A stretch of DNA of 64,000 bases from an uncultured Pseudomonadales bacterium (lineage in GTDB: Bacteria; Pseudomonadota; Gammaproteobacteria; Pseudomonadales; Pseudohongiellaceae), in the NCBI GenBank assembly GCA_949372635.1, contig CASIAB010000007.1, positions 357,221 to 421,220 on the forward strand, given 5' to 3'. Under the pieces are notes generated by a model. That model searched no databases, had not been told where the DNA came from, and saw only the letters and a list, made by a program, of their open reading frames with translations. Shown here piece by piece: positions 1-64,000 of this stretch. Both the position numbers and the translations under genes were made by a program. The number at the start of each line of letters is the position of its first letter. The stretch's first letter is position 1.

Positions 1-651
1 GCCTTCCCACTTCAGCTGCTGCGTGCTGTGTTCGCTACCCAGCGGAATGATGCGCGCGGTATGCACCATCTCATTCAAGATCATGACAGTGTCTTTCGTC
101 TGCACTATCTGCATATTATTGTTGTATGAGCCGGGGATCATTGGTGGTCCACCGACGAAACCGACTAGGCACCGATCAATTGTCGTTCTGCCCTCGGGGC
201 CAGCACTCTCAAACACCATCTGACCATAGTTGGCGCGTCTCTCGCGACCGGCGGCATTTAATTGGGGCACACGACCATTTGGTGGATCGTAGACCAGCGA
301 GGTACGACGATCGGCGATGGTCTCAACGCCACGCTCGTACCAGAATTCGTTATAGGAGATCACGCCCGGCGGATAACCGGCGCCACCCACGGAATCGATG
401 ATCAGGTCGCGGTTCTGGCGGCGTCTCTCAAAAGCTTCCCACTCGGCAGCTTCCTCGGGAGTTAAGGTGGCCTTGTCGGCGAGTTCTCTCGGGCGGTTAA
501 GCGGAGTTAACGTCCTAAAGGTATAGGTGCCCTGAAAATCTGGCTGACCATACTCGGTGCGCGGTATATCTGGCGACTGCGCGAGCAGTTGTGGCGCGAC
601 TATGAGACCGATTATTGCTAAAGAAAGTTTCGTGAGCGCTCTGTTGTGCAT
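1..651 (-). CDS. Exported protein of unknown function, partial (C-terminus runs off the window); paralogue of the 21357..22361 product
   Basis: Reverse strand reads MHNRALTKLSLAIIGLIVAPQLLAQSPDIPRTEYGQPDFQGTYTF... with no stop before the window edge. Shares GQPD(L/F)QG, RC(I/L)VGF, GPP, YNNN(V/M)QIVQ(S/T)KDT and EM(I/V)H(D/T)ARI with the 334-aa ORF at 21357. Absent from the ORF track because it is truncated. Confidence 0.85.
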   Translation of the reverse strand, partial: MHNRALTKLSLAIIGLIVAPQLLAQSPDIPRTEYGQPDFQGTYTFRTLTPLNRPRELADKATLTPEEAAEWEAFERRRQNRDLIIDSVGGAGYPPGVISYNEFWYERGVETIADRRTSLVYDPPNGRVPQLNAAGRERRANYGQMVFESAGPEGRTTIDRCLVGFVGGPPMIPGSYNNNMQIVQTKDTVMILNEMVHTARIIPLGSEHSTQQLKWEG

Positions 652-912
652 GTGAACCTCCAACAGTATTCTAATTATAGTGAGATGATGGACTAATTGA
701 CCGAAATTACTCGTATTTTGGCGAATTTTCAAGGATATTCGGGCCTTACTAGAGGCTAAATATGGGTGCTTTAGTGGGAAAAACGCCGAAAAAATGACAG
801 CAAACACTAACGCAGTCTGCTTGCTACAATTCAGCTAAGATTTAGATCCATCGGGATACGGTAGAGCTTACCTTTTTCCTAAGGGTAGAAGAAGAATAAT
901 TAGAAGAAAGCA

Positions 913-1191
913 ATGAAACACCCAAAATTAATAGTCAGCCTGATATTGGTGCTACCGTCGATTGGCCTTATAGGCTCTGTGATCGGAGTGGTAGTAGATA
1001 CGGCAGCGATTGAGGCACCATTCCAGATTGCTGGGGCTGTTGTCGGCGTTGCTGCTAGCAATACAGATATGGTTATTGACGTACCCATCAGAATGGCCAA
1101 TGCCGCTGTTGAGGGAGGTCATCATGATCGCCACCACGGTCATGATCATTCCGAGCAAGACACCGAACATTCTGAACGCCAGAGTACTTAA
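913..1191 (+). CDS. Small hydrophobic protein with His-rich C-terminus, unknown function
   Basis: 92 aa; hydrophobic N-terminal half and tail EGGHHDRHHGHDHSEQ. Short ORF with an overlapping antisense ORF, so coding status is uncertain. Confidence 0.45.
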   Translation: MKHPKLIVSLILVLPSIGLIGSVIGVVVDTAAIEAPFQIAGAVVGVAASNTDMVIDVPIRMANAAVEGGHHDRHHGHDHSEQDTEHSERQST

Positions 1192-1347
1192 TCTGAATAT
1201 GTACTAGAGCGGCCTGTCGACGAGATCTAGCTAACAGCCTGCGAATTAGCTTTAACAACAGTAAAGACCTAGCTTCAAGTCGGTCAAATTGAATTGATTC
1301 CGCATGTGGTTTATTCTTGGAGTTGAATGACTTTTTTCCGCTAGAGC

Positions 1348-2952
1348 ATGCTGATGGCCATTTCCGCCAGTTTCAAGAATAGTATCCGAAACAGCAAGAA
1401 TTCTGCTGATAAGCAGACGCGCGCCTCAATGGCAGCGTTCAAGTTTCCATTAGTAATGTCTATATCTCTTATTCTTCTAAGTTTCGTTCCTCGTGTTCAG
1501 GGCAATTTCGCACTAGTTTGGTCATTTTGGGGCGCTGCCGCCACGCTGCTCTTGTGGCAAGCGTATCTGATAGTTAATTCTAAGAACAAGAACGAAGAGC
1601 ATGTGTTCAGTGTAGTGTTGCGTCCACAGCACTACATCCAAGCCATGGTCCAGTTCAGTGTCTATGCTTATTGGGGTTATTACTGGCGGCCGGTATACGA
1701 TCATGCATGGCTGATGTTAGCGCAGCTGCTCTTTGCCTATACCTTCGACATGTTGCTGGCCTGGTCGAGACGTCGTGAATATAACTTAGGCTTTGGTCCC
1801 TTTCCGATTATTTTTAGCATCAATCTTTTTCTCTGGTTTAGGGATGATTGGTTTTATATGCAATTCGTGATGATTGCAGTCGGTTTCATGGGCAAGGAAT
1901 ATGTACGTTGGAATCGAGACGGTCGTAGCTCGCACATATTTAACCCTTCCGCGTTTGCTCTAGGCCTTTTCTCCCTCGTATTGATCGCTACCAACACGAC
2001 TGGCTTGACCTGGGGTCAGGATATCGCATCAACTCTTACTCTGGCGCCGAACATCTACACGTTTCTCTTTTTGGTTGGCTTGATCGTTATGTACCACTTC
2101 TCCATAACACTTGTTGCAAGCATGGCGGCGATTACTTTGTTTGGAGTCAGTGCCCTGTATTCCGCTAGCACGGGTGTTCCGTACTTCCTCGATTCGGAAA
2201 TTCCTGCCGCTGTTTTTTTAGGGCTGCATCTATTGATTACCGATCCGTCTACCTCGCCAAGAACGCCGCTAGGGAAGACGTTTTTTGGATTGCTCTACGG
2301 ACTCGGGGTGTTCGGCCTCTATACCCTGCTAGGCGCTATGGGCGAGCCAACTTTCTATGACAAACTCCTCGTCGTGCCGCTGCTCAATCTGAGTGTTATC
2401 GCTATCGATAGAGCGGTTCGATCTATTCATTCGACTGCTCTTTTAAACGTTTGGAAAGAGAGCTGGCTCGGTGGGCGCGCTAATCTAGCGCACATGAGTA
2501 TCTGGATAGTGATTTTCGCTTCGATGTCTTTCTTAGGTAAAACCGACAACAAGCATCAGGGCGATAGCTTGCCATTCTGGGAGCAGGCCTGCGCGAGTGA
2601 CTTATCCAATGCCTGTGGCCGCATGCTGCAACTGGAGGCGACCTATTGTGCGGACAACGCGGCATGGGCGTGCAATGAAATAGGCGCACACTATCGTGAG
2701 GGAATGATTACCGCATCCAATCAAGAATTATCCATGGCCTATTTCTCGCGCGGCTGCGAATTGAAGTTTCAAGCGGCGTGTCTAAATCTTCTAGACACAG
2801 AATTGGTGGCGCGCGAAGTGCCACATGAATTGGATTTGCGCTTGCTATTGCGAGAAGGTGGACAGAACTTGATGACACTCTCTGAGCAGGAGTTAGTCGA
2901 GCGAGCCTGTGAACACGATTGGGTTTTTGCCTGCGAGAACAATGGGGCTTAG
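1348..2952 (+). CDS. RnfD/NqrB-like multi-TM membrane protein with Cys-rich Sel1/Hcp-like C-terminal region
   Basis: 534 aa; many TM segments, NPSAFALG and LLITDPSTSPRTPLG motifs resembling RnfD/NqrB; C-terminal ~120 aa has regularly spaced cysteines (CASDLSNAC..YCADNAAWAC..GCELKFQAAC..ACEHDWVFAC). Confidence 0.78.
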   Translation: MLMAISASFKNSIRNSKNSADKQTRASMAAFKFPLVMSISLILLSFVPRVQGNFALVWSFWGAAATLLLWQAYLIVNSKNKNEEHVFSVVLRPQHYIQAMVQFSVYAYWGYYWRPVYDHAWLMLAQLLFAYTFDMLLAWSRRREYNLGFGPFPIIFSINLFLWFRDDWFYMQFVMIAVGFMGKEYVRWNRDGRSSHIFNPSAFALGLFSLVLIATNTTGLTWGQDIASTLTLAPNIYTFLFLVGLIVMYHFSITLVASMAAITLFGVSALYSASTGVPYFLDSEIPAAVFLGLHLLITDPSTSPRTPLGKTFFGLLYGLGVFGLYTLLGAMGEPTFYDKLLVVPLLNLSVIAIDRAVRSIHSTALLNVWKESWLGGRANLAHMSIWIVIFASMSFLGKTDNKHQGDSLPFWEQACASDLSNACGRMLQLEATYCADNAAWACNEIGAHYREGMITASNQELSMAYFSRGCELKFQAACLNLLDTELVAREVPHELDLRLLLREGGQNLMTLSEQELVERACEHDWVFACENNGA

Positions 2953-2954
2953 AT

Positions 2955-3956
2955 ATGAGCAAGCCTCAAAGCGAAACTGAAGCTAAGCGGCAATCTAAGC
3001 AAGAGGATCAGCGAAAAGATCTTGATAGGGAACAGGTGCCAGATCGAGCAGTGGGTCTCACCATTATGTGCCTAGCGATTGTCTTCGTGGCCGTATGGAT
3101 GGCTCTTCAATCACCGCAGCAAATAGACTCAGAAAAAACGGGGTTTTCTTCCCCCGCTCAAGCAGCGATAACTGGTTTCCTCGCCAATGCTTGGTTTCTC
3201 CCGGACGAGCCGCTGCTGGGCTTTGTTCAAATTCCCGCCGGCCCATTCATCATGGGAAGTAACCCAGCATTAGATCGTCTAGCCTACGAGAATGAACGCT
3301 GGTCGAGCAATCGGCGTCAGGGAACAGTCCAGATAGACGATTTCTATATAGGGTTGTTTGAGGTCACCGCTGCTCAATTTCGAGTCTTCATAGCAGAACA
3401 CCCAGATCTCGCTAATGAGGTGCCAGCGGAGATTCAAGGGGATATGCCGATTACAAATGTCACTTGGCCGGAGGCGCTAGCCTATGCGCGCTGGCTACAG
3501 CAGAAGTTGGAAAATTCTTCGGATACTCCTGAAGAACTACGCAGTTATCTCGCAGCGGGTGGCCAAGTGAGCATTCCTTCAGAGGCTGAATGGGAAAAAG
3601 CGGCACGCGGTGCGGACGGTCGAATTTTTCCGTGGGGAAACACACCCTCAGCGGCGTCAGCAAACTACGGCTCAAGCGCAATGCTGCCAGTAGGCTCCCG
3701 ACCCTGCGCCGAGTGTGCCTTTGGCCTGCAAGATATGAGCGGGAATGTGTGGGAAATTACACGCAGCCCGTTGCAGGCCTATCCGTATGACCCGAACGAT
3801 GATGCGGAGAATCTTTCCGAGGATGCGCTCTGGGTCATGCGCGGAGGGTCATTCTCCGATGGAGTGGGCAACGTGCGCGCGGCGGTGCGCGGAGGAGTCG
3901 ATCCTAGCGTACGTAACAACTCCATCGGTTTCCGTGTAGTCATAAGCAAGCCATAA
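2955..3956 (+). CDS. Formylglycine-generating enzyme/SUMF1-domain protein, membrane-anchored
   Basis: FVQIPAGPFIMGS, EVTAAQFRVF, PITNVTWPEALAYARW, IPSEAEWEKAARG, FPWGN, DMSGNVWE, RGGSF, IGFRVV. N-terminal TM segment. ATG at 2955 preferred over 2919 (short overlap with the upstream stop). Confidence 0.88.
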   Translation: MSKPQSETEAKRQSKQEDQRKDLDREQVPDRAVGLTIMCLAIVFVAVWMALQSPQQIDSEKTGFSSPAQAAITGFLANAWFLPDEPLLGFVQIPAGPFIMGSNPALDRLAYENERWSSNRRQGTVQIDDFYIGLFEVTAAQFRVFIAEHPDLANEVPAEIQGDMPITNVTWPEALAYARWLQQKLENSSDTPEELRSYLAAGGQVSIPSEAEWEKAARGADGRIFPWGNTPSAASANYGSSAMLPVGSRPCAECAFGLQDMSGNVWEITRSPLQAYPYDPNDDAENLSEDALWVMRGGSFSDGVGNVRAAVRGGVDPSVRNNSIGFRVVISKP

Positions 3957-4115
3957 TCAATTCTCGTAAGACCAACGAAGTTCTATAACCCCATTTCCTT
4001 TAAACCGATCTCTTGTCTAAGCGTTCTACTTAGCAAGCGGTACAGATTTGTGCCGTTAGTTTCAAAAGTTGAGCAATAGCCTAGGGTCTTTGGCTTAGGT
4101 AAATGGGGGAATCTT

Positions 4116-4618
4116 ATGACATTATTTTCTACTGCTAGTATTACAATGGCCTTGTGCTCTGTTCTTTTGGTAACAGCGCCAAGTGTGAGCGCTGAGCCCC
4201 CACACAAGAGAAATCACAAGCACGCTGCAGTGCGTCCACACTCAGTTGCGAATAAGGTTGTGGTTGCCAGGCTCGAGCCGAATCGAATCAATACAACAAT
4301 TGCCGCCCTAGGACTGAATCTTTTGCCAATTAGAAAGGTACGCTTTCTACACAATGACGAATTCTTTTACTACAGCGATGGGGGTGTACTACAAAAAGAA
4401 GCCTCACGGTTACGTATTAGTTAAGCCGCGGGCTGGATTTCGAATGGCTGCACTGCCCAGGGGCTACCGAGTAGTCTGAGAAGGAAGCGTGAAATTCTAT
4501 AGTTTCAATAACGGTCGTTACAGGAAAATGAATGGATTCTTCGTGGTAGTTTTACTACGAAGTAGCGAAATAAGAACGAGGAATCCTGTCAAGCAAAGAC
4601 GAGTAGATTTAGTTGGAA
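4116..4618 (+). pseudogene. Frameshifted DUF6515-like exported protein remnant
   Basis: The 102-aa ORF from 4116 leaves the conserved pattern at a 5-G run (4380..4384). Deleting one G gives ...FFYYSDGVYYKKKPHGYVLVKPRAGFRMAALPRGYRVV, then an in-frame TGA (4477..4479), then EGSVKFYSFNNGRYRKMNGFFVVV. This repeating pattern resembles DUF6515 proteins. Confidence 0.6.
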
Positions 4619-4629
4619 AATTCTTAGCT

Positions 4630-6453
4630 TCAATTAGGAAGGGCGAAGACGAGAATTAGATCGCCACCTCTTCGTCCTCTCGATCCACCGCCAGATGCAA
4701 CAGTTACATATTCTTGACCATCGATGACATATATCGAAGGTGAGGCAAATACACCCGCCCCGGTATTAAATTTCCATAGCTCTTCGCCAGTGTATGCGTC
4801 ATAGGCGTAGAAATAACCTGCAGTATTGCTGCCCGCTCCAACGAAGACTATGCCGCCGGCGGTAACCACCGAGCCGGCTTGCCCATACCCTTCAAAGATT
4901 TGTCGCCAGATTAATTCTCCCGTCGTTGGGTCATAAGCAGAGAAATACCCTTTGGGGTCGCGTCCAGAATTAAACGGCTGATCGATCGCATTGATATAAA
5001 GATAGCCAGTGTCCTTGCTGAAGGAAATCGGTGCGTAGTTCGCGCCGCCGCCATAACCCGGAGAAAAAATCTGGTTCGGTCCTATCGGAGTAAACTGCTC
5101 TACGAGATCGTTGGCCTCCATCTGTTGTGCAGGAATGTCGGTTGGGAAAACTGGCGATACCGGTTCCATTCTCTCGCCATTCGCCTTGTGCGGAATCGGC
5201 TGTGTTGGATAGGGGACTTCGCCCTCTACATCGGTAACGGTTGAAACTGGGGTTTCGATGATCGGGTGCACTGGCTCGCCAGTTTCACGATTGAGGATAT
5301 ACAGCCAGCTGTTCTTGCTTGCCTGTGCGAGTGCTTTGATGCCCTGTCCATCGACTTCCATATCAAACAATACCGGTTGATTACCAGAGTCGTAGTCCCA
5401 CACATCGTGATGCACTTGTTGGTAGTACCACTCCAGGTTTCCGTCTTTCAGAGATAGAGCGATAAGCGAGTCGCTGAACAGGTTCATGCCGTCGCGTTTC
5501 GTGCTGTCGCCGAAGGGATTGCCGACGGCCACATAGACCATGCCTAATTCTGCATCAACAGCGGGTGTTTCCCAGATTCCACCGCCGTTCCGCTCGCCGC
5601 CAACCCAGGTTGGCCCTGCGATATCCCAGCCCTGATCAGTTTCATCCTGAGGTACGGTATTGAAGTTCCAAATGCCCTCGCCAGTCTTGGCATCGATTGC
5701 CAACACATAGCCTCCAGCAATATGGCTCTCGCTTCGCGTCGTGCCAACATAAATAACTCCGTCATAGACCTGCGGAGCTGTGGTAAACCAGTAGCCGACC
5801 GAAATAGCAGTTTCGATATCTGGGTTCTTCTCATGCAGCACATCGAGAATCACCGGTGCCTGCCCCTTGTCTCCGAAGCCCTCTAGAGGCTCACCGGTAA
5901 TTGCATCGAGCGCGAAGATAAATGAGCCCGCCGCGGAATACACTACGCCATCCTCATACGCTACGCCACGATGTCTGAAGATATAGCCCTCGCGCCGACC
6001 GCCACCTAAAAGACGCGTTACGTCATAGGTCCAGAGCAGGTGCCCGTCTTCTGCGTTTAGCGCATAAACGCTGCCGCGCGAGTCGGTGACATACATTATG
6101 TCGCCGACAATCACGGGAGTGGTCTGATTACTTACGCCATCGATGACGCCGTGTTGGAATAGCCATTTCGGTGTTAGCTCGGCGACATTGTCGCGAGTAA
6201 TCTGATCACTAGGCGCATAGCGTGAACCGGCAAGGTCAAGATTGTGCAGGCGCCAATCCATATTCTGAACAGATGATCGTGGGCGTAACGCAGATGCGAC
6301 CTCCACCTGCTCAACTTCTCCGCCTGTGGTACTGCTGCTGGTCGCAACTTCTATAGAAGTAGAATCGCCCTCGGGAGCACATCCAATTAATAGAAGAGGC
6401 AGGCTGGCGAAGAGTAATAAGGTTCGAATCGATAGTTGTCTTGAGTTCAACAT
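4630..6453 (-). CDS. PQQ-dependent (quinoprotein) dehydrogenase, lipoprotein
   Basis: 607 aa; lipobox LLLIGCAPE; MDWRLHNLDLAGSRYAPSDQIT and repeated PQQ beta-propeller motifs (VYALNAEDGHLLWTYD, YFYAYDAYTGEELWKFNTG). Confidence 0.9.
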   Translation of the reverse strand: MLNSRQLSIRTLLLFASLPLLLIGCAPEGDSTSIEVATSSSTTGGEVEQVEVASALRPRSSVQNMDWRLHNLDLAGSRYAPSDQITRDNVAELTPKWLFQHGVIDGVSNQTTPVIVGDIMYVTDSRGSVYALNAEDGHLLWTYDVTRLLGGGRREGYIFRHRGVAYEDGVVYSAAGSFIFALDAITGEPLEGFGDKGQAPVILDVLHEKNPDIETAISVGYWFTTAPQVYDGVIYVGTTRSESHIAGGYVLAIDAKTGEGIWNFNTVPQDETDQGWDIAGPTWVGGERNGGGIWETPAVDAELGMVYVAVGNPFGDSTKRDGMNLFSDSLIALSLKDGNLEWYYQQVHHDVWDYDSGNQPVLFDMEVDGQGIKALAQASKNSWLYILNRETGEPVHPIIETPVSTVTDVEGEVPYPTQPIPHKANGERMEPVSPVFPTDIPAQQMEANDLVEQFTPIGPNQIFSPGYGGGANYAPISFSKDTGYLYINAIDQPFNSGRDPKGYFSAYDPTTGELIWRQIFEGYGQAGSVVTAGGIVFVGAGSNTAGYFYAYDAYTGEELWKFNTGAGVFASPSIYVIDGQEYVTVASGGGSRGRRGGDLILVFALPN

Positions 6454-6531
6454 TGTTCGTGCTCCCTTGTTGTTATATAAAACTGTTATTCAAAATAGTT
6501 GTTCAGATAATGCCTAGATTGATGGCGAAGT

Positions 6532-6855
6532 TTAGAGGCTACTCTGGACCATAAAATCAACTATGGCTCTTAGCTGCTCATCGCTGCAGGCTTCGCATAG
6601 GCCTCGCGGCGGCATGATGCCATTGAGTCCGGCGATCGTGTTTTGAACGAGGGTGTCCATGCCTTTCCCCATGCGTATCTCCCACTCGATCTGATCGCCT
6701 ACCTCAGGCGAATGGGCCGCACCTGTGCCATGACAGGCAAAGCATGTCGCTTTATAGGTCTGTTCTGCATCGAAGGGGCCGTCTTCCGCGGCAACGCTCA
6801 ATGACGCCGCCAACAGGAAGGCACAGGCGATTGTAAGATGAGTTTTTGATGCCAT
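6532..6855 (-). CDS. c-type cytochrome (cytochrome c5-like)
   Basis: Signal peptide MASKTHLTIACAFLLAASLSVAAE; haem motif CFACHG; MPPRGLCEACSDEQLRAIVDFMV typical of c5. Confidence 0.88.
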   Translation of the reverse strand: MASKTHLTIACAFLLAASLSVAAEDGPFDAEQTYKATCFACHGTGAAHSPEVGDQIEWEIRMGKGMDTLVQNTIAGLNGIMPPRGLCEACSDEQLRAIVDFMVQSSL

Positions 6856-6874
6856 GTCTACAATCCGGTTCCGG

Positions 6875-7672
6875 CTAATACTGTCTGCGTACGATGTTGA
6901 AGAAATCAACGAACTTCTTCATGTTTACCGTGTCCTGAGAAATGAGTAGGGAATGATCACCCCCAGGAATCTCGACATAAACATGCTGCATGCCTAGCTC
7001 TTGCATTTTTGCGACCCAGTCACGGGTGCGTTCTACAGGCACGGCGGTGTCTTCGTCGCCCTGCAGAACGAAAATGGGCAGATGTTTGATTTTATTCAGA
7101 ATATTATTCATCGGCGCATCCGCTTCGGGTGCGGGCGCGGCTACCCCCAAGCCGGCGAAAATATCCGGATACTTTGCTGCAATATGATAGGTGCCCGCGC
7201 CACCCATAGAATGGCCCCAGAGGTAGATTCGATTTGAATCGACACTGAACTCGTCGCGCATCAACTGTAAGACATTCATTACATCTTGTTCGCTACGCTG
7301 CGCATCCTGCATTTCATCGAGCTTTCTGGAGCCGTACCAGCCGCGGCGGGTATAGCCAAGTGGAGTGACCACGATATAGCCACTCTCTTCAGCTTGATCG
7401 AGCAAACCGTGATATCCCATTAGCCAGTCGTAGCTGCGGCCTAAGCCATGCAGGGAAATAATTAGTGGGGCGCCTTGGCTGCTGTCGTAGCTCGAAGGAA
7501 CGAAGGCGGCATAGGGAATCGATTCGCCAGTGCCCGGGAATTCATAGCTTCGGTGTTGAACACGTGGGTCATCGATGTGTTGCTCGTCATCGCTGGCTTG
7601 GCGATCAGCAAAGGAGAGCTCAGCAGTAGTAAGGGTGAGTGTTATTAAAGCTAGCTGCAGGAGTGCTTTCAT
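6875..7672 (-). CDS. Alpha/beta hydrolase (PHB depolymerase/dienelactone hydrolase-like), exported
   Basis: Signal peptide; PLIISLHGLGRSYDWLMGY, WGHSMGGAGTYHIAAKYP, LPIFVLQGDEDTAVPVE, GGDHS. Confidence 0.85.
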   Translation of the reverse strand: MKALLQLALITLTLTTAELSFADRQASDDEQHIDDPRVQHRSYEFPGTGESIPYAAFVPSSYDSSQGAPLIISLHGLGRSYDWLMGYHGLLDQAEESGYIVVTPLGYTRRGWYGSRKLDEMQDAQRSEQDVMNVLQLMRDEFSVDSNRIYLWGHSMGGAGTYHIAAKYPDIFAGLGVAAPAPEADAPMNNILNKIKHLPIFVLQGDEDTAVPVERTRDWVAKMQELGMQHVYVEIPGGDHSLLISQDTVNMKKFVDFFNIVRRQY

Positions 7673-7817
7673 TATTGTCTTCTCCTGCCCGAAGGGGCAG
7701 CTGTTTATTTGGATGGTCTAAGAGAATAAACTAATTCCACCATGTATATCAAAGATGAACATTAGACGCCCTGCATTTGGTGTCGCTCTAGTACGGAGAT
7801 AGCCGGAGCTAAGCACC

Positions 7818-8306
7818 CTAATTAATCGATTGGCCAAATACACCGCTTTCGACAAGCGAGCGGATCAGCGCGATAGCGTCACGGTCGGTCTGTAGATAGG
7901 CAGATTTTAAATGCTCTCCAACATCAACAGAACCGTCTTCCTCCAGTTCGCGCCGATAACTGAAGCGCACAAACAGGTAGCCTTCCTCCGGCTCCTCTAT
8001 GTGAGTGACACTCTCCGCGTCTATCTGCTCGTACTCTTCCAGGGTCTGGGTGTGAATTTTCTCGTCGGGATAGAGCATCACCCGCTCGTGAAATTTATGC
8101 TCCCCTACCTCGATAATTCTCTCAAACTCATCCTCGGTATACTCTTTGTTAGTAACCTTCAAACTGCTGTTGAATGTGTCTGGGCGTCTCGCACGCAGCA
8201 GCAAGCCTTCCCAGAGCTGGGTTCGCGTGAGAATTGGCAAATCCTCTTCCGTAAGATCGTTGACTTGAATAATGTGTTCAAACTCTAGCAATACGTTCTC
8301 CTGCAC
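7818..8306 (-). CDS. DUF1857 (AtaL-like, SRPBCC fold) family protein
   Basis: 162 aa; LEFEHIIQVND..LTRTQLWEGLLLRARRPDTF pattern of AtaL-like/DUF1857 proteins. Confidence 0.72.
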   Translation of the reverse strand: MQENVLLEFEHIIQVNDLTEEDLPILTRTQLWEGLLLRARRPDTFNSSLKVTNKEYTEDEFERIIEVGEHKFHERVMLYPDEKIHTQTLEEYEQIDAESVTHIEEPEEGYLFVRFSYRRELEEDGSVDVGEHLKSAYLQTDRDAIALIRSLVESGVFGQSIN

Positions 8307-8326
8307 CGCCTAATAGACTATGTGAA

Positions 8327-9172
8327 TTAGTCTATCTGTAGATTCCATGATTCTACTTCATCGAGCATTTCGAAGTCGGTCCAATCGAATTTAAGCGGCG
8401 TTACCGATATATACCCCTGTTGGTAGGCATAGGTGTCGGTTGTAGGGTCTTCGGAATCCACAATCATTCGGACTCTCTCATAGTCTGTGGTCATGGAGTC
8501 TCTTACAGTAGGCTCATAGCGAGCGGTGCTTAGGTAAGAATCTCCCATTGGTCTTACGGCTACTCCCTTCAGTTCGCCGGCTGGGACGTTGATAGTAATC
8601 ATCGTGCCACTCGGCGCGCCAAGCCTGCGATATCGATCGACTAGATCGGCAGTGAACTTTGCGGTGATGGCTGTATTCTCACTATTGGGGTCTTCCGATA
8701 CGGCGATTGCCGGGAGTCCATGATACAAGCCTTCCATCGCTGCCCCTACTGTTCCAGATAGATGTGAAACGTTACCAACGTTTGCGCCGCGGTTTATACC
8801 GGACACAACGATATCGAAGGGTTGATCTTTTCCTAGCTCTTTCACGCCGAAGCGGACTGCATCGGCCGGCCTGCCATGAACGGCGTAGCCGAAGAAGCGA
8901 CCATCTTGCTCAAAGTTGTCGACAGTTATAGAGCCTATTGAGGATTGACTAGAACCTGATTGATTCACGTTCGGAGCGGAGACAACTACTTCTACACCTT
9001 CGAGTTGCGAAAGAGCTGCGTGCAGGGCATGCAGGCGTGGCGATTCTATTCCATCATCGTTTGAAAGCAGGACACGATAGGATTGAGCCGACGCTGCGGC
9101 ACTGAAGCAGGTCAGAACAATCGCCGCCGCAAATTGAGAGAAGCGTATTGAGCCTTTTATTGGTTCCATCAT
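8327..9172 (-). CDS. surE: SurE-type 5'/3'-nucleotidase with N-terminal signal peptide
   Basis: VLLSNDDGIESPRLHAL, SGSSQSS, GRPADAVRFG, DIVVSGINRGANVG, HLSGTVGAAMEGLYHGLPAIAVS are SurE signatures; preceded by FAAAIVLTCFSAAASAQ. Confidence 0.9.
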   Translation of the reverse strand: MMEPIKGSIRFSQFAAAIVLTCFSAAASAQSYRVLLSNDDGIESPRLHALHAALSQLEGVEVVVSAPNVNQSGSSQSSIGSITVDNFEQDGRFFGYAVHGRPADAVRFGVKELGKDQPFDIVVSGINRGANVGNVSHLSGTVGAAMEGLYHGLPAIAVSEDPNSENTAITAKFTADLVDRYRRLGAPSGTMITINVPAGELKGVAVRPMGDSYLSTARYEPTVRDSMTTDYERVRMIVDSEDPTTDTYAYQQGYISVTPLKFDWTDFEMLDEVESWNLQID

Positions 9173-9322
9173 CTATTCCTCAAATATTGTCTTACTATCG
9201 CAATAAGTTGTTATGAAGTATTGTTGCCAGCGAAATTGAATTAGGATTGGCTAGCATCACAAACAGCTATAGTACAGACTAGCCCGTAAAATTTATAGCT
9301 ATACACCTTTTAGGATTTACTC

Positions 9323-10162
9323 ATGCACGAGACAGTAAAAGTACTAGTAAAGGCTCTAGCGATCTCCATGGCGTTGGCCGCAGCCATGCCGGCGCTAGGA
9401 CAGAACGCAACCGGCAACGACAGGGACATCGAGAATAATCTAATGATGGCGATGGCATGGAAACAGACCGCTGCCGAATTTCGAGCTCTTTATTACCAAG
9501 GCTTCAACATTGCTCGCATGCGCGTTGAGATTGCTTTGGCGCAGAAAAAAGACGATTCTTTGCCTCTCGCAATAATTAGTGATGTCGATGAAACTTTGTT
9601 ACTCGCGAATGACTACTGGGGTTACCTCATCACTCAGGGGCAAGATTTTTTCGACGATGCGTCCTGGGATCGTTGGATCGAGGAAAATCGCGCAGTCGCA
9701 AGTCCGGGGGCATTGGAGTTTCTTAATTTCTGCGTGAGCAATTCAGTTGAAATTTTCTATGTGACCAACCGTGACCAGGGCGAGACTACAGTGCAGCTGG
9801 CGATTGAAAACCTGAACGCCGTTCGCTTTCCTCACGTTGACGCTGCGCACCTGCGAGTCTTACGAGAGAGTTCCAACAAGGAAATAGTGCAGCAGCAGAT
9901 AAGAGAAGATTATGAAGTGGTCGCGCTGTTAGGCGACAATCTTAATGACTTTGCGCGTCGCTATTACTCCACTGATGTAGATCAGCGCATGAGTCTTATG
10001 GAACAGGACAAAGACCGTTATGGCCGCGACTATATTCTTTTTCCGAACCCTACTGACGGTCATTGGATCCGCGCAATCTTCGGCGAGTCAGAGCCCCCCG
10101 CAAGCGATGAGAATCGGGATATAATCAGGCGCGCTGCGACACGTGCTGCCTGGGCCCCTTAG
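9323..10162 (+). CDS. HAD acid phosphatase, 5'-nucleotidase lipoprotein e(P4) family
   Basis: AIISDVDETLLLANDYWGYLI..FFDDASWDRWIEENRAVASPGALEFLNFC..EIFYVTNRDQ..VALLGDNLNDF. Confidence 0.9.
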   Translation: MHETVKVLVKALAISMALAAAMPALGQNATGNDRDIENNLMMAMAWKQTAAEFRALYYQGFNIARMRVEIALAQKKDDSLPLAIISDVDETLLLANDYWGYLITQGQDFFDDASWDRWIEENRAVASPGALEFLNFCVSNSVEIFYVTNRDQGETTVQLAIENLNAVRFPHVDAAHLRVLRESSNKEIVQQQIREDYEVVALLGDNLNDFARRYYSTDVDQRMSLMEQDKDRYGRDYILFPNPTDGHWIRAIFGESEPPASDENRDIIRRAATRAAWAP

Positions 10163-10252
10163 TCACTCATGCGATTTTATAACTCGGCAGACACAAACCC
10201 AAGCAATAGAATGCAAGTCATTCGCTTGGCGAACAAATTAACAGGATAGACA

Positions 10253-11347
10253 ATGAATTCAGACGTACTCTTTAAGCCGTTCAATCACCCGAAGTTACAA
10301 TTACCCAATCGCATTATCATGGCGCCTATGACGAGACAGTTCTCTCCTAATGGTATACCCAATACTAATGTCGAAGAATATTACAGAAGGCGCGCCGCAG
10401 GCGGTGTCGGGCTAATCATTACTGAAGGCACGACCGTCAATCACAAGGCCGCTTCATCGGGGGTGCAGATACCTTGTTTCCACGGAGAAGCCTTAGAAGG
10501 TTGGGGAAAAGTGGTCAAGGCCGTACATGCCGCTGGTGGCAAGATAGCGCCACAGTTGTGGCACGTGGGCTCGATTCGCAAACCAGGCGAAGGGCCAAAT
10601 CCAGACTATCCCTCAGCGACACCTTCCGGGCTATTAGGGCCAGATAAAAAAGTACTAGAGCCACTTTCCACCACTGAGATCGATGAGCTGGTTGCAGCTT
10701 ATGCCAAAGCTGCATCCGATGCAGTTCGCCTTGGATTCGATGCTATCGAGTTACACGGAGCGCATGGCTATCTGATCGATAACTTCTTCTGGGCAGGCAC
10801 CAATCAAAGAGATGATAAGTACGGAGGCTCTCTTGAAAATCGAACGCGATTTGCCGTTGAGATTATGCAGGCGATACGTGGAGAAATAGGCGACGATTTT
10901 CCTGTGATCTTGCGCTTCTCGCAATGGAAGCAACAGGACTTCGAATCGAAATTGGCACAGACGGCGGGTGAGCTTGAGCAATTTCTTAGCCCCCTCTCCG
11001 ATGCGGGCGTAGATATCTTTCATTGCAGCACGAGACGATTTTGGGAGCCAGAATTCGATGGCTCTTCCCTGAATCTAGCGGGCTGGGTTAAGAAGATAAC
11101 AGCTAAGCCAACAATCAGTGTGGGTAGTGTCGGCCTAAGCGAAGAATTCGTTGCGACCTATAGTGATGGTGCTGCGGAAGTGGCAGGGCTCGATGAGCTA
11201 CTGAACCGCATGGAAGCCGATGAGTTTGACCTAATCGCAGTGGGTCGCGCGTTGATAGCGAACCCTGAGTGGGCCAACAAAGTAAAAAATAATGATATGG
11301 ATTCGATTGAGACTTTCCGTAAAGAACAGTTAACCGAGCTTGTCTAG
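10253..11347 (+). CDS. NADH:flavin oxidoreductase, Old Yellow Enzyme family
   Basis: LFKPFNHPKLQLPNRIIMAPMTR, QLWHVG, FDAIELHGAHGYLIDNFFWAGTNQRDDKYGGSLENRTRFAVEI, DLIAVGRALIANPEW. Confidence 0.93.
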   Translation: MNSDVLFKPFNHPKLQLPNRIIMAPMTRQFSPNGIPNTNVEEYYRRRAAGGVGLIITEGTTVNHKAASSGVQIPCFHGEALEGWGKVVKAVHAAGGKIAPQLWHVGSIRKPGEGPNPDYPSATPSGLLGPDKKVLEPLSTTEIDELVAAYAKAASDAVRLGFDAIELHGAHGYLIDNFFWAGTNQRDDKYGGSLENRTRFAVEIMQAIRGEIGDDFPVILRFSQWKQQDFESKLAQTAGELEQFLSPLSDAGVDIFHCSTRRFWEPEFDGSSLNLAGWVKKITAKPTISVGSVGLSEEFVATYSDGAAEVAGLDELLNRMEADEFDLIAVGRALIANPEWANKVKNNDMDSIETFRKEQLTELV

Positions 11348-11429
11348 TTTCATAGAAGTAACGATAACTGATTAGACTACATATGCGAGCTAGATTTTTA
11401 GAAAGCTAGAACAAGGGGTTGAAGAAATT

Positions 11430-12320
11430 ATGGAGTTCGCCCAATCGAAGGTGAAGCTTTTCCTTATTGGTATTTTCTTCGTGCTGTTGTTGGTGGCTTT
11501 GCTGTTATTCCTGCCACCTTCTGTCTCTGGTTCCGCTACGCTGTCTGAATCTGAAGAGGCTATCGAGCGCGGCGAATATCTAGTGGTAGCGGGAGGCTGC
11601 ATTAGCTGCCACCGCGGCGAAGATGACGAGGAATCGCTTGTCGGAGGACTCGCGCTAGTGACTGATTTTGGCACGTTCTATGCGCCAAACATAACACCTG
11701 ATATGGAGACCGGGATTGGTAGTTGGGAAGCGAAGGATTTTTTACTCGCTTTACAGCATGGCCGTAAGCCTGGCGGTAGGTTTTACTATCCGGCATTCCC
11801 GTATCGCGCCTATGGAGGTCTGCGCGACGAAGATGTGCTGGATATCGGTTCCTACCTTATGAGCCTGGAGCCGCAAAACAATACGGTCCCAGAAGCCCAA
11901 ACGCCGTTCTGGCTAAACCGCTGGGCAATGGCCGGATGGAACTTATTGGCAGACATGGCTGAAGCCGATGCTGAAATCTTCGAAGATGAATTAGTTGCGC
12001 GCGGAGCGTATCTTGCGCGAAATCTTGGTCATTGTAGCGAGTGCCATACGCCAAGAAATACAATGGGAATTCTCGATGCTAGCAGAGAATTTGCAGGCGC
12101 AACCTTGGGTGAGGAAGTTATTGAAGCAATAAATGCAGAGGCGCTAAGTGAGTGGACAACGAATAATTTTGATATCTTTCTCTTTATCGGTTTGAAACCT
12201 GACGGTGACTTTGCTGGCGGCGACATGAACGATGTTATCGAACACAATACCAGCAAGATCAACGATGAAGACAGAGACGCGTTGGCGGCATTCTTTACGC
12301 GGCACAACCAATTCGAATAA
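11430..12320 (+). CDS. Di-haem c-type cytochrome (alcohol dehydrogenase cytochrome subunit-like)
   Basis: Two CxxCH motifs (CISCH, CSECH); APNITPDMETGIGSW, HGRKPGGRFYYPAFPYRAYGGLRDEDVLDIGSYL. Confidence 0.88.
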   Translation: MEFAQSKVKLFLIGIFFVLLLVALLLFLPPSVSGSATLSESEEAIERGEYLVVAGGCISCHRGEDDEESLVGGLALVTDFGTFYAPNITPDMETGIGSWEAKDFLLALQHGRKPGGRFYYPAFPYRAYGGLRDEDVLDIGSYLMSLEPQNNTVPEAQTPFWLNRWAMAGWNLLADMAEADAEIFEDELVARGAYLARNLGHCSECHTPRNTMGILDASREFAGATLGEEVIEAINAEALSEWTTNNFDIFLFIGLKPDGDFAGGDMNDVIEHNTSKINDEDRDALAAFFTRHNQFE

Positions 12321-12343
12321 TCTCAGTTAGATATTCAGGCCTT

Positions 12344-12369
12344 AAAAAGGCAGCCTAAGCTGCCTTTTT
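12344..12369. terminator. Bidirectional Rho-independent terminator between convergent cytochrome genes
   Basis: AAAAAGGCAG-CCTAAG-CTGCCTTTTT: near-perfect inverted repeat with flanking A/T runs. Confidence 0.85.
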
Positions 12370-12390
12370 AATTTTTTACAATGCATACAG

Positions 12391-12879
12391 TTAGTCGTTG
12401 TCTACTCTGAAGTCATCGTGACAGTTTCCACAACTACCGCCGAGGCCTCGGAACGCGCCTAGAGTAGCACCCATGTCACCGCCAGCAGCGACTTCCGCAA
12501 AAGCGTTAGCACCCTCTAGCAACGCCTGAGCGCGTTCGGCGAATCCGGCTGGGTTTTCCCAAATCACATCTAGTGCTTCGGTCTCGACGTCGAAATCACG
12601 AGTGTCCATAGCAGCGAACAAGTCGGGAATCATCGGTGCAAGAGCGGATATGTTACGCGCGTTCTTTTCTGCTAGCTCTGCATTGAAGGGCGCGCCCTGT
12701 GCCATGCCGGCGATAGGAAGGAGATTGAATAGAAGCAGTTTGAACACAGACTGGCGCGTTTCGGCGGCCCCTGCTGCTCTTTGTGCTGGGGTGGGTTCGT
12801 CTTGAGCCGACGCGGTAAACAGTGTGCCCGAAACAAGCATCGTTAAAGCAGAAGCTAGTACAAGTGCTTTCTTGATCAT
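12391..12879 (-). CDS. Cytochrome c' (class II cytochrome c)
   Basis: Signal peptide; C-terminal CGNCHDDFR haem motif; ~150-aa helical protein with RQSVFKLL near the N-terminus. Confidence 0.87.
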   Translation of the reverse strand: MIKKALVLASALTMLVSGTLFTASAQDEPTPAQRAAGAAETRQSVFKLLLFNLLPIAGMAQGAPFNAELAEKNARNISALAPMIPDLFAAMDTRDFDVETEALDVIWENPAGFAERAQALLEGANAFAEVAAGGDMGATLGAFRGLGGSCGNCHDDFRVDND

Positions 12880-13128
12880 TAATTTCTCCATTCCCTTATA
12901 GGATATTGCTATTTAAATTAATTCGTTTAGCTCAGTGTTTGGCAACAGGGCTCTAAAATTTGCCTTCTGCAAAACTACAGATCCAGACTATATTACAAGT
13001 AATTTTTTAATGTCACTGCATCTGGACGAAATCTTTTGCACAGGAGCAACTCGCGAGCAGGATCCTCCTTCTTGTAGAAGACCAGACAATAGTGCATTTT
13101 ATTCGAGTCTATCCAGAGGTTTCCTAAC

Positions 13129-15252
13129 TTACCAAATTCGAACGCGTTCTTCTGGAGATAAATACAAGGCATCTTCTGGTTGAACGTCAAATGCTTCGTA
13201 CCATTCATCGAAGTTTCTCACTACACCATTGACACGAAATTCCGATGGTGAATGAGGGTCAGATGTCAGTCTCTGAATCAGCGCATCTTCTCGATACTTT
13301 CTTTGCCAAACTTGCGCCCAGCTCAGAAAGAATCGTTGATCACCTGTTAGCCCATCTATAATAAGTGCTTCTTCACCGTCTAGTGCCATTTTATAGGCGC
13401 GGTACGCGAGAGATAGACCGCCAACGTCTCCGATGTTTTCCCCAAGGGTGAAATTGCCGTCGATAAAATATCCTTCTACCGGTTCAAACTGGTCGTACTG
13501 CGCGGCAAGTGCTGTTGTTAGTACTTCGAAGTTGGAGCGATCTTCGTCGGTCCACCAATTTCGCTGCACGCCCATAGAGTCCGACTTAGATCCTTGATCG
13601 TCAAAGCCGTGCCCCATCTCATGACCGATGACAGCACCGATGCCGCCATAGTTTACGGCTAGATCTGCAGCCGGATCGAAAAAGGGTGGTTGTAAGATCC
13701 CAGCTGGGAATACAATTTCATTAAAAGAGGAATTATAATAGGCGTTCACTGTTTGTGGCGTCATACCCCATTCTTCTCTATTCGTAGGTTTGCCTAATCG
13801 ACTCAGGCTATCTTCATAATTAAATTCACGTACGCTCTGCGCGTTTGCAAATAGATCGTCGAGGCCAATTTCGATAGAAGACAAATCTGTCCACTCATCG
13901 GGATACGCGATCTTGGGTCGGAAGGCATTTAATTTCAATAATGCTTCTGTCTTTGTTTCATCACCCATCCAATCGAGTTGCTCGATACTCTGTGCAAGAG
14001 CGGTTCTCAAATTCTCAACTAAATCTCCCATCTGTTGTTTAGCAGACTCTGGGAAATGCCGCTCTACATAAACCTGGCCAACCGCCTCGCCCAGGCTGTT
14101 GAGTGCACCCACACGAGCGACGCCTCGCTCCCAGCGCTCCCTCCGCTGAGGCACGCCGTTCAGTATTGTTGAATAGAAGTGAAAATTCTCTTGATCGATC
14201 TCATCAGATAACACGCCGGCATTGTTTGAGATGAAGTGATAGGTCATGTAGCTATTCCAGTTCGCTACTGGGATTTCAGCTATAAGATCGATGATCGGCG
14301 CCATGGCACTTGGGTAGGAAACATTTAGATCCTCCAGATATTTAACTCCCGCTGAGGAGAAGTAGCTATCCCAATCAAAGCCTGAATACGCGGCTGTGAA
14401 TTCATCATAGCTCATTGGATTATAAGTGAGATCTCGATTGCGTCGGTCGGCTCTTGGCCAGAGATGTTCAGCAATTCGAGTTTCAACCGCTAACACTGCT
14501 GCTGCTTTCGCGGCTCCGTCTTCGATGTTGGCGAAATCTAATATGCGTTCTATATGTCCTGCGTATTCTGCTCGGACATTCCGATATTGCTCCGTGTCCT
14601 CAAGGTAATAATCGCGATCAGGTAGCCCTATTCCGCCAACAGACACGCCGAGCTGGTGGCGATCGGGATTACTTCGGTCCGCACCTATCCCGAAGCTAAT
14701 TGGACTGGCGGTGGTATCTATGCGAGAGCGGCCAAAAGCGGCAACCAGCTCATCCTCTGTGTCGATCTCCGCAAGTTTAGACAAACCGGCTAGCAGGGGG
14801 CTGATGCCACGCTCGTTTAGTGCATCGGTATTCATATAGCTGAGATAGTAATCGCTGATTTTCTGCTCCATCGAACCCTGTGCTGGCTCGATTGAAGTTA
14901 GGTCAGTAATGATCGTGCGCACTCTCTCATCGGAACGATCGCCGAGAACAGAGAACGAACCATAATTGCTTCGATCCGCTGGAAGCTCATAGGTATCAAG
15001 CCATTGGCCATTAGTGAAGCGGAAAAAATCGTCGCCAGCTCGAGTATCCGGATCCTGATGGGATAGGTCTATGCCGAAGCTGCCAAGCTCGGCAGTCAAT
15101 ATTTTAAGATTCTCACCGGCAGGATTCTCAGCAGAACTTTGTACCAAACCTACTGTGCTTTCTTCCGCTGAACAGGCAGCTAATATTGCAAACGAGATAG
15201 TGAAAAAGATTTTAAGTGGTGACGACATTTTGAATCTCCGATATGTATTCAA
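13129..15252 (-). CDS. M13 family (neprilysin/PepO-like) metallopeptidase, lipoprotein
   Basis: NAYYNSSFNEIVFPAGILQPPFFD, VIGHEMGHGFDDQGSKSD, ENIGDVGG, C-terminus EERVRIW; lipobox ILAACSAEE. The start may be the internal ATG at 15228. Confidence 0.93.
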   Translation of the reverse strand: MNTYRRFKMSSPLKIFFTISFAILAACSAEESTVGLVQSSAENPAGENLKILTAELGSFGIDLSHQDPDTRAGDDFFRFTNGQWLDTYELPADRSNYGSFSVLGDRSDERVRTIITDLTSIEPAQGSMEQKISDYYLSYMNTDALNERGISPLLAGLSKLAEIDTEDELVAAFGRSRIDTTASPISFGIGADRSNPDRHQLGVSVGGIGLPDRDYYLEDTEQYRNVRAEYAGHIERILDFANIEDGAAKAAAVLAVETRIAEHLWPRADRRNRDLTYNPMSYDEFTAAYSGFDWDSYFSSAGVKYLEDLNVSYPSAMAPIIDLIAEIPVANWNSYMTYHFISNNAGVLSDEIDQENFHFYSTILNGVPQRRERWERGVARVGALNSLGEAVGQVYVERHFPESAKQQMGDLVENLRTALAQSIEQLDWMGDETKTEALLKLNAFRPKIAYPDEWTDLSSIEIGLDDLFANAQSVREFNYEDSLSRLGKPTNREEWGMTPQTVNAYYNSSFNEIVFPAGILQPPFFDPAADLAVNYGGIGAVIGHEMGHGFDDQGSKSDSMGVQRNWWTDEDRSNFEVLTTALAAQYDQFEPVEGYFIDGNFTLGENIGDVGGLSLAYRAYKMALDGEEALIIDGLTGDQRFFLSWAQVWQRKYREDALIQRLTSDPHSPSEFRVNGVVRNFDEWYEAFDVQPEDALYLSPEERVRIW

Positions 15253-15494
15253 TGGTTGTTAATCAGTCAAATTAGCATTCTCACAAAGAAGTATACCTGA
15301 ATTAAAAAAGAGCGAAATTGCAGACAAATCCAGAAAAATTCCTGCTCTTATATTTACTAGAAGATGTGGGTAAGATAAAGCGCTATCGGCATCATCGATT
15401 CTTATAGGAGGCATCAAGGTTTGTAGGAGAGAAGGAATTTGGTGGTCGCTGTAAACACAGCGTTACATTAGTTGCCCTAATTCTCATCATCCCG

Positions 15495-16049
15495 ATGCGA
15501 TCAATCTTTATGAAAAACGAAATCGCCGAAGCTAATGTGTCATGGCTAGCCGTCATCATCATGTTGTTCGGCCTTTTGTTGTTAGCTAGCTACAGCAATG
15601 AGCTACTCAAGCAAAAGGTAATAGGACCAGGCAGCAGCGCTGATCTCGGTTTCGCGGCGGATTGTAGAGCAGACGAGCTAGAAGAAGAACAACTCTCCCT
15701 TGAAGAATGTCAGCTGATGGTGAGTAATGTGCGCATTATCTTGATTTCGAGTCCCCAGTGGTATCGCTCCTATCAATTAATGCTCTCGAGCTTAGGGATA
15801 GCGGCGACACTATTTTCTCTAGTTACCGCCTTCGGCCTGATAAATAGACAGAGCCCTGCGCTGCGCTTGACGATCGTTAGCACTGCATTGCTTCTCATCA
15901 TCGATGTCGCGGGCTTCGTTGCCGCTGTTAATATTGGGCCATTGCTGCGTGCACAATATCTGTGGCCTCTGTTGCTTTGGATCTGCATCCATTTGTGTAT
16001 GTTAGTCGCGGTCATCCGTTTCGGGCAGCAAAGTAAAATGGATAACTGA
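15495..16049 (+). CDS. Hypothetical multi-TM membrane protein
   Basis: 184 aa with about four hydrophobic segments; stop overlaps the start of the next ORF (TGATG), suggesting co-translation. Confidence 0.65.
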   Translation: MRSIFMKNEIAEANVSWLAVIIMLFGLLLLASYSNELLKQKVIGPGSSADLGFAADCRADELEEEQLSLEECQLMVSNVRIILISSPQWYRSYQLMLSSLGIAATLFSLVTAFGLINRQSPALRLTIVSTALLLIIDVAGFVAAVNIGPLLRAQYLWPLLLWICIHLCMLVAVIRFGQQSKMDN

Positions 16050-16615
16050 TGTCGGAAACTAGGAATCCAGTGGAGCCTGAACGTGAGAACTTGCCGCGTC
16101 TGGTGGTACTTCTACATTGGTTGCTGGCAGCCTCCGTCTTTTTTCTTTTCGTTTCGAGTTGGTGGATGTTGTCTTTACCGCTACCCTCCGCCGAATTTAC
16201 TTACCGTGAACTGCCATTTCAACTGCATAAGAATATCGGCATCACCCTGTTTATTGCCGTAATTACGATGGCTTCAATGCGTGTTAGAGCATTGCTGCGA
16301 GAGGCGAGTTCGCCTCAGGATTGGTTGCAGCGTCTGGCAGTGGTGGATCATATATTACTGTATATACTGCTGACGATTTGTTGCCTTAGTGGCTATATGT
16401 CGTCTTCCTACAGCGGATGGAGTACTACTTTATGGTGGCTTGTCGACATTCCGTCAATGACTGCGGAAAATGATGATCTCAACATTCTGTTCTCCGACGT
16501 TCATCTATGGAGTTGTTGGGCGTTATTAGGATTGCTTCTGCTGCACATCGGCGGCGCGATCTATCATGGAATTGGCAACGATGGCGCAATCGACAAAATG
16601 TTTCGACTGCGCTAA
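16049..16615 (+). CDS. Cytochrome b561 family protein
   Basis: LPRLVVLLHWLLAASVF, FQLHKNIGITLF, DVHLWSCWALLGLLLLHIGGAIYH: conserved His in TM helices. Confidence 0.85.
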   Translation: MSETRNPVEPERENLPRLVVLLHWLLAASVFFLFVSSWWMLSLPLPSAEFTYRELPFQLHKNIGITLFIAVITMASMRVRALLREASSPQDWLQRLAVVDHILLYILLTICCLSGYMSSSYSGWSTTLWWLVDIPSMTAENDDLNILFSDVHLWSCWALLGLLLLHIGGAIYHGIGNDGAIDKMFRLR

Positions 16616-16652
16616 CTAAGAATTACAAAATTACACAAGACGAGAAAAAAGA

Positions 16653-17882
16653 ATGGAAGAGATTCAAACTTTTGTAACTCACCTTGAGTGTAGCTACACG
16701 GGAAAAATTTATCCGGCCGATCAACTTCACGGTCTGTCGGAAGCGGGCAAACCACTCTTGGTCAAGTACGACCTCGATGCTTTAGCGAAAGCGATAGACA
16801 AGGAAGATCTTGAGGGACGGTTGCCTGAGTTCTGGCGCTACCGCGAATTTTTACCGGTTCGTAAGGCGAGCAATATCATTCGGCTCGGCGAATTGATGAC
16901 CCCCATTTTGCCAGCTGAAAAATTGCAGAACGAGTATGGTTGCGGCGAGATTCTAATTAAGGACGAGGGACGCCTGCCAACTGGTTCGTTTAAGGCGAGA
17001 GGCTTGGCACTTGCCGTCGCAATGGCTAAGGAATTGGGCGTCAAGCGCATGGCGATGCCCACTAATGGCAATGCCGGCGCTGCGCTCGCCGCGTATTGTT
17101 CTGCGGCAGATATAGAGACTTATGTTTTCTGCCCTGAAGATACGCCTAAGGTAAATATCGAAGAGATCGCCTTCCAGGGTGGCAAGACATTCCTCGCCAA
17201 CGGCTATATCAATGATTGTGGCCGTATCGTTGGCGAAGGAAAAGAGGTCATGAATTGGTTTGATGCCTCTACCCTGAAAGAGCCTTATCGGATAGAGGGC
17301 AAGAAGACGATGGGATTAGAGTTGGCGGAGCAACTAGACTGGGATGTACCCGATGTCATTCTGTATCCGACCGGCGGAGGCACAGGCCTGATTGGCATGT
17401 GGAAAGCCTTCAATGAGCTCGAGGCTATCGGATGGATAGGGCCTAAGCGGCCGCGCATGGTAGCGGTGCAGGCCGAGGGTTGTGCGCCTATCGTTAAGGC
17501 GTTCGACGAAGGAACGCGCCACGCCGAGCCGTGGGTCGATGCACATACAATCGCGTCAGGCATTCGTGTGCCAGTGGCTGTCGGTGACTTCCTAATTCTG
17601 GATGCCGTGCGTGAGAGCAATGGCTTCGCGGTCGCTGTAAGCGACGAGTCTATATTTGAAGCACATCAGGAGTGTGCTCGCAAGGAAGGAATCCTGCTTT
17701 GTCCAGAAGGTGCGGCGACCCTCGCTGCACTGAAGCAAGAGCTGGCCAGTGGCCGCATAAAAGCGGATGAGCAGGTGATGCTATTTAACTGCGCAACGGG
17801 ACTAAAATACCCAATGCCATCTACGCATCATAAGATCGATCTTGGAAAACCGATCGACTACGACTTTATTCGCGATTGCTAG
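16653..17882 (+). CDS. thrC: Threonine synthase-like PLP-dependent enzyme
   Basis: THLECSYTGKIYPADQLHGLSEAGKPLLVKYD; IIRLGELMTPIL; DEGRLPTGSFKARG (PLP Lys); PTNGNAGAALAAYC; LYPTGGGTGLIGMWKAF. Confidence 0.88.
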   Translation: MEEIQTFVTHLECSYTGKIYPADQLHGLSEAGKPLLVKYDLDALAKAIDKEDLEGRLPEFWRYREFLPVRKASNIIRLGELMTPILPAEKLQNEYGCGEILIKDEGRLPTGSFKARGLALAVAMAKELGVKRMAMPTNGNAGAALAAYCSAADIETYVFCPEDTPKVNIEEIAFQGGKTFLANGYINDCGRIVGEGKEVMNWFDASTLKEPYRIEGKKTMGLELAEQLDWDVPDVILYPTGGGTGLIGMWKAFNELEAIGWIGPKRPRMVAVQAEGCAPIVKAFDEGTRHAEPWVDAHTIASGIRVPVAVGDFLILDAVRESNGFAVAVSDESIFEAHQECARKEGILLCPEGAATLAALKQELASGRIKADEQVMLFNCATGLKYPMPSTHHKIDLGKPIDYDFIRDC

Positions 17883-18065
17883 TTTCTACTCCTCACTCAA
17901 CGGAGCGTCGATGCAAGGCGCCCCCTCCTGCTCTATGTAAACTACTGCTTCCAGATTGTTGCGCTAATTCCAAAATTGCGTAATAACTGGTGATCTGAGG
18001 CATTCAAACTAGTCTTAGGTTATTTCTATGTGCATCGAGAAAAATTTTGTTACTTAGTTTGGAGA

Positions 18066-18275
18066 ATGGAAATGAGAGAACTTACGTCAGATGAGATAGA
18101 ACAGGTGGGCGGCGGCATCGGCATCGGTGAATACGCAGCGGACGGTGGAGGGCTCGGATCGATTATAGGAACCTTGTCAAGTGGCACTTTATATGGAGCT
18201 GGACGAGATGAAATGGCAGGAGGGTTACTTGGCGCATCCTTCGGTGCAGGCCGCATTTCCGCGCCGTTTTCTTAG
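18066..18275 (+). CDS. Small peptide with double-glycine-type leader (putative class II bacteriocin-like peptide)
   Basis: MEMRELTSDEIEQVGGG-IGIGEYAADGGGLGSIIGTLSSGTLYGAGRDEMAGGLLGASFGAGRISAPFS; leader matches the M-R-E-L-(T/S)-x-x-E-(I/L)-x-x-V-x-G-G pattern; Gly-rich mature part. Preceded by TTGGAGAATGG. Confidence 0.65.
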   Translation: MEMRELTSDEIEQVGGGIGIGEYAADGGGLGSIIGTLSSGTLYGAGRDEMAGGLLGASFGAGRISAPFS

Positions 18276-18458
18276 TATGTGTTTTTTTGCGAGATCGAAT
18301 AAGACAAACTAGCTATACTCACTTTCGGGAAGAGTTCAATCCTTACATAGTACGGGCTGAAAACTTGGATAGATTACTAACGTGCAGAATGAGTTTCTCG
18401 AGCAGCACGAAATTCGAATTGTTATCTGTGAGTTTAATTTAATAGGGAAGGATAAGAT

Positions 18459-19112
18459 GTGAGCGCAGCAGAGAACAAGAAGGGAATCGATCTTTATACT
18501 TGGAATACGCCGAATGGGCGTAAAGTGTCCATCATGTTAGAAGAGGTCGGCCTGCCTTATAGTGTTTTTCCCATTGACATTACGAAGGGCGATCAGCTCC
18601 AGCCGGATTTTTTGTTCCTCAGCCCTAACAATAAGATCCCCGCGATTGTCGATCACGATACTGGCATTCATCTAATGGAGTCAGGTGCAATACTAATGTA
18701 CTTAGCGAACAAGACTGGTAAGTTGCTAAGCCCAATCGGTGAGAAATACTGGGAACAGATGGAATGGTTAATGTTGCAAATGGGCTCAATTGGCCCAATG
18801 CTTGGCCAGACTCATCATTTCATAAAATTTAATCCAGGGAAGTCGCCGTATGCTGAGGAACGCTATAGTAAGGAGAATGCGCGCCTCTATCAGTTGCTAG
18901 AGAACAGGCTTAAGGATAGGGAGTTTATTTGTAATGAGTATTCGATAGTCGACATAGCAACCTGGCCATGGATATCTCGCTTTGATTTTCAGCAGATGAA
19001 GCTATCCGACTACCCTAACCTGAAGCGCTGGTATCTAAATGTAGCGAGCCGGCCAGCGGTGCGTAGGGGCTATGGCGTGCCAGATTTCTTGGAGGTGCCG
19101 TTGCCCGAGTAA
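18459..19112 (+). CDS. Glutathione S-transferase family protein (YghU/YfcG-like), GTG start
   Basis: IDLYTWNTPNGRKVSIMLEEVGLPYSVFPIDITKGDQ..SPNNKIPAIVDHDTG..LMESGAILMYLANKTGKL. Confidence 0.92.
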   Translation: MSAAENKKGIDLYTWNTPNGRKVSIMLEEVGLPYSVFPIDITKGDQLQPDFLFLSPNNKIPAIVDHDTGIHLMESGAILMYLANKTGKLLSPIGEKYWEQMEWLMLQMGSIGPMLGQTHHFIKFNPGKSPYAEERYSKENARLYQLLENRLKDREFICNEYSIVDIATWPWISRFDFQQMKLSDYPNLKRWYLNVASRPAVRRGYGVPDFLEVPLPE

Positions 19113-19193
19113 GCGGACCTGTGTACAGGTGAGTTAAAGCAAAAGCATCGAAAGGGTTAAGCTTTAACGGCCTAACCCTTTTGAATAGTGTGC

Positions 19194-20510
19194 CTAGTCG
19201 ACAATGCTGTCATAGATAATATCGCGAGATATATTTCTCATATTTGGAGCGCCGGGGCGTCTCTGACCCTGTGCCTGAATCATGCCTATCAAGAACATAT
19301 CCTCAACCGGGTCTACCCAAAACCAAGTGCCGGCAGCACCAGACCAATAGTAAGTGCCCGGGCTAGCCGGTGTATTCGCTTTTTTGGGATCGTAGATAAC
19401 TGCGAAGTCGACGCCAAAGCCTTGGCCAGCCTGACCATCACTTGTAGCTGTGCCGCGCAGGTTTAGTTCATCTTGTAAGCTATTGGTGCGCATTATACGT
19501 ACAGACTCGGGAGAAAGAATTTTCTGCCCATCTAGTTCGCCTTCGTTAACCAGCATCTGTAAAAAACGGGCATAGTCATGTGTGGAAGAAACGAGTCCAC
19601 CACCGCCAGACTCTAATCGTTCTGGATCGAGATAGCTGGGCCGATCGGTACGGTGTGGCCTCTGTACCAGACGATTGCGCTCGGAATCCCAATTGTGAAC
19701 CTCAGCGAAGCGACTGACGTCTTCGGCTTTCACATAGAAACTCGTATCAGTCATGTCTAAAGGCTGAAAGATGTTCTGCTGCAGGAAATCACCGAAGCTG
19801 AGCCCTGAAAGCTTTTGCACAATGTATCCTTGAATGTCTACAGCGATCGAATACGACCACTGTTCGCCGGGTTGGAACAGAAGAGGTATATCGGCAACTT
19901 TCTCGATAAGCTCGTCGAGATCTGAAGAGGCAAGTACTTCTGTGTCGCGAAACTTGTTGTTGATTGGGTCGCTACCGCCTAGGCCGTAACCGAATCCGGC
20001 GGAGTGGTTGAGCAGTTCGCGCATATTTGGTTCACGCGCAGCTGAGACCAATTCCATTTCTCCTTCGTCGTTATAACTGCTCATGATGCGCAGGTTCGCT
20101 AATTCGGGAACATGCTGGCTAACTGGGTCATCGAAATTCCAGAGGCCTTGTTCATGGAGTATCATCAATGCAACGCCGGTCACTGGTTTGGACATTGAAT
20201 AAATCCGGAATAGTGAATCCATCTGCATTGAAGCCTGATCATCGACTCTGGCAAGGCCGGCGGTCTCGAAGGTGGCAACTTCACCATCTTTAGCAAGTAT
20301 CCAAACCATACCTGCCACGTCTTGATCAGCGACGATCTTTTCCATCGCGGCGTCTAAGGCCTGGATCCCTTCATTTGTAAAGCCTGCGGCGGCAGCTCCT
20401 GCCTCCTGCTGTGGCCAGGATGAGTCCGCCTGAACACCGTTGGAAAGGATAAGGCTGACGGCTATCGTCAGCAGTGATTTGTGCCAGTTTTTTAGCATGA
20501 ACCTAGTCAT
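19194..20510 (-). CDS. Serine hydrolase, class C beta-lactamase-like
   Basis: FRIYSMSKPVTGVALMILHEQG (SxxK), YSIAVDIQGYIVQKLSG (YxxA/V), GTYYWSGAAGTWFWVDP. Confidence 0.9.
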   Translation of the reverse strand: MTRFMLKNWHKSLLTIAVSLILSNGVQADSSWPQQEAGAAAAGFTNEGIQALDAAMEKIVADQDVAGMVWILAKDGEVATFETAGLARVDDQASMQMDSLFRIYSMSKPVTGVALMILHEQGLWNFDDPVSQHVPELANLRIMSSYNDEGEMELVSAAREPNMRELLNHSAGFGYGLGGSDPINNKFRDTEVLASSDLDELIEKVADIPLLFQPGEQWSYSIAVDIQGYIVQKLSGLSFGDFLQQNIFQPLDMTDTSFYVKAEDVSRFAEVHNWDSERNRLVQRPHRTDRPSYLDPERLESGGGGLVSSTHDYARFLQMLVNEGELDGQKILSPESVRIMRTNSLQDELNLRGTATSDGQAGQGFGVDFAVIYDPKKANTPASPGTYYWSGAAGTWFWVDPVEDMFLIGMIQAQGQRRPGAPNMRNISRDIIYDSIVD

Positions 20511-20694
20511 TTTCAGTTCTCCGCTTATTCTTAATAGTGTTATTTTTCCAACTTGGTGGAATCAGTTATGTCCGTATTAAACTAGGCCCATATAGATAGA
20601 ACGGGCATAGACAAAGACAAACCGCGCAAAGAGGCTAATAGTAACCCTCCTGCGCGGTCATTTGCTAGTGACTCTGACTGCTAAAAGTCAACAG

Positions 20695-20859
20695 TTAGTT
20701 GACCTTGAATTGAATCGGCGCAGAGCCGTCATTGTTGCCACCGCCAGGGCCGTCTCCGCCACCACCTTGGGCGAAAGCTATCGATGAATAAGCTAAAAAT
20801 AGTAGTGTGATAAAAGTAACAATGCCGTGTTTATGTACGCGAGAACTGTTGTTGGACAT
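20695..20859 (-). CDS. Small exported Gly/Asn-rich peptide, unknown function
   Basis: MSNNSSRVHKHGIVTFITLLFLAYSSIAFAQGGGGDGPGGGNNDGSAPIQFKVN; clear signal peptide and short Gly-rich tail. Internal ATG at 20859 preferred. Confidence 0.5.
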   Translation of the reverse strand: MSNNSSRVHKHGIVTFITLLFLAYSSIAFAQGGGGDGPGGGNNDGSAPIQFKVN

Positions 20860-21356
20860 CTCTATTCTTTTTCCAAATAGCAATTTGGTTAACTACTTCA
20901 AACGCAGAAGAAGGAATTTTGTTTATACCGAAATAGGAAGAATATCCCAGTACGATTGTTGGTTGAGTTGAGTGGTTATAAACAGGTAGAAAATGTAGGT
21001 ATGCTGTCAATCGCATATAGCAACTGCCGGGAGTCTGTGTAGGCTATCTGGTCAGAGACAGAGCTTTATGACACATAAGGCAGATTTGTCGTTTTACTCA
21101 GCTTCTTATTGAAGTTATCAAAAGCCGGGATATCGAGAACCGCTGCGCACATCAGGCAATCGGGTTTCCAGGTAACTTGATCGATTATCAAGATTGATGA
21201 AAATTCAAGGGAAATGCTCTCAAGAGAACCTTTGTGTGTTCCTCGGTGACGATTTGGAAATTGCCTGCTTCATAGCAAAGGAGTAATCTTCGAAAGAGTA
21301 GCAATGCTCGTACTGTCTAAGCAGGCGAATAACAGCTGATTCTTCGAGGAACAGTC

Positions 21357-22361
21357 ATGAAAAACAAATTACAACTTAGTCTTCTCATCCTTGGCTCGAG
21401 CTTTTGCTTGAATGCATTAGCCACCGATGACACTCGCTCACAGAGAACTCAGTGGGGCCAACCTGATCTTCAAGGCGTATGGAATTTCTCTTCCAACGTG
21501 CCTATGCAGCGTCCAGAGCGCTTTGCTGATAGAGAATTTATGACAGTCGAAGAAGTGGAAGAGATGCGTGCTCAACTTGCAGCGCGAGATGCAGCTTCGG
21601 ATCAGGCTGTTCCACAGGCCGAAGGTGGTCCTGGTGGCTACAATGACTTCTGGGTAGAGAGTGCGGGAATTACAGATCAGATACGGACTTCACATATCGT
21701 TTATCCGACTAATGGTCGTCTACCCGGTAGAGTCGAAGGTGCTTCTGTTGCCTTTGGGGGTCTGGGTGATGATGTTCCTGGCGAGAGACCTGTACGCTAT
21801 ACCGTGGGTGGCATCGCGAAGAATGGCCCTGAAGATAGAGGCCTTTCAGAACGTTGCATCGTCGGTTTTAATTCGGGCCCGCCTTTTGTACCAAGCCTAT
21901 ATAACAACAACGTACAGATCGTTCAAAGTAAGGACACAGCAGTAATAGTTACTGAGATGATTCATGATGCTCGCATTGTTCAGATTGGCGAACGCCCCCC
22001 TCTGGATGAGAAGATTGGATTATGGACGGGTGACTCAAGAGGCTATTGGGAAGACGACACACTGGTAGTAGAAACGCGTAATTTCAATGGTCTTACGCAG
22101 AGCTATAGTGTGTTTGGTGATTCTGAGGACAAGCTACTCATCGAGAAGTTTTATCGTGTAGATCCTTACACAGTAAATTACGAGTGGACTCTAGACGATC
22201 CTTCTACCTTTACCGATAGGATCACTGCGATCGTGCCGATGACGAAGGTTGCGGGTCAGCTTTATGAGTATGCTTGCCACGAAGGTAACTACGGCATGCA
22301 GAATATTTTACGTGGCGAGCGTATTGCCGAAAAAACAGCACAGGAATCTGGCGCCAACTAA
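21357..22361 (+). CDS. Exported protein of unknown function, paralogue of the 1..651 product
   Basis: 334 aa, signal peptide; RTQWGQPDLQGVWNFSSNVPMQRP..YNNNVQIVQSKDTAVIVTEMIHDARIV..GDSRGYWEDDTLVVETRNFN. Confidence 0.88.
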   Translation: MKNKLQLSLLILGSSFCLNALATDDTRSQRTQWGQPDLQGVWNFSSNVPMQRPERFADREFMTVEEVEEMRAQLAARDAASDQAVPQAEGGPGGYNDFWVESAGITDQIRTSHIVYPTNGRLPGRVEGASVAFGGLGDDVPGERPVRYTVGGIAKNGPEDRGLSERCIVGFNSGPPFVPSLYNNNVQIVQSKDTAVIVTEMIHDARIVQIGERPPLDEKIGLWTGDSRGYWEDDTLVVETRNFNGLTQSYSVFGDSEDKLLIEKFYRVDPYTVNYEWTLDDPSTFTDRITAIVPMTKVAGQLYEYACHEGNYGMQNILRGERIAEKTAQESGAN

Positions 22362-22380
22362 GTGCTCTATTTTGATTTTT

Positions 22381-22405
22381 AAAACGGCCCTGCGGGGCCG
22401 TTTTT
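22381..22405 (+). terminator. Rho-independent terminator
   Basis: AAAACGGCCC-TGC-GGGGCCGTTTTT stem-loop with T-run directly after the 334-aa ORF. Confidence 0.85.
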
Positions 22406-22519
22406 ATTTCCTCCTCCTTTGTCACAGTGACACAACTAGGTTTTGTGTTGTACTCCTCTTGTATTAATTTCTTACGGGCGTTTGGCCCAATGAGTTGACT
22501 TTCAGTCATTCTCAAAATA

Positions 22520-22535
22520 CTGTATATATATACAG
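22520..22535. promoter_or_regulatory. LexA/SOS box upstream of dnaE2
   Basis: CTGTATATATATACAG, exact match to CTGT-N8-ACAG, within TACTGTATATATATACAGTA; 19 bp upstream of the dnaE2 ATG. Confidence 0.88.
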
Positions 22536-22553
22536 TATAAATTTTAATACATC

Positions 22554-25500
22554 ATGACTCGAAATTACTCAATAGCACGCAATCTGCCATCTCTAGCGGA
22601 GGAAGGCGCGACTCTTAGCCCCCGCAATAAAGGCGGATCTGCTACGACTAGCCCCGAAGCAGCGCAGGCCTATGCAGAATTGCACTGCATTTCCAACTTC
22701 ACATTCCTACGTGGAGCCTCGTTTCCTGAAGAGTTGGTAGAGCGAGCCGAGGCGCTTGGATACAGAGCTATTGCTATTACCGATGAATGCTCGCTGTCCG
22801 GTGTGGTAAAGGCGCATATGGCCGCTAAAGAGCTGCGGATCAAATTGATCATCGGTAGTGAGTTCGTGTTGCGGGATCCAGCGACTGAAGCTTTACAAAA
22901 TGAAAAGACGATTAGAAAAAATCGCGATGTATTGAACAATGGAATGCGAATTGTGCTGCTCGCGCTCAATCGGAAAGGCTATGGCGAGCTCAGTCACCTA
23001 ATAAGCTGTGCGCGTCTACAAGCAAATAAGGGTGAGTATCGAGTCGATAGCGAGCTGTTGCGGGAAAAAATTCCTAACGATTGCGCGCTTTTATGGATTC
23101 CTGATCTTAAGCAGTCAGGTGCATGCATCGAATCGCAGGCAGCCTATTTGCGAGTACTAGCTGCAGGTAATTTATGGATTGCTGCGGAGCTTCTTCTTAA
23201 CGGACACGACCGACTAAAACTAAAGCGATTGCAAAAGCTGGGTAAAAACTTCGATATCCCCGTGTGCGCAGCGGGCGGTGTCTATATGCACGAAGCCGGG
23301 CGGCGCATCGTGCAAGACACATTGACGGCAATACGTTTAAGTCGGCCACTGACCGAAATTGGCTTCGCAGCAGAGCCAAATTCACAAAGGCACCTGCGTT
23401 CCATCGAGCAACTTAAGAAACTATATCCAGTACAACTCCTCGATGAGACTCTCAACATTGCTAATCGCTGCAATTTCTCTCTCGATGAGCTTCGCTATGA
23501 ATACCCATCCGAGCTCGTGCCGAAAGAACATACGGCTCACTCCTGGTTATGGCAGTTAACTAGAGAAGGGATTAAGAAGCGTTGGCCGCATGGAATATCG
23601 GGAAAGAATCAAAAAATTATCGAACATGAAATGAGACTAATAAAGCAGCTGTCGTATGAACATTTCTTTCTTACGGTGTATGAGATTGTTTGCTTCGCTG
23701 TTGATCAAAATATTTATTGTCAAGGTCGTGGCTCTGCCGCTAATTCTGTAGTCTGTTACTGCCTTGGGATAACACAAGTGAGTCCCGATCATACGGAGTT
23801 GCTGTTCGAACGTTTTCTCTCCACCGAGCGCTTTGAGCCACCAGACATTGATGTGGATTTTGAGAATAGCCGCCGCGAAGAAGTGATTCAACACATCTAT
23901 CAAAAGTATGGACGTCATCGCACGGCGATTGCAGCCACGGTCATTACCTATCGCTCTCGGAGTGCTATACGTGATGTGGGCAAGGCATTGGGTCTTGATG
24001 ATGAGCTTATCAATCGTCTTGCTAAGTCGATCTTCTGTTGGGAAAGCGATTTGGAAGAACAGCTATCGGATTCGGGCATCGACTATACCGAACCAAAGAT
24101 TAAGGCCCTCATAACTCTCGCCCAGTCTCTAATGGGTTTTCCCCGCCACCTTTCTCAGCACGTCGGGGGTTTCGTTATTAGTCAGGGTGACTTGACGCAT
24201 CTGGTTCCTATCGAAAATGCAGCTATGGCTGATCGAACTATTATTCAATGGGATAAAGACGACTTGAAATCTTTAGGCCTACTTAAAGTTGATGTGCTCG
24301 CGCTGGGTATGTTGAGCGCGATTCATAAGGCGATAGATTTAGTGAATAGCTACGCCATCGAGGAAATAGGTATGAATAGCATCTCTGTGAAAGAGGACTC
24401 GAAAGTCTACGACATGATCTGTGAGGCTGATACGGTTGGCGTTTTTCAGATTGAGTCTCGCGCGCAGATGAGCATGTTACCAAGACTAAAACCTCGCAGT
24501 TATTATGACCTGGTTATTCAAATTGCGATCGTTAGGCCCGGGCCTATTCAGGGAGATATGGTGCACCCCTATCTGGAGCGACGTAAGAACCCTAGCGAGA
24601 CCAAATACGAGAGCGAGGCAGTGAGACAGACGCTGGAGCGTACTCTGGGAGTACCGATTTTTCAAGAGCAGATCATGAAGCTTGCCATGGTGGCTGCTGG
24701 GTTCTCAGCGGGCGAAGCCGATCAGCTACGACGCGCGATGGCAGCTTGGAAGAAGAAAGGAGGCCTCGAGCCGTTTCGAGATAGGTTGGTTTCTGGTATG
24801 GAAGACCGCGGCTACAGCGAAGAATTTGCTTTGCGCATCTATAGTCAGATTAAGGGCTTCGGTGACTATGGATTTCCAGAATCGCACTCGGCCAGCTTTG
24901 CGCTGCTGGCCTATGTTTCTTCCTGGTTGAAGTGTTATCACCCTGCCGCGTTTTGCTGCGCTCTGCTTAATAGTCAACCTATGGGTTTTTACCTGCCTGC
25001 CCAGTTGATACAGGATGCTCGTCGTCATGGTGTAGTGGTTCTGGCAGTCGATGTGAATGAAAGTTATTATGACTCGACTCTGGAATTCGGGGAAAATATG
25101 TTTGAGAAACCTTCTCTGCGTTTAGGCTTCTCTCTGGTAAAAGGTTTGTCTGTACTAGGAGCCGAATCAATCTGTCTGGCGCGGAGCTCGGGCCGATTTA
25201 CATCGGTGCAAGATCTGCTGACAAGAGCCGCATTGAACAAGAAAGACAGTGAAAGTCTTGCGGCAGCGGACGCACTGAAAGTACTGAGTGGCGATAGGCA
25301 TCGAGCTTTCTGGACTGTGGCTGGAGCGGATAAGCCTCTGCCTTTTTTTGAGAGCCATTCAGATCGTCAGGCGCTCACAATAGAGCAAAGTGATTTTGGT
25401 GTAGATGTACTACTGCCCGTTCCGTCCGAAGCCAATAATATAATAGCGGACTATGCTAGCACCGGACTTACCCTGCGCAGACATCCTGTGGCCTTGCTGC

Positions 25501-25844
25501 GCCCACATCTCGATTTGTACAAGGTAACGAGCGCCAATGGCCTTGTGTCGATACAGAACGAAAGTTTTATCAAGGTGGTGGGTATAGTTACGAGTAGACA
25601 GCGGCCACAGACAGCGGCAGGGGTTACTTTCTTAACGTTAGAAGACGAGAGTGGTTTCGTTAATGTGGTTGTCTGGCCAAGCCTAGGAGAGAAACAGCGG
25701 CCTATTGTAAGAAGGTCGGTGCTAATAGGTGTAGTAGGTCATTTGCAGAAGAGCGATGGAGTAATTCATCTCATCGCGAGAGAGTTAGTCGACCTTAGCC
25801 ACTGGCTAGGTGCGATGAATTTGTCGTCACGAGACTTTATCTAG
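22554..25844 (+). CDS. dnaE2: Error-prone DNA polymerase DnaE2/ImuC
   Basis: 1096 aa; AYAELHCISNFTFLRGASFPEELVERA, YCQGRGSAANSVVCYCLGIT, PPDIDVDFENSRREEVIQHIY, GFPESHSASFALLAYVSSWLKCYHPAAF. Confidence 0.96.
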   Translation: MTRNYSIARNLPSLAEEGATLSPRNKGGSATTSPEAAQAYAELHCISNFTFLRGASFPEELVERAEALGYRAIAITDECSLSGVVKAHMAAKELRIKLIIGSEFVLRDPATEALQNEKTIRKNRDVLNNGMRIVLLALNRKGYGELSHLISCARLQANKGEYRVDSELLREKIPNDCALLWIPDLKQSGACIESQAAYLRVLAAGNLWIAAELLLNGHDRLKLKRLQKLGKNFDIPVCAAGGVYMHEAGRRIVQDTLTAIRLSRPLTEIGFAAEPNSQRHLRSIEQLKKLYPVQLLDETLNIANRCNFSLDELRYEYPSELVPKEHTAHSWLWQLTREGIKKRWPHGISGKNQKIIEHEMRLIKQLSYEHFFLTVYEIVCFAVDQNIYCQGRGSAANSVVCYCLGITQVSPDHTELLFERFLSTERFEPPDIDVDFENSRREEVIQHIYQKYGRHRTAIAATVITYRSRSAIRDVGKALGLDDELINRLAKSIFCWESDLEEQLSDSGIDYTEPKIKALITLAQSLMGFPRHLSQHVGGFVISQGDLTHLVPIENAAMADRTIIQWDKDDLKSLGLLKVDVLALGMLSAIHKAIDLVNSYAIEEIGMNSISVKEDSKVYDMICEADTVGVFQIESRAQMSMLPRLKPRSYYDLVIQIAIVRPGPIQGDMVHPYLERRKNPSETKYESEAVRQTLERTLGVPIFQEQIMKLAMVAAGFSAGEADQLRRAMAAWKKKGGLEPFRDRLVSGMEDRGYSEEFALRIYSQIKGFGDYGFPESHSASFALLAYVSSWLKCYHPAAFCCALLNSQPMGFYLPAQLIQDARRHGVVVLAVDVNESYYDSTLEFGENMFEKPSLRLGFSLVKGLSVLGAESICLARSSGRFTSVQDLLTRAALNKKDSESLAAADALKVLSGDRHRAFWTVAGADKPLPFFESHSDRQALTIEQSDFGVDVLLPVPSEANNIIADYASTGLTLRRHPVALLRPHLDLYKVTSANGLVSIQNESFIKVVGIVTSRQRPQTAAGVTFLTLEDESGFVNVVVWPSLGEKQRPIVRRSVLIGVVGHLQKSDGVIHLIARELVDLSHWLGAMNLSSRDFI

Positions 25845-25868
25845 TCCTCTCTGATTAAAGCCAATTAA

Positions 25869-27365
25869 CTATGCAAAGAAACCATGTAGGAACCAATTCC
25901 TTTTGCCATTTCTCTCGCGGTATATCCAAAGCCTGCTGCCACTATGTTCTCTAGCAACATAGTAATCCCGACACACATCGATTCCTGACCACCAATGCGT
26001 CTCTATTCGTTCGGGCCCACTTACGATGGTGATAGGCTTGCGATAGAAAAGCCTGCCCTTGTTGATGTTGAGTTGCTTAGGTTCCTGCAGTAACCACAGG
26101 GGCCTAGGGTTTGCAGAAACTTCTGTAGATATAGCGGCAGGGCTTCCTTGATTCGGATTCTCTTTGTAGTCGAGCTGCAAGCTCGCATATTCTGGACAAT
26201 GCTGAGTTGCGTTACTAACACTTTTTACATAATTTTCGCCGAGTCTCGCCTGTAGCCGCTCCATAAATTGATTAAGATTACTGTCATTATAATGCGTCGA
26301 GTTTGACGCCTCATTTTCTAAAAAAGATTCGCTCTTAGCGAAGAAGGCGTCAAATTTTCTAACTTCAATCTTGATGGCGACTATTGGGGCTGGAATAGAT
26401 AATCTACCGAAATGAGTTTCCAGTAATAGCGTGAGATGTTGCTGTGAACGACTCGCCATGCGTAATCCGATATTAATCACGGTGCTATCGCGCTTCTCAT
26501 GGAACAAGGATAAAAGTAAGCTGCTAGTACTGAGGTCTCTTCGTCGCAGGAAATCGCAAAGTTGCGCCAATAATTCATCGGCAATCGGTAATAGTCGGTC
26601 GAGGTTTTCAATTTCGTAAGGTAGGTCATAGGATGCAACGAATGTAGGCGGAGGAATATAATTGTGCGTTGGTTCAGCTGCTATTCCTAGCGCCGTATTT
26701 AGTTGATTTACGAAGTTGCTGCCAAAACGTTTTCGTAGACCATCGCTAGGTAAGCGCCAAATGTCTCTTAAATGACGAATTCCCATGTTAAGAAGTCGCC
26801 GACGTTGTTCCTTGTTTAGGTCTAGTACGTCTGCGGAAAGTTGTCCTAGTGCTGAGCGTAAATTTTCTTGTCGATAGACCAGCACATTTTTTCCGGACTT
26901 GGCTAGCAATAAGCTGCCGCTGACGGTAGGGCTGGCTGCATAAAAGAAATCATCTGCTAAATTCCACTGTTGTAGTTGTTTCTCTATGGGTCTTTGCAAC
27001 TTTTGATGAATAAAATCGATGCCAGAAAAATATTTCAAGCTACTGCGTATCTCGCAGATTAATGCCTGAGGATGAAGGCTCACTGTAGAGCTAACACTTT
27101 GCATGTGGCCGGCTAGTTGGTCGAGATATTTCTTCTGTTGTGTTGAGTCTAGCTCCCTAAGCTGAGGAAAATAGAGCGCATACCATAGGTTTTTAGACCT
27201 GCTGCGCTTTGCGATGGGTTTGGCGTTCGCCTCATTCGTCGCAGTCTTGGAGGGCCACGCCTTCGCTAAGTTTTTGGGTCGTGCGGGAAGTTGGATAATC
27301 TGAGCGCCAGAATCAGGCGCTATACAGGGCAGAGGAATCTGTGCCTCACTGTCTGGGTCTTTCAA
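25869..27365 (-). CDS. imuB: ImuB, Y-family polymerase-like translesion synthesis protein
   Basis: WYALYFPQLRELD, FYAASPTVSGSLLLAKSG, LLNMGIRHLRDIWRLPSDGLRKRFG, downstream of imuA. Confidence 0.9.
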   Translation of the reverse strand: MKDPDSEAQIPLPCIAPDSGAQIIQLPARPKNLAKAWPSKTATNEANAKPIAKRSRSKNLWYALYFPQLRELDSTQQKKYLDQLAGHMQSVSSTVSLHPQALICEIRSSLKYFSGIDFIHQKLQRPIEKQLQQWNLADDFFYAASPTVSGSLLLAKSGKNVLVYRQENLRSALGQLSADVLDLNKEQRRRLLNMGIRHLRDIWRLPSDGLRKRFGSNFVNQLNTALGIAAEPTHNYIPPPTFVASYDLPYEIENLDRLLPIADELLAQLCDFLRRRDLSTSSLLLSLFHEKRDSTVINIGLRMASRSQQHLTLLLETHFGRLSIPAPIVAIKIEVRKFDAFFAKSESFLENEASNSTHYNDSNLNQFMERLQARLGENYVKSVSNATQHCPEYASLQLDYKENPNQGSPAAISTEVSANPRPLWLLQEPKQLNINKGRLFYRKPITIVSGPERIETHWWSGIDVCRDYYVAREHSGSRLWIYRERNGKRNWFLHGFFA

Positions 27366-27383
27366 GGCATTGCTCCAGACAGG

Positions 27384-28115
27384 TCAGGCTTGTTGGTAGA
27401 GGTTAATATTCGTGCTTAGTGAGCGGAAATTGCCTCTAGCCTTAATAACGGTCACTTCAGACTCATTAAAACTCGCATTTTCGGAGTAAGAATCTTCTAT
27501 TTTAAGACGTAATGGCGATGGTGAGTGCTCACTATCATGATGCTTAAATAATACCCCTAGAGTGTCTCCTGTGTCTGCTGCAAGCTGTAGCCGGCGCAAT
27601 ACTTTAGTCGGTAGCCAGTTCTGCCAGGCCAATACCAGGCCGCAATTTTTGGTCTGCAGGGCCTTTTCCATACTCCATAAAGCGTCCTTACAAGAGGTGT
27701 CTAGTTTGACCATCAGCACCTGTTCGGTGTTAATTCCCGCCTGTACTAAGGCAGGTGCATAAAGCAGATAGGGGGGAGATATCCACAGAATCCATTTCCC
27801 TTGTTCAACGATTGAACGCATGAGCGGAATCAAAAGCTGTAACTCGCCCATGCCCCAGTGAGGAGTGATGATCTCCATTAGGCCTTTCTCGGGCCACCCG
27901 CGTCCGGGAAGGATTGCATCCAGCTGTGCAAAACCAGTGCTTCGACCATGCATACCCTGACCGGCCATATCGCAGCCGCGCCATAGCTTTGGATTGCTTT
28001 GTATTAGCTCATCTATGTCGCTAGAGCCCTCACCATGAAAAGGATCTGCCTGTGCTGACTGGTATTGGTTCTGATATGGCAACTGCGTATCTGAGTGGTT
28101 TTGATTAGTAGTCAT
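27384..28115 (-). CDS. imuA: ImuA, RecA/SulA-like translesion synthesis-associated protein
   Basis: GFAQLDAILPGRGWPEKGLMEIITPHWGMGELQLLIPLM..WILWISPPYLLYAPALVQAGI..DALWSMEKALQTKNCGLVLAW. Confidence 0.9.
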   Translation of the reverse strand: MTTNQNHSDTQLPYQNQYQSAQADPFHGEGSSDIDELIQSNPKLWRGCDMAGQGMHGRSTGFAQLDAILPGRGWPEKGLMEIITPHWGMGELQLLIPLMRSIVEQGKWILWISPPYLLYAPALVQAGINTEQVLMVKLDTSCKDALWSMEKALQTKNCGLVLAWQNWLPTKVLRRLQLAADTGDTLGVLFKHHDSEHSPSPLRLKIEDSYSENASFNESEVTVIKARGNFRSLSTNINLYQQA

Positions 28116-28137
28116 TATCGGCTCAACCTAAATAATA

Positions 28138-28153
28138 CTGTATGAATATACAG
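28138..28153. promoter_or_regulatory. LexA/SOS box upstream of imuA
   Basis: CTGTATGAATATACAG, exact match to CTGT-N8-ACAG within TACTGTATGAATATACAGTA; 22 bp upstream of the imuA start on the reverse strand. Confidence 0.88.
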
Positions 28154-28310
28154 TATTATAGTCAGCAATCTCTTAAGCGCAATAGAAACTTTGGACTTTC
28201 GATAATCGAACGAAGGTTTCATCGCTAATCAATTGTTTTTTCGAAGAAATTAAAGATTCAAAGACAATAGACGTTAAAGTTCTTGAGCGTTAAAAAGCAT
28301 GGAGATGAAT

Positions 28311-28403
28311 ATGAGTAAAAAGCCAGATATGGTTATGATTGTTATCACCCTATTCGTAGTGGGCGTGCTGGCTAGCGGCGTCGCTCAAAGCGCATTGCTA
28401 TAG
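28311..28403 (+). CDS. Small single-TM peptide (30 aa)
   Basis: MSKKPDMVMIVITLFVVGVLASGVAQSALL; GGAG 6 nt upstream of ATG 28311 (alternative ATG at 28305). Below the ORF-track length cutoff. Confidence 0.5.
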   Translation: MSKKPDMVMIVITLFVVGVLASGVAQSALL

Positions 28404-28523
28404 AAATTGATCAGATAAATAGATGCTACTGCGATAGCGACATCCAGGCATAGTAATACCAGTTATAAGGTAACAAAAAAGGAAGATGGGCGGCCGAGGA
28501 TAGCCCGTTATCAGTATTTCCTC

Positions 28524-29114
28524 CTAAGTAGTATCAGGGCGGTATATATGCCTTTCGGTGGCAACCGCGTCCAATCGGACATCCCAGCTTTCTAGAGGGA
28601 AAGAGTCGACTAACTGACTCTCGTGTGCCAGGCCCACAAGCATTGGGCTGCTGCGGCGATTAAAGATCTTGAAACTGAAAGTACGATCGTAAAAGCCTTT
28701 GCCCATTCCCAGTCGAAAACAATCCTTACTAAACCCAACTAGCGGTACGAAAACCACATCGAAATTGGTTGGAGAAATGACCTCAGATGTCGATGGTTCT
28801 GCTATTCCCCATTTATTTGGTACCAATTCAGTATTGGCGTCATAAGGGGCGAAAGAAACGAACTCGGGATTATCTTGCTGAATGATTGGGAGGAAACAGG
28901 ATTTCCCCTCGCTTAGAGCTAGGTCGAGCAGCATGCGTGGGTCGATCTCGCCGCCTGCAACTTGATAGAACGCGATACGCTGGGCGACACGGAAGAAGTT
29001 CTGATTTCTGAGCATGCCGAACAAGGAGCCCGCGGCGGTCTTTTGTTGCTCAGGGCTCAACTCTTGACGCTTTTCACGGAGAGAAGAGCGGAGTGTGTCG
29101 CGCGTATCAGGCAT
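28524..29114 (-). CDS. fau: 5-formyltetrahydrofolate cyclo-ligase
   Basis: LRSSLREKRQELSPEQQ, IAFYQVAGGEIDPRMLLDLA, CFLPIIQ, DVVFVPLVGFSKDCFRLGMGKGFYDRTF, LVGLAHESQLVDSFPLESWDVRLDAVATE. Confidence 0.94.
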   Translation of the reverse strand: MPDTRDTLRSSLREKRQELSPEQQKTAAGSLFGMLRNQNFFRVAQRIAFYQVAGGEIDPRMLLDLALSEGKSCFLPIIQQDNPEFVSFAPYDANTELVPNKWGIAEPSTSEVISPTNFDVVFVPLVGFSKDCFRLGMGKGFYDRTFSFKIFNRRSSPMLVGLAHESQLVDSFPLESWDVRLDAVATERHIYRPDTT

Positions 29115-29149
29115 ATAAGATTGATAACGAATTAGGATTAAAAATTGTC

Positions 29150-29335
29150 AAGCCCCCCGGAACACCGCTACCAAATTTGCCCTGAACCCAAAGGTTCAGG
29201 TGGTGGCTCCCGCGATGTATAAGGCTTTCCGACTAGCGGACATGCACAACAACATCTGTCGAGTTGCCTCCGGTGATAAAGATATCGGCTCAAGAACAAG
29301 TATTGATTGGCAAATGCTCTAGGGAACTATCTCAT
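29150..29335 (-). ncRNA. ssrS: 6S RNA
   Basis: Reverse strand contains CTTGAGCCGATAT..GTGCATGTCCGC..GAAAGCCTTA..CACCTGAACCTTTGGGTTCAGG, matching conserved E. coli 6S segments (CTGAGCCGATAT, GCATGCTCGGTCCG, GAAGCCTTA, CACCTTGAACCAAGGGTTCAAGG). Lies between zapA and fau, the canonical location. Ends approximate. Confidence 0.87.
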
Positions 29336-29453
29336 TAAGTATATATCGGGAGTTAACAATAAGGAAAGAGGGCAGAAACCTCTGTCTGTTAGGCTAGGTC
29401 GTTGCAGCATCGCCCGCAGAGGCAGGCCATTTCTTGAAAGACAGTTATTTGCG

Positions 29454-29768
29454 CTAAATCTCTAGCTGACGACTATGGGCTATAGCTGAGTCGATCTTGG
29501 TTTCTATGCCTTGCACCTGCTGTGCCGTGGAATGACGAGTTTCATTGATGAGTCGATTCTTGCGCAGCATATCGTGAGTAATGTTCAGCGCTGCCATTAC
29601 GGCGATCTTTTCAACACCGTGAATGTTCCCACGACCTTTAATATTGCGCATGTTTTCGTCTAGGTAACTTGCGGACTTGATCAAAGCCTCTTGGTCGGAG
29701 GGAGGGCAATTTACTCGATACTCTTTGTCCATGATTTTTACTTGTACTGATGTACTTTGTTCGCTCAT
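29454..29768 (-). CDS. zapA: Cell division protein ZapA
   Basis: VQVKIMDKEYRVNCPPSDQEALIKSASYLDENMRNIKGRGNIHGVEKIAVMAALNITHDML. Confidence 0.93.
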   Translation of the reverse strand: MSEQSTSVQVKIMDKEYRVNCPPSDQEALIKSASYLDENMRNIKGRGNIHGVEKIAVMAALNITHDMLRKNRLINETRHSTAQQVQGIETKIDSAIAHSRQLEI

Positions 29769-29839
29769 CACATTATCCAAATAAGTGTACTTCAATTCAA
29801 AACGGCGCTATGGCTACCAGGGCAGAAGGAGGGGAATCC

Positions 29840-30046
29840 CTAGTATTGGTCTATGGCTTTCAGGCGCACGAGTATAGATTCCAGTTTCGACTTGGCATCT
29901 TTATTCTTATCCATCAATTGCTTGCGTTCGCTCTGCCAGGAATTCTCCTCGGCTTTCAAGATTTGATTTTCGCGCTTCATGTCAGCGCAGAGATCGATCA
30001 GTTCATCGACTTTTCCGCTTAATGTTAGGAATTTGTCTTCGCTCAT
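29840..30046 (-). CDS. TIGR02449/ZapB-like coiled-coil protein
   Basis: LSGKVDELIDLCADMKRENQILKAEENSWQSERKQLMDKNKDAKSKLESILVRLKAID; immediately upstream of zapA. Confidence 0.8.
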   Translation of the reverse strand: MSEDKFLTLSGKVDELIDLCADMKRENQILKAEENSWQSERKQLMDKNKDAKSKLESILVRLKAIDQY

Positions 30047-30272
30047 CTTGCTGTTTCTCTTATTACTATCTGGTATTCCTAACGAGGTGTTAATCATCAA
30101 TGTCTACAACGCACTATTGGTGATAGTTTGGGATTTACATTAATAATGTCTTAACTATAGAGCCGAGTTGGTAAGGGGTCAATAATGGAATTGCAAAAAT
30201 TGTTGCTTGGTTCCCTTATAAGACAGCTATATGCTTGTGCGCTGAAATTAAATACAGGTATCTGAGGTTTAA

Positions 30273-31592
30273 ATGAGCAGTAAATATCGTGAAATGAAGC
30301 TCCGTCGCAGGGAGCTAATGGCGCAGATGGAACCGAATAGCATCGCGCTGCTGGCTTCGGCGCCACCGCATATGCGCAACGGCGATGCCGAGTATTTGTA
30401 TCGACAGAATAGCGATTTCTACTATCTGACAGGTTTCCCCGAGGAGTACGCATTTTTGGCTTTGATACCAGGGCGCAAGCAGGGTGAAGCCGTACTGTTC
30501 TGTCAGGGGAAGGACAAGCAGAAAGAGCTCTGGACTGGCATTCTCATGGGCCCCGATGCGGCCTGTGAAGAATTAGGAATCGATGACGCATTTCCAATTA
30601 GTGATATTGATGACATCTTGCCGGGGCTGATCGAGGGGCGTGATCGCGTGTACTATTCAATGGGCAAAGATGATCAATTCGACAATCAGGTAATGGACTG
30701 GGTCAAAGTTATTCGCAATAAGGTAAAGATGGGAGCGCACCCGCCCGGTGAATTTCTCGTACTTGATCATTTGTTGCATGAATTACGGCTCTTCAAGAGT
30801 GCCGGAGAAATCAAGCTAATGGAACAGGCTGCTAAGATTTCGGCACAAGGGCACAAGCGTGCTATGGCTTGTTGTAAGCCGGGAATTAAAGAATATGAAA
30901 TGGAGGCGGAACTGCTCTATGCTTTTACTCGCAACGGAAGTCGAGCGCCAGCATATAATTCGATAGTTGCAGCGGGAGAGAATGCTTGCATCCTGCACTA
31001 CAATGCCAACGATGCCGAAGTAAAAGAAGGTGACCTAGTACTTATAGATGCGGGTTGTGAATATAGATACTACGCCTCTGATATCACGCGCACATTTCCC
31101 GCCACGGGAAAATTTTCTCTAGAGCAAAAAGCCATTTATGAAATAGTATTGGCTGCGCAGAATGCCGCGATCGATGTGGTTGCCCCTGGTGCTTCTTGGG
31201 ACGAGCCTCACAAAGCCTCTGTCAAAGTTATAACGCAGGGACTAGTAAAACTAGGACTGTTGAAAGGCAAGGTGAGTCAGCTCATCAAAGCGGAGGCTTA
31301 TCGCGATTTCTACATGCACCGTGTGGGCCACTGGATTGGTATGGATGTACACGACGTTGGAGACTATAAGGTAGATGACCATTGGCGACTGCTTGAGCCA
31401 GGCATGGTGACGACCATAGAGCCAGGCATCTACATCTCGCCAGAGAATAAGAAAGTTGATAAACGCTGGCGTGGAATCGGCGTTCGAATTGAAGACGACG
31501 TTTTGGTTACCAAGCTGGGTAATAAGATTCTAAGCAAGGGAATACCAAAGACAGTAGAAGAAATAGAGTCATTTATGTCGAGAGCAGTTTAG
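30273..31592 (+). CDS. pepP: Xaa-Pro aminopeptidase PepP
   Basis: RRRELMAQMEPNSIALLASAPPHMRNGDAEYLYRQNSDFYYLTGFPE, DAGCEYRYYASDITRTFPATGKF, HRVGHWIGMDVHDVG, MVTTIEPGIYI. Confidence 0.96.
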   Translation: MSSKYREMKLRRRELMAQMEPNSIALLASAPPHMRNGDAEYLYRQNSDFYYLTGFPEEYAFLALIPGRKQGEAVLFCQGKDKQKELWTGILMGPDAACEELGIDDAFPISDIDDILPGLIEGRDRVYYSMGKDDQFDNQVMDWVKVIRNKVKMGAHPPGEFLVLDHLLHELRLFKSAGEIKLMEQAAKISAQGHKRAMACCKPGIKEYEMEAELLYAFTRNGSRAPAYNSIVAAGENACILHYNANDAEVKEGDLVLIDAGCEYRYYASDITRTFPATGKFSLEQKAIYEIVLAAQNAAIDVVAPGASWDEPHKASVKVITQGLVKLGLLKGKVSQLIKAEAYRDFYMHRVGHWIGMDVHDVGDYKVDDHWRLLEPGMVTTIEPGIYISPENKKVDKRWRGIGVRIEDDVLVTKLGNKILSKGIPKTVEEIESFMSRAV

Positions 31593-31595
31593 TAG

Positions 31596-32831
31596 ATGCA
31601 AATATCGAAGCCAGACAATTCTTACGATCTTGTCATAGTCGGCGGCGGTATGGTGGGCGCAAGTTTTTGTTGTGCACTAGAGCAGGCGCTGGGTGAAACT
31701 CCTCTCTCGATTTTGGTTATAGAGGCAATTTCACCAAACATTAATTCTGCGAAGCAGTCCAGCTTCGATGCAAAGTCCACTGCTCTTTCTTTTGGTTCGC
31801 GAAAATTCCTTGAAAGCATCGGTTTATGGCAAGCGCTAGACGATGCTGTTTCTGCTATCCATGAGATTCAGGTTTCCGATCGTGGGCGCCTCGGCTCGGT
31901 TAAAATAAATCGAGATGAACAAGGCTTAGAAGCACTTGGTTATGTAGTTGAGAACAAACGTCTGGGTCAGGTTCTTAATGCAAGATTGAATGAATCAGAG
32001 AAAATAAACCTGCTGTGTCCGGCACTAGTGTCTTGTGTGAAGGCAACTGAGAAAGGTATGCAGCTTGATCTGAATCACGGCGATACCGAAACAAGGGTAG
32101 ATACATCTCTGATCGTGTTGGCAGACGGAGGTAAGTCTCCAGTATGTGAACAGCTAGGCATAGCACAATCGGTCGAGCGTTACGATCAGCATGCACTCAT
32201 AGCAAATATTGTTTTCGAGAAGCAACACCAGCACGTTGCCTTCGAAAGATTTACCGACACTGGTCCGCTTGCCGTTTTACCTTTGGAGTCGGTAAACGGA
32301 AAGAATAGAGGATCTCTCGTTTGGACATTGTCTGTCGAGCAAGCGGCGCAGTATAGGAAGCTGAACGAAGAGGAACTGCTTTCTCTACTGCAAGAACGTT
32401 TCGGCTATAAGCTCGGGAAAATTCTTGAGATCGGTGAGACATTTGTATATCCATTAAGCCTCTGTATCGCTAAGGAACAGGTGCGGCCAAGCTTGGCTTT
32501 ATTGGGTAATGTTGCACATACACTCCACCCAGTCGCTGGTCAGGGACTGAACTTGGCTCTGCGAGATACGCGGGCTTTAGTCGATGTACTGGTCAACGCA
32601 AAGCAGCAGGGCTTAGGCCTAGGGGAGATGAATGTACTGCTGGAATACGTGGCGTGCCAAGAAGCAGATCAAGCAACAACTACTCAGTTCACTCATAACA
32701 TTACTAAGTTGTTCTCCAGTAACAATGAGGCGAAAGTATGGCTACGAAAGTTTGGTTTAGTCGCAATCGAATTATTACCTAGGTTGCGCCGCGGATTAGC
32801 AGAGCGTGCCATGGGTTTGAGTAAGAGCTGA
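31596..32831 (+). CDS. ubiH: UbiH-type ubiquinone biosynthesis FAD monooxygenase
   Basis: YDLVIVGGGMVGASFCCAL, LGQVLNARL, FTDTGPLAVLPL, LALLGNVAHTLHPVAGQGLNLALRD; follows pepP. Confidence 0.9.
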   Translation: MQISKPDNSYDLVIVGGGMVGASFCCALEQALGETPLSILVIEAISPNINSAKQSSFDAKSTALSFGSRKFLESIGLWQALDDAVSAIHEIQVSDRGRLGSVKINRDEQGLEALGYVVENKRLGQVLNARLNESEKINLLCPALVSCVKATEKGMQLDLNHGDTETRVDTSLIVLADGGKSPVCEQLGIAQSVERYDQHALIANIVFEKQHQHVAFERFTDTGPLAVLPLESVNGKNRGSLVWTLSVEQAAQYRKLNEEELLSLLQERFGYKLGKILEIGETFVYPLSLCIAKEQVRPSLALLGNVAHTLHPVAGQGLNLALRDTRALVDVLVNAKQQGLGLGEMNVLLEYVACQEADQATTTQFTHNITKLFSSNNEAKVWLRKFGLVAIELLPRLRRGLAERAMGLSKS

Positions 32832-32996
32832 ATAAAAATTGTCCATCCGTGGACAGTAAGAGACAAGATCAGTTTCCGGGAACTTAGGTCCATCAGAATA
32901 CTATACGATGGTGTACGTCTTAGGTTTCAATAGATTGTCCATTATTCTTCGATTCTTTTTCCTTCCCAGCTTATTGCTACTTATCTGTTTTTCTAA

Positions 32997-33401
32997 TTAG
33001 TTATTGCTGTTCACTTCTTCAGCTTTTTCTTTCTTGGCTTTTTCTAGAAGTTTGTTTAGTTCGTCCAATTCTTTTTCGATAACGCTGTCTTTGGAAAGAT
33101 CCAGCAGCATGCTCATAGCTTGTGATGCAGAGCCCTCAAAGAATGTTTTGAGAAGTTGCTGTAGGGCTGGCTCCTTGACCTGTTGACGATCAACCAAGGG
33201 ATAGTAGACATGTTTTAAATCTCTCTCACGGCGCACGATGAAGCCTTTGATCTCGAGCCTATTCATGGTTGCTCTAATCGCTGAATAGCTTGGAGGATTG
33301 ATCAAGTGAGCCTCCATGACTTTGGTAAAGGCCTCGGTTAGTTCATAGACGATATCCATGATTTTGCGTTCGCGGCGGATGGGCTGTGAAGCCGATGGCA
33401 T
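32997..33401 (-). CDS. BlaI/MecI/CopY family winged-helix regulator-like protein
   Basis: KIMDIVYELTEAFTKVMEAHLINPPSYSAIRATMNRLEIKGFIVRRERDLKHVYYPLV resembles the BlaI/MecI DNA-binding domain. Confidence 0.78.
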   Translation of the reverse strand: MPSASQPIRRERKIMDIVYELTEAFTKVMEAHLINPPSYSAIRATMNRLEIKGFIVRRERDLKHVYYPLVDRQQVKEPALQQLLKTFFEGSASQAMSMLLDLSKDSVIEKELDELNKLLEKAKKEKAEEVNSNN

Positions 33402-33533
33402 TGGGCTCTCTTAGAGAATTTGTTGTTAGCTGGTGTCGCAAAAAGTGCATCGCCGGCCTAAAAGTTAAACGGGATCGCCATCGACTTGAACCGAAGAGAA
33501 GGGGTGTAAATATAAGGCTTATAAATCAGAGTG

Positions 33534-33938
33534 TTAGAGCTGTGCGCGGATTGCTTCAACGCGACTACGATTCGCGCCCATATCGCTATAGCCGACGCGA
33601 GAGGCGGACCTGACTTGGGTCGTATTGCTCGCGGCATCGTATAAGAACTCCACATCATCAACATAGCCCATGAGGCTGCTAGTGAACTCTGCGTAGAGGT
33701 AATTGTTCGACTGTTCGACGATATTGGCTCCATCCATAGCGACGAGTATCTGTTGAATCTGGTTCAGGTTGCCGTCTAAAGCTGCGATTGCGTGTTCCTC
33801 GCTGCTTTCATAACTCGATACGCAGTTTGGTGATTCAGGGCAAGCAATTAGTTTGCCATCTCTAACGCCAATATCTTGCGGGGGCTCTCCTGCGCAGGCG
33901 GAGAGAAAGGGGAGTAGGGTGAGTAGTGATTTTTTCAT
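33534..33938 (-). CDS. DUF1499 domain lipoprotein
   Basis: Lipobox LLPFLSACAGE; ACPESPNCVSS..YLYAEFTSSLMGYVDDVEFLYD..VRSASRVGYSDMGANRSRVEAIRAQL. Confidence 0.9.
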   Translation of the reverse strand: MKKSLLTLLPFLSACAGEPPQDIGVRDGKLIACPESPNCVSSYESSEEHAIAALDGNLNQIQQILVAMDGANIVEQSNNYLYAEFTSSLMGYVDDVEFLYDAASNTTQVRSASRVGYSDMGANRSRVEAIRAQL

Positions 33939-34015
33939 GATTCGAGCTCTTTAGTTTCAATTTTTTGGAGGTCCTTGAAATAAGTAGACCCCTCCCGATG
34001 TTAATAAGTAATGCT

Positions 34016-34480
34016 TTAACCTAGGACCGTCATCCCTAACCATTCCGCTATCAGGGCAGGTTTGTCTTGGCCTTCAATATCAATGGTCACGTTGTGCTTA
34101 ATCAAGTAGTGATTGGGTTTCTTCTCTTCACTGCTGACCAGTTGAAACCGAGCACGAATTTTGCTGCCAACTTTTACGGGATTTATGAAGCGTACTTTAT
34201 CCAATCCGTAGTTGATCCCCATTACAGCGTTCTCGAGCTTGATTCCGCCATTTTCCGCGCTAAGCATGCTCATCAGTGAAAGCGTGAGAAAGCCATGGGC
34301 AATTGTGGTGCCGAATGGAGTCTGTGCGGCTCGCTCTGGGTCGATATGGATATACTGATGATCGCCGGTCGCAACGGCAAATTTGTTAATTCTACCCTGA
34401 TCTATTTCAATCCAATCGGTGACACCAACTTCTTGGCCTAAGTAATTATTGATCTGATCGACGCTGACAATATTGCTCAT
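34016..34480 (-). CDS. MaoC family dehydratase
   Basis: GVTDWIEIDQGRINKFAVATGDHQYIHIDPERAAQTPFGTTIAHGFLTLSLMS..NYGLDKVRFINPVKVGSKIRARFQL. Confidence 0.93.
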   Translation of the reverse strand: MSNIVSVDQINNYLGQEVGVTDWIEIDQGRINKFAVATGDHQYIHIDPERAAQTPFGTTIAHGFLTLSLMSMLSAENGGIKLENAVMGINYGLDKVRFINPVKVGSKIRARFQLVSSEEKKPNHYLIKHNVTIDIEGQDKPALIAEWLGMTVLG

Positions 34481-34626
34481 TTTGAATCTCCACTCTTGAT
34501 ACGGGCTCTGTAAATCACCACAAGCGCGGTAGTCTAGCAGTAAATGTGAAACCCCGAAACCAACTGTCCTAGACTAGATCAGAGGGCCCTTGGGAATAAG
34601 CCTTACAGAGCCTATAATAGACCGAT

Positions 34627-35877
34627 ATGTATGATCCCCAAATCAACGAGTTCGATATAGTCATAGCCGGCGCGGGCATGGTTGGGGCCAGTCTTGCTTG
34701 CTTGCTTGCCAAGTCCCCGCTGCGCATTGCATTGATAGATCGCAAGCCTCTTGTTCAATACAAGGGTAACAATAGCTCAGAACTTCCTAGTGATAATTTC
34801 GACCCCCGAGTCAGTGCCGTCAGCCAGGCATCACAACAACTCTTTCGACAGCTTGGAGTCTGGGAGGACATGGAATCTGCTCGCGTCTGCAACTACAGTG
34901 CCATGGAAGTCTGGGACGCTGAGGGTACAGGCTCGATTGGTTTTTCGGCAGCGCAGATCAATCAGCCTGAGTTAGGTAGCATCGTAGAGAATTCGATCAT
35001 CATCGCAGCGCTACACAAGCGGATTGAGCAGCTTGAAAATGTATTTCCAATAACGCCATTCTCCATAGAGTCCTTTGAGTACATTGAGCGTAGAGACGGC
35101 TCAATAGTAAAACTAATCGCAGACGATGGGCAGGCAATTCGCGCACCTCTAGTTATTGCAGCGGACGGCGCAAGCTCAAAGTTAAGAGCGCTGGCCAATT
35201 TCGAGTGCCGTGAATGGGACTATGATCAGCACGCACTTGTAACCACGGTGCGTACACAACTGCCGCATAACAACACTGCACTCCAACGTTTCATGGAAAC
35301 AGGCCCGCTTGCCTTCTTGCCGCTGCGTGCGGAGACAAAGGATGACGCCCAGCATTTTTGCTCAATCGTCTGGACGATGCTGCCCAACCAGGCAGAGCGG
35401 GCTATGTCTTTGAGTGAGGATGAATTTAATGCAGAACTTGCTGCCGCGTTAGAGTCTAAGCTCGGCGCTATTGAGTGGAGCGATAAACGCTTTGTATTTC
35501 CACTCAGACAACGCCATGCCTTGGACTATGTAAAGGAAAGTATTGTGCTTGTAGGAGACGCGGCCCATACAATTCATCCTTTAGCGGGCCAAGGTGTGAA
35601 TCTTGGTCTGTTGGATGCGAAGGCACTGGCAGAGGAATTGCAGCGCGGTATCGAGGCAGGTCGATCTGTTGCTGATCCTACCGTTTTGCTTCGCTACCAG
35701 CGTCGACGTAAAGGCAACAATCTCTCGATGATGTGGCTGATGGAGGGATTCAATCGGCTTTTCGCACAACAAGATCTCAGTATACGCTGGTTACGTAACA
35801 TCGGGATGAGCGCAGCAGATAAGGTGATGCCGATTAAGAATCAGATGATACGCAAGGCAATGGGGCTCGATAGTTAA
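34627..35877 (+). CDS. ubiI: UbiI/VisC-type ubiquinone biosynthesis FAD hydroxylase
   Basis: FDIVIAGAGMVGASLACLLAKSPLRIALID, DPRVSAVS, FMETGPLAFLPL, SIVLVGDAAHTIHPLAGQGVNLGLLDAKALAEEL. Confidence 0.92.
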   Translation: MYDPQINEFDIVIAGAGMVGASLACLLAKSPLRIALIDRKPLVQYKGNNSSELPSDNFDPRVSAVSQASQQLFRQLGVWEDMESARVCNYSAMEVWDAEGTGSIGFSAAQINQPELGSIVENSIIIAALHKRIEQLENVFPITPFSIESFEYIERRDGSIVKLIADDGQAIRAPLVIAADGASSKLRALANFECREWDYDQHALVTTVRTQLPHNNTALQRFMETGPLAFLPLRAETKDDAQHFCSIVWTMLPNQAERAMSLSEDEFNAELAAALESKLGAIEWSDKRFVFPLRQRHALDYVKESIVLVGDAAHTIHPLAGQGVNLGLLDAKALAEELQRGIEAGRSVADPTVLLRYQRRRKGNNLSMMWLMEGFNRLFAQQDLSIRWLRNIGMSAADKVMPIKNQMIRKAMGLDS

Positions 35878-36093
35878 GGAGCATCTATTTTGTTCGAGAC
35901 CTAATGATTGCCTTTCCCTCGCGAACTACTAAGCATGCCATTACTCATTATTTGCACACGATCCTCTATTAGCTTTTCCACTGGCGCATTATCTGTCAAA
36001 GCATATTTCTCAGGCCAGTTCTGATGAATGATAGCAGCGCTTATCAAGCCAGAATTTCTCAGAGTTACAATCCCGTGCACTGCGACTCACACT

Positions 36094-36122
36094 AAAAGCG
36101 CTGTGTTTAGCAACGCTTTTTT
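36094..36122 (+). terminator. Probable Rho-independent terminator downstream of ubiI
   Basis: AAAAGCG-CTGTGTTTAGCAA-CGCTTTTTT. Confidence 0.5.
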
Positions 36123-36665
36123 AACACTACCGTGGTGGTAGTTACAGCCTGACTTTTTGGATCGGTTAACATCGTTTCCTCAAAAAAATCAAATTTGAAA
36201 GTTGTAACGCAGATAAATTTGCAAGATATCGTTGTTGCGGAAATTGTAAAAAATGGAGCCTCGGTCGCTGCCATAGTCTACCCATAGCAGCCCCGTCAAC
36301 ATTGGTGCGAGCAGAAGCACTGAGGACATCATGATGGTTGGTATTCGATTAGATATAGTGAAGTTTGCCAAAGGCTTGATAAGAGCTGTCATCCTGAAAT
36401 TCCATACACACAGCAGGGGTTGGCTGTCCCGTTTATTATTTTTCTAGACCAGCAGAATTGAAACTTCACCAACTTCGGGGGTCAATGTATTGCCTGATGT
36501 GAGCCGCGTAAAGTAAGCATTATTAATATGATTATCTAGGCTCTAAATTTAAAAACTGTATATATAAGAATTTCTTATGAAGATTTCTTAAAGTCAGTCG
36601 ATACTACTTTTGTGCGAAAATTCGGGCTAAATTGGAGCCTGAGCACTTAAGGGAGTAGTCGTAGT

Positions 36666-36854
36666 ATGTCAAAGGAATCTAATTTCCCGTTTGATCTGGA
36701 TCTCAGTACTTTAGATACAAGCAGTATTACTAATATTCTGGGCGATATTGAAATGCACATGCCTCTAATGGAAAGTGAGGGTGATGTGACGCAATTATTG
36801 CAGGTAAAAGACTTTTTCGAGTCCGAACTTAAGGATGAGCGCCGTCTCCACTGA
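36666..36854 (+). CDS. Small acidic hypothetical protein
   Basis: 62 aa, MSKESNFPFDLDLSTLDTSSITNILGDIEMHMPLMESEGDVTQLLQVKDFFESELKDERRLH; GGGAG upstream of the ATG; free intergenic context. Confidence 0.45.
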   Translation: MSKESNFPFDLDLSTLDTSSITNILGDIEMHMPLMESEGDVTQLLQVKDFFESELKDERRLH

Positions 36855-37068
36855 CCCTAGTAACAGCCGTAAAATGGCCTTCTAGAACGAGTTTTCGACT
36901 CGTCGAATAACTGTGTACTACCCACCTTGCTTGGTTTATGCTCGAGAACCTTTGTATAAAACTTAGACTTAAACGTAAATGCTTTCAAAGAGATTCTCCA
37001 GGTAAAAGCAATCATTAACGATACTCGGCAGGATCAACACTAGGAACACCCATAGAAGGGTCATCATT

Positions 37069-37776
37069 ATGAAATCCGTATTATCTTTGCTCGCAGTATG
37101 CAGCATAGCCTGCAGCAGCGCCCAGGCGCTAGATATGGCCGCTCTAGAAAGAGCGATGGCAAATTCTGATCGCCCAGCGGCTGATAAAGAAAGAGACGCC
37201 AGCCGTCAAGCTCCAGCTGTATTGGATTTTCTTGGCCTAGAAGCAGGAATGACGGTGCTGGATGTTAATGCATCCGGTGGCTGGTACACAGAAGTCTTAT
37301 CCTACGCAGTAGGATCTAACGGCCAGGTACTTATGCAGAACCGTCCAGGCGGTCGATCTGCAGAGGCAGCGACTGCTAGAGCGGGCCGACTTGCTAATGT
37401 AGATGAGTGGCTAACTGATATTTCCGATATCTCAGCGAGCTCAGTGGACTTTGCAATCACAGCACTGAACTTCCATGATTTTCACAATTCCAATCCTGCC
37501 GCAGCTCAAGGTATTCTGGGACAGGTTATGGGTGCACTAAAATCCGGTGGAATATTGACTGTGATTGATCACAAGGGTACGTCTGGTGCGGACAATGTGA
37601 CTCTGCATAGAATCGCATTCGATGATGCTGTTAAGGCAGTGCTAGAATCCGGTTTTGTATTGGCAGGTGCTAGTGACGTGCTAGACAACGACGCAGATAA
37701 TCATTCGGTAGGTCCATTCGATCCGTCATTGGAGCGCAATACCGATCGCATCGTACTTAAGTTTATGAAGTTATAG
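37069..37776 (+). CDS. Predicted SAM-dependent methyltransferase with signal peptide (COG4798-like)
   Basis: MKSVLSLLAVCSIACSSAQA signal; ERDASRQAPAVLDFLGLEAGMTVLDVNASGGWYTEVLSYAVG..GILTVIDHKGTSGA. Confidence 0.85.
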   Translation: MKSVLSLLAVCSIACSSAQALDMAALERAMANSDRPAADKERDASRQAPAVLDFLGLEAGMTVLDVNASGGWYTEVLSYAVGSNGQVLMQNRPGGRSAEAATARAGRLANVDEWLTDISDISASSVDFAITALNFHDFHNSNPAAAQGILGQVMGALKSGGILTVIDHKGTSGADNVTLHRIAFDDAVKAVLESGFVLAGASDVLDNDADNHSVGPFDPSLERNTDRIVLKFMKL

Positions 37777-37872
37777 TATAGAAACTAAAGTTCAGTAGCT
37801 ATTGTTCGATTAGCTATAGTTTTTAAATGTAGCAGTACGAAACTTTACTAATTTATAGCAAGATAAAAAGTG

Positions 37873-37907
37873 AAGGGTCTTGGTGCTAACTAAGACCCTT
37901 TTTTTAT
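37873..37907 (+). terminator. Rho-independent terminator
   Basis: AAGGGTCTTGGTGCTAACTAAGACCCTTTTTTT inverted repeat with T-run. Confidence 0.85.
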
Positions 37908-37938
37908 TCCTAGTTTGATTTCATAGTCTGAGTGTAGT

Positions 37939-39769
37939 TTGGAAAACCAAGATCCTCAAAATTCTATTAAGAAATTCCTTGCGGTATTTCAATATAGTGG
38001 CGTCGCCCTAAAGATCGTCTGGAGTACCAGCGCGAAGCTCACGATCGCAATGGCCTTGACGACTCTGGTGTCCGGCTTTCTCCCAGCGGTTGATTGCTTC
38101 TGTGGGAGGCCTATTCGTCGACGTAGTTTCCAATGCTTTTCAAGATGATGGCAGCAACGCAGAACAATTGCGCAGCGATGCACTTTACTATGTGTTTCTG
38201 GAAGCCGGGTTAGTTGTCTTGATGACGGGAGCCCAACGTATCAGCACGGTCTGCCAGTCCATATTGCGTGTATTATTGGGCAACAAGATCAACGTAATGA
38301 TTCTTGAAAAGGCTCTTACTCTCGAGCTAGCTCACTTCGAAGATGCGGAGTATTACGACAAGCTTGTTCGTGCTCGTCGTGAAGCATCAAGTAGACCACT
38401 TAGCCTCGTTATAAAGACGTTCGATTTATTCAGGGATGTTATCGCTCTTACTACAATTGGTATATGGCTTTTTCAATTTTCTCCTTATGCAGTATTACTA
38501 CTTGGCCTAGCTGGCGTTCCTGCATTCCTTGCTGAGGCGAAATTTTCAGGCGAGGCATTTCGGATACACCGTAGGCGTTCAGCCGAACGGCGCATGCAGA
38601 TTTATCTAGAAATGGTGCTGACGCGCGAAGATGGTGTTAAGGAAGTAAAGCTCTTGCAGTTGGGTAGGTTGTTCCTAGAACGTTACGTGGATATCTTTCG
38701 CAACATCTATAAAGAAGATAGATCTCTGGTTCTAAGAAGAGGATTCTGGGGGTATATTCTAGGGCTGTTTGCTAGCGCGGCGTTCTATTTCGCCTACGGT
38801 TGGGTAGGCTTTGCTGCCATCGCGGGCGCCATTACTATCGGGCAGATGACGATGTACATCGCACAGTTCCGCCTTGGCCAGAATTCAGTTACAAACAGCC
38901 TGACCTCGATAAATGGTATGTATGAAGACAATCTCTATCTGTCGAATCTTACTGAATTCTTGGAGCACAAGGTGCCGGAGCATACGGGAAATAAGGTGCA
39001 GGGTCCTGACCCCGCCGACGGAATTCGATTCGAGAATGTTACTTTTTCCTATCCCGGCGCGCAGACGCCCGCCTTGAACTGCGTCAATTTGCATATCATT
39101 CCCGGCCAGAGTCTAGCAATTGTAGGTGAGAATGGTAGTGGCAAGACCACGCTGATTAAATTGCTTACTCGCCTGTATGCTCCAACCGAGGGACGAATAC
39201 TCGTCGATGGATTGGATTTGCAAGAGTGGGACCTTGATACTATCCGTGAAAAGGTTGGAGTGATATTTCAGGACTTTGCTCGTTACCAATTGATTGTTGG
39301 CGAGAATATTGGAATTGGCGATGTTGATAGCATCGGTGAAGACGATCAAATTTCCGAAGCGGCACGCAAGGGTATGGCTGAGGCATTTGTGAAAGATCTA
39401 CCACACAAATATCAGACGCAACTCGGCACTTGGTTCAAGGACGGACAGGAATTGTCCGGCGGTCAGTGGCAAAAAATCGCGTTGTCTCGCGCCTTCATGC
39501 GGAGCAAAGCGGAAATATTGATTCTGGATGAACCTACGGCGGCTATCGACGCGCGAGCCGAGGCTGAAATCTTCGCGCACTTTGGTGATCTAACCAATAA
39601 TCGAATTTCAATTATTATTTCTCATCGATTCTCAACTGTACGCATGGCTAATCATATTATCGTACTAGAGAAGGCGGAGATTATGGAGCAAGGCAGCCAT
39701 CAACAGTTACTTGATCTCGATGGGCAGTACGCTACTCTGTTTAATCTGCAAGCAAAGGGTTATCAATAG
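37939..39769 (+). pseudogene. ABC transporter ATP-binding/permease (ABC exporter) interrupted by a +1 frameshift near 38086..38093
   Basis: First frame ends MALTTLVSGFLPAV; the +1 frame continues IASVGGLFVDVVSNAF.. through a 559-aa ORF with GENGSGKTTLIKLLTRLY, LSGGQWQKIALSRAFM, LILDEPTAAID. The joined product LVSGFLPAVIASVGGLFVDVV matches typical ABC exporter TM regions. Could be gene decay or a sequencing indel. Confidence 0.75.
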
Positions 39770-40399
39770 ACATAGAAAGCCCATTCCTCTATCTCTTCGT
39801 TGGCTTTCTCGCCTGCTTACTAGGCACTATTCCAGTCGGGCCGATCAATTTGGCGGTAGTAAAGACAACTATCGACTACGACCGCCGCAGTGGTATCGAG
39901 ATTGCATTCGCTGCCTCAATAATTGAGAGTCCGCAGGCGCTGATTGCCACATGCTTCGGTGCGCTAATGAGCTCTTTCCTCGATGGAAATGTCTTCGTTA
40001 AATTTTCTTGGTGTTTATTTTTATAGCCTTGGCTGTTTTTATATTTACCCGTAACTCAGAGCCCACTCTGGGGAAAAGGAAAAGTAGGCCGGTATCATTT
40101 TTCGAAACGGGTTAATAATCTCTGGACTGAATCCTCAGGCCAAAGTGTTTTGGGTCTTCGCATTGGCGACAATCAGTCAGTACTTCGAGTTTCAATATAT
40201 GGGGCTGACTTTGGCCGGATTTCTGCTTGGAGTATTCATTGGCAAGTTGGCCGCGTTGTGCCGCTTTGTTGTAGCGAGCACTTATTTGAGAGCCTGGCTA
40301 CAAGAAAGCACTACTCTAGTTAATCGCTTGATGTCAGGTATATTGCTATTTATTGGTTTAACTCAGGGATGGAACGCGGTAAATTCCTTAGTAGTTTGA
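39763..40399 (+). pseudogene. LysE-type translocator, disrupted by two frameshifts
   Basis: Frame 1: SPFLYLFVGFLACLLGTIPVGPINLAVVKTTIDYDRRSGIEIAFAASIIESPQALIATCFGALMSSFLDGNVFVKF; shift at T-run 40003..40006 to FLVFIFIALAVFIFTRNSEPTLGKRKSRPVSFFETG; shift at GGG 40109..40111 to LIISGLNPQAKVFWVFALATISQYFEFQYMGLTLAGFLLGVFIGKL. Confidence 0.7.
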
Positions 40400-40418
40400 C
40401 AAGAGCGCTTTCAAGTGA

Positions 40419-40814
40419 ATGCCTAAATTTCAGCAGCCCAATAAGAAAACTTCCAGAACCTCGGATCCAGTGAAGTTTGGGAGGGATCTGCGCGGCATCG
40501 TCAGAGCGCGGACTCGTCTCGCTGTCTGCTTCTGGACTCTACCGGTGTATGTTGTGGCAATCTGGATGCTGCTTAAAAATGGGCGCAGCATTGATTCTAT
40601 GATGTGGATCTACATGGTTGTCTACGCTGGTTTTGCGATCGACATGTCGATGAGAAATTGCCCTAACTGTCGCAAACAATTTTATGTAAAAAGCATTTTC
40701 CTAAATTTGCTAACCAAGCAATGCGTGCATTGTGGACAGGCATCGGCTCCTACCGAATCTTCCCCGAAAGACTTTGCTGGAAAGCCAAAGAACGAAGACG
40801 ATGCTAAGAAGTAG
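40419..40814 (+). CDS. Hypothetical membrane protein with C-terminal zinc-ribbon-like CxxC pairs
   Basis: 131 aa; two TM segments then NCPNCRKQFYVKSIFLNLLTKQCVHCGQ. Confidence 0.6.
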   Translation: MPKFQQPNKKTSRTSDPVKFGRDLRGIVRARTRLAVCFWTLPVYVVAIWMLLKNGRSIDSMMWIYMVVYAGFAIDMSMRNCPNCRKQFYVKSIFLNLLTKQCVHCGQASAPTESSPKDFAGKPKNEDDAKK

Positions 40815-41517
40815 CACAATGGTGGTGCCAACCACGTCGATAACTGGAGGATCGGCAGCTGCGCGATTCATCATAAGGTGGGGAGTGAATAGAGGGAGCC
40901 AGAACATGATTCGAACTATCGTGCTGTCTGGATTGCAAACCACAAACACCATCATCGCGAGTGAGATCAACTGAATCATGATCATCGGCATCGACGGTGC
41001 TTCTTTTAAGGTATTACACAGACTGCCTATTGCGAGAAACACACTGAAGTATAGCTCATAACTAGCGAAATAATAGAACACGAACCGGGCGATTAATTCA
41101 AAGCTGAGGATAAATTCAATATTTGATCTACAAGCTCTGTCTGACTGCTTTGATAGAGCGTGATAAATAGAAAGAACGAAAGCAACCATATCGCTATAGT
41201 TGTCAATCTTGATAAGCCGATGCCTAGAATTTTTCCCATCATAAGTTCACCCGGCATCACCGAGGCGAGCAACACTTTAATTAAGCGATTCATTAATTAT
41301 TCGATTTCTCCTCTATCGTGTCGTTTATCCGGTATTGAACGCTCTGTATTAAGAATATAAACATCAGATACACGAAACCTATCGGCGCGAGTTCCCGGAA
41401 GGTGTCTGCTACGCTGAACTCTTCTTCCTCCAAAGAGGTAGCATAAGGAAGCAGGGGTAAAAGGTTATAGAAAGAACGAAAAAAGGGAAGAGCAATGCTC
41501 TTCCCTTTTTTTTGCAC
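40710..41517 (-). pseudogene. Truncated, frameshifted ABC-2 type permease (NatB-like) remnant
   Basis: Three overlapping reverse-strand ORFs reconstruct one sequence: ..FRELAPIGFVYLMFIFLIQSVQYRINDTIEEKSN / NRLIKVLLASVMPGELMMGKILGIGLSRLTTIAIW / FELIARFVFYYFASYELYFSVFLAIGSLCNTLKEAPSMPMIMIQLISLAMMVFVVCNPDSTIVRIMFWLPLFTPHLMMNRAAADPP. Motifs EEKSN..EVLLASV.PGELM.GKI and GSLCNTLKEA..FTP..M..R typical of ABC-2 permeases. N-terminal part missing. Confidence 0.75.
41481..41513. terminator. Bidirectional terminator downstream of nhaB
   Basis: AAAAGGGAAGAGCA-TGCTCTTCCCTTTT perfect inverted repeat; a second hairpin TGCACCT-CGAATC-AGGTGCA follows at 41513..41532. Confidence 0.85.
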
Positions 41518-41545
41518 CTCGAATCAGGTGCAATCCTACCAGGCT

Positions 41546-43063
41546 CTAATCGAGCCAGTTGTACATAATGATGCCGGCAACCGAAGAAGTGACTAAAAAG
41601 TACGGTAGCGCCATATAGATCATGCGTCCATAGCCTAGTCGAATTCGCGGTGCGATTGAAGACATTAGCAAGAACAGGAATGCAGCCTGACCATTTGGTG
41701 TGGACATGCTTGGGATACCCGTTCCCATTACCACGGCGACTGACTGAGCCTCGAAGATCTCTCGACTCATTAAGCCCTGTTCCATCAACGGTGTTATTTG
41801 ATTCATGTAAATCGTCGCTACAAACACATTGTCACTTATGGCAGATAAGAAGCCATTGGTAAGGAATACCATGAAGACCTGCTGGCTACCTTCCATCGCC
41901 AATACCCAGTTCATGACTGGCGTGAACATCTCCTGGCTATTGATCATGGCAACGATGACGTAGAAAACGACTAGCAGTGATGCGAAAGGAAGTCCTTCCG
42001 TAAATGACTGCCCGATTGAATGCTCGTCGGTAACGCCTATCAATGATGAGGCGAGGATGATTACACCTAAGCCAATAAGTCCTATCTCGGCAAGGTGAAG
42101 AGATAGGGCAACAACCATTAAGATCGCTACTGCAAGCTGAAAATAGATTACTAAGGTGTCTCCCTTGGTGGCTTTCTGTTTTAGCTTTTCATTTTCATCC
42201 GCCAGAATTTTCCTCACGGCAGCTGGCAGCTCAGCACCGTAGCCAAACCAACCCATCTTCTCTAAAACAAAACAGGTAAGTATGCCTGCTATAAGTGTTG
42301 GTATCGTAGCTGGCCCAACCATTGTGGCGAATGTAACGAAGTCCCATTCGGCGGCGCTGCCAATAACGATGTTCTCGGGCTCGCCCACGAGCGTACATAC
42401 GCCGCCGATGGCCGTGCCAATAGCGCCGTGCATGAGAAGCCCGCGCAGGAACTTACGAAAACCATCGAGGTCTTCACGGTGCAGATCTTCAATGTGATTA
42501 TCTTGGCTATCTGCTGGGTCGTCGGTAAAACCTATCTTCGAAACCACTTTGTCATAGACATCATAAAAGGCTGTGGCGAGAGCTATGAGAACTGCCAGAA
42601 TCGTTAGCGCATCTAGGAAGGCAGACAATACTGCCACGACCACAATGGTGGTGACATTCATGATCACTCTGGACTTGATGCCTAGTAGCACCTTGTTCAT
42701 GGACATAAACAGCATTTCTCTCAGGAAATGCACGCCGGCCACCATGAAGATAACTAGCAGGATTACGGGCAGACCGTGCTCCACTTCTTCATAGACATGG
42801 TGGGTGTCGGTGAGCTGCATCACCAGCACTTGTATCGCTAGCAGGCCGCCCGGTTGCAGTGGGAAGCATTTTAGCGCCATGGCGAGTGTGAAAATGAACT
42901 CGAAAAGAATTATCCAAGAAGTAATTAGTGTGCCAAGCGCGAAGTAAAAAACAACGTTCAATACAAGAGCCGCTAATACGGCTTGCTTATACCAAACAGG
43001 CGTGTTCCCTAGAAACATCGCAAGTGGGGTATCGGGGTAGTGGTGAGTTGTTGATGAGGACAT
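41546..43063 (-). CDS. nhaB: Na+/H+ antiporter NhaB
   Basis: 505 aa; HHYPDTPLAMFLGNTPVWYKQAVLAALVLN, CFPLQPGGLLAIQVLVM, ALLMHGAIGTAIGGVCTLVGEPENI-like region (LRGLLMHGAIGTAIGGVCTLVGEPENIVIG), NGFLSAISDNVFVATIYMNQ, SMSTPNGQAAFLFLL. Confidence 0.95.
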   Translation of the reverse strand: MSSSTTHHYPDTPLAMFLGNTPVWYKQAVLAALVLNVVFYFALGTLITSWIILFEFIFTLAMALKCFPLQPGGLLAIQVLVMQLTDTHHVYEEVEHGLPVILLVIFMVAGVHFLREMLFMSMNKVLLGIKSRVIMNVTTIVVVAVLSAFLDALTILAVLIALATAFYDVYDKVVSKIGFTDDPADSQDNHIEDLHREDLDGFRKFLRGLLMHGAIGTAIGGVCTLVGEPENIVIGSAAEWDFVTFATMVGPATIPTLIAGILTCFVLEKMGWFGYGAELPAAVRKILADENEKLKQKATKGDTLVIYFQLAVAILMVVALSLHLAEIGLIGLGVIILASSLIGVTDEHSIGQSFTEGLPFASLLVVFYVIVAMINSQEMFTPVMNWVLAMEGSQQVFMVFLTNGFLSAISDNVFVATIYMNQITPLMEQGLMSREIFEAQSVAVVMGTGIPSMSTPNGQAAFLFLLMSSIAPRIRLGYGRMIYMALPYFLVTSSVAGIIMYNWLD

Positions 43064-43284
43064 CTAATGCTTCCTTTTTTATAGATTTTCTGGCGCTCTG
43101 AATGCACCGGTGACAAATATACTGGTGTTGGGGGCACTTTGCTAAATTTTTCGTAAGTTTATGAACTTTTCGGCGTTAGGGTTCGATTCGGCCTTGCGCG
43201 GCTGCTAACACGACAGGATTATCATTGTTTAAGAGTCTTTTTTTGGGATGAATCGTGGATCCCCTGGTCTTAAAGCCGGATATT

Positions 43285-44724
43285 CTATTCCTCGCTTAGG
43301 AACGTATCGATCTTCTCGGCTACTAGTCTGCCCTCATCGATAGCGCGAACCACCAGTGATTGTCCGCGGCGGCAATCGCCTGCTGCAAACACCTTCGCCT
43401 TGGATGTTTGAAAATCGCGATACTCAGCTTTGTAATTAGAGCGTCGATCGAGTTCTAGGTCTAAGGATTCATTAAGATAGTGCTCCGGCCCTAAGAAGCC
43501 CATGGATAGGAGGATTAGGTCGGCTTCCCAGAACTGTTCACTACCAATAATCTCATTGAATTTCTCATCGACATTCACCGTGTTGATGCCCTTTAGTTGT
43601 CCATCGGCATCCCTCACGATCTCTTTTCCAGAGATTGAATACACTCGAGGATCATTGCCGAATTTCTCGGCGGCTTCCTGATGGCCATAATCTACTCTGT
43701 AGATTTTGGGCCACAGAGGCCAAGGGTTGTCGTCTGCTCGATCGAGAGGGGGAATGGACATGATCTCGAAATTCACTAATGACTGACAGCCGTGTCGTAG
43801 GGAGGTGCCTATACAGTCGGTACCGGTATCACCGCCACCGATGACGATGACTTTCTTGCCCTTCGCACTTAGATAATTGTCGTCTTCTAGATTCGAATCC
43901 AAAAGGCTTTTCGTGTTCTTGTGCAAGAACTCCATCGCTAGATGAATGCCCTCGCCTTCACGGTTTGGAATGTTAAGGTCGCGCGCGGTAGTAGCACCGG
44001 TCGCTAATAGTAGTGCATCGTTGTCGTTCAATAGCTGTTCAACATCAACGCCATTCTCGCCACTGCCGCCTACATCGGCATTGGCGACAAAATTAATACC
44101 TTCTTCTGCGAGTATGTTCACGCGCCTATCGACGACGTCCTTCTCTAACTTCATGTTGGGGATGCCATACATCAGTAACCCGCCAATGCGGTCGTCTCTC
44201 TCATAGACTGTGACGTTATGTCCAGCAAGGTTCAGCTGCGCCGCTGCTGCTAGTCCTGCAGGGCCTGAACCGATGATCGCTACCCTCTTATCGCTACGCT
44301 GCTGTGGAGGGTTCGCAAGTACCCAGCCATTCTCGAAACCCTTATCCGCTATTGCGCACTCGATGTTCTTGATTGTTACTGCGGGCTCGTTAACGCCGAG
44401 GACGCAGGCTCCTTCGCAAGGTGCAGGACAAACACGTCCAGTGAATTCTGGGAAATTATTGGTTTTATGAAGACGATCTAGCGCTTCTTCCCAGCGACCC
44501 TTGTAGATCAGATCGTTCCATTCAGGAATTAGGTTGTAGACCGGGCAGCCTTCTTCGGATTGGCAAAAGGGCACGCCACAGTCCATGCAGCGAGCACCTT
44601 GACTGTTCAGGAGTTCGTCGTTGTGGCTTGTGTAAATTTCCTCATAGTCCAGCAACCTATCCATCGCATTGCGATAAGGCTCGGTCTGGCGAGTAAATTC
44701 CTTAAACCCTGTTGGCTTTCCCAT
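43285..44724 (-). CDS. gltD: Glutamate synthase small subunit
   Basis: [92 protein letters not shown]. Confidence 0.96.
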
Positions 44725-44790
44725 TTAGCTCTAACCCTTTCTACTAATCTTCTGTAACGGCGTATTGCGTGCTATAGAATTATTTAGCGA

Positions 44791-47700
44791 CTATGCGGCG
44801 TTGTCTAAAACCCGCTTGTAATCCGTTGGCATAACTTTGGCAAAATGGCGCAGGTTCTGTTCCCAATTGTCGAGGATGCTTTTCGCTACTGGCGAATCGG
44901 TATACAAGAAATGCTTCTTGATCATCGCTTTTAATTCCAGAATATCGTCGATGGAGGCGAGCGCTTCGAGTTCAAAGGTCCCTGTATTGCACTGCTCCGG
45001 AAAATCGCCTTCTGGATCCCAGACATAGGCGATACCACCGCTCATGCCGGCGCCAAAGTTTCTACCAGTCTTACCTAAGATGACGACGCGACCGCCAGTC
45101 ATGTATTCACAGCCGTGATCGCCGATTCCTTCGGCAACTGCTACGGCGCCGCTGTTTCTTACAGCGAATCTCTCAGCGACGATACCTCTGAAATAGGCCT
45201 CGCCAGCGGTTGCGCCATACAGGTTCACGTTGCCCGCAATAACACTTTCTTCAGCCTTGAAGCTGGAATTCTTCGGAGGGTAAACGATGATCTTGCCGCC
45301 GGAGAGGCCCTTACCGACGTAGTCGTTGGCGTCGCCTTCTACGGTTAGGGTAATACCTTTAGCTAGCCAAGCGCCTAAACTCTGCCCAGCGGAACCATTG
45401 AGCTTAATGTTGATAGTATCTTCGGGCAGCATGGCCTCTTTCCAACGCTTCGCTACCTCATTCGACAACATGGTACCAACAACCCGATTCGTGTTGATGA
45501 TTTTAGTCTCAATATCGACCTTGTCGCCCGTCTCCAGCGCCAATCTAGATAGACGAATTAATTCGTTATCCAGGGCCATGTCGAGGCCGTGGTCCTGTTC
45601 CATAGTCTTATAAAACTCAGTGTCCTCAAAGACGACCTTGGCTGGCTGGAGCATGTTGCTGAGGTCTAGGCCATCCGCTTTCCAGTGATCGATAGCATCG
45701 TCGGCCTTCAAGAGGTCTACCCTCCCGATCATTTCATTGACGGTCCGAACGCCTAGCTCCGCCATGATGCTGCGCATATCTTCAGCAACCATGAACAGGT
45801 AGTTAACCACGTGCTCGGGTTTTCCCTTAAATTTGGCGCGCAGTTCGGGATCCTGAGTAGCGATTCCGACTGGGCAGGTATTGAGGTGGCACTTGCGCAT
45901 CATGATGCACCCGAGAGTGATCAGCGGCGCGGTGGAGAATCCGTATTCTTCTGCGCCGAGTAATGCAGCAATGGCGATGTCACGTCCGGTTTTCAATTGA
46001 CCGTCGGTCTGCAGGGTGACACGAGAACGCAAATTATTCATAACAAGCGTCTGGTGGGTTTCTGCCACGCCCAATTCCCAAGGCAGGCCTGCATGCTTAA
46101 TGGAGGTAAGGGGAGATGCTCCAGTGCCACCATCGTGTCCGGCAATGACGAGGTGATCGGTCTTAGCCTTGGTTACACCGGCTGCGATCGTGCCAACACC
46201 AACTTCGGCAACTAGCTTCACGCTGATACGCGCTTTGCGATTCGCATTCTTCAGGTCATGAATCAGCTGAGCGATGTCTTCTATCGAATAAATATCGTGG
46301 TGAGGCGGTGGGCTAATAAGTCCCACGCCAGGGGTAGAGTGTCGGATACGCGCGATTTTCTCATCTACCTTTCCGCCAGGAAGTTCTCCGCCTTCTCCAG
46401 GCTTAGCACCTTGAGCGATCTTTATTTGTAACTCGTCGGCGTTAGTTAGATACCAAGCGGTAACACCGAATCTTCCGGAGGCGACCTGCTTGATAGCCGA
46501 GCGCTTCGAATCGCCATTGGAGAGCACATTAAAGCGTTGGGAATCTTCACCGCCCTCTCCCGTATTCGATTTACCGCCCATGCGGTTCATCGCAATCGCC
46601 AGTGTTTCGTGGCTCTCTGCCGAGATCGAACCGAAGCTCATCGCGCCCGTTGCAAATCGCTTTACGATCTCACTAGTCGGCTCAACTTCGTTAATCGAAA
46701 TCGCCTTGCTAGGGACGTGGTTGAATTTTAACAGGCCTCTGAGCGTGCAACGTCGCGTTGCGTCTTCGTTTGAAAATTTCGCAAAGGCCGCATAGGCTTC
46801 CGTGCTGTTGGTGCGTGCCGCAATTTGTAAGTTTGCAATAGTGCCTGGGTTCCACATGTGTGCTTCGCCACCGGAGCGCCAGTGAAAATCTCCCGGATTC
46901 GGAAGTACAGGAATACGGTCGCTGTCGCGCTTTGGAAAGCCCAATGCATGACGACGCTCTGTTTCTTGCTTAACTACGTCAAAGTTGACGCCTTGTACTC
47001 GCGAAGCTGTGCCGGTAAAACAACGTTGGATGACATCGTTTGCCAAGCCAACGGCCTCGAAAATTTGTGCGCCTTTATAAGAATGTAACGTTGAGATGCC
47101 CATCTTCGCCATGACTTTCAATATGCCCTTAGCCACGCCTTTCTTGTAACCAGCAACAAGAGCGTCCTCATCGGCGAACAACGCGCCAAGAAAGCCTTCC
47201 TGCTGAGCTTGCCACAGTGCTTCGAAGGCGAGGTAAGGGTTAATGGCATCCGCGCCATAACCAGCTAGCAGGCAGTGGTGATGTACTTCTCTTGCCTCGC
47301 CAGTTTCTATTATCAAACCGATTTGCGTTCGCTTGCGCGCCTTGATCAGGTATTGGTGCACCGCACCACAGGCGAGTAACGCGCTAAGAGGAGTCCGTAA
47401 GGCGGATGTAAGTCGGTCCGAAACTATGACGAATGCAAAGCCGTCATCGATAGCTGTTTCAGCCTCTGCGCAGATACGATCTAAGGTGTTCTCGAAGCCA
47501 TTTTCTTCGCCATTGTCGAAAGTACTATCAATCAACTTTGTCTTCATGCCGCGATAGTCAATGTCGCGAATATCAGTGAGCTGTTGATTGGACAGGATTG
47601 GGTGATCGAGGCTTAGGCGGTGTGCCTGTTCGGGAGTGGTTTGTAATAGATTGCCTTCCGGGCCGATAAAACAGCGAAGCGACATAACAATCTCTTCACG

Positions 47701-49338
47701 AATCGAGTCGATAGGGGGATTTGTAACCTGCGCAAACAGCTGCTTGAAATAATCGTAAATCATCCGGGGCTTGTCGGAGAGACAAGCAAGCGCCGAGTCA
47801 TTTCCCATGGAGCCCAGTGGATCCCGCGACTCAGTAACAAGAGGTATCAACATGAACTGCATCGTCTCGGTGGTGTAACCGAAAGCCTGCATGCGTTGCA
47901 GAATATTTTCGCCGTCTAAGGAGCGCGCGGCACTGCCACTAGCTAAGTGGCCAAGTGTAACTTTTTGCTCGGCAAGCCATTCACCATAGGGCCTCTTACT
48001 GACAATCGTGTTCTTTAATTCTTCGTCTGGGATTAGGCGTCCTTCTTCGAAATCTAGTAAAAACATCTTGCCAGGTTGCAGGCGGCCTTTTAGTTTTACA
48101 TTTTCGGGATCGACATGCACCACGCCAACTTCTGAGGCCATGATGACTTTGTCGTCATGGGTTACGTAGTAACGGCTTGGGCGCAGTCCGTTGCGGTCAA
48201 GCACTGCCCCCATGTAGTGACCATCCGAGAACACGATGGATGCCGGTCCGTCCCAAGGCTCCATCAACGCGGAATGGTATTCGTAGAAGTCTTTCTTAGC
48301 CTGAGCCATGTTTGTGTCGGATTGCCAGGCTTCGGGAATCATCATCATCACTGAGGCAGGTAACGATCGGCCCGACATAAGCATGAATTCCAAAACAGCA
48401 TCGAAGCTGCCTGAGTCCGAGCAGTCGTCATCAATAACTGGGAAAATAGTTTTGAGCTTGTCGCCAAACACATCTGTTTTGGCCTTGCCCTGACGAGCTA
48501 CCATCGCATTGACGTTGCCACGGAGGGTATTGATCTCACCGTTGTGGCTCATGAAACGATTCGGCTGCGCTCTATCCCATGACGGGAAAGTATTGGTACT
48601 AAAGCGTGAGTGCGCCATCGCCATATGGGTTTCGAAATCGGGATTAGTAAGGTCTCCATAAAAAGGGAATAACTGGCCAGGGGTTAGCATGCCCTTATAA
48701 ACGATGACCTTAGTGGACAGACTGCAAGCGTAAACTTGCTTCGCCTCTATCAAAGAAGTGTCCTGTCGCAGGCGGTGCGTAAATCGCTTGCGAATAACGT
48801 AGAGCTTTCTTTCGAATTGTTCTTGATCCAGGTCTGCACCGGCGGCTACAAAGAGCTGCTCGATTCTTGGCTGTGCCATTAGAGCGGCAGGCCCTACATC
48901 GGCACCCTTGGCGTCGATGGGTACTACTCTCCAGCCAACAAGGGACTGGCCTTCCTCGGCTATAATTTGATTAATCGCCTCGCGGCAGATGTGTCTTTCT
49001 TCGTCTATCTGCGGAAGGAATATGTTGCCCACCGCGAACTGACCTGCATCTGGCAGATCGGTATCGAATTCGATTTTTGCCACTTTTTGGAAGAAGCTGT
49101 TAGGTAGTGCCATCAAGATGCCCGCGCCATCGCCGCTATTCGCTTCGAAGCCACAACCCCCGCGGTGATCCATGCGGGAGTTGAGGTGGTAGGCATCTAA
49201 CATTATCTGGTGGCTAGGTTGACCCTTTATGTTTGCAACGAATCCTACGCCGCAGGAATCTTTTTCCTGAGATGGGTCATAGAGTCCTGTTTTTTCAGGA
49301 TACCCAAACTTCAGGGGGATGCGGTTTTCGTTGCTCAT
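44791..49338 (-). CDS. gltB: Glutamate synthase large subunit
   Basis: [91 protein letters not shown]. Confidence 0.97.
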   Translation of the reverse strand: [1515 protein letters not shown]

Positions 49339-49950
49339 AGTCATTAGGTCTCGTGCAGTAGCTGCTAATCAGTTCTTTTCCTATTCCCGCACCTTCCTAC
49401 CTCAGCGAGACGGGGTCTCCTGAGTCATAAGGCGGTACTACGCTGCTGAAATTGATCAGAGGTCCCCTCGATAGGGCCTGATTATTCAATCTGCTCCCCT
49501 TTAAACAAGTTGCACAACGATACTTGAGCTCTACGGAAGAGGCCAAATACAATACCACTGCAAAAGAATATGTCAAGATAGACGGGCTTCGCGATTGGCA
49601 ATATTGAAAACATATTGTCATAATATAATTCAATTATCTCGAGTAAAGCCAGCGCAAATCATGAGCGAGCGATAGGGGGCGAAGGTGGACTTTCTTTCGA
49701 GTTTTAAGATGAGTTAGAGATATGTTCGTGAATGCAGGAGAATTCCGCGGTAGGTATTTGTGAGATTAGCGTAAACGACCAAAATACATGCCGTTCACGG
49801 TTTTCAGTTGCTTGATAAAAAGCAAAAGGTGATCTATTCTAACGCCGCTAACTACCTAATATGAAAAACAATTTATGCGAATAGTTCTCATTTAGATTGA
49901 ACAATTCAAAATCAGAATTCCTGTCCACATTACGGAGGCGAATGTAAATC

Positions 49951-50535
49951 GTGAATCCAAAACTAACCCGTAGACGCTTTATCAAAGGGGTAATAGCCTC
50001 TGGTGCAGCTGCCACTTCAACCACAATCTGGTACTCGGCCAATGGTCAATCAAGACCTGCTGGTGCAGTGGAACGTATGATCAGAATAAACATAAACGGC
50101 CAGATGCGTAATGTAGACGTGGCTCCGCAGGAGACACTGGCATCTACCCTGCGCTACAAGCTGGGCCTTACGGGCACAAAGCTAGGATGTAATCGCGGCG
50201 AATGTGGCGCGTGTACCGTCCTTGTAGATGACGTCCCAAGCTATGCTTGTTCAGTATTGACTCACTCAGTAAAGAATATGCGAGTCGAATCAGTAGAGGG
50301 CCTAGAAGCGGCAAACGGCGATCTTCACCCCGTACAGCAGGCCTTTGTGGATGAACTCTCCCCGCAGTGCGGTTACTGCACACCAGGCCAGGTAATGTCC
50401 GCAGTTGGTTTACTGCGATCTAACCCTAATCCAACAAGAGAAGAAGCACGACAAGCTATGTCAGGCAATATCTGCCGTTGTGGTTCTTATGATTCTTACC
50501 TTAACGGCGTCATGCGCGCAGCACAAATAGGATAA
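49951..50535 (+). CDS. (2Fe-2S)-binding subunit of a molybdenum hydroxylase, Tat signal, GTG start
   Basis: LTRRRFIKGVIASGAAA twin-arginine; LGCNRGECGACTVLVDD; CGYCTPGQVMS; GNICRCGSYDSYLNGV. Confidence 0.94.
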   Translation: MNPKLTRRRFIKGVIASGAAATSTTIWYSANGQSRPAGAVERMIRININGQMRNVDVAPQETLASTLRYKLGLTGTKLGCNRGECGACTVLVDDVPSYACSVLTHSVKNMRVESVEGLEAANGDLHPVQQAFVDELSPQCGYCTPGQVMSAVGLLRSNPNPTREEARQAMSGNICRCGSYDSYLNGVMRAAQIG

Positions 50536-50540
50536 TCAAC

Positions 50541-52964
50541 ATGGCTTATATGCATATTGGTAAAGACTTCGTTCCACCAGATGTGCCTGGCAAGGTTACA
50601 GGCCGCATCAAGTATTCTGAAGACTATGCTCGCGATGGCATGGTGTACGCCCGTTTACTGACTAGCCCCGTTCCTCACGGTCGAGTTGTCGACATTGACG
50701 CTTCTGAAGCTCTTGCGATGGAAGGCGTGTTTGGTATTTTGACAGCCGACGACGTGTATCCAGATGGCGAACCACAGAGCCCGGGTCTTAAACTTTTAAC
50801 GAATGAGCCTACTCTCATGGGTGAGCCTATTCTTGCAGTGGCAGCTATCGATGAGAAAACTGCCGAGGACGCAATCGCTGCAATTTCACTGACAATCGAA
50901 AGATTACCTTTTGTCCTAGATCCACTGGACAGCCTTCAGGAAGGTGGAGCCAATGCTTACAATGGCGGCAATACTTTCATCTTCAGAGAAGGTTTTGCAG
51001 AGGAAAAATGGACTGCAGATCAAGTTGCTAGCTTTAGAAGTGGTAACGAGCCAACGGCTGAGGCACTGCAAAGCTGGGAATACGGCGATCTTGCAGCAGG
51101 CTTTGCCGCAGCCGATTTCGTACATGAGACCACTTTTTCAACTGCCGGCTATCCACATATGTCCATGGAACCAAGAAGCGCCATGGCCTACTGGGAAAAT
51201 GGAAAATGTTTCCTACACGGTACTTCCCAGAGCCTGAGCGCAATCGCTGAGCCTATGGCGGCAATCGTGGGTGTGCCTTTAGAAGATTTCGTCTTCATCA
51301 ATGAGGCAACTGGTGGTGGTTTTGGTCAGCGAGCTCGTGCGGGAAGTATCCCAAGCATGGCGATTCCAGCCAAACTTTCACAGAAAATTAATCGGCCAGT
51401 GATGATGCGTGTAACGCGTGAAGAAGAATTCACCATCGGCGGAGCTAGGCAGGGTCTGCAAGGCTGGATCAAAGTTGGGTTCAAGTCCGACGGCTCTATG
51501 TCCGCAATGGACATGTACTGCATATCCGACAATGGTGGCAAGGGCGGCGGCGGTGACGCCAACTCTGCTGCCGCGGGAGTAAGTGCACTCTATCAGACAG
51601 AAGCGATGCGCTTTCGCAACACTTCTATAGGGACTAATACGGGTCATCGCGGTGCACAGCGCGGGCCAGGCGAAAATCAGATCATGGCCGTAATGGCGCC
51701 TATTATGGATAAGGCAGCCGAAGAACTTGGGCTGGATCGCCTAGAAATTCGCAAGCTTAACGCTGCACAGAACGGCGATGTAAGTGGACCAAGGAGCCAG
51801 CCTTTTACTAGCGCCTATATGCCGGAAGCGCTTGCGCAAGGTGCGGCGCAGTTTGATTGGGAAGGCAAGAAAGGACGTGCCAGACAGGTAAATGGCAGCA
51901 AGGTAACAGGTTTTGGCATTGGCCAGGGCTATCACAATGCGGGCAGAAGCGGTATGGACGGAATAGTTCGTCTGATGGCAAATGGACGGCTGCAGGTACA
52001 CAACGGTGTAGGCAATCTGGGCACTTATTCTTATGCGTCGACTTCTCGCGCGGCTGCGGAAGTGTTGAAGATGGATTGGGAAAACTGCGATGTTGTCACC
52101 GGACGCACCGATAGACATCTTCCGATTACATCACCACAAGATGGCAGCAACTCTATCTTCACTAACACTCGAACCTGCTTTGGTGCAGCGCAAGACCTGC
52201 TAGCAAAGATGAAAGAAATCGCTGCGATGGACCTAGGCGGTGAGATTGCTGATTACGAAATTGATGGTTCTAGAATCTATCAGATCGCGGATAGCTCAGC
52301 AGGCATGACCTATGCAGAGGTTGCTCAGCGTGGCATAGAGCTTGGTGGTAAGTTCTCTGGTGAATCTGACTTACCTGAAGAATTGAATACGCTCACTACA
52401 CTGTCGGTTTCCCGACTAGCCGGCTCTGCCTTGATGGGTATCTATCACGATCCTCGTCACAGTAATAATCCTCCAGGATTTACAGTTACATTTACTGAAA
52501 TCGAACTGGACAAAGAGACTGGCAAGTTTGAGATTCTAGACATGGTGACTATTGCGGAATGTGGAACAGTTGTTCATCCGCAAGGGTTAGCGAATCAGTT
52601 GGTAGGTGGTGCGGTTTGGGGTATTGGTTTGTCAGCGCTCGAGAGACACTTATATGACCCGCAGAATGGCCTACCAGCTAGTGCCGGCTTTTGGCAGAGC
52701 AAGATACCTACTTATCTTGATACGCCAGCAAAAATTGGAACCGGTTGGGTAGATCTGCCTGACCCAGAAAACCCTGTAGGCGCCAGAGGTATTGGTGAGC
52801 CGTCAATGGGAGCGGTATCTGCCGCATTAAACGCTGCAATCTCAGACGCACTAGGTGGACATATGTTCGACGCCGCTCCTGTGACTACAGACATGATTGT
52901 TAACCATATAGCAGGGATTTCGGAAGACGCGACCCCACTTGCTCAAAATAATTTCAGAGGTTGA
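50541..52964 (+). CDS. Xanthine dehydrogenase/aldehyde oxidase family molybdopterin-binding subunit
   Basis: GKDFVPPDVPGKVTGRIKYSEDYARDGMVYARLLTSPVPHGRV; EPRSAMAYW; GGGFGQRA; RGAQRGPGENQIMAVMAPIMDKAAEELG; GARGIGEPSMG. Confidence 0.95.
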   Translation: MAYMHIGKDFVPPDVPGKVTGRIKYSEDYARDGMVYARLLTSPVPHGRVVDIDASEALAMEGVFGILTADDVYPDGEPQSPGLKLLTNEPTLMGEPILAVAAIDEKTAEDAIAAISLTIERLPFVLDPLDSLQEGGANAYNGGNTFIFREGFAEEKWTADQVASFRSGNEPTAEALQSWEYGDLAAGFAAADFVHETTFSTAGYPHMSMEPRSAMAYWENGKCFLHGTSQSLSAIAEPMAAIVGVPLEDFVFINEATGGGFGQRARAGSIPSMAIPAKLSQKINRPVMMRVTREEEFTIGGARQGLQGWIKVGFKSDGSMSAMDMYCISDNGGKGGGGDANSAAAGVSALYQTEAMRFRNTSIGTNTGHRGAQRGPGENQIMAVMAPIMDKAAEELGLDRLEIRKLNAAQNGDVSGPRSQPFTSAYMPEALAQGAAQFDWEGKKGRARQVNGSKVTGFGIGQGYHNAGRSGMDGIVRLMANGRLQVHNGVGNLGTYSYASTSRAAAEVLKMDWENCDVVTGRTDRHLPITSPQDGSNSIFTNTRTCFGAAQDLLAKMKEIAAMDLGGEIADYEIDGSRIYQIADSSAGMTYAEVAQRGIELGGKFSGESDLPEELNTLTTLSVSRLAGSALMGIYHDPRHSNNPPGFTVTFTEIELDKETGKFEILDMVTIAECGTVVHPQGLANQLVGGAVWGIGLSALERHLYDPQNGLPASAGFWQSKIPTYLDTPAKIGTGWVDLPDPENPVGARGIGEPSMGAVSAALNAAISDALGGHMFDAAPVTTDMIVNHIAGISEDATPLAQNNFRG

Positions 52965-52965
52965 T

Positions 52966-53961
52966 ATGCCAGCCACATCACATGACGTAATGCCCGATAT
53001 CGAACTTTATCAGCCTACTGATGAAGCAAATGCCCTGGATTTAGCAAGTACTCTAGGTAGAGACGGCTGGATAGTTGGTGGCGGTCAGGACACTTATGGC
53101 TGGTTGAAAGACCGCAACAAGTCTCCTGCAGCCATGATCGAGATAGCTCAGATCGATGCCTGGAAAGGAGTTAAGGAAACTGCAGACGGTATTGAAATCG
53201 GCGCAGTAACAACGCTCACAGACATCGCCAATCATCCACTGGTAAAATCCAAGTTTGGTCTTCTCGCAACAGCGGCCAGCAAGGTCGCTAGCCCACAGAT
53301 TCGCAATGTAGGAACCTTGGGCGGCAATCTGAACCAAGACGCACGTTGCTGGTATTACCGCCGTGGACTCGATTGTTATCGCGCCGGTGGCAATATTTGT
53401 TATGCAGATTCTCCAGAAGGCTTGAATCGTGAACACGCTATCTTCGGAGCGAGCCGCTGTGTTGCGGTAAGTCCTTCGGATACTGCCCCTGCTTTAGTCG
53501 CTCTTGATGCAACTATGGTCGTAGCTAGTGCTAGTGGAGAGAGATTGATTCCTGCTCAAGATTTCTTTGTAGGTCCTGATCGCGACATCGTCAATATGAC
53601 AGTGCTGAATGAAGGAGAGATTCTGACAGCGGTTCGCTTACCCAATGAGTGGGCAAATGCAGAGTTCTACTTCGAGAAAGTCGCCGATAGGAATGTATGG
53701 GACTTTGCCCTAGTAAATGTTGCTGCGGCGATTAAAGTTTCAGGCGGATCGATTACAGATGCTCGCATAGTTTGCGGTGCAGTTGAATGTACACCTCGTC
53801 GCCTGGAGGCCGTAGAGAATGCTATTCGCGGACAACAACGTTCAGATGAATTAGCCGATCAAGTTGCGGCTATGTCCACTGAGGGCGCAAGGCCTTTGAA
53901 CTACAATCATTTCAAAGTGCCATTAATGGAAAATCTAGTTAAGCGAGCGATCCGAGGTTAA
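52966..53961 (+). CDS. FAD-binding subunit of xanthine dehydrogenase family
   Basis: DGWIVGGGQDTYGWLKDR; IGAVTTLTDIANHP; ATAASKVASPQIRNVGTLGGNLNQDARCWYYR; ATG at 52966 preferred. Confidence 0.93.
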   Translation: MPATSHDVMPDIELYQPTDEANALDLASTLGRDGWIVGGGQDTYGWLKDRNKSPAAMIEIAQIDAWKGVKETADGIEIGAVTTLTDIANHPLVKSKFGLLATAASKVASPQIRNVGTLGGNLNQDARCWYYRRGLDCYRAGGNICYADSPEGLNREHAIFGASRCVAVSPSDTAPALVALDATMVVASASGERLIPAQDFFVGPDRDIVNMTVLNEGEILTAVRLPNEWANAEFYFEKVADRNVWDFALVNVAAAIKVSGGSITDARIVCGAVECTPRRLEAVENAIRGQQRSDELADQVAAMSTEGARPLNYNHFKVPLMENLVKRAIRG

Positions 53962-54030
53962 ACCTCAGGTTTTCTCTAGTCGACTAATTACAAACTAAAT
54001 AATAATCATAAGAAATAAGAGGTAAGCACT

Positions 54031-54798
54031 GTGGGAGAAATTGTCCGCTATAAGCGCGATGTTTGGGGCGAGGAAGTTATTCTCGGTGTTTCATGGGATT
54101 TACTCTGGGTTGTTGCGGTCGCTGTTTTAGTCCTGCTAGCAACCCACGCGATCATCATGGCTGCTTTAGCCAATAAGAAGATGGACAAGCCTTCGTCGGA
54201 AGGGCGAAGAGTGCTTCGTCACGAGACTATTGACCGGCTATTTCATTGGGTAATGGCAGCGAGCATTCTGGTTTTGATTGCTACAGGTGTAGCTCCAATT
54301 CTGGGTCTCCGTATCGCTTGGTTGAATATTCATTGGATCGCCGGACTCTTGCTTACTTTCGTGGTGGTATTTCATATTGTTCGTTCCCTTTTCTGGCAAG
54401 ACTTTAAGTCTATGATCCTAGGTCCGAAAGATTTCGGCGAACCATTTGATTCAGCGCAGAAGCCGGGTAAATATACCTTCGAGCAGAAGGGTATGCATTG
54501 GGCAGTAACAGTAGTAGTGCTGGCGGTTATTGCCACTGGTATTTTATTGTTCTTGCAGATCGACACTCCATTTTGGGATCGAACCAATAGCTTGGCAGAA
54601 GACACGCTCGGTCTGATGTTCTTATTGCACGGTCTTTCTACTCTTGCGCTAGTAGCTCTTGCTTCAACGCATATATATTTCGCTTTGAGACCAGAAAAAT
54701 TATTCTATACACGTTCTATGGTATCTGGTTGGATGTCGGAAGATGAGATGACGGCAAACCATGACACGAGTTTATGGTCTCCAAGGGAAGCCGACTAA
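54031..54798 (+). CDS. Cytochrome b (formate dehydrogenase gamma subunit-like), GTG start
   Basis: VLRHETIDRLFHWVMAASILVLIATGVAPILG; IHWIAGLLLTFVVVFHIVRSLFW; FEQKGMHWAVTVVVLAVIATGILLFLQ. Confidence 0.87.
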   Translation: MGEIVRYKRDVWGEEVILGVSWDLLWVVAVAVLVLLATHAIIMAALANKKMDKPSSEGRRVLRHETIDRLFHWVMAASILVLIATGVAPILGLRIAWLNIHWIAGLLLTFVVVFHIVRSLFWQDFKSMILGPKDFGEPFDSAQKPGKYTFEQKGMHWAVTVVVLAVIATGILLFLQIDTPFWDRTNSLAEDTLGLMFLLHGLSTLALVALASTHIYFALRPEKLFYTRSMVSGWMSEDEMTANHDTSLWSPREAD

Positions 54799-54853
54799 AT
54801 CCTTTCGTATCGCTGTTTGATATGGAACTGAAACGATTAACGAGTAATTTGCT

Positions 54854-55270
54854 GTGATAGAAGACGATATAGAAGCCATAGAATCTGGCTACGAGTTTCT
54901 GTTGGCTTTTGCCGCTCAGGGACGACCCGCACAAAATGAGACGGGGCCTGGTCCTCATGCCAGGCCCATCATCGAAGGAATTTTAGCCGGGATGAAAAAC
55001 ATCTCGACTGCTTTTTCTGATAGCAAGGATGATTTCGAGCAAGTAATCGCTAGCGATTGTCGAAATGCTGGAGCTGCTATCCGTTTCATTCTTAATCAAG
55101 AAAAAATCGGATCGGAGATCGTGGACAATCTAAATGCGTCCATACACCTCCGCGCCGTGCTCACAGATTTGTTTTTGTACAGCGAAGCCTTGAAGCCGCT
55201 CGATACCACAGAGGCCTCGGCCCCGAGTGTAGCCGGTGGTGTTGAGACTTACGACGCAGCTAAGAAGTAG
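54854..55270 (+). CDS. Hypothetical protein, last gene of the Mo-hydroxylase operon
   Basis: 138 aa, GTG start, same strand, 55 bp after the cytochrome b; followed by a terminator. No recognisable family. Confidence 0.65.
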   Translation: MIEDDIEAIESGYEFLLAFAAQGRPAQNETGPGPHARPIIEGILAGMKNISTAFSDSKDDFEQVIASDCRNAGAAIRFILNQEKIGSEIVDNLNASIHLRAVLTDLFLYSEALKPLDTTEASAPSVAGGVETYDAAKK

Positions 55271-55340
55271 TGCAAGACAAAAAAGTAACATAAGATTGTT
55301 TTGAAGCCGCTAGCTGGGCTACCAGAATGAAACAACGTAG

Positions 55341-55378
55341 AAACGGAATCGGATTAGCTCTTGTTCCGTTTTTTTTTA
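55341..55378 (+). terminator. Rho-independent terminator
   Basis: AAACGGAA-TCGGATTAGCTCTTG-TTCCGTTTTTTTTT. Confidence 0.8.
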
Positions 55379-55404
55379 ACTCGAATTAATCAGAGACGCT
55401 TCAA

Positions 55405-56403
55405 ATGATCAAATGGCCGGCAAGAATAGAACTCGCACAATTGCCTACACCCATTACAAAGCTGGAAAGATTCTCCAAGTGTTTTAAAGATACGACTATC
55501 TGGATCAAACGTGACGAACTTACTGGCACTGAAGTTTCCGGAAATAAGATACGCAAACTAGAGTTCTGTATTGCTGAGGCGAAGAATCGAGCATGTGACA
55601 CCTTGATTACTTGTGGAGGCATCCAATCGAATCATTGTCGAGCTACCGCCGTGCTGGGGGCGCGATTAGGTATGAAAGTACATCTTATCCTTCGCGGCGA
55701 GAAACCTGAGGTGCCAGAAGGTAATTTGCTAATGGACTATCTCTGTGGAGCCGAGATCAGCTACCTGAGCCAGGGTCAATGGCGCGGTCATGAGGACTTG
55801 GCGACAGAATTACAGGCCCTCTATGCTTCAGGGGACCGAAAAGCTTTCTTCATTCCAGTTGGAGCCAGTGACGAAGTTGGGCTCTGGGGTTACATAAAGG
55901 CCAGCGAAGAACTAAACCAGGATTTTCTAAATTTGAAGATAGAGCCTGAATATATAGTTACCGCTACTGGCTCTGGAGGAACTCAGGGAGGATTGATTGT
56001 CGGCACTGAACTACTAGGTATGAAGAGTCAGGCGGTAGCTTTTAATGTCAGCGATGATGCTGCTTACTTTGAGCGGAAGATTCGTGAAGATGTGTCGCTT
56101 TGGAAGCAACGATACAATCAAGAATTCGATGAGGATAAGATGAATATAAAAACTGTAGAGGGCTATATGGGTCCAGGCTATGGTGTTGCAGGCCCTGAGA
56201 TTTTTGATAGTATTGCGGTCTTAGCCCGCAGTGAGGGCATATTTTTAGACCCTGTCTATACAGGAAAAGCCTTTCATGGCATGGTAACCGAGCTTCAAAA
56301 AGGCGACGTAGGGCAGCTACCGGGCGCAAAAAATGTGGTTTTCATCCATACGGGCGGCTTGTTTGGAGTGTTCCCCCAACAGGAAAATTTCCGTTTTGAC
56401 TAG
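55405..56403 (+). CDS. D-cysteine desulfhydrase/ACC deaminase family PLP enzyme
   Basis: IELAQLPTPITKLERFSK, IKRDELTGTEVSGNKIRKLEFCIAEA, TCGGIQSNHCRATA, ATGSGGTQGGLIVG, FIHTGGLFGVF. Confidence 0.92.
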   Translation: MIKWPARIELAQLPTPITKLERFSKCFKDTTIWIKRDELTGTEVSGNKIRKLEFCIAEAKNRACDTLITCGGIQSNHCRATAVLGARLGMKVHLILRGEKPEVPEGNLLMDYLCGAEISYLSQGQWRGHEDLATELQALYASGDRKAFFIPVGASDEVGLWGYIKASEELNQDFLNLKIEPEYIVTATGSGGTQGGLIVGTELLGMKSQAVAFNVSDDAAYFERKIREDVSLWKQRYNQEFDEDKMNIKTVEGYMGPGYGVAGPEIFDSIAVLARSEGIFLDPVYTGKAFHGMVTELQKGDVGQLPGAKNVVFIHTGGLFGVFPQQENFRFD

Positions 56404-56435
56404 TGTATAGCCGATAGACTCAGGACAGAATCAAT

Positions 56436-57683
56436 ATGAAAGACCACATATCAAATTTTGGACCGGACAACATTATGGACAAGACCTGTCGAAAAAAGCT
56501 CAACAAGGCTCTGATCGCGATTAGCTTTATCTTACCCGGATATCTCGGACTTTCTGCTGTGGCTATAGCCCAGGATGGGAGTGATGGCGCGAGCTCATAC
56601 AGTGAGCCGGACGGCGTGGCTGCTGCGAGCTACTACGCGCCGAAGCCGGCAAATGAATTAATGGAGAGCGATAATGAAGATCAGCTGCTCTCAAACACTC
56701 ATCAACTGATAGAAGGTAGCCTGCGTTCTGGAGAGGGCTATTTTGGTGCAAATGGTGACCGTTTCATCTACCAGAGCGAAACCGCTGGCGACAATCCCTT
56801 TTACCAAATCTACATCTTAAATCTAGTGGATGGCAGCTCACAAAAGGTGTCTCCCGGAATTGGGCTTACTACTTGCTCATGGATTCATCCGGCTCTAGAT
56901 TTGGTGATGTTTTCCTCTACACATGAGGATCCAGATGCGCGCTCTAAGCAGGCAGAGGAGATAGCGATTCGTGAGAGTGGAATCAGCCGCCCCTATGGAT
57001 GGGACTACGACCGACACTACGATATCTATCAGGCAGACAGTAACGGCAATAACCTAGTGAACCTTACCAGCACCGATGGTTATGACGCTGAGGGTTCCTA
57101 TTCAGCAGATGGTAGCCAGATTCTATTCGCGTCAAACCGAGAGGCCTATCTGCGAAATTTGAGTCAGGCTGAGCAAAAACTTTTTGACGACGACGCGTCG
57201 TATTTCATGGACCTCTACATAATGGATGCAGACGGATCGAACGTTAGGCAGATTACTCATTCGCCTGGCTACGATGGCGGTCCTTTCTTTAGCCCAGACA
57301 ATAACAAGGTTGTGTGGCGTCGCTTTAATCCAGATGGTAACTCTGCAGAGATCTGGACTATGAATGTAGACGGCAGTGGTCAGCGCCAATTGACCGCAGA
57401 TGCGATGGTCTCCTGGGGCCCCTACTATCATCCAAGCGGCGACTATATTATCTATTCCAGCAATATCCTTGGTAATGCGAATTTTGAACTGTTCATGATA
57501 GACCCGATAGGAATGAATCCTCCAGTTCGTGTAACCAATACTGCAGGCACAGATATCCTTCCGGTATTCTCACCCGATGGAAGTCAGCTGGCCTGGAGTA
57601 CTACGCGCACTGCTGATGGAACCTCACAGATTCACATGAGCGATTGGAATCACCAACAAGCACTGCAGCTTTTGGGGCTGTAA
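56436..57683 (+). CDS. Exported TolB-like beta-propeller protein
   Basis: Signal peptide; repeated D-P(K/D)L-type blades: YSADGSQILFASNREA, LYIMDADGSNVRQITHSPGYDGGPFFSPDNNKVVWRR, FSPDGSQLAWSTTR. Confidence 0.9.
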   Translation: MKDHISNFGPDNIMDKTCRKKLNKALIAISFILPGYLGLSAVAIAQDGSDGASSYSEPDGVAAASYYAPKPANELMESDNEDQLLSNTHQLIEGSLRSGEGYFGANGDRFIYQSETAGDNPFYQIYILNLVDGSSQKVSPGIGLTTCSWIHPALDLVMFSSTHEDPDARSKQAEEIAIRESGISRPYGWDYDRHYDIYQADSNGNNLVNLTSTDGYDAEGSYSADGSQILFASNREAYLRNLSQAEQKLFDDDASYFMDLYIMDADGSNVRQITHSPGYDGGPFFSPDNNKVVWRRFNPDGNSAEIWTMNVDGSGQRQLTADAMVSWGPYYHPSGDYIIYSSNILGNANFELFMIDPIGMNPPVRVTNTAGTDILPVFSPDGSQLAWSTTRTADGTSQIHMSDWNHQQALQLLGL

Positions 57684-57701
57684 TCCTAGCCGCGTCTCTT
57701 A

Positions 57702-60700
57702 GTGTCCAAGAATGTTATGACAAACAGGATTTCAAAAAGCGTGCTGCATCGAACAGTTATTGTTGGTTTAAGCCTGTGCGGCGCACTCTCATTTTTAATG
57801 GCTACAGTATCGGCGCAGATTGCAGGTGCAGTGCAAACTGAGCCAGCGCTTGTCCACCATAGTCTTAAAGTAATCCTCGATCCACAGAATCAGTCGCTCT
57901 CGGTAGAGGACACCGTTACTCTACCGGATTCGATGCTGGCCTCGCCATTAAGCTTCTCGCTGAACAGTAATCTTCGTATCAGCAATAATCCCAGGCGCCT
58001 CCAAGTACTTGCAACCGATCCGGCAGAGAATGAACCAGGGATCAACAATACTGGTGGTCTGGCCGCAGCAACGACCGTGTACAGCATCAGTCCAAGCCGC
58101 AGAAATTCAAATCAGTTAGTTCTAATCTATAGCGGGACGATATTCGATACCGCCGAACAGACAAGCGCTGAGTATGCGCAGAGCTTTGCCCAGAGCTCAG
58201 GCACTATCAGCGAGCAAGGCGTCTATTTGAACAAGGGGAGCGTCTGGGTTGCAGACTTTGGAAGCGACTTGATCAGTTTCGACGTGCAGGTAGAGTTCGC
58301 CGATTCAGCGAGTAGCTGGACTGCAGTTAGCCAAGGGGATCGCCTTGGTGGCAACGGCTGGAAAAGTGATCAGCCCATGGAAGAGGTTTATCTGATCGCG
58401 GCTAATTTCACCGAGTATTCACAACAAGCTGATGATGTTGAAGTTCTTGCCTACCTGCGAACACCGGATTCGGATCTTGCAACTAAATACATGGATGCGA
58501 CAGGACGTTACCTAGCTTTATACGAACCACTACTCGGCGAATACCCTTATAGCAAGTTTGCCTTAATCGAAAATTTTTGGGAAACCGGTTACGGGATGCC
58601 GTCGTTTACCCTCCTCGGCGAACAAGTGATTCGTTTCCCCTTCATACTCGAGTCTTCCTACCCGCATGAAATTCTACACAACTGGTGGGGCAACGGAGTC
58701 TATCCTGACTACGAGACAGGAAACTGGAGTGAAGGCTTAACGGCTTATCTTGCCGACCATTTGTTCCGAGAAATGGATGGCTTGGGGCATGAGTATCGAA
58801 AAGAAATGCTGGCAAGGTACAAGAACTACGTTGCCGAAGGAACAGACTTTCCTCTCTCACAATTTACCTCGCGTAACTCGGCGGCATCCCAAGCAGTAGG
58901 CTATGGAAAGACCCTTATGCTCTGGCATATGCTTCGAATTCAGATGGGGGATGAACTATTTCTGGCAGGGCTGCGACAGTTCTATGAGGACTACAAATTC
59001 AAACGTGCGACATTCGAAGATATCTCGCTACATTTTTCCGTGTTAAGTGGCTTGGACCTTAGCGGCTTCTTCAGTCAGTGGGTTGATCGAACTGGCGCGC
59101 CAGAGTTATCTATCTCAGTGGAAGAGGTCATTGGTGATCGTGCTCGAATAATGTTCGCGCAGATTCAGGCAGGAGATCCTTACGCACTTAGAGTTCCAGT
59201 TGCGCTCTATTACGAAGGAAACGATATTCCGAAAATATATGACATCGATATTACTCAGCGACTCGAAGGCGTCATGGCTGATAACTACGATCAACTGCAG
59301 GCTGTATTGGTCGACCCTTATTTTGACGTATTCCGAACTTTGGATAGGGAAGAGACGCCTCCTACTATCGGCGAATTATTCGGTGCCCAGTCTATTAGCT
59401 TTGTATTGCCGCAAGCGAACCGACAGTACTGGGCGCTGATGGTTGAGTCCTTTGCCGCGGGTGTCGATGCGCAGATCGTAAATGCAGAAGATATCGCAGA
59501 ACTACCGCAGGATAGGTCGGTGTGGGTACTCGGGCGCGACAATCCGTTTGCACAATCTGTATTCGCTGCGAGTGAGCTGTATGGGGTTCAGATGAGTCCA
59601 GCGGGAATTCTCATGGGTGGATCAGATGTAGAGTTTGCAGACAGAAGCAGTGTGCTCGTTGCTCGCCATCCAACCAATTCGGATCTCGCCCTGGGTTTCA
59701 TCGATGTAAACCAGATGATAGCGATGCCCGGAATGACCGAGAAGTTGCCGCACTACGGGAAATATTCCTATCTGAGTTTCTTGGGCGATGAGCCTACGAA
59801 CGATGTAAAAGGGGTTTGGTCGAGCCCGGATTCACCTATGCAATGGATCAAGCCAGGTATTCAGGTCGGGGTAAATTTCGAGATTCTACCTGTGCAGGAG
59901 CCGCTTACCGTGCTTCCTTCGAAGTATCGGGTTGATCAGTTAAGAGAGCACACGACAAAGCTGAGTTCCGTAGAATTTCAAGGTAGAGGGTTAGGGACGA
60001 GTGGCATCGATCTGGCTGCGCAATACATTGCAGGACAATTTCGAGCCGCCGGACTACAAACTATTAATGGAACCTATAGTCAAGTATGGAGTGAAAGTGT
60101 TGCTGGGAAAGGCAATGTCAAGATGACGAATATCGTCGGCATGATTCCGGGCGTGAATCCTTCGCTTAGTGATGAACCTGTGATTATAGCCGCACACTAT
60201 GATCACCTAGGTATCGATGCTCAATCGGGGCGTCATTTCCCGGGCGCAGACGACAACGCGTCTGGTATCGCTACGTTGATAGAAGTAGCGAATCAACTCG
60301 TGCGCGCTTTCACGCCGCAGAGACCGATTCTTTTCGTTGCATTCAGCGGAGAAGAATCCGGCTTACTCGGCTCAAAATATTTTGTAGACAACCCTCCCGC
60401 TGGTTTCAGCGCTGAAGGCTTCTACGCCATGATCAATCTCGACGCTGTGGGGCGTCTCGATGGCAGAGACCTACAAGTATTCGCCACCGATAGCGCCTAT
60501 GAATGGCCCTTTATGGCACAAGGCATCGGGTTCACCATCGGTGTAAATTCCAGTTTTCCTGCCAACACGATTGCTAGCAGCGATCATGTAAGCTTCCTGA
60601 ATGCTGGCATACCGTCTATCCATCTATTTAGCGGTGTTCATGAGGATTATCATCAACTGAGTGACAGTGCAGACACGCTCGATCTGGCTGGTATGGCTGA

Positions 60701-61085
60701 TGTGGCGCTCTGGCTAGAAGAGGCTGCGGTCTATCTCGCGGATAATACTGAACCGCTGCGAGTGACGCTTGCGGGTGTTCCTGTGAGAGTGCAGTCAAGA
60801 GTTGCCGGTGCGAGCGGAGAGCGATCTGCGAGTCTGGGCACTGTGCCAGACTTTGCTTTTTCGGGTGCTGGAGTGCGCATAAGTGATGTTACTCCAGGCG
60901 GAGCTGCAGAGCAGGCCGGACTTCGAGCTGGAGATATTCTGCTCAACTACAATGAGCAACCTATGACGGATCTTCAGGTCTATTCCAACCTACTGAGGGA
61001 ATCAGCACCCGGGGATACCGTTCGCTTGGATATTCAGCGTGATGATCAGCGGCTAACCGCAGAGGCCGTCCTGCAAGCGCGCTAG
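57702..61085 (+). CDS. M1-family-like aminopeptidase + M28-family peptidase + C-terminal PDZ fusion, exported
   Basis: HEILHNWWGNGVYPDYETGNWSEGLTAYLAD (M1 HExxH..E); PVIIAAHYDHLGID..FPGADDNASGIATLIEVA..FVAFSGEESGLLGSKYFV (M28); DVTPGGAAEQAGLRAGDILLNYNEQPMTDLQVYSNLLRESAPGDTVRLDIQRD (PDZ). Possible start at 57717 ATG. Confidence 0.9.
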   Translation: MSKNVMTNRISKSVLHRTVIVGLSLCGALSFLMATVSAQIAGAVQTEPALVHHSLKVILDPQNQSLSVEDTVTLPDSMLASPLSFSLNSNLRISNNPRRLQVLATDPAENEPGINNTGGLAAATTVYSISPSRRNSNQLVLIYSGTIFDTAEQTSAEYAQSFAQSSGTISEQGVYLNKGSVWVADFGSDLISFDVQVEFADSASSWTAVSQGDRLGGNGWKSDQPMEEVYLIAANFTEYSQQADDVEVLAYLRTPDSDLATKYMDATGRYLALYEPLLGEYPYSKFALIENFWETGYGMPSFTLLGEQVIRFPFILESSYPHEILHNWWGNGVYPDYETGNWSEGLTAYLADHLFREMDGLGHEYRKEMLARYKNYVAEGTDFPLSQFTSRNSAASQAVGYGKTLMLWHMLRIQMGDELFLAGLRQFYEDYKFKRATFEDISLHFSVLSGLDLSGFFSQWVDRTGAPELSISVEEVIGDRARIMFAQIQAGDPYALRVPVALYYEGNDIPKIYDIDITQRLEGVMADNYDQLQAVLVDPYFDVFRTLDREETPPTIGELFGAQSISFVLPQANRQYWALMVESFAAGVDAQIVNAEDIAELPQDRSVWVLGRDNPFAQSVFAASELYGVQMSPAGILMGGSDVEFADRSSVLVARHPTNSDLALGFIDVNQMIAMPGMTEKLPHYGKYSYLSFLGDEPTNDVKGVWSSPDSPMQWIKPGIQVGVNFEILPVQEPLTVLPSKYRVDQLREHTTKLSSVEFQGRGLGTSGIDLAAQYIAGQFRAAGLQTINGTYSQVWSESVAGKGNVKMTNIVGMIPGVNPSLSDEPVIIAAHYDHLGIDAQSGRHFPGADDNASGIATLIEVANQLVRAFTPQRPILFVAFSGEESGLLGSKYFVDNPPAGFSAEGFYAMINLDAVGRLDGRDLQVFATDSAYEWPFMAQGIGFTIGVNSSFPANTIASSDHVSFLNAGIPSIHLFSGVHEDYHQLSDSADTLDLAGMADVALWLEEAAVYLADNTEPLRVTLAGVPVRVQSRVAGASGERSASLGTVPDFAFSGAGVRISDVTPGGAAEQAGLRAGDILLNYNEQPMTDLQVYSNLLRESAPGDTVRLDIQRDDQRLTAEAVLQAR

Positions 61086-61291
61086 CGCAGCGTACTAAAG
61101 AGAAATGCTGCAAGTAGGCACAGCACAGCTACCGTAATTAGATGAACACTCATGACCGATTTCTTCGCTGCCCATTTATACGTCTTCTCCTCAACGAACA
61201 GACAATTCTGAGTCTTTTTGAACAGTTTCACCGGATACTCCTTAGCAATTGATAGTAGATTAGCGTGTATTACAACGCAGTAATCTGACAA
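61082..61291 (-). CDS. Small hypothetical protein with C-terminal TM segment
   Basis: 69 aa; ..KKSVMSVHLITVAVLCLLAAFLFSTLR; stop overlaps the stop of the peptidase gene by 4 nt. Confidence 0.35.
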   Translation of the reverse strand: MSDYCVVIHANLLSIAKEYPVKLFKKTQNCLFVEEKTYKWAAKKSVMSVHLITVAVLCLLAAFLFSTLR

Positions 61292-61523
61292 GCGATGGGC
61301 CGTATAAAGGCAGGTTGCAGGTCAATAGTGACGAAATATGGCAAATAACTAGTTTTGACCCGCAAGCCCCTAAAGAGGCAGCGCTGCATCTAGAGTAAAC
61401 TTGTGACTATTTGTTTCCGATTGTTAATTCTTGAAATGGATAGGATATAGTGATTCCACTATTATCTTGCCTGACCGAGCTAGTATTGGTCGCAGCGATG
61501 AAAAGCCACCTCAGAGTGAAAAA

Positions 61524-63908
61524 ATGAAAGTTACCTTCTTGCGCGCTTGCCTTGGTCTATCCTTCTCCTTGCTGTCATGGCCACTTCTAGCTCAACAATC
61601 TATACCGCAGATGACGCGTTTAGACGAAAGCGTTGCCAATATTAACCTCGACGGATTCGTCGACGAGGCAGTTTGGGATAACTTGCCGGTGATCGACGGC
61701 ATGAAGGTCATCAATCCTGACACACTGGCAGACGCTGTCTACGAGACCCATATTCGGATGTTCTATACCGAACAGGGGATCTATATCTCTGCGATTAATT
61801 ATCAACCCCCCGGCACACTAGTTGCGCGCATGACCTCTAGAGACACACAGCTCGATCGCGATGGCTTCGTGGTGGGTATAGATGCTTCAGGTGACGGCCT
61901 GTACGGATATTTTCTACGCATCAATCTCGGCGATTCATTGACCGATGCATCGCTACTCCCAGAACGTCAAATGAACATGCAGTGGGATGGATCCTGGAAT
62001 GGTCGCACTCAGGCGTTGGACGACGGTTGGAGCGTGGAGTACTACATTCCCTGGGCCATGATGCCACTGCCCCAGGTAGAAGATGTGCGGCAGGTCGGGT
62101 TCTATTTCGAGCGGCAGGTCGGGCATCTCGGTGGCGAGGCCTGGTCCAATCCACCACTACCTCGTACCGTGAATCAGTATTTGTCCGCGTTCCAGAAATA
62201 CGAACTCAGGGACATAGAGCCACGCAGACAGCTTACCTATTACCCCTTTGCCTCGACTGTCGTAGACAATATTTCAAACGAGACTGAATTCAAAGTTGGA
62301 ACTGAGATTTTCTGGAGACCTACAACGAACACTCTCCTGTCCGCTACGCTGAATCCAGATTTCGGTAATGTTGAATCGGACGATGTGGTGGTCAACTTGA
62401 CCGCGTTTGAAGTATTTTTTCCTGAGAGGCGTTCCTTTTTCCTCGAAGGGCAGGACATCTTCAATACCTCGCCACGCACCTCTGGTCGAGGCGGCCCAGG
62501 CGGCCCTATCTCGCTATTAAACACGCGCCGTATAGGTGCTGCTGCATTGTACGATGTGCCAAGTGACGTAAGTGTAGTGCCGACAGATTTAAGTAGAAAT
62601 ACGGAACTCTTGGGCGCAGTAAAACTGGCCGGTCAGAATGGCAACTGGCGCTATGGAACCTTACTCGCCTCAGAAGACGATAGCGAAATTCGGGGCACAC
62701 TTGCTGATGGCTCTCGAGTTAATTTGCAGGCTGAGGGGCGTGACTTCACCATAGCTAGAGTGTTATACGAAGACACCAGCGCGGGTGGTCGTCGGGCATT
62801 GGGCTGGATGGGCACAGACGTTTCCCATTCTGAGATCGATGCCACTGTTAATTCGATAGACGCTCATTACTTTTCAGCGGACAGCCGCTGGGTAGTAGAC
62901 AGTCAATTTATGCATAGTGATGTGCAGGGTGTTACTGGAACCGGTGGTTTCGCTGATGTGAGTTTTCGCCCGCGCAGGGGAGCACAACACACGCTTCGCT
63001 CTACCTATATAGACGATACGTTGGATATTTCCGATCTTGGGTTCTTGGCACGAAACGATCAGATGAATATGGACTATAGCTATTTCTTAACAGAATCCGA
63101 TATTCCTGAACTTCGCCAGAGAACCACCAGCGTATTCTTTACCAATCAATGGAACACTTCAGGGCAGCCAGTGCGCATGGGCTTGTTCCTAAATCGTGGC
63201 TACAATTATCTCAACAACGATAACCTCGACGTCAGTTTTCGTTATTTCCCTAGACGCGTTGATGACAGGCTGGGGCGCGGCACGGGCGACTTTCGTTTGC
63301 CAGAGCGCTGGGGCGCAAACGTTCGCTACAGCACAAATCCAGCAGAGTCGATCTCCTACAACCTCAGTCTGAATTTAGACACGGACGAACTCGGTCCGGC
63401 TAGAATAATAGGTGGAGCAGGCATCGTGTGGCGGCCTGACGACCGCTTCTCCACCGATCTTAGTCTAAACTACACCGATAGGGAGGCGCTTCTGGTACAC
63501 AAAGGTGGTGGTAACTACACAAGCTTCGAAGCCCATCAATGGGCTCCTAAATTGGAGATGAATTACTTCGTAACAGCGTTTCAGCAACTTAGACTTACCG
63601 CACAATGGACTGCTATCAAGGCGTTTGAAAATCGCTTTTGGCAGGTAAATCCTAATAGTTTAGATTTTCTGCAGCAGGTGGCTAATCCTGATACGACTCC
63701 GGACGATTTCGTTATCAGCCGTCTCACCTTTCAAGCTAGATATCGTTGGCAGATCGCTCCACTGTCTGATCTATTCGTGGTCTATACTCGGGGAAGCAAC
63801 TTGCCGAGCAATTCCTTCAATACTTTCCAGGATCTCCTCGAGCAGTCATGGAACGACAGAATTGTTGATACGATCGCTATTAAATTGCGCTATCGACTGG
63901 GTTCTTAA
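61524..63908 (+). CDS. DUF5916 / CBM9-like outer membrane-associated protein
   Basis: Signal peptide from MKVTFLRACLGLSFSLLSWPLLAQ; INLDGFVDEAVWDNLPVIDGM..IRMFYTEQGIYISAIN..VVGIDASGDGLYGYFLRINLGDSLTD..WDGSWNGRTQALDDGWSVEYYIPWAMM; NPDFGNVESDDVVVNLTAFEVFFPERRSFFLEG; beta-barrel-like C-terminus. Confidence 0.88.
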   Translation: MKVTFLRACLGLSFSLLSWPLLAQQSIPQMTRLDESVANINLDGFVDEAVWDNLPVIDGMKVINPDTLADAVYETHIRMFYTEQGIYISAINYQPPGTLVARMTSRDTQLDRDGFVVGIDASGDGLYGYFLRINLGDSLTDASLLPERQMNMQWDGSWNGRTQALDDGWSVEYYIPWAMMPLPQVEDVRQVGFYFERQVGHLGGEAWSNPPLPRTVNQYLSAFQKYELRDIEPRRQLTYYPFASTVVDNISNETEFKVGTEIFWRPTTNTLLSATLNPDFGNVESDDVVVNLTAFEVFFPERRSFFLEGQDIFNTSPRTSGRGGPGGPISLLNTRRIGAAALYDVPSDVSVVPTDLSRNTELLGAVKLAGQNGNWRYGTLLASEDDSEIRGTLADGSRVNLQAEGRDFTIARVLYEDTSAGGRRALGWMGTDVSHSEIDATVNSIDAHYFSADSRWVVDSQFMHSDVQGVTGTGGFADVSFRPRRGAQHTLRSTYIDDTLDISDLGFLARNDQMNMDYSYFLTESDIPELRQRTTSVFFTNQWNTSGQPVRMGLFLNRGYNYLNNDNLDVSFRYFPRRVDDRLGRGTGDFRLPERWGANVRYSTNPAESISYNLSLNLDTDELGPARIIGGAGIVWRPDDRFSTDLSLNYTDREALLVHKGGGNYTSFEAHQWAPKLEMNYFVTAFQQLRLTAQWTAIKAFENRFWQVNPNSLDFLQQVANPDTTPDDFVISRLTFQARYRWQIAPLSDLFVVYTRGSNLPSNSFNTFQDLLEQSWNDRIVDTIAIKLRYRLGS

Positions 63909-64000
63909 ACAGCTTCTGACGACTACTGTTGTATTGCCGGTATGCTTTGTAATATAAACGACACAGTCCGTCGCTTAGACTTACGATCAATCATTTTCAT

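Follow-up and report, generated by a model that had tools for sequence, protein, structure and literature searches.

The double-glycine (GG) leader peptide gene at positions 18072-18275 of the 64,000-nucleotide stretch of DNA analysed here (the window) is very probably what decay has left of a gene for a class II microcin-like precursor. It has been truncated, its immunity-like ORF and exporter have been deleted, and it is probably now inactive. The preliminary description of the window had presented the peptide as an orphan and a candidate bacteriocin or signal. The class was right, as this is a GG peptide of the microcin or bacteriocin type, and its relatives adjoin a small hydrophobic immunity-like ORF in genomes most of which encode a C39 exporter. 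Export of the window copy as a bacteriocin or signal is unlikely in its present form, and its orphan state comes from loss and not from native design. In what follows G-numbers denote genomes, G000 being that of the window, and L-numbers denote loci.

The open frame on the plus strand runs from 18030 to 18275. The GG-leader ORF had been placed at 18030-18290; both the ORF and the leader are real, while the stop codon ends at 18275 and translation most likely begins at the ATG at 18072, giving 67 amino acids. A Shine-Dalgarno-like GGAG (18061-18064, plus strand) lies 7 nt from this ATG and the homologues point to the same start, so the GTG at 18030 was dropped as a candidate. The closest relatives' genes have the same upstream context. 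No match to a sigma-70 promoter or to a terminator was found at the gene. The product is MRELTSDEIEQVGGG followed by IGIGEYAADGGGLGSIIGTLSSGTLYGAGRDEMAGGLLGASFGAGRISAPFS. The leader (18072-18116, plus strand) is expected to be cleaved after residue 15 on the basis of an alignment (A2) in which MREL and the GG or GA are conserved across 13 intact relatives, so that the mature part begins IGIGEYAADGG. The core homologous to the glycine-rich peptide of the relatives occupies 18117-18258 (plus strand), and the 3′ end of the gene is fused to non-homologous DNA. As described previously, the gene is flanked by a threonine-synthase-like gene (thrC; 16653-17882, plus strand) on the left and a glutathione-S-transferase-like gene (GST; 18459-19112, plus strand) on the right. 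Both are conserved by synteny, thrC in L002, L140, L143, L144 and L145, and GST in L002, L069, L070, L072, L140 and L143-L146. The ORF has not arisen by chance, because homologues in the genus have sequence and synteny in common with it, and because the DNA pattern MREL-x9-GG occurs in excess, with about 80 matches across the 84 genomes of the genus and about 8 for a reversed control. There is exactly one match in G000. No second homologue of the peptide was found in this genome (2.81 Mb in 15 contigs, 87% complete), and a search for a plasmid-borne related peptide gave no match.

The nearest relative is the uncultured Pseudomonadales MAG G013, represented here by its loci L002 and L062. It has an intact peptide gene in the same thrC-GST interval, encoding 72 amino acids from MREL with 80% identity to the window peptide over 65 residues. 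Its C-terminus (...GHMAGSALYDWLS) falls within the stretch that is deleted from the window. A hydrophobic ORF of 95 amino acids (MNLKIAKRAIIVMC..., L002:8248-8535) begins 22 nt past the peptide. Intact precursors in the relatives are 71-74 amino acids long, and an HMM of the intact family covers the window peptide at positions 1-62 of 72 only. Strong matches to the peptide profile (E < 1e-20) occur in 22 of the 84 genus genomes including G000, which is the sole one of these that lacks the 95-aa ORF. The ORF matches no known family and no PDB structure in family and PDB searches. Judged from its hydrophobic stretches it probably sits in the membrane, and we infer that it is a candidate immunity protein.

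Several variations were observed at these loci. In L069 (G035) and L140 (G115) the 95-aa ORF has an in-frame stop codon (TAG and TAA, respectively) beside an intact peptide gene, and the exporter is still present in G035. The peptide and the 95-aa ORF are duplicated in tandem in G017 (L068:469-693 and 1205-1429). A 26-aa match in G039 was considered as a decayed peptide; this was ruled out, since the match ends at the end of the contig (174116 bases), and the 95-aa ORF is present beside it.

Comparison of window positions 17801-18500 with L002 by blastn yields a pair of collinear blocks. In the window they overlap by approximately 8 bp, at the short microhomology CCGxGyCG (18259-18266), and in L002 the distance between them is greater by 555 bp. 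The deletion is defined by these blocks; alignment of the two intergenic regions by MAFFT misplaced the gap. The 555 bp missing from the window include the end of the peptide (about 11 residues) and the 95-aa immunity-like ORF. The DNA at 18267-18458 is the former 3′ flank of the lost ORF leading into the GST gene, and is homologous to L002 from about 8757 to 8949. It had been proposed that an immunity ORF be sought in 18276-18458, which is part of this far flank and contains no related ORF. The reported lack of an immunity gene nearby holds for the whole of the 87%-complete assembly, in which nothing matches the immunity-like ORF of the relatives. Because the deletion fused the far flank to the gene, the last residues of the window peptide, SAPFS, derive from unrelated DNA, and its own terminal serine is accidental. 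No stable RNA structure was found at the junction.

A second deletion is found at a distant locus. The export operon of G013 (L062:6212-12637) encodes a C39 exporter of 701 amino acids, an HlyD protein, an acyl carrier protein (ACP), an acyltransferase, and proteins of 226 and 350 amino acids. By blastn the 6.7-kb block of L062 that contains the operon corresponds to about 100 bp in contig C7 of G000 (from about 123515 to 123618), approximately 252 kb from the peptide gene on the same 421-kb contig. The HlyD encoded with the C39 exporter in the relatives went with the operon. The earlier remark that no C39 exporter lies nearby extends to the entire G000 assembly, which contains no C39 domain (PF03412), no homologue of the relatives' exporter and, as the genome-wide search suggested at the time would also have asked, no other MREL-type GG peptide. 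That description named lack of a C39 exporter in the genome and lack of leader conservation in relatives as signs against its proposal; the former is what the assembly gives, and the latter is clearly not the case, with homologues across the genus. The ABC exporter within the window was likewise correctly said to lack a C39 domain, as MsbA-type models match it best, and it was rejected as an export route for the peptide. The frameshift attributed to it was not seen; it is a single open frame of 559 amino acids from 38090.

In every one of the 17 exporter-bearing genus members read at this site (L062, L082-L093 and L136-L139, a few being cut on one side by the ends of contigs or stretches), the operon has gcvP, the KdtA/M24/MAPEG/DUF1330 genes or both as neighbours. 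In 12 members besides G013 it lies between the KdtA/M24/MAPEG side and gcvP, with one side visible in L085 and L092. It is again at the gcvP/KdtA site in G109, G098 and G039, and on the DUF1330/MAPEG side in G107. Since the site is the same across exporter-bearing relatives, the gene order is best read as indicating that the operon was ancestral and was lost in G000.

The coding sequence itself has changed. Over 59 codons, 10 synonymous and 10 non-synonymous substitutions separate the window peptide from that of G013, giving a dN/dS of 0.31, compared with 0.08-0.23 for pairs of intact peptides, 0.025 for thrC and 0.12 for GST. With five other peptides used to polarise the changes, about six replacements are assigned to the window branch (L6S, S13G, x16I, A44G, G46D and G47E, the last two at a conserved Gly pair in the core) against one on the G013 branch. 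This excess, in small numbers of substitutions, is suggestive of relaxed constraint.

We propose the following. In the intact relatives the C39 ABC exporter and HlyD adaptor would cut the precursor after GG and export the peptide, while the 95-aa protein encoded directly downstream would give self-protection. In the window lineage one deletion took the last 11 or so residues of the peptide with the immunity-like ORF, a separate deletion took the whole export operon, and the peptide gathered replacements at conserved positions. What remains is probably neither exported nor active.

It is very unlikely that this is a working orphan peptide, acting as bacteriocin or signal and exported by another G000 transporter or by an unassembled C39 exporter. 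The frame, leader and ribosome-binding site remain open and intact, which counts against a relic, and the data, from an assembly 87% complete, could lack an unrelated exporter. There is also a precedent in pneumococci, where a paralogue covers the loss of one exporter: in most strains ComAB covers defective BlpAB (PMC12150690). The blp locus with non-functional BlpAB offers a likeness, since many strains have lost the exporter and kept the peptide and immunity genes. However, ComAB takes over there, whereas in G000 no substitute was found, the whole operon is deleted so that the syntenic exporter site is empty, and the immunity-like ORF has gone too. The C-terminus has moreover been swapped for unrelated sequence, and Asp-Glu replaces the conserved Gly pair. 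Still less credible is that both deletions are misjoins of a draft assembly. Its incompleteness and its 15 contigs would allow for such errors, but the joins at two separate loci are clean and fall within a long contig where the flanking genes are normal, the short microhomology at one breakpoint is of a kind often seen in real deletions, and the independent point changes likewise point to relaxed constraint.

A different question is whether the family is antibacterial at all. Class II microcins have a GG precursor, an immunity protein, a C39 exporter, a membrane fusion protein and TolC (PMC10233263), and the combination of GG precursor, adjoining small hydrophobic ORF, C39 exporter and HlyD in the intact relatives is this architecture. 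Varied cores behind a constant leader are also typical of toxin-like peptides. We consider it rather improbable, given these features, that the peptides are instead signals or surface- or lipid-associated factors with the 95-aa protein as, for example, a partner or receptor, a reading that would be compatible with the window gene being a relic. In its favour, the antibacterial function of the family is putative, the 95-aa ORF is without a family or structure match, and the Pfam matches are weak. Bacteriocin_IIc (PF10439) matches 10 of the 13 aligned members (best E 1.8e-5) and MccV (PF17508) 11 of 13 (best E 1.3e-4), the member scores shown being below the gathering cut-offs. The window peptide matches MccV alone, with E 0.57 and 11.2 bits against a cut-off of 27.

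Taking the family as microcin-like, it resembles the class IIa microcins of the microcin V type in its 15-aa GG leader and glycine-rich hydrophobic core and, in the intact relatives, in the small immunity-like ORF, C39 ABC exporter and HlyD. It differs in the weak Pfam scores, an exporter operon unlinked to the peptide, the ACP and acyltransferase genes and the Ser-ending cores; the window copy differs further in being truncated and without immunity-like ORF or exporter. Its leader falls within the 15-18 residues ending GG or GA of class II microcins. An immunity gene is not adjacent in G000; each of the other 21 genomes with the peptide has a candidate for one. The core is 52 amino acids in the window and about 56-59 in intact relatives, shorter than the 60-90 of known class II examples.

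The exporter operon is lost repeatedly in the genus, while the peptide and immunity gene candidate persist. The gcvP site was read in four members that have both of these and no exporter match (G115, G003, G023 and G103). G115, G003 and G023 retain only pieces of the 350-aa gene, G023 with a piece of the acyltransferase gene in addition, and G103 retains a piece of the 226-aa gene. Among genomes with a Ser-ending peptide and no exporter match, the acyltransferase gene and the 226-aa gene are both broken in G002, the 226-aa gene is split between frames in G046, a 226-aa-like match contains a stop codon in G118, and G014 has a fragment; acyltransferase, ACP and a shortened HlyD remain in G114. 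The 226-aa fragments are only indicative, because some weaker profile matches are to a separate transposase-like gene of about 330 amino acids. The contigs of G059 and G118 end at or near the gcvP site, so that the exporter may only appear to be absent there. G009 is likewise without an exporter match.

Two of the operon proteins deserve description. Next to the exporter, type-1 operons encode the 226-aa protein (L062:7312-7992 and homologues, alignment A3), which is similar to Y1/RAYT transposases; Y1_Tnp matches 3 of 15 members with a best E of 0.0096, and there is no HUH motif in the alignment. Its profile also matches a transposase-like ORF of about 322 amino acids in G000 (L286:510-1478, G000:C7:170509-171477), which by eye is REP-associated tyrosine transposase-like. 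The 350-aa protein (L062:6212-7264), at the gcvP end of the operon, is hydrophobic by eye and belongs to no known family; its gene is often the last piece remaining after exporter loss.

The C-terminal serine is invariant in the 13 aligned intact peptides, so GG peptides were gathered independently by the DNA pattern. Fifty-five of 67 distinct GG peptides in the genus (40-160 aa), that of the window being one, end in Ser, against 72 of 978 ORFs (7%) of 200 amino acids or more in the same loci, with a binomial probability of 1e-50 that ignores relatedness. Cores of several dissimilar types have this end in common. The exceptions belong mainly to a Pro-rich group (...NPLTVTFGTP...), a second kind of GG peptide seen in L020, L162, L172-L175, L184, L186 and L194; genomes with such peptides mostly also have a tandem pair of NHLP-like ABC exporters. 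Using genome lists compiled by hand, 30 of the 84 genomes have both a Ser-ending peptide and a type-1 exporter, 5 the exporter only, 12 the peptide only and 37 neither (Fisher p 1.9e-8). The sister genus g39 has Ser at the end of 12 of its 13 GG peptides, compared with 0 of 9 in eight genomes outside the family (Fisher 2e-5, ignoring relatedness). The acyltransferase was found in 5 of 6 sampled g39 genomes, all five with the gene order ACP-acyltransferase-HlyD-C39; the sixth, G191, has a Ser-ending peptide and no acyltransferase match. Outside the family there was no match in 6 of 8 genomes and weak ones in G126 and G162 (E 2e-6 and 2e-8), which are perhaps ordinary lipid A enzymes.

All type-1 operons opened have ACP, acyltransferase, HlyD and C39, with two exceptions: the contig of L085 begins within HlyD, and a separate ACP was not found in L092. 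Other exporter types that were opened (HlyD with C39, or two tandem ABC proteins) gave no acyltransferase or ACP match. The C-terminal part of the acyltransferase matches PF03279 (E 3.6e-6) and, by profile against the PDB, mycobacterial PatA (E 2e-5). It has an invariant His within FHxG[D/E/N]F-type motifs but has not retained the usual HxxxxE/D, which leaves its catalysis uncertain. The Ser of the ACP is conserved, and the relatives' exporters have intact C39 Cys, His and Asp motifs. The association of the C-terminal serine with ACP and acyltransferase is the new part of the analysis. It argues for a connection of the serine with the operon, and fits modification of the serine and its recognition by the exporter alike; it suggests that the serine may be modified, possibly acylated. 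We tentatively raise the possibility, which we hold at rather less than even likelihood, of a new class II microcin-like branch in which the terminal serine is modified, most likely acylated, by the ACP and lipid-A-acyltransferase-like enzyme of the operon. The class IIb microcins (E492, H47 and M) offer a parallel, having a siderophore on a C-terminal Ser and dedicated modification enzymes (PMC10233263). They differ in having a Ser/Gly-rich siderophore-attachment region, which is absent here, where the relatives have a single terminal Ser preceded by varied residues and ACP and acyltransferase replace the siderophore-linking genes.

Taken alone, the gene in the window is a relic akin to a pseudogene, but it points to a family-wide system of GG peptides with diverse cores and a common C-terminal Ser, and an exporter operon with ACP and acyltransferase. 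No title or abstract in the literature searched, which lay mostly outside the subscription journals, describes this system or the attachment of acyl groups to such peptides. Acylation of the serine, if it occurs, would make these class II microcins of a kind tailored with lipid, whose enzyme and site are directly testable, and, because very different cores have the same end, a single machine for tailoring and export would supply the family with a whole repertoire of lipidated microcins. The genus presents stages at fixed loci, from peptide with immunity-like ORF and exporter, through loss of the exporter, to the truncated peptide alone in the window. These stages may make the dynamics of producer, resistant and sensitive states open to study across natural species.
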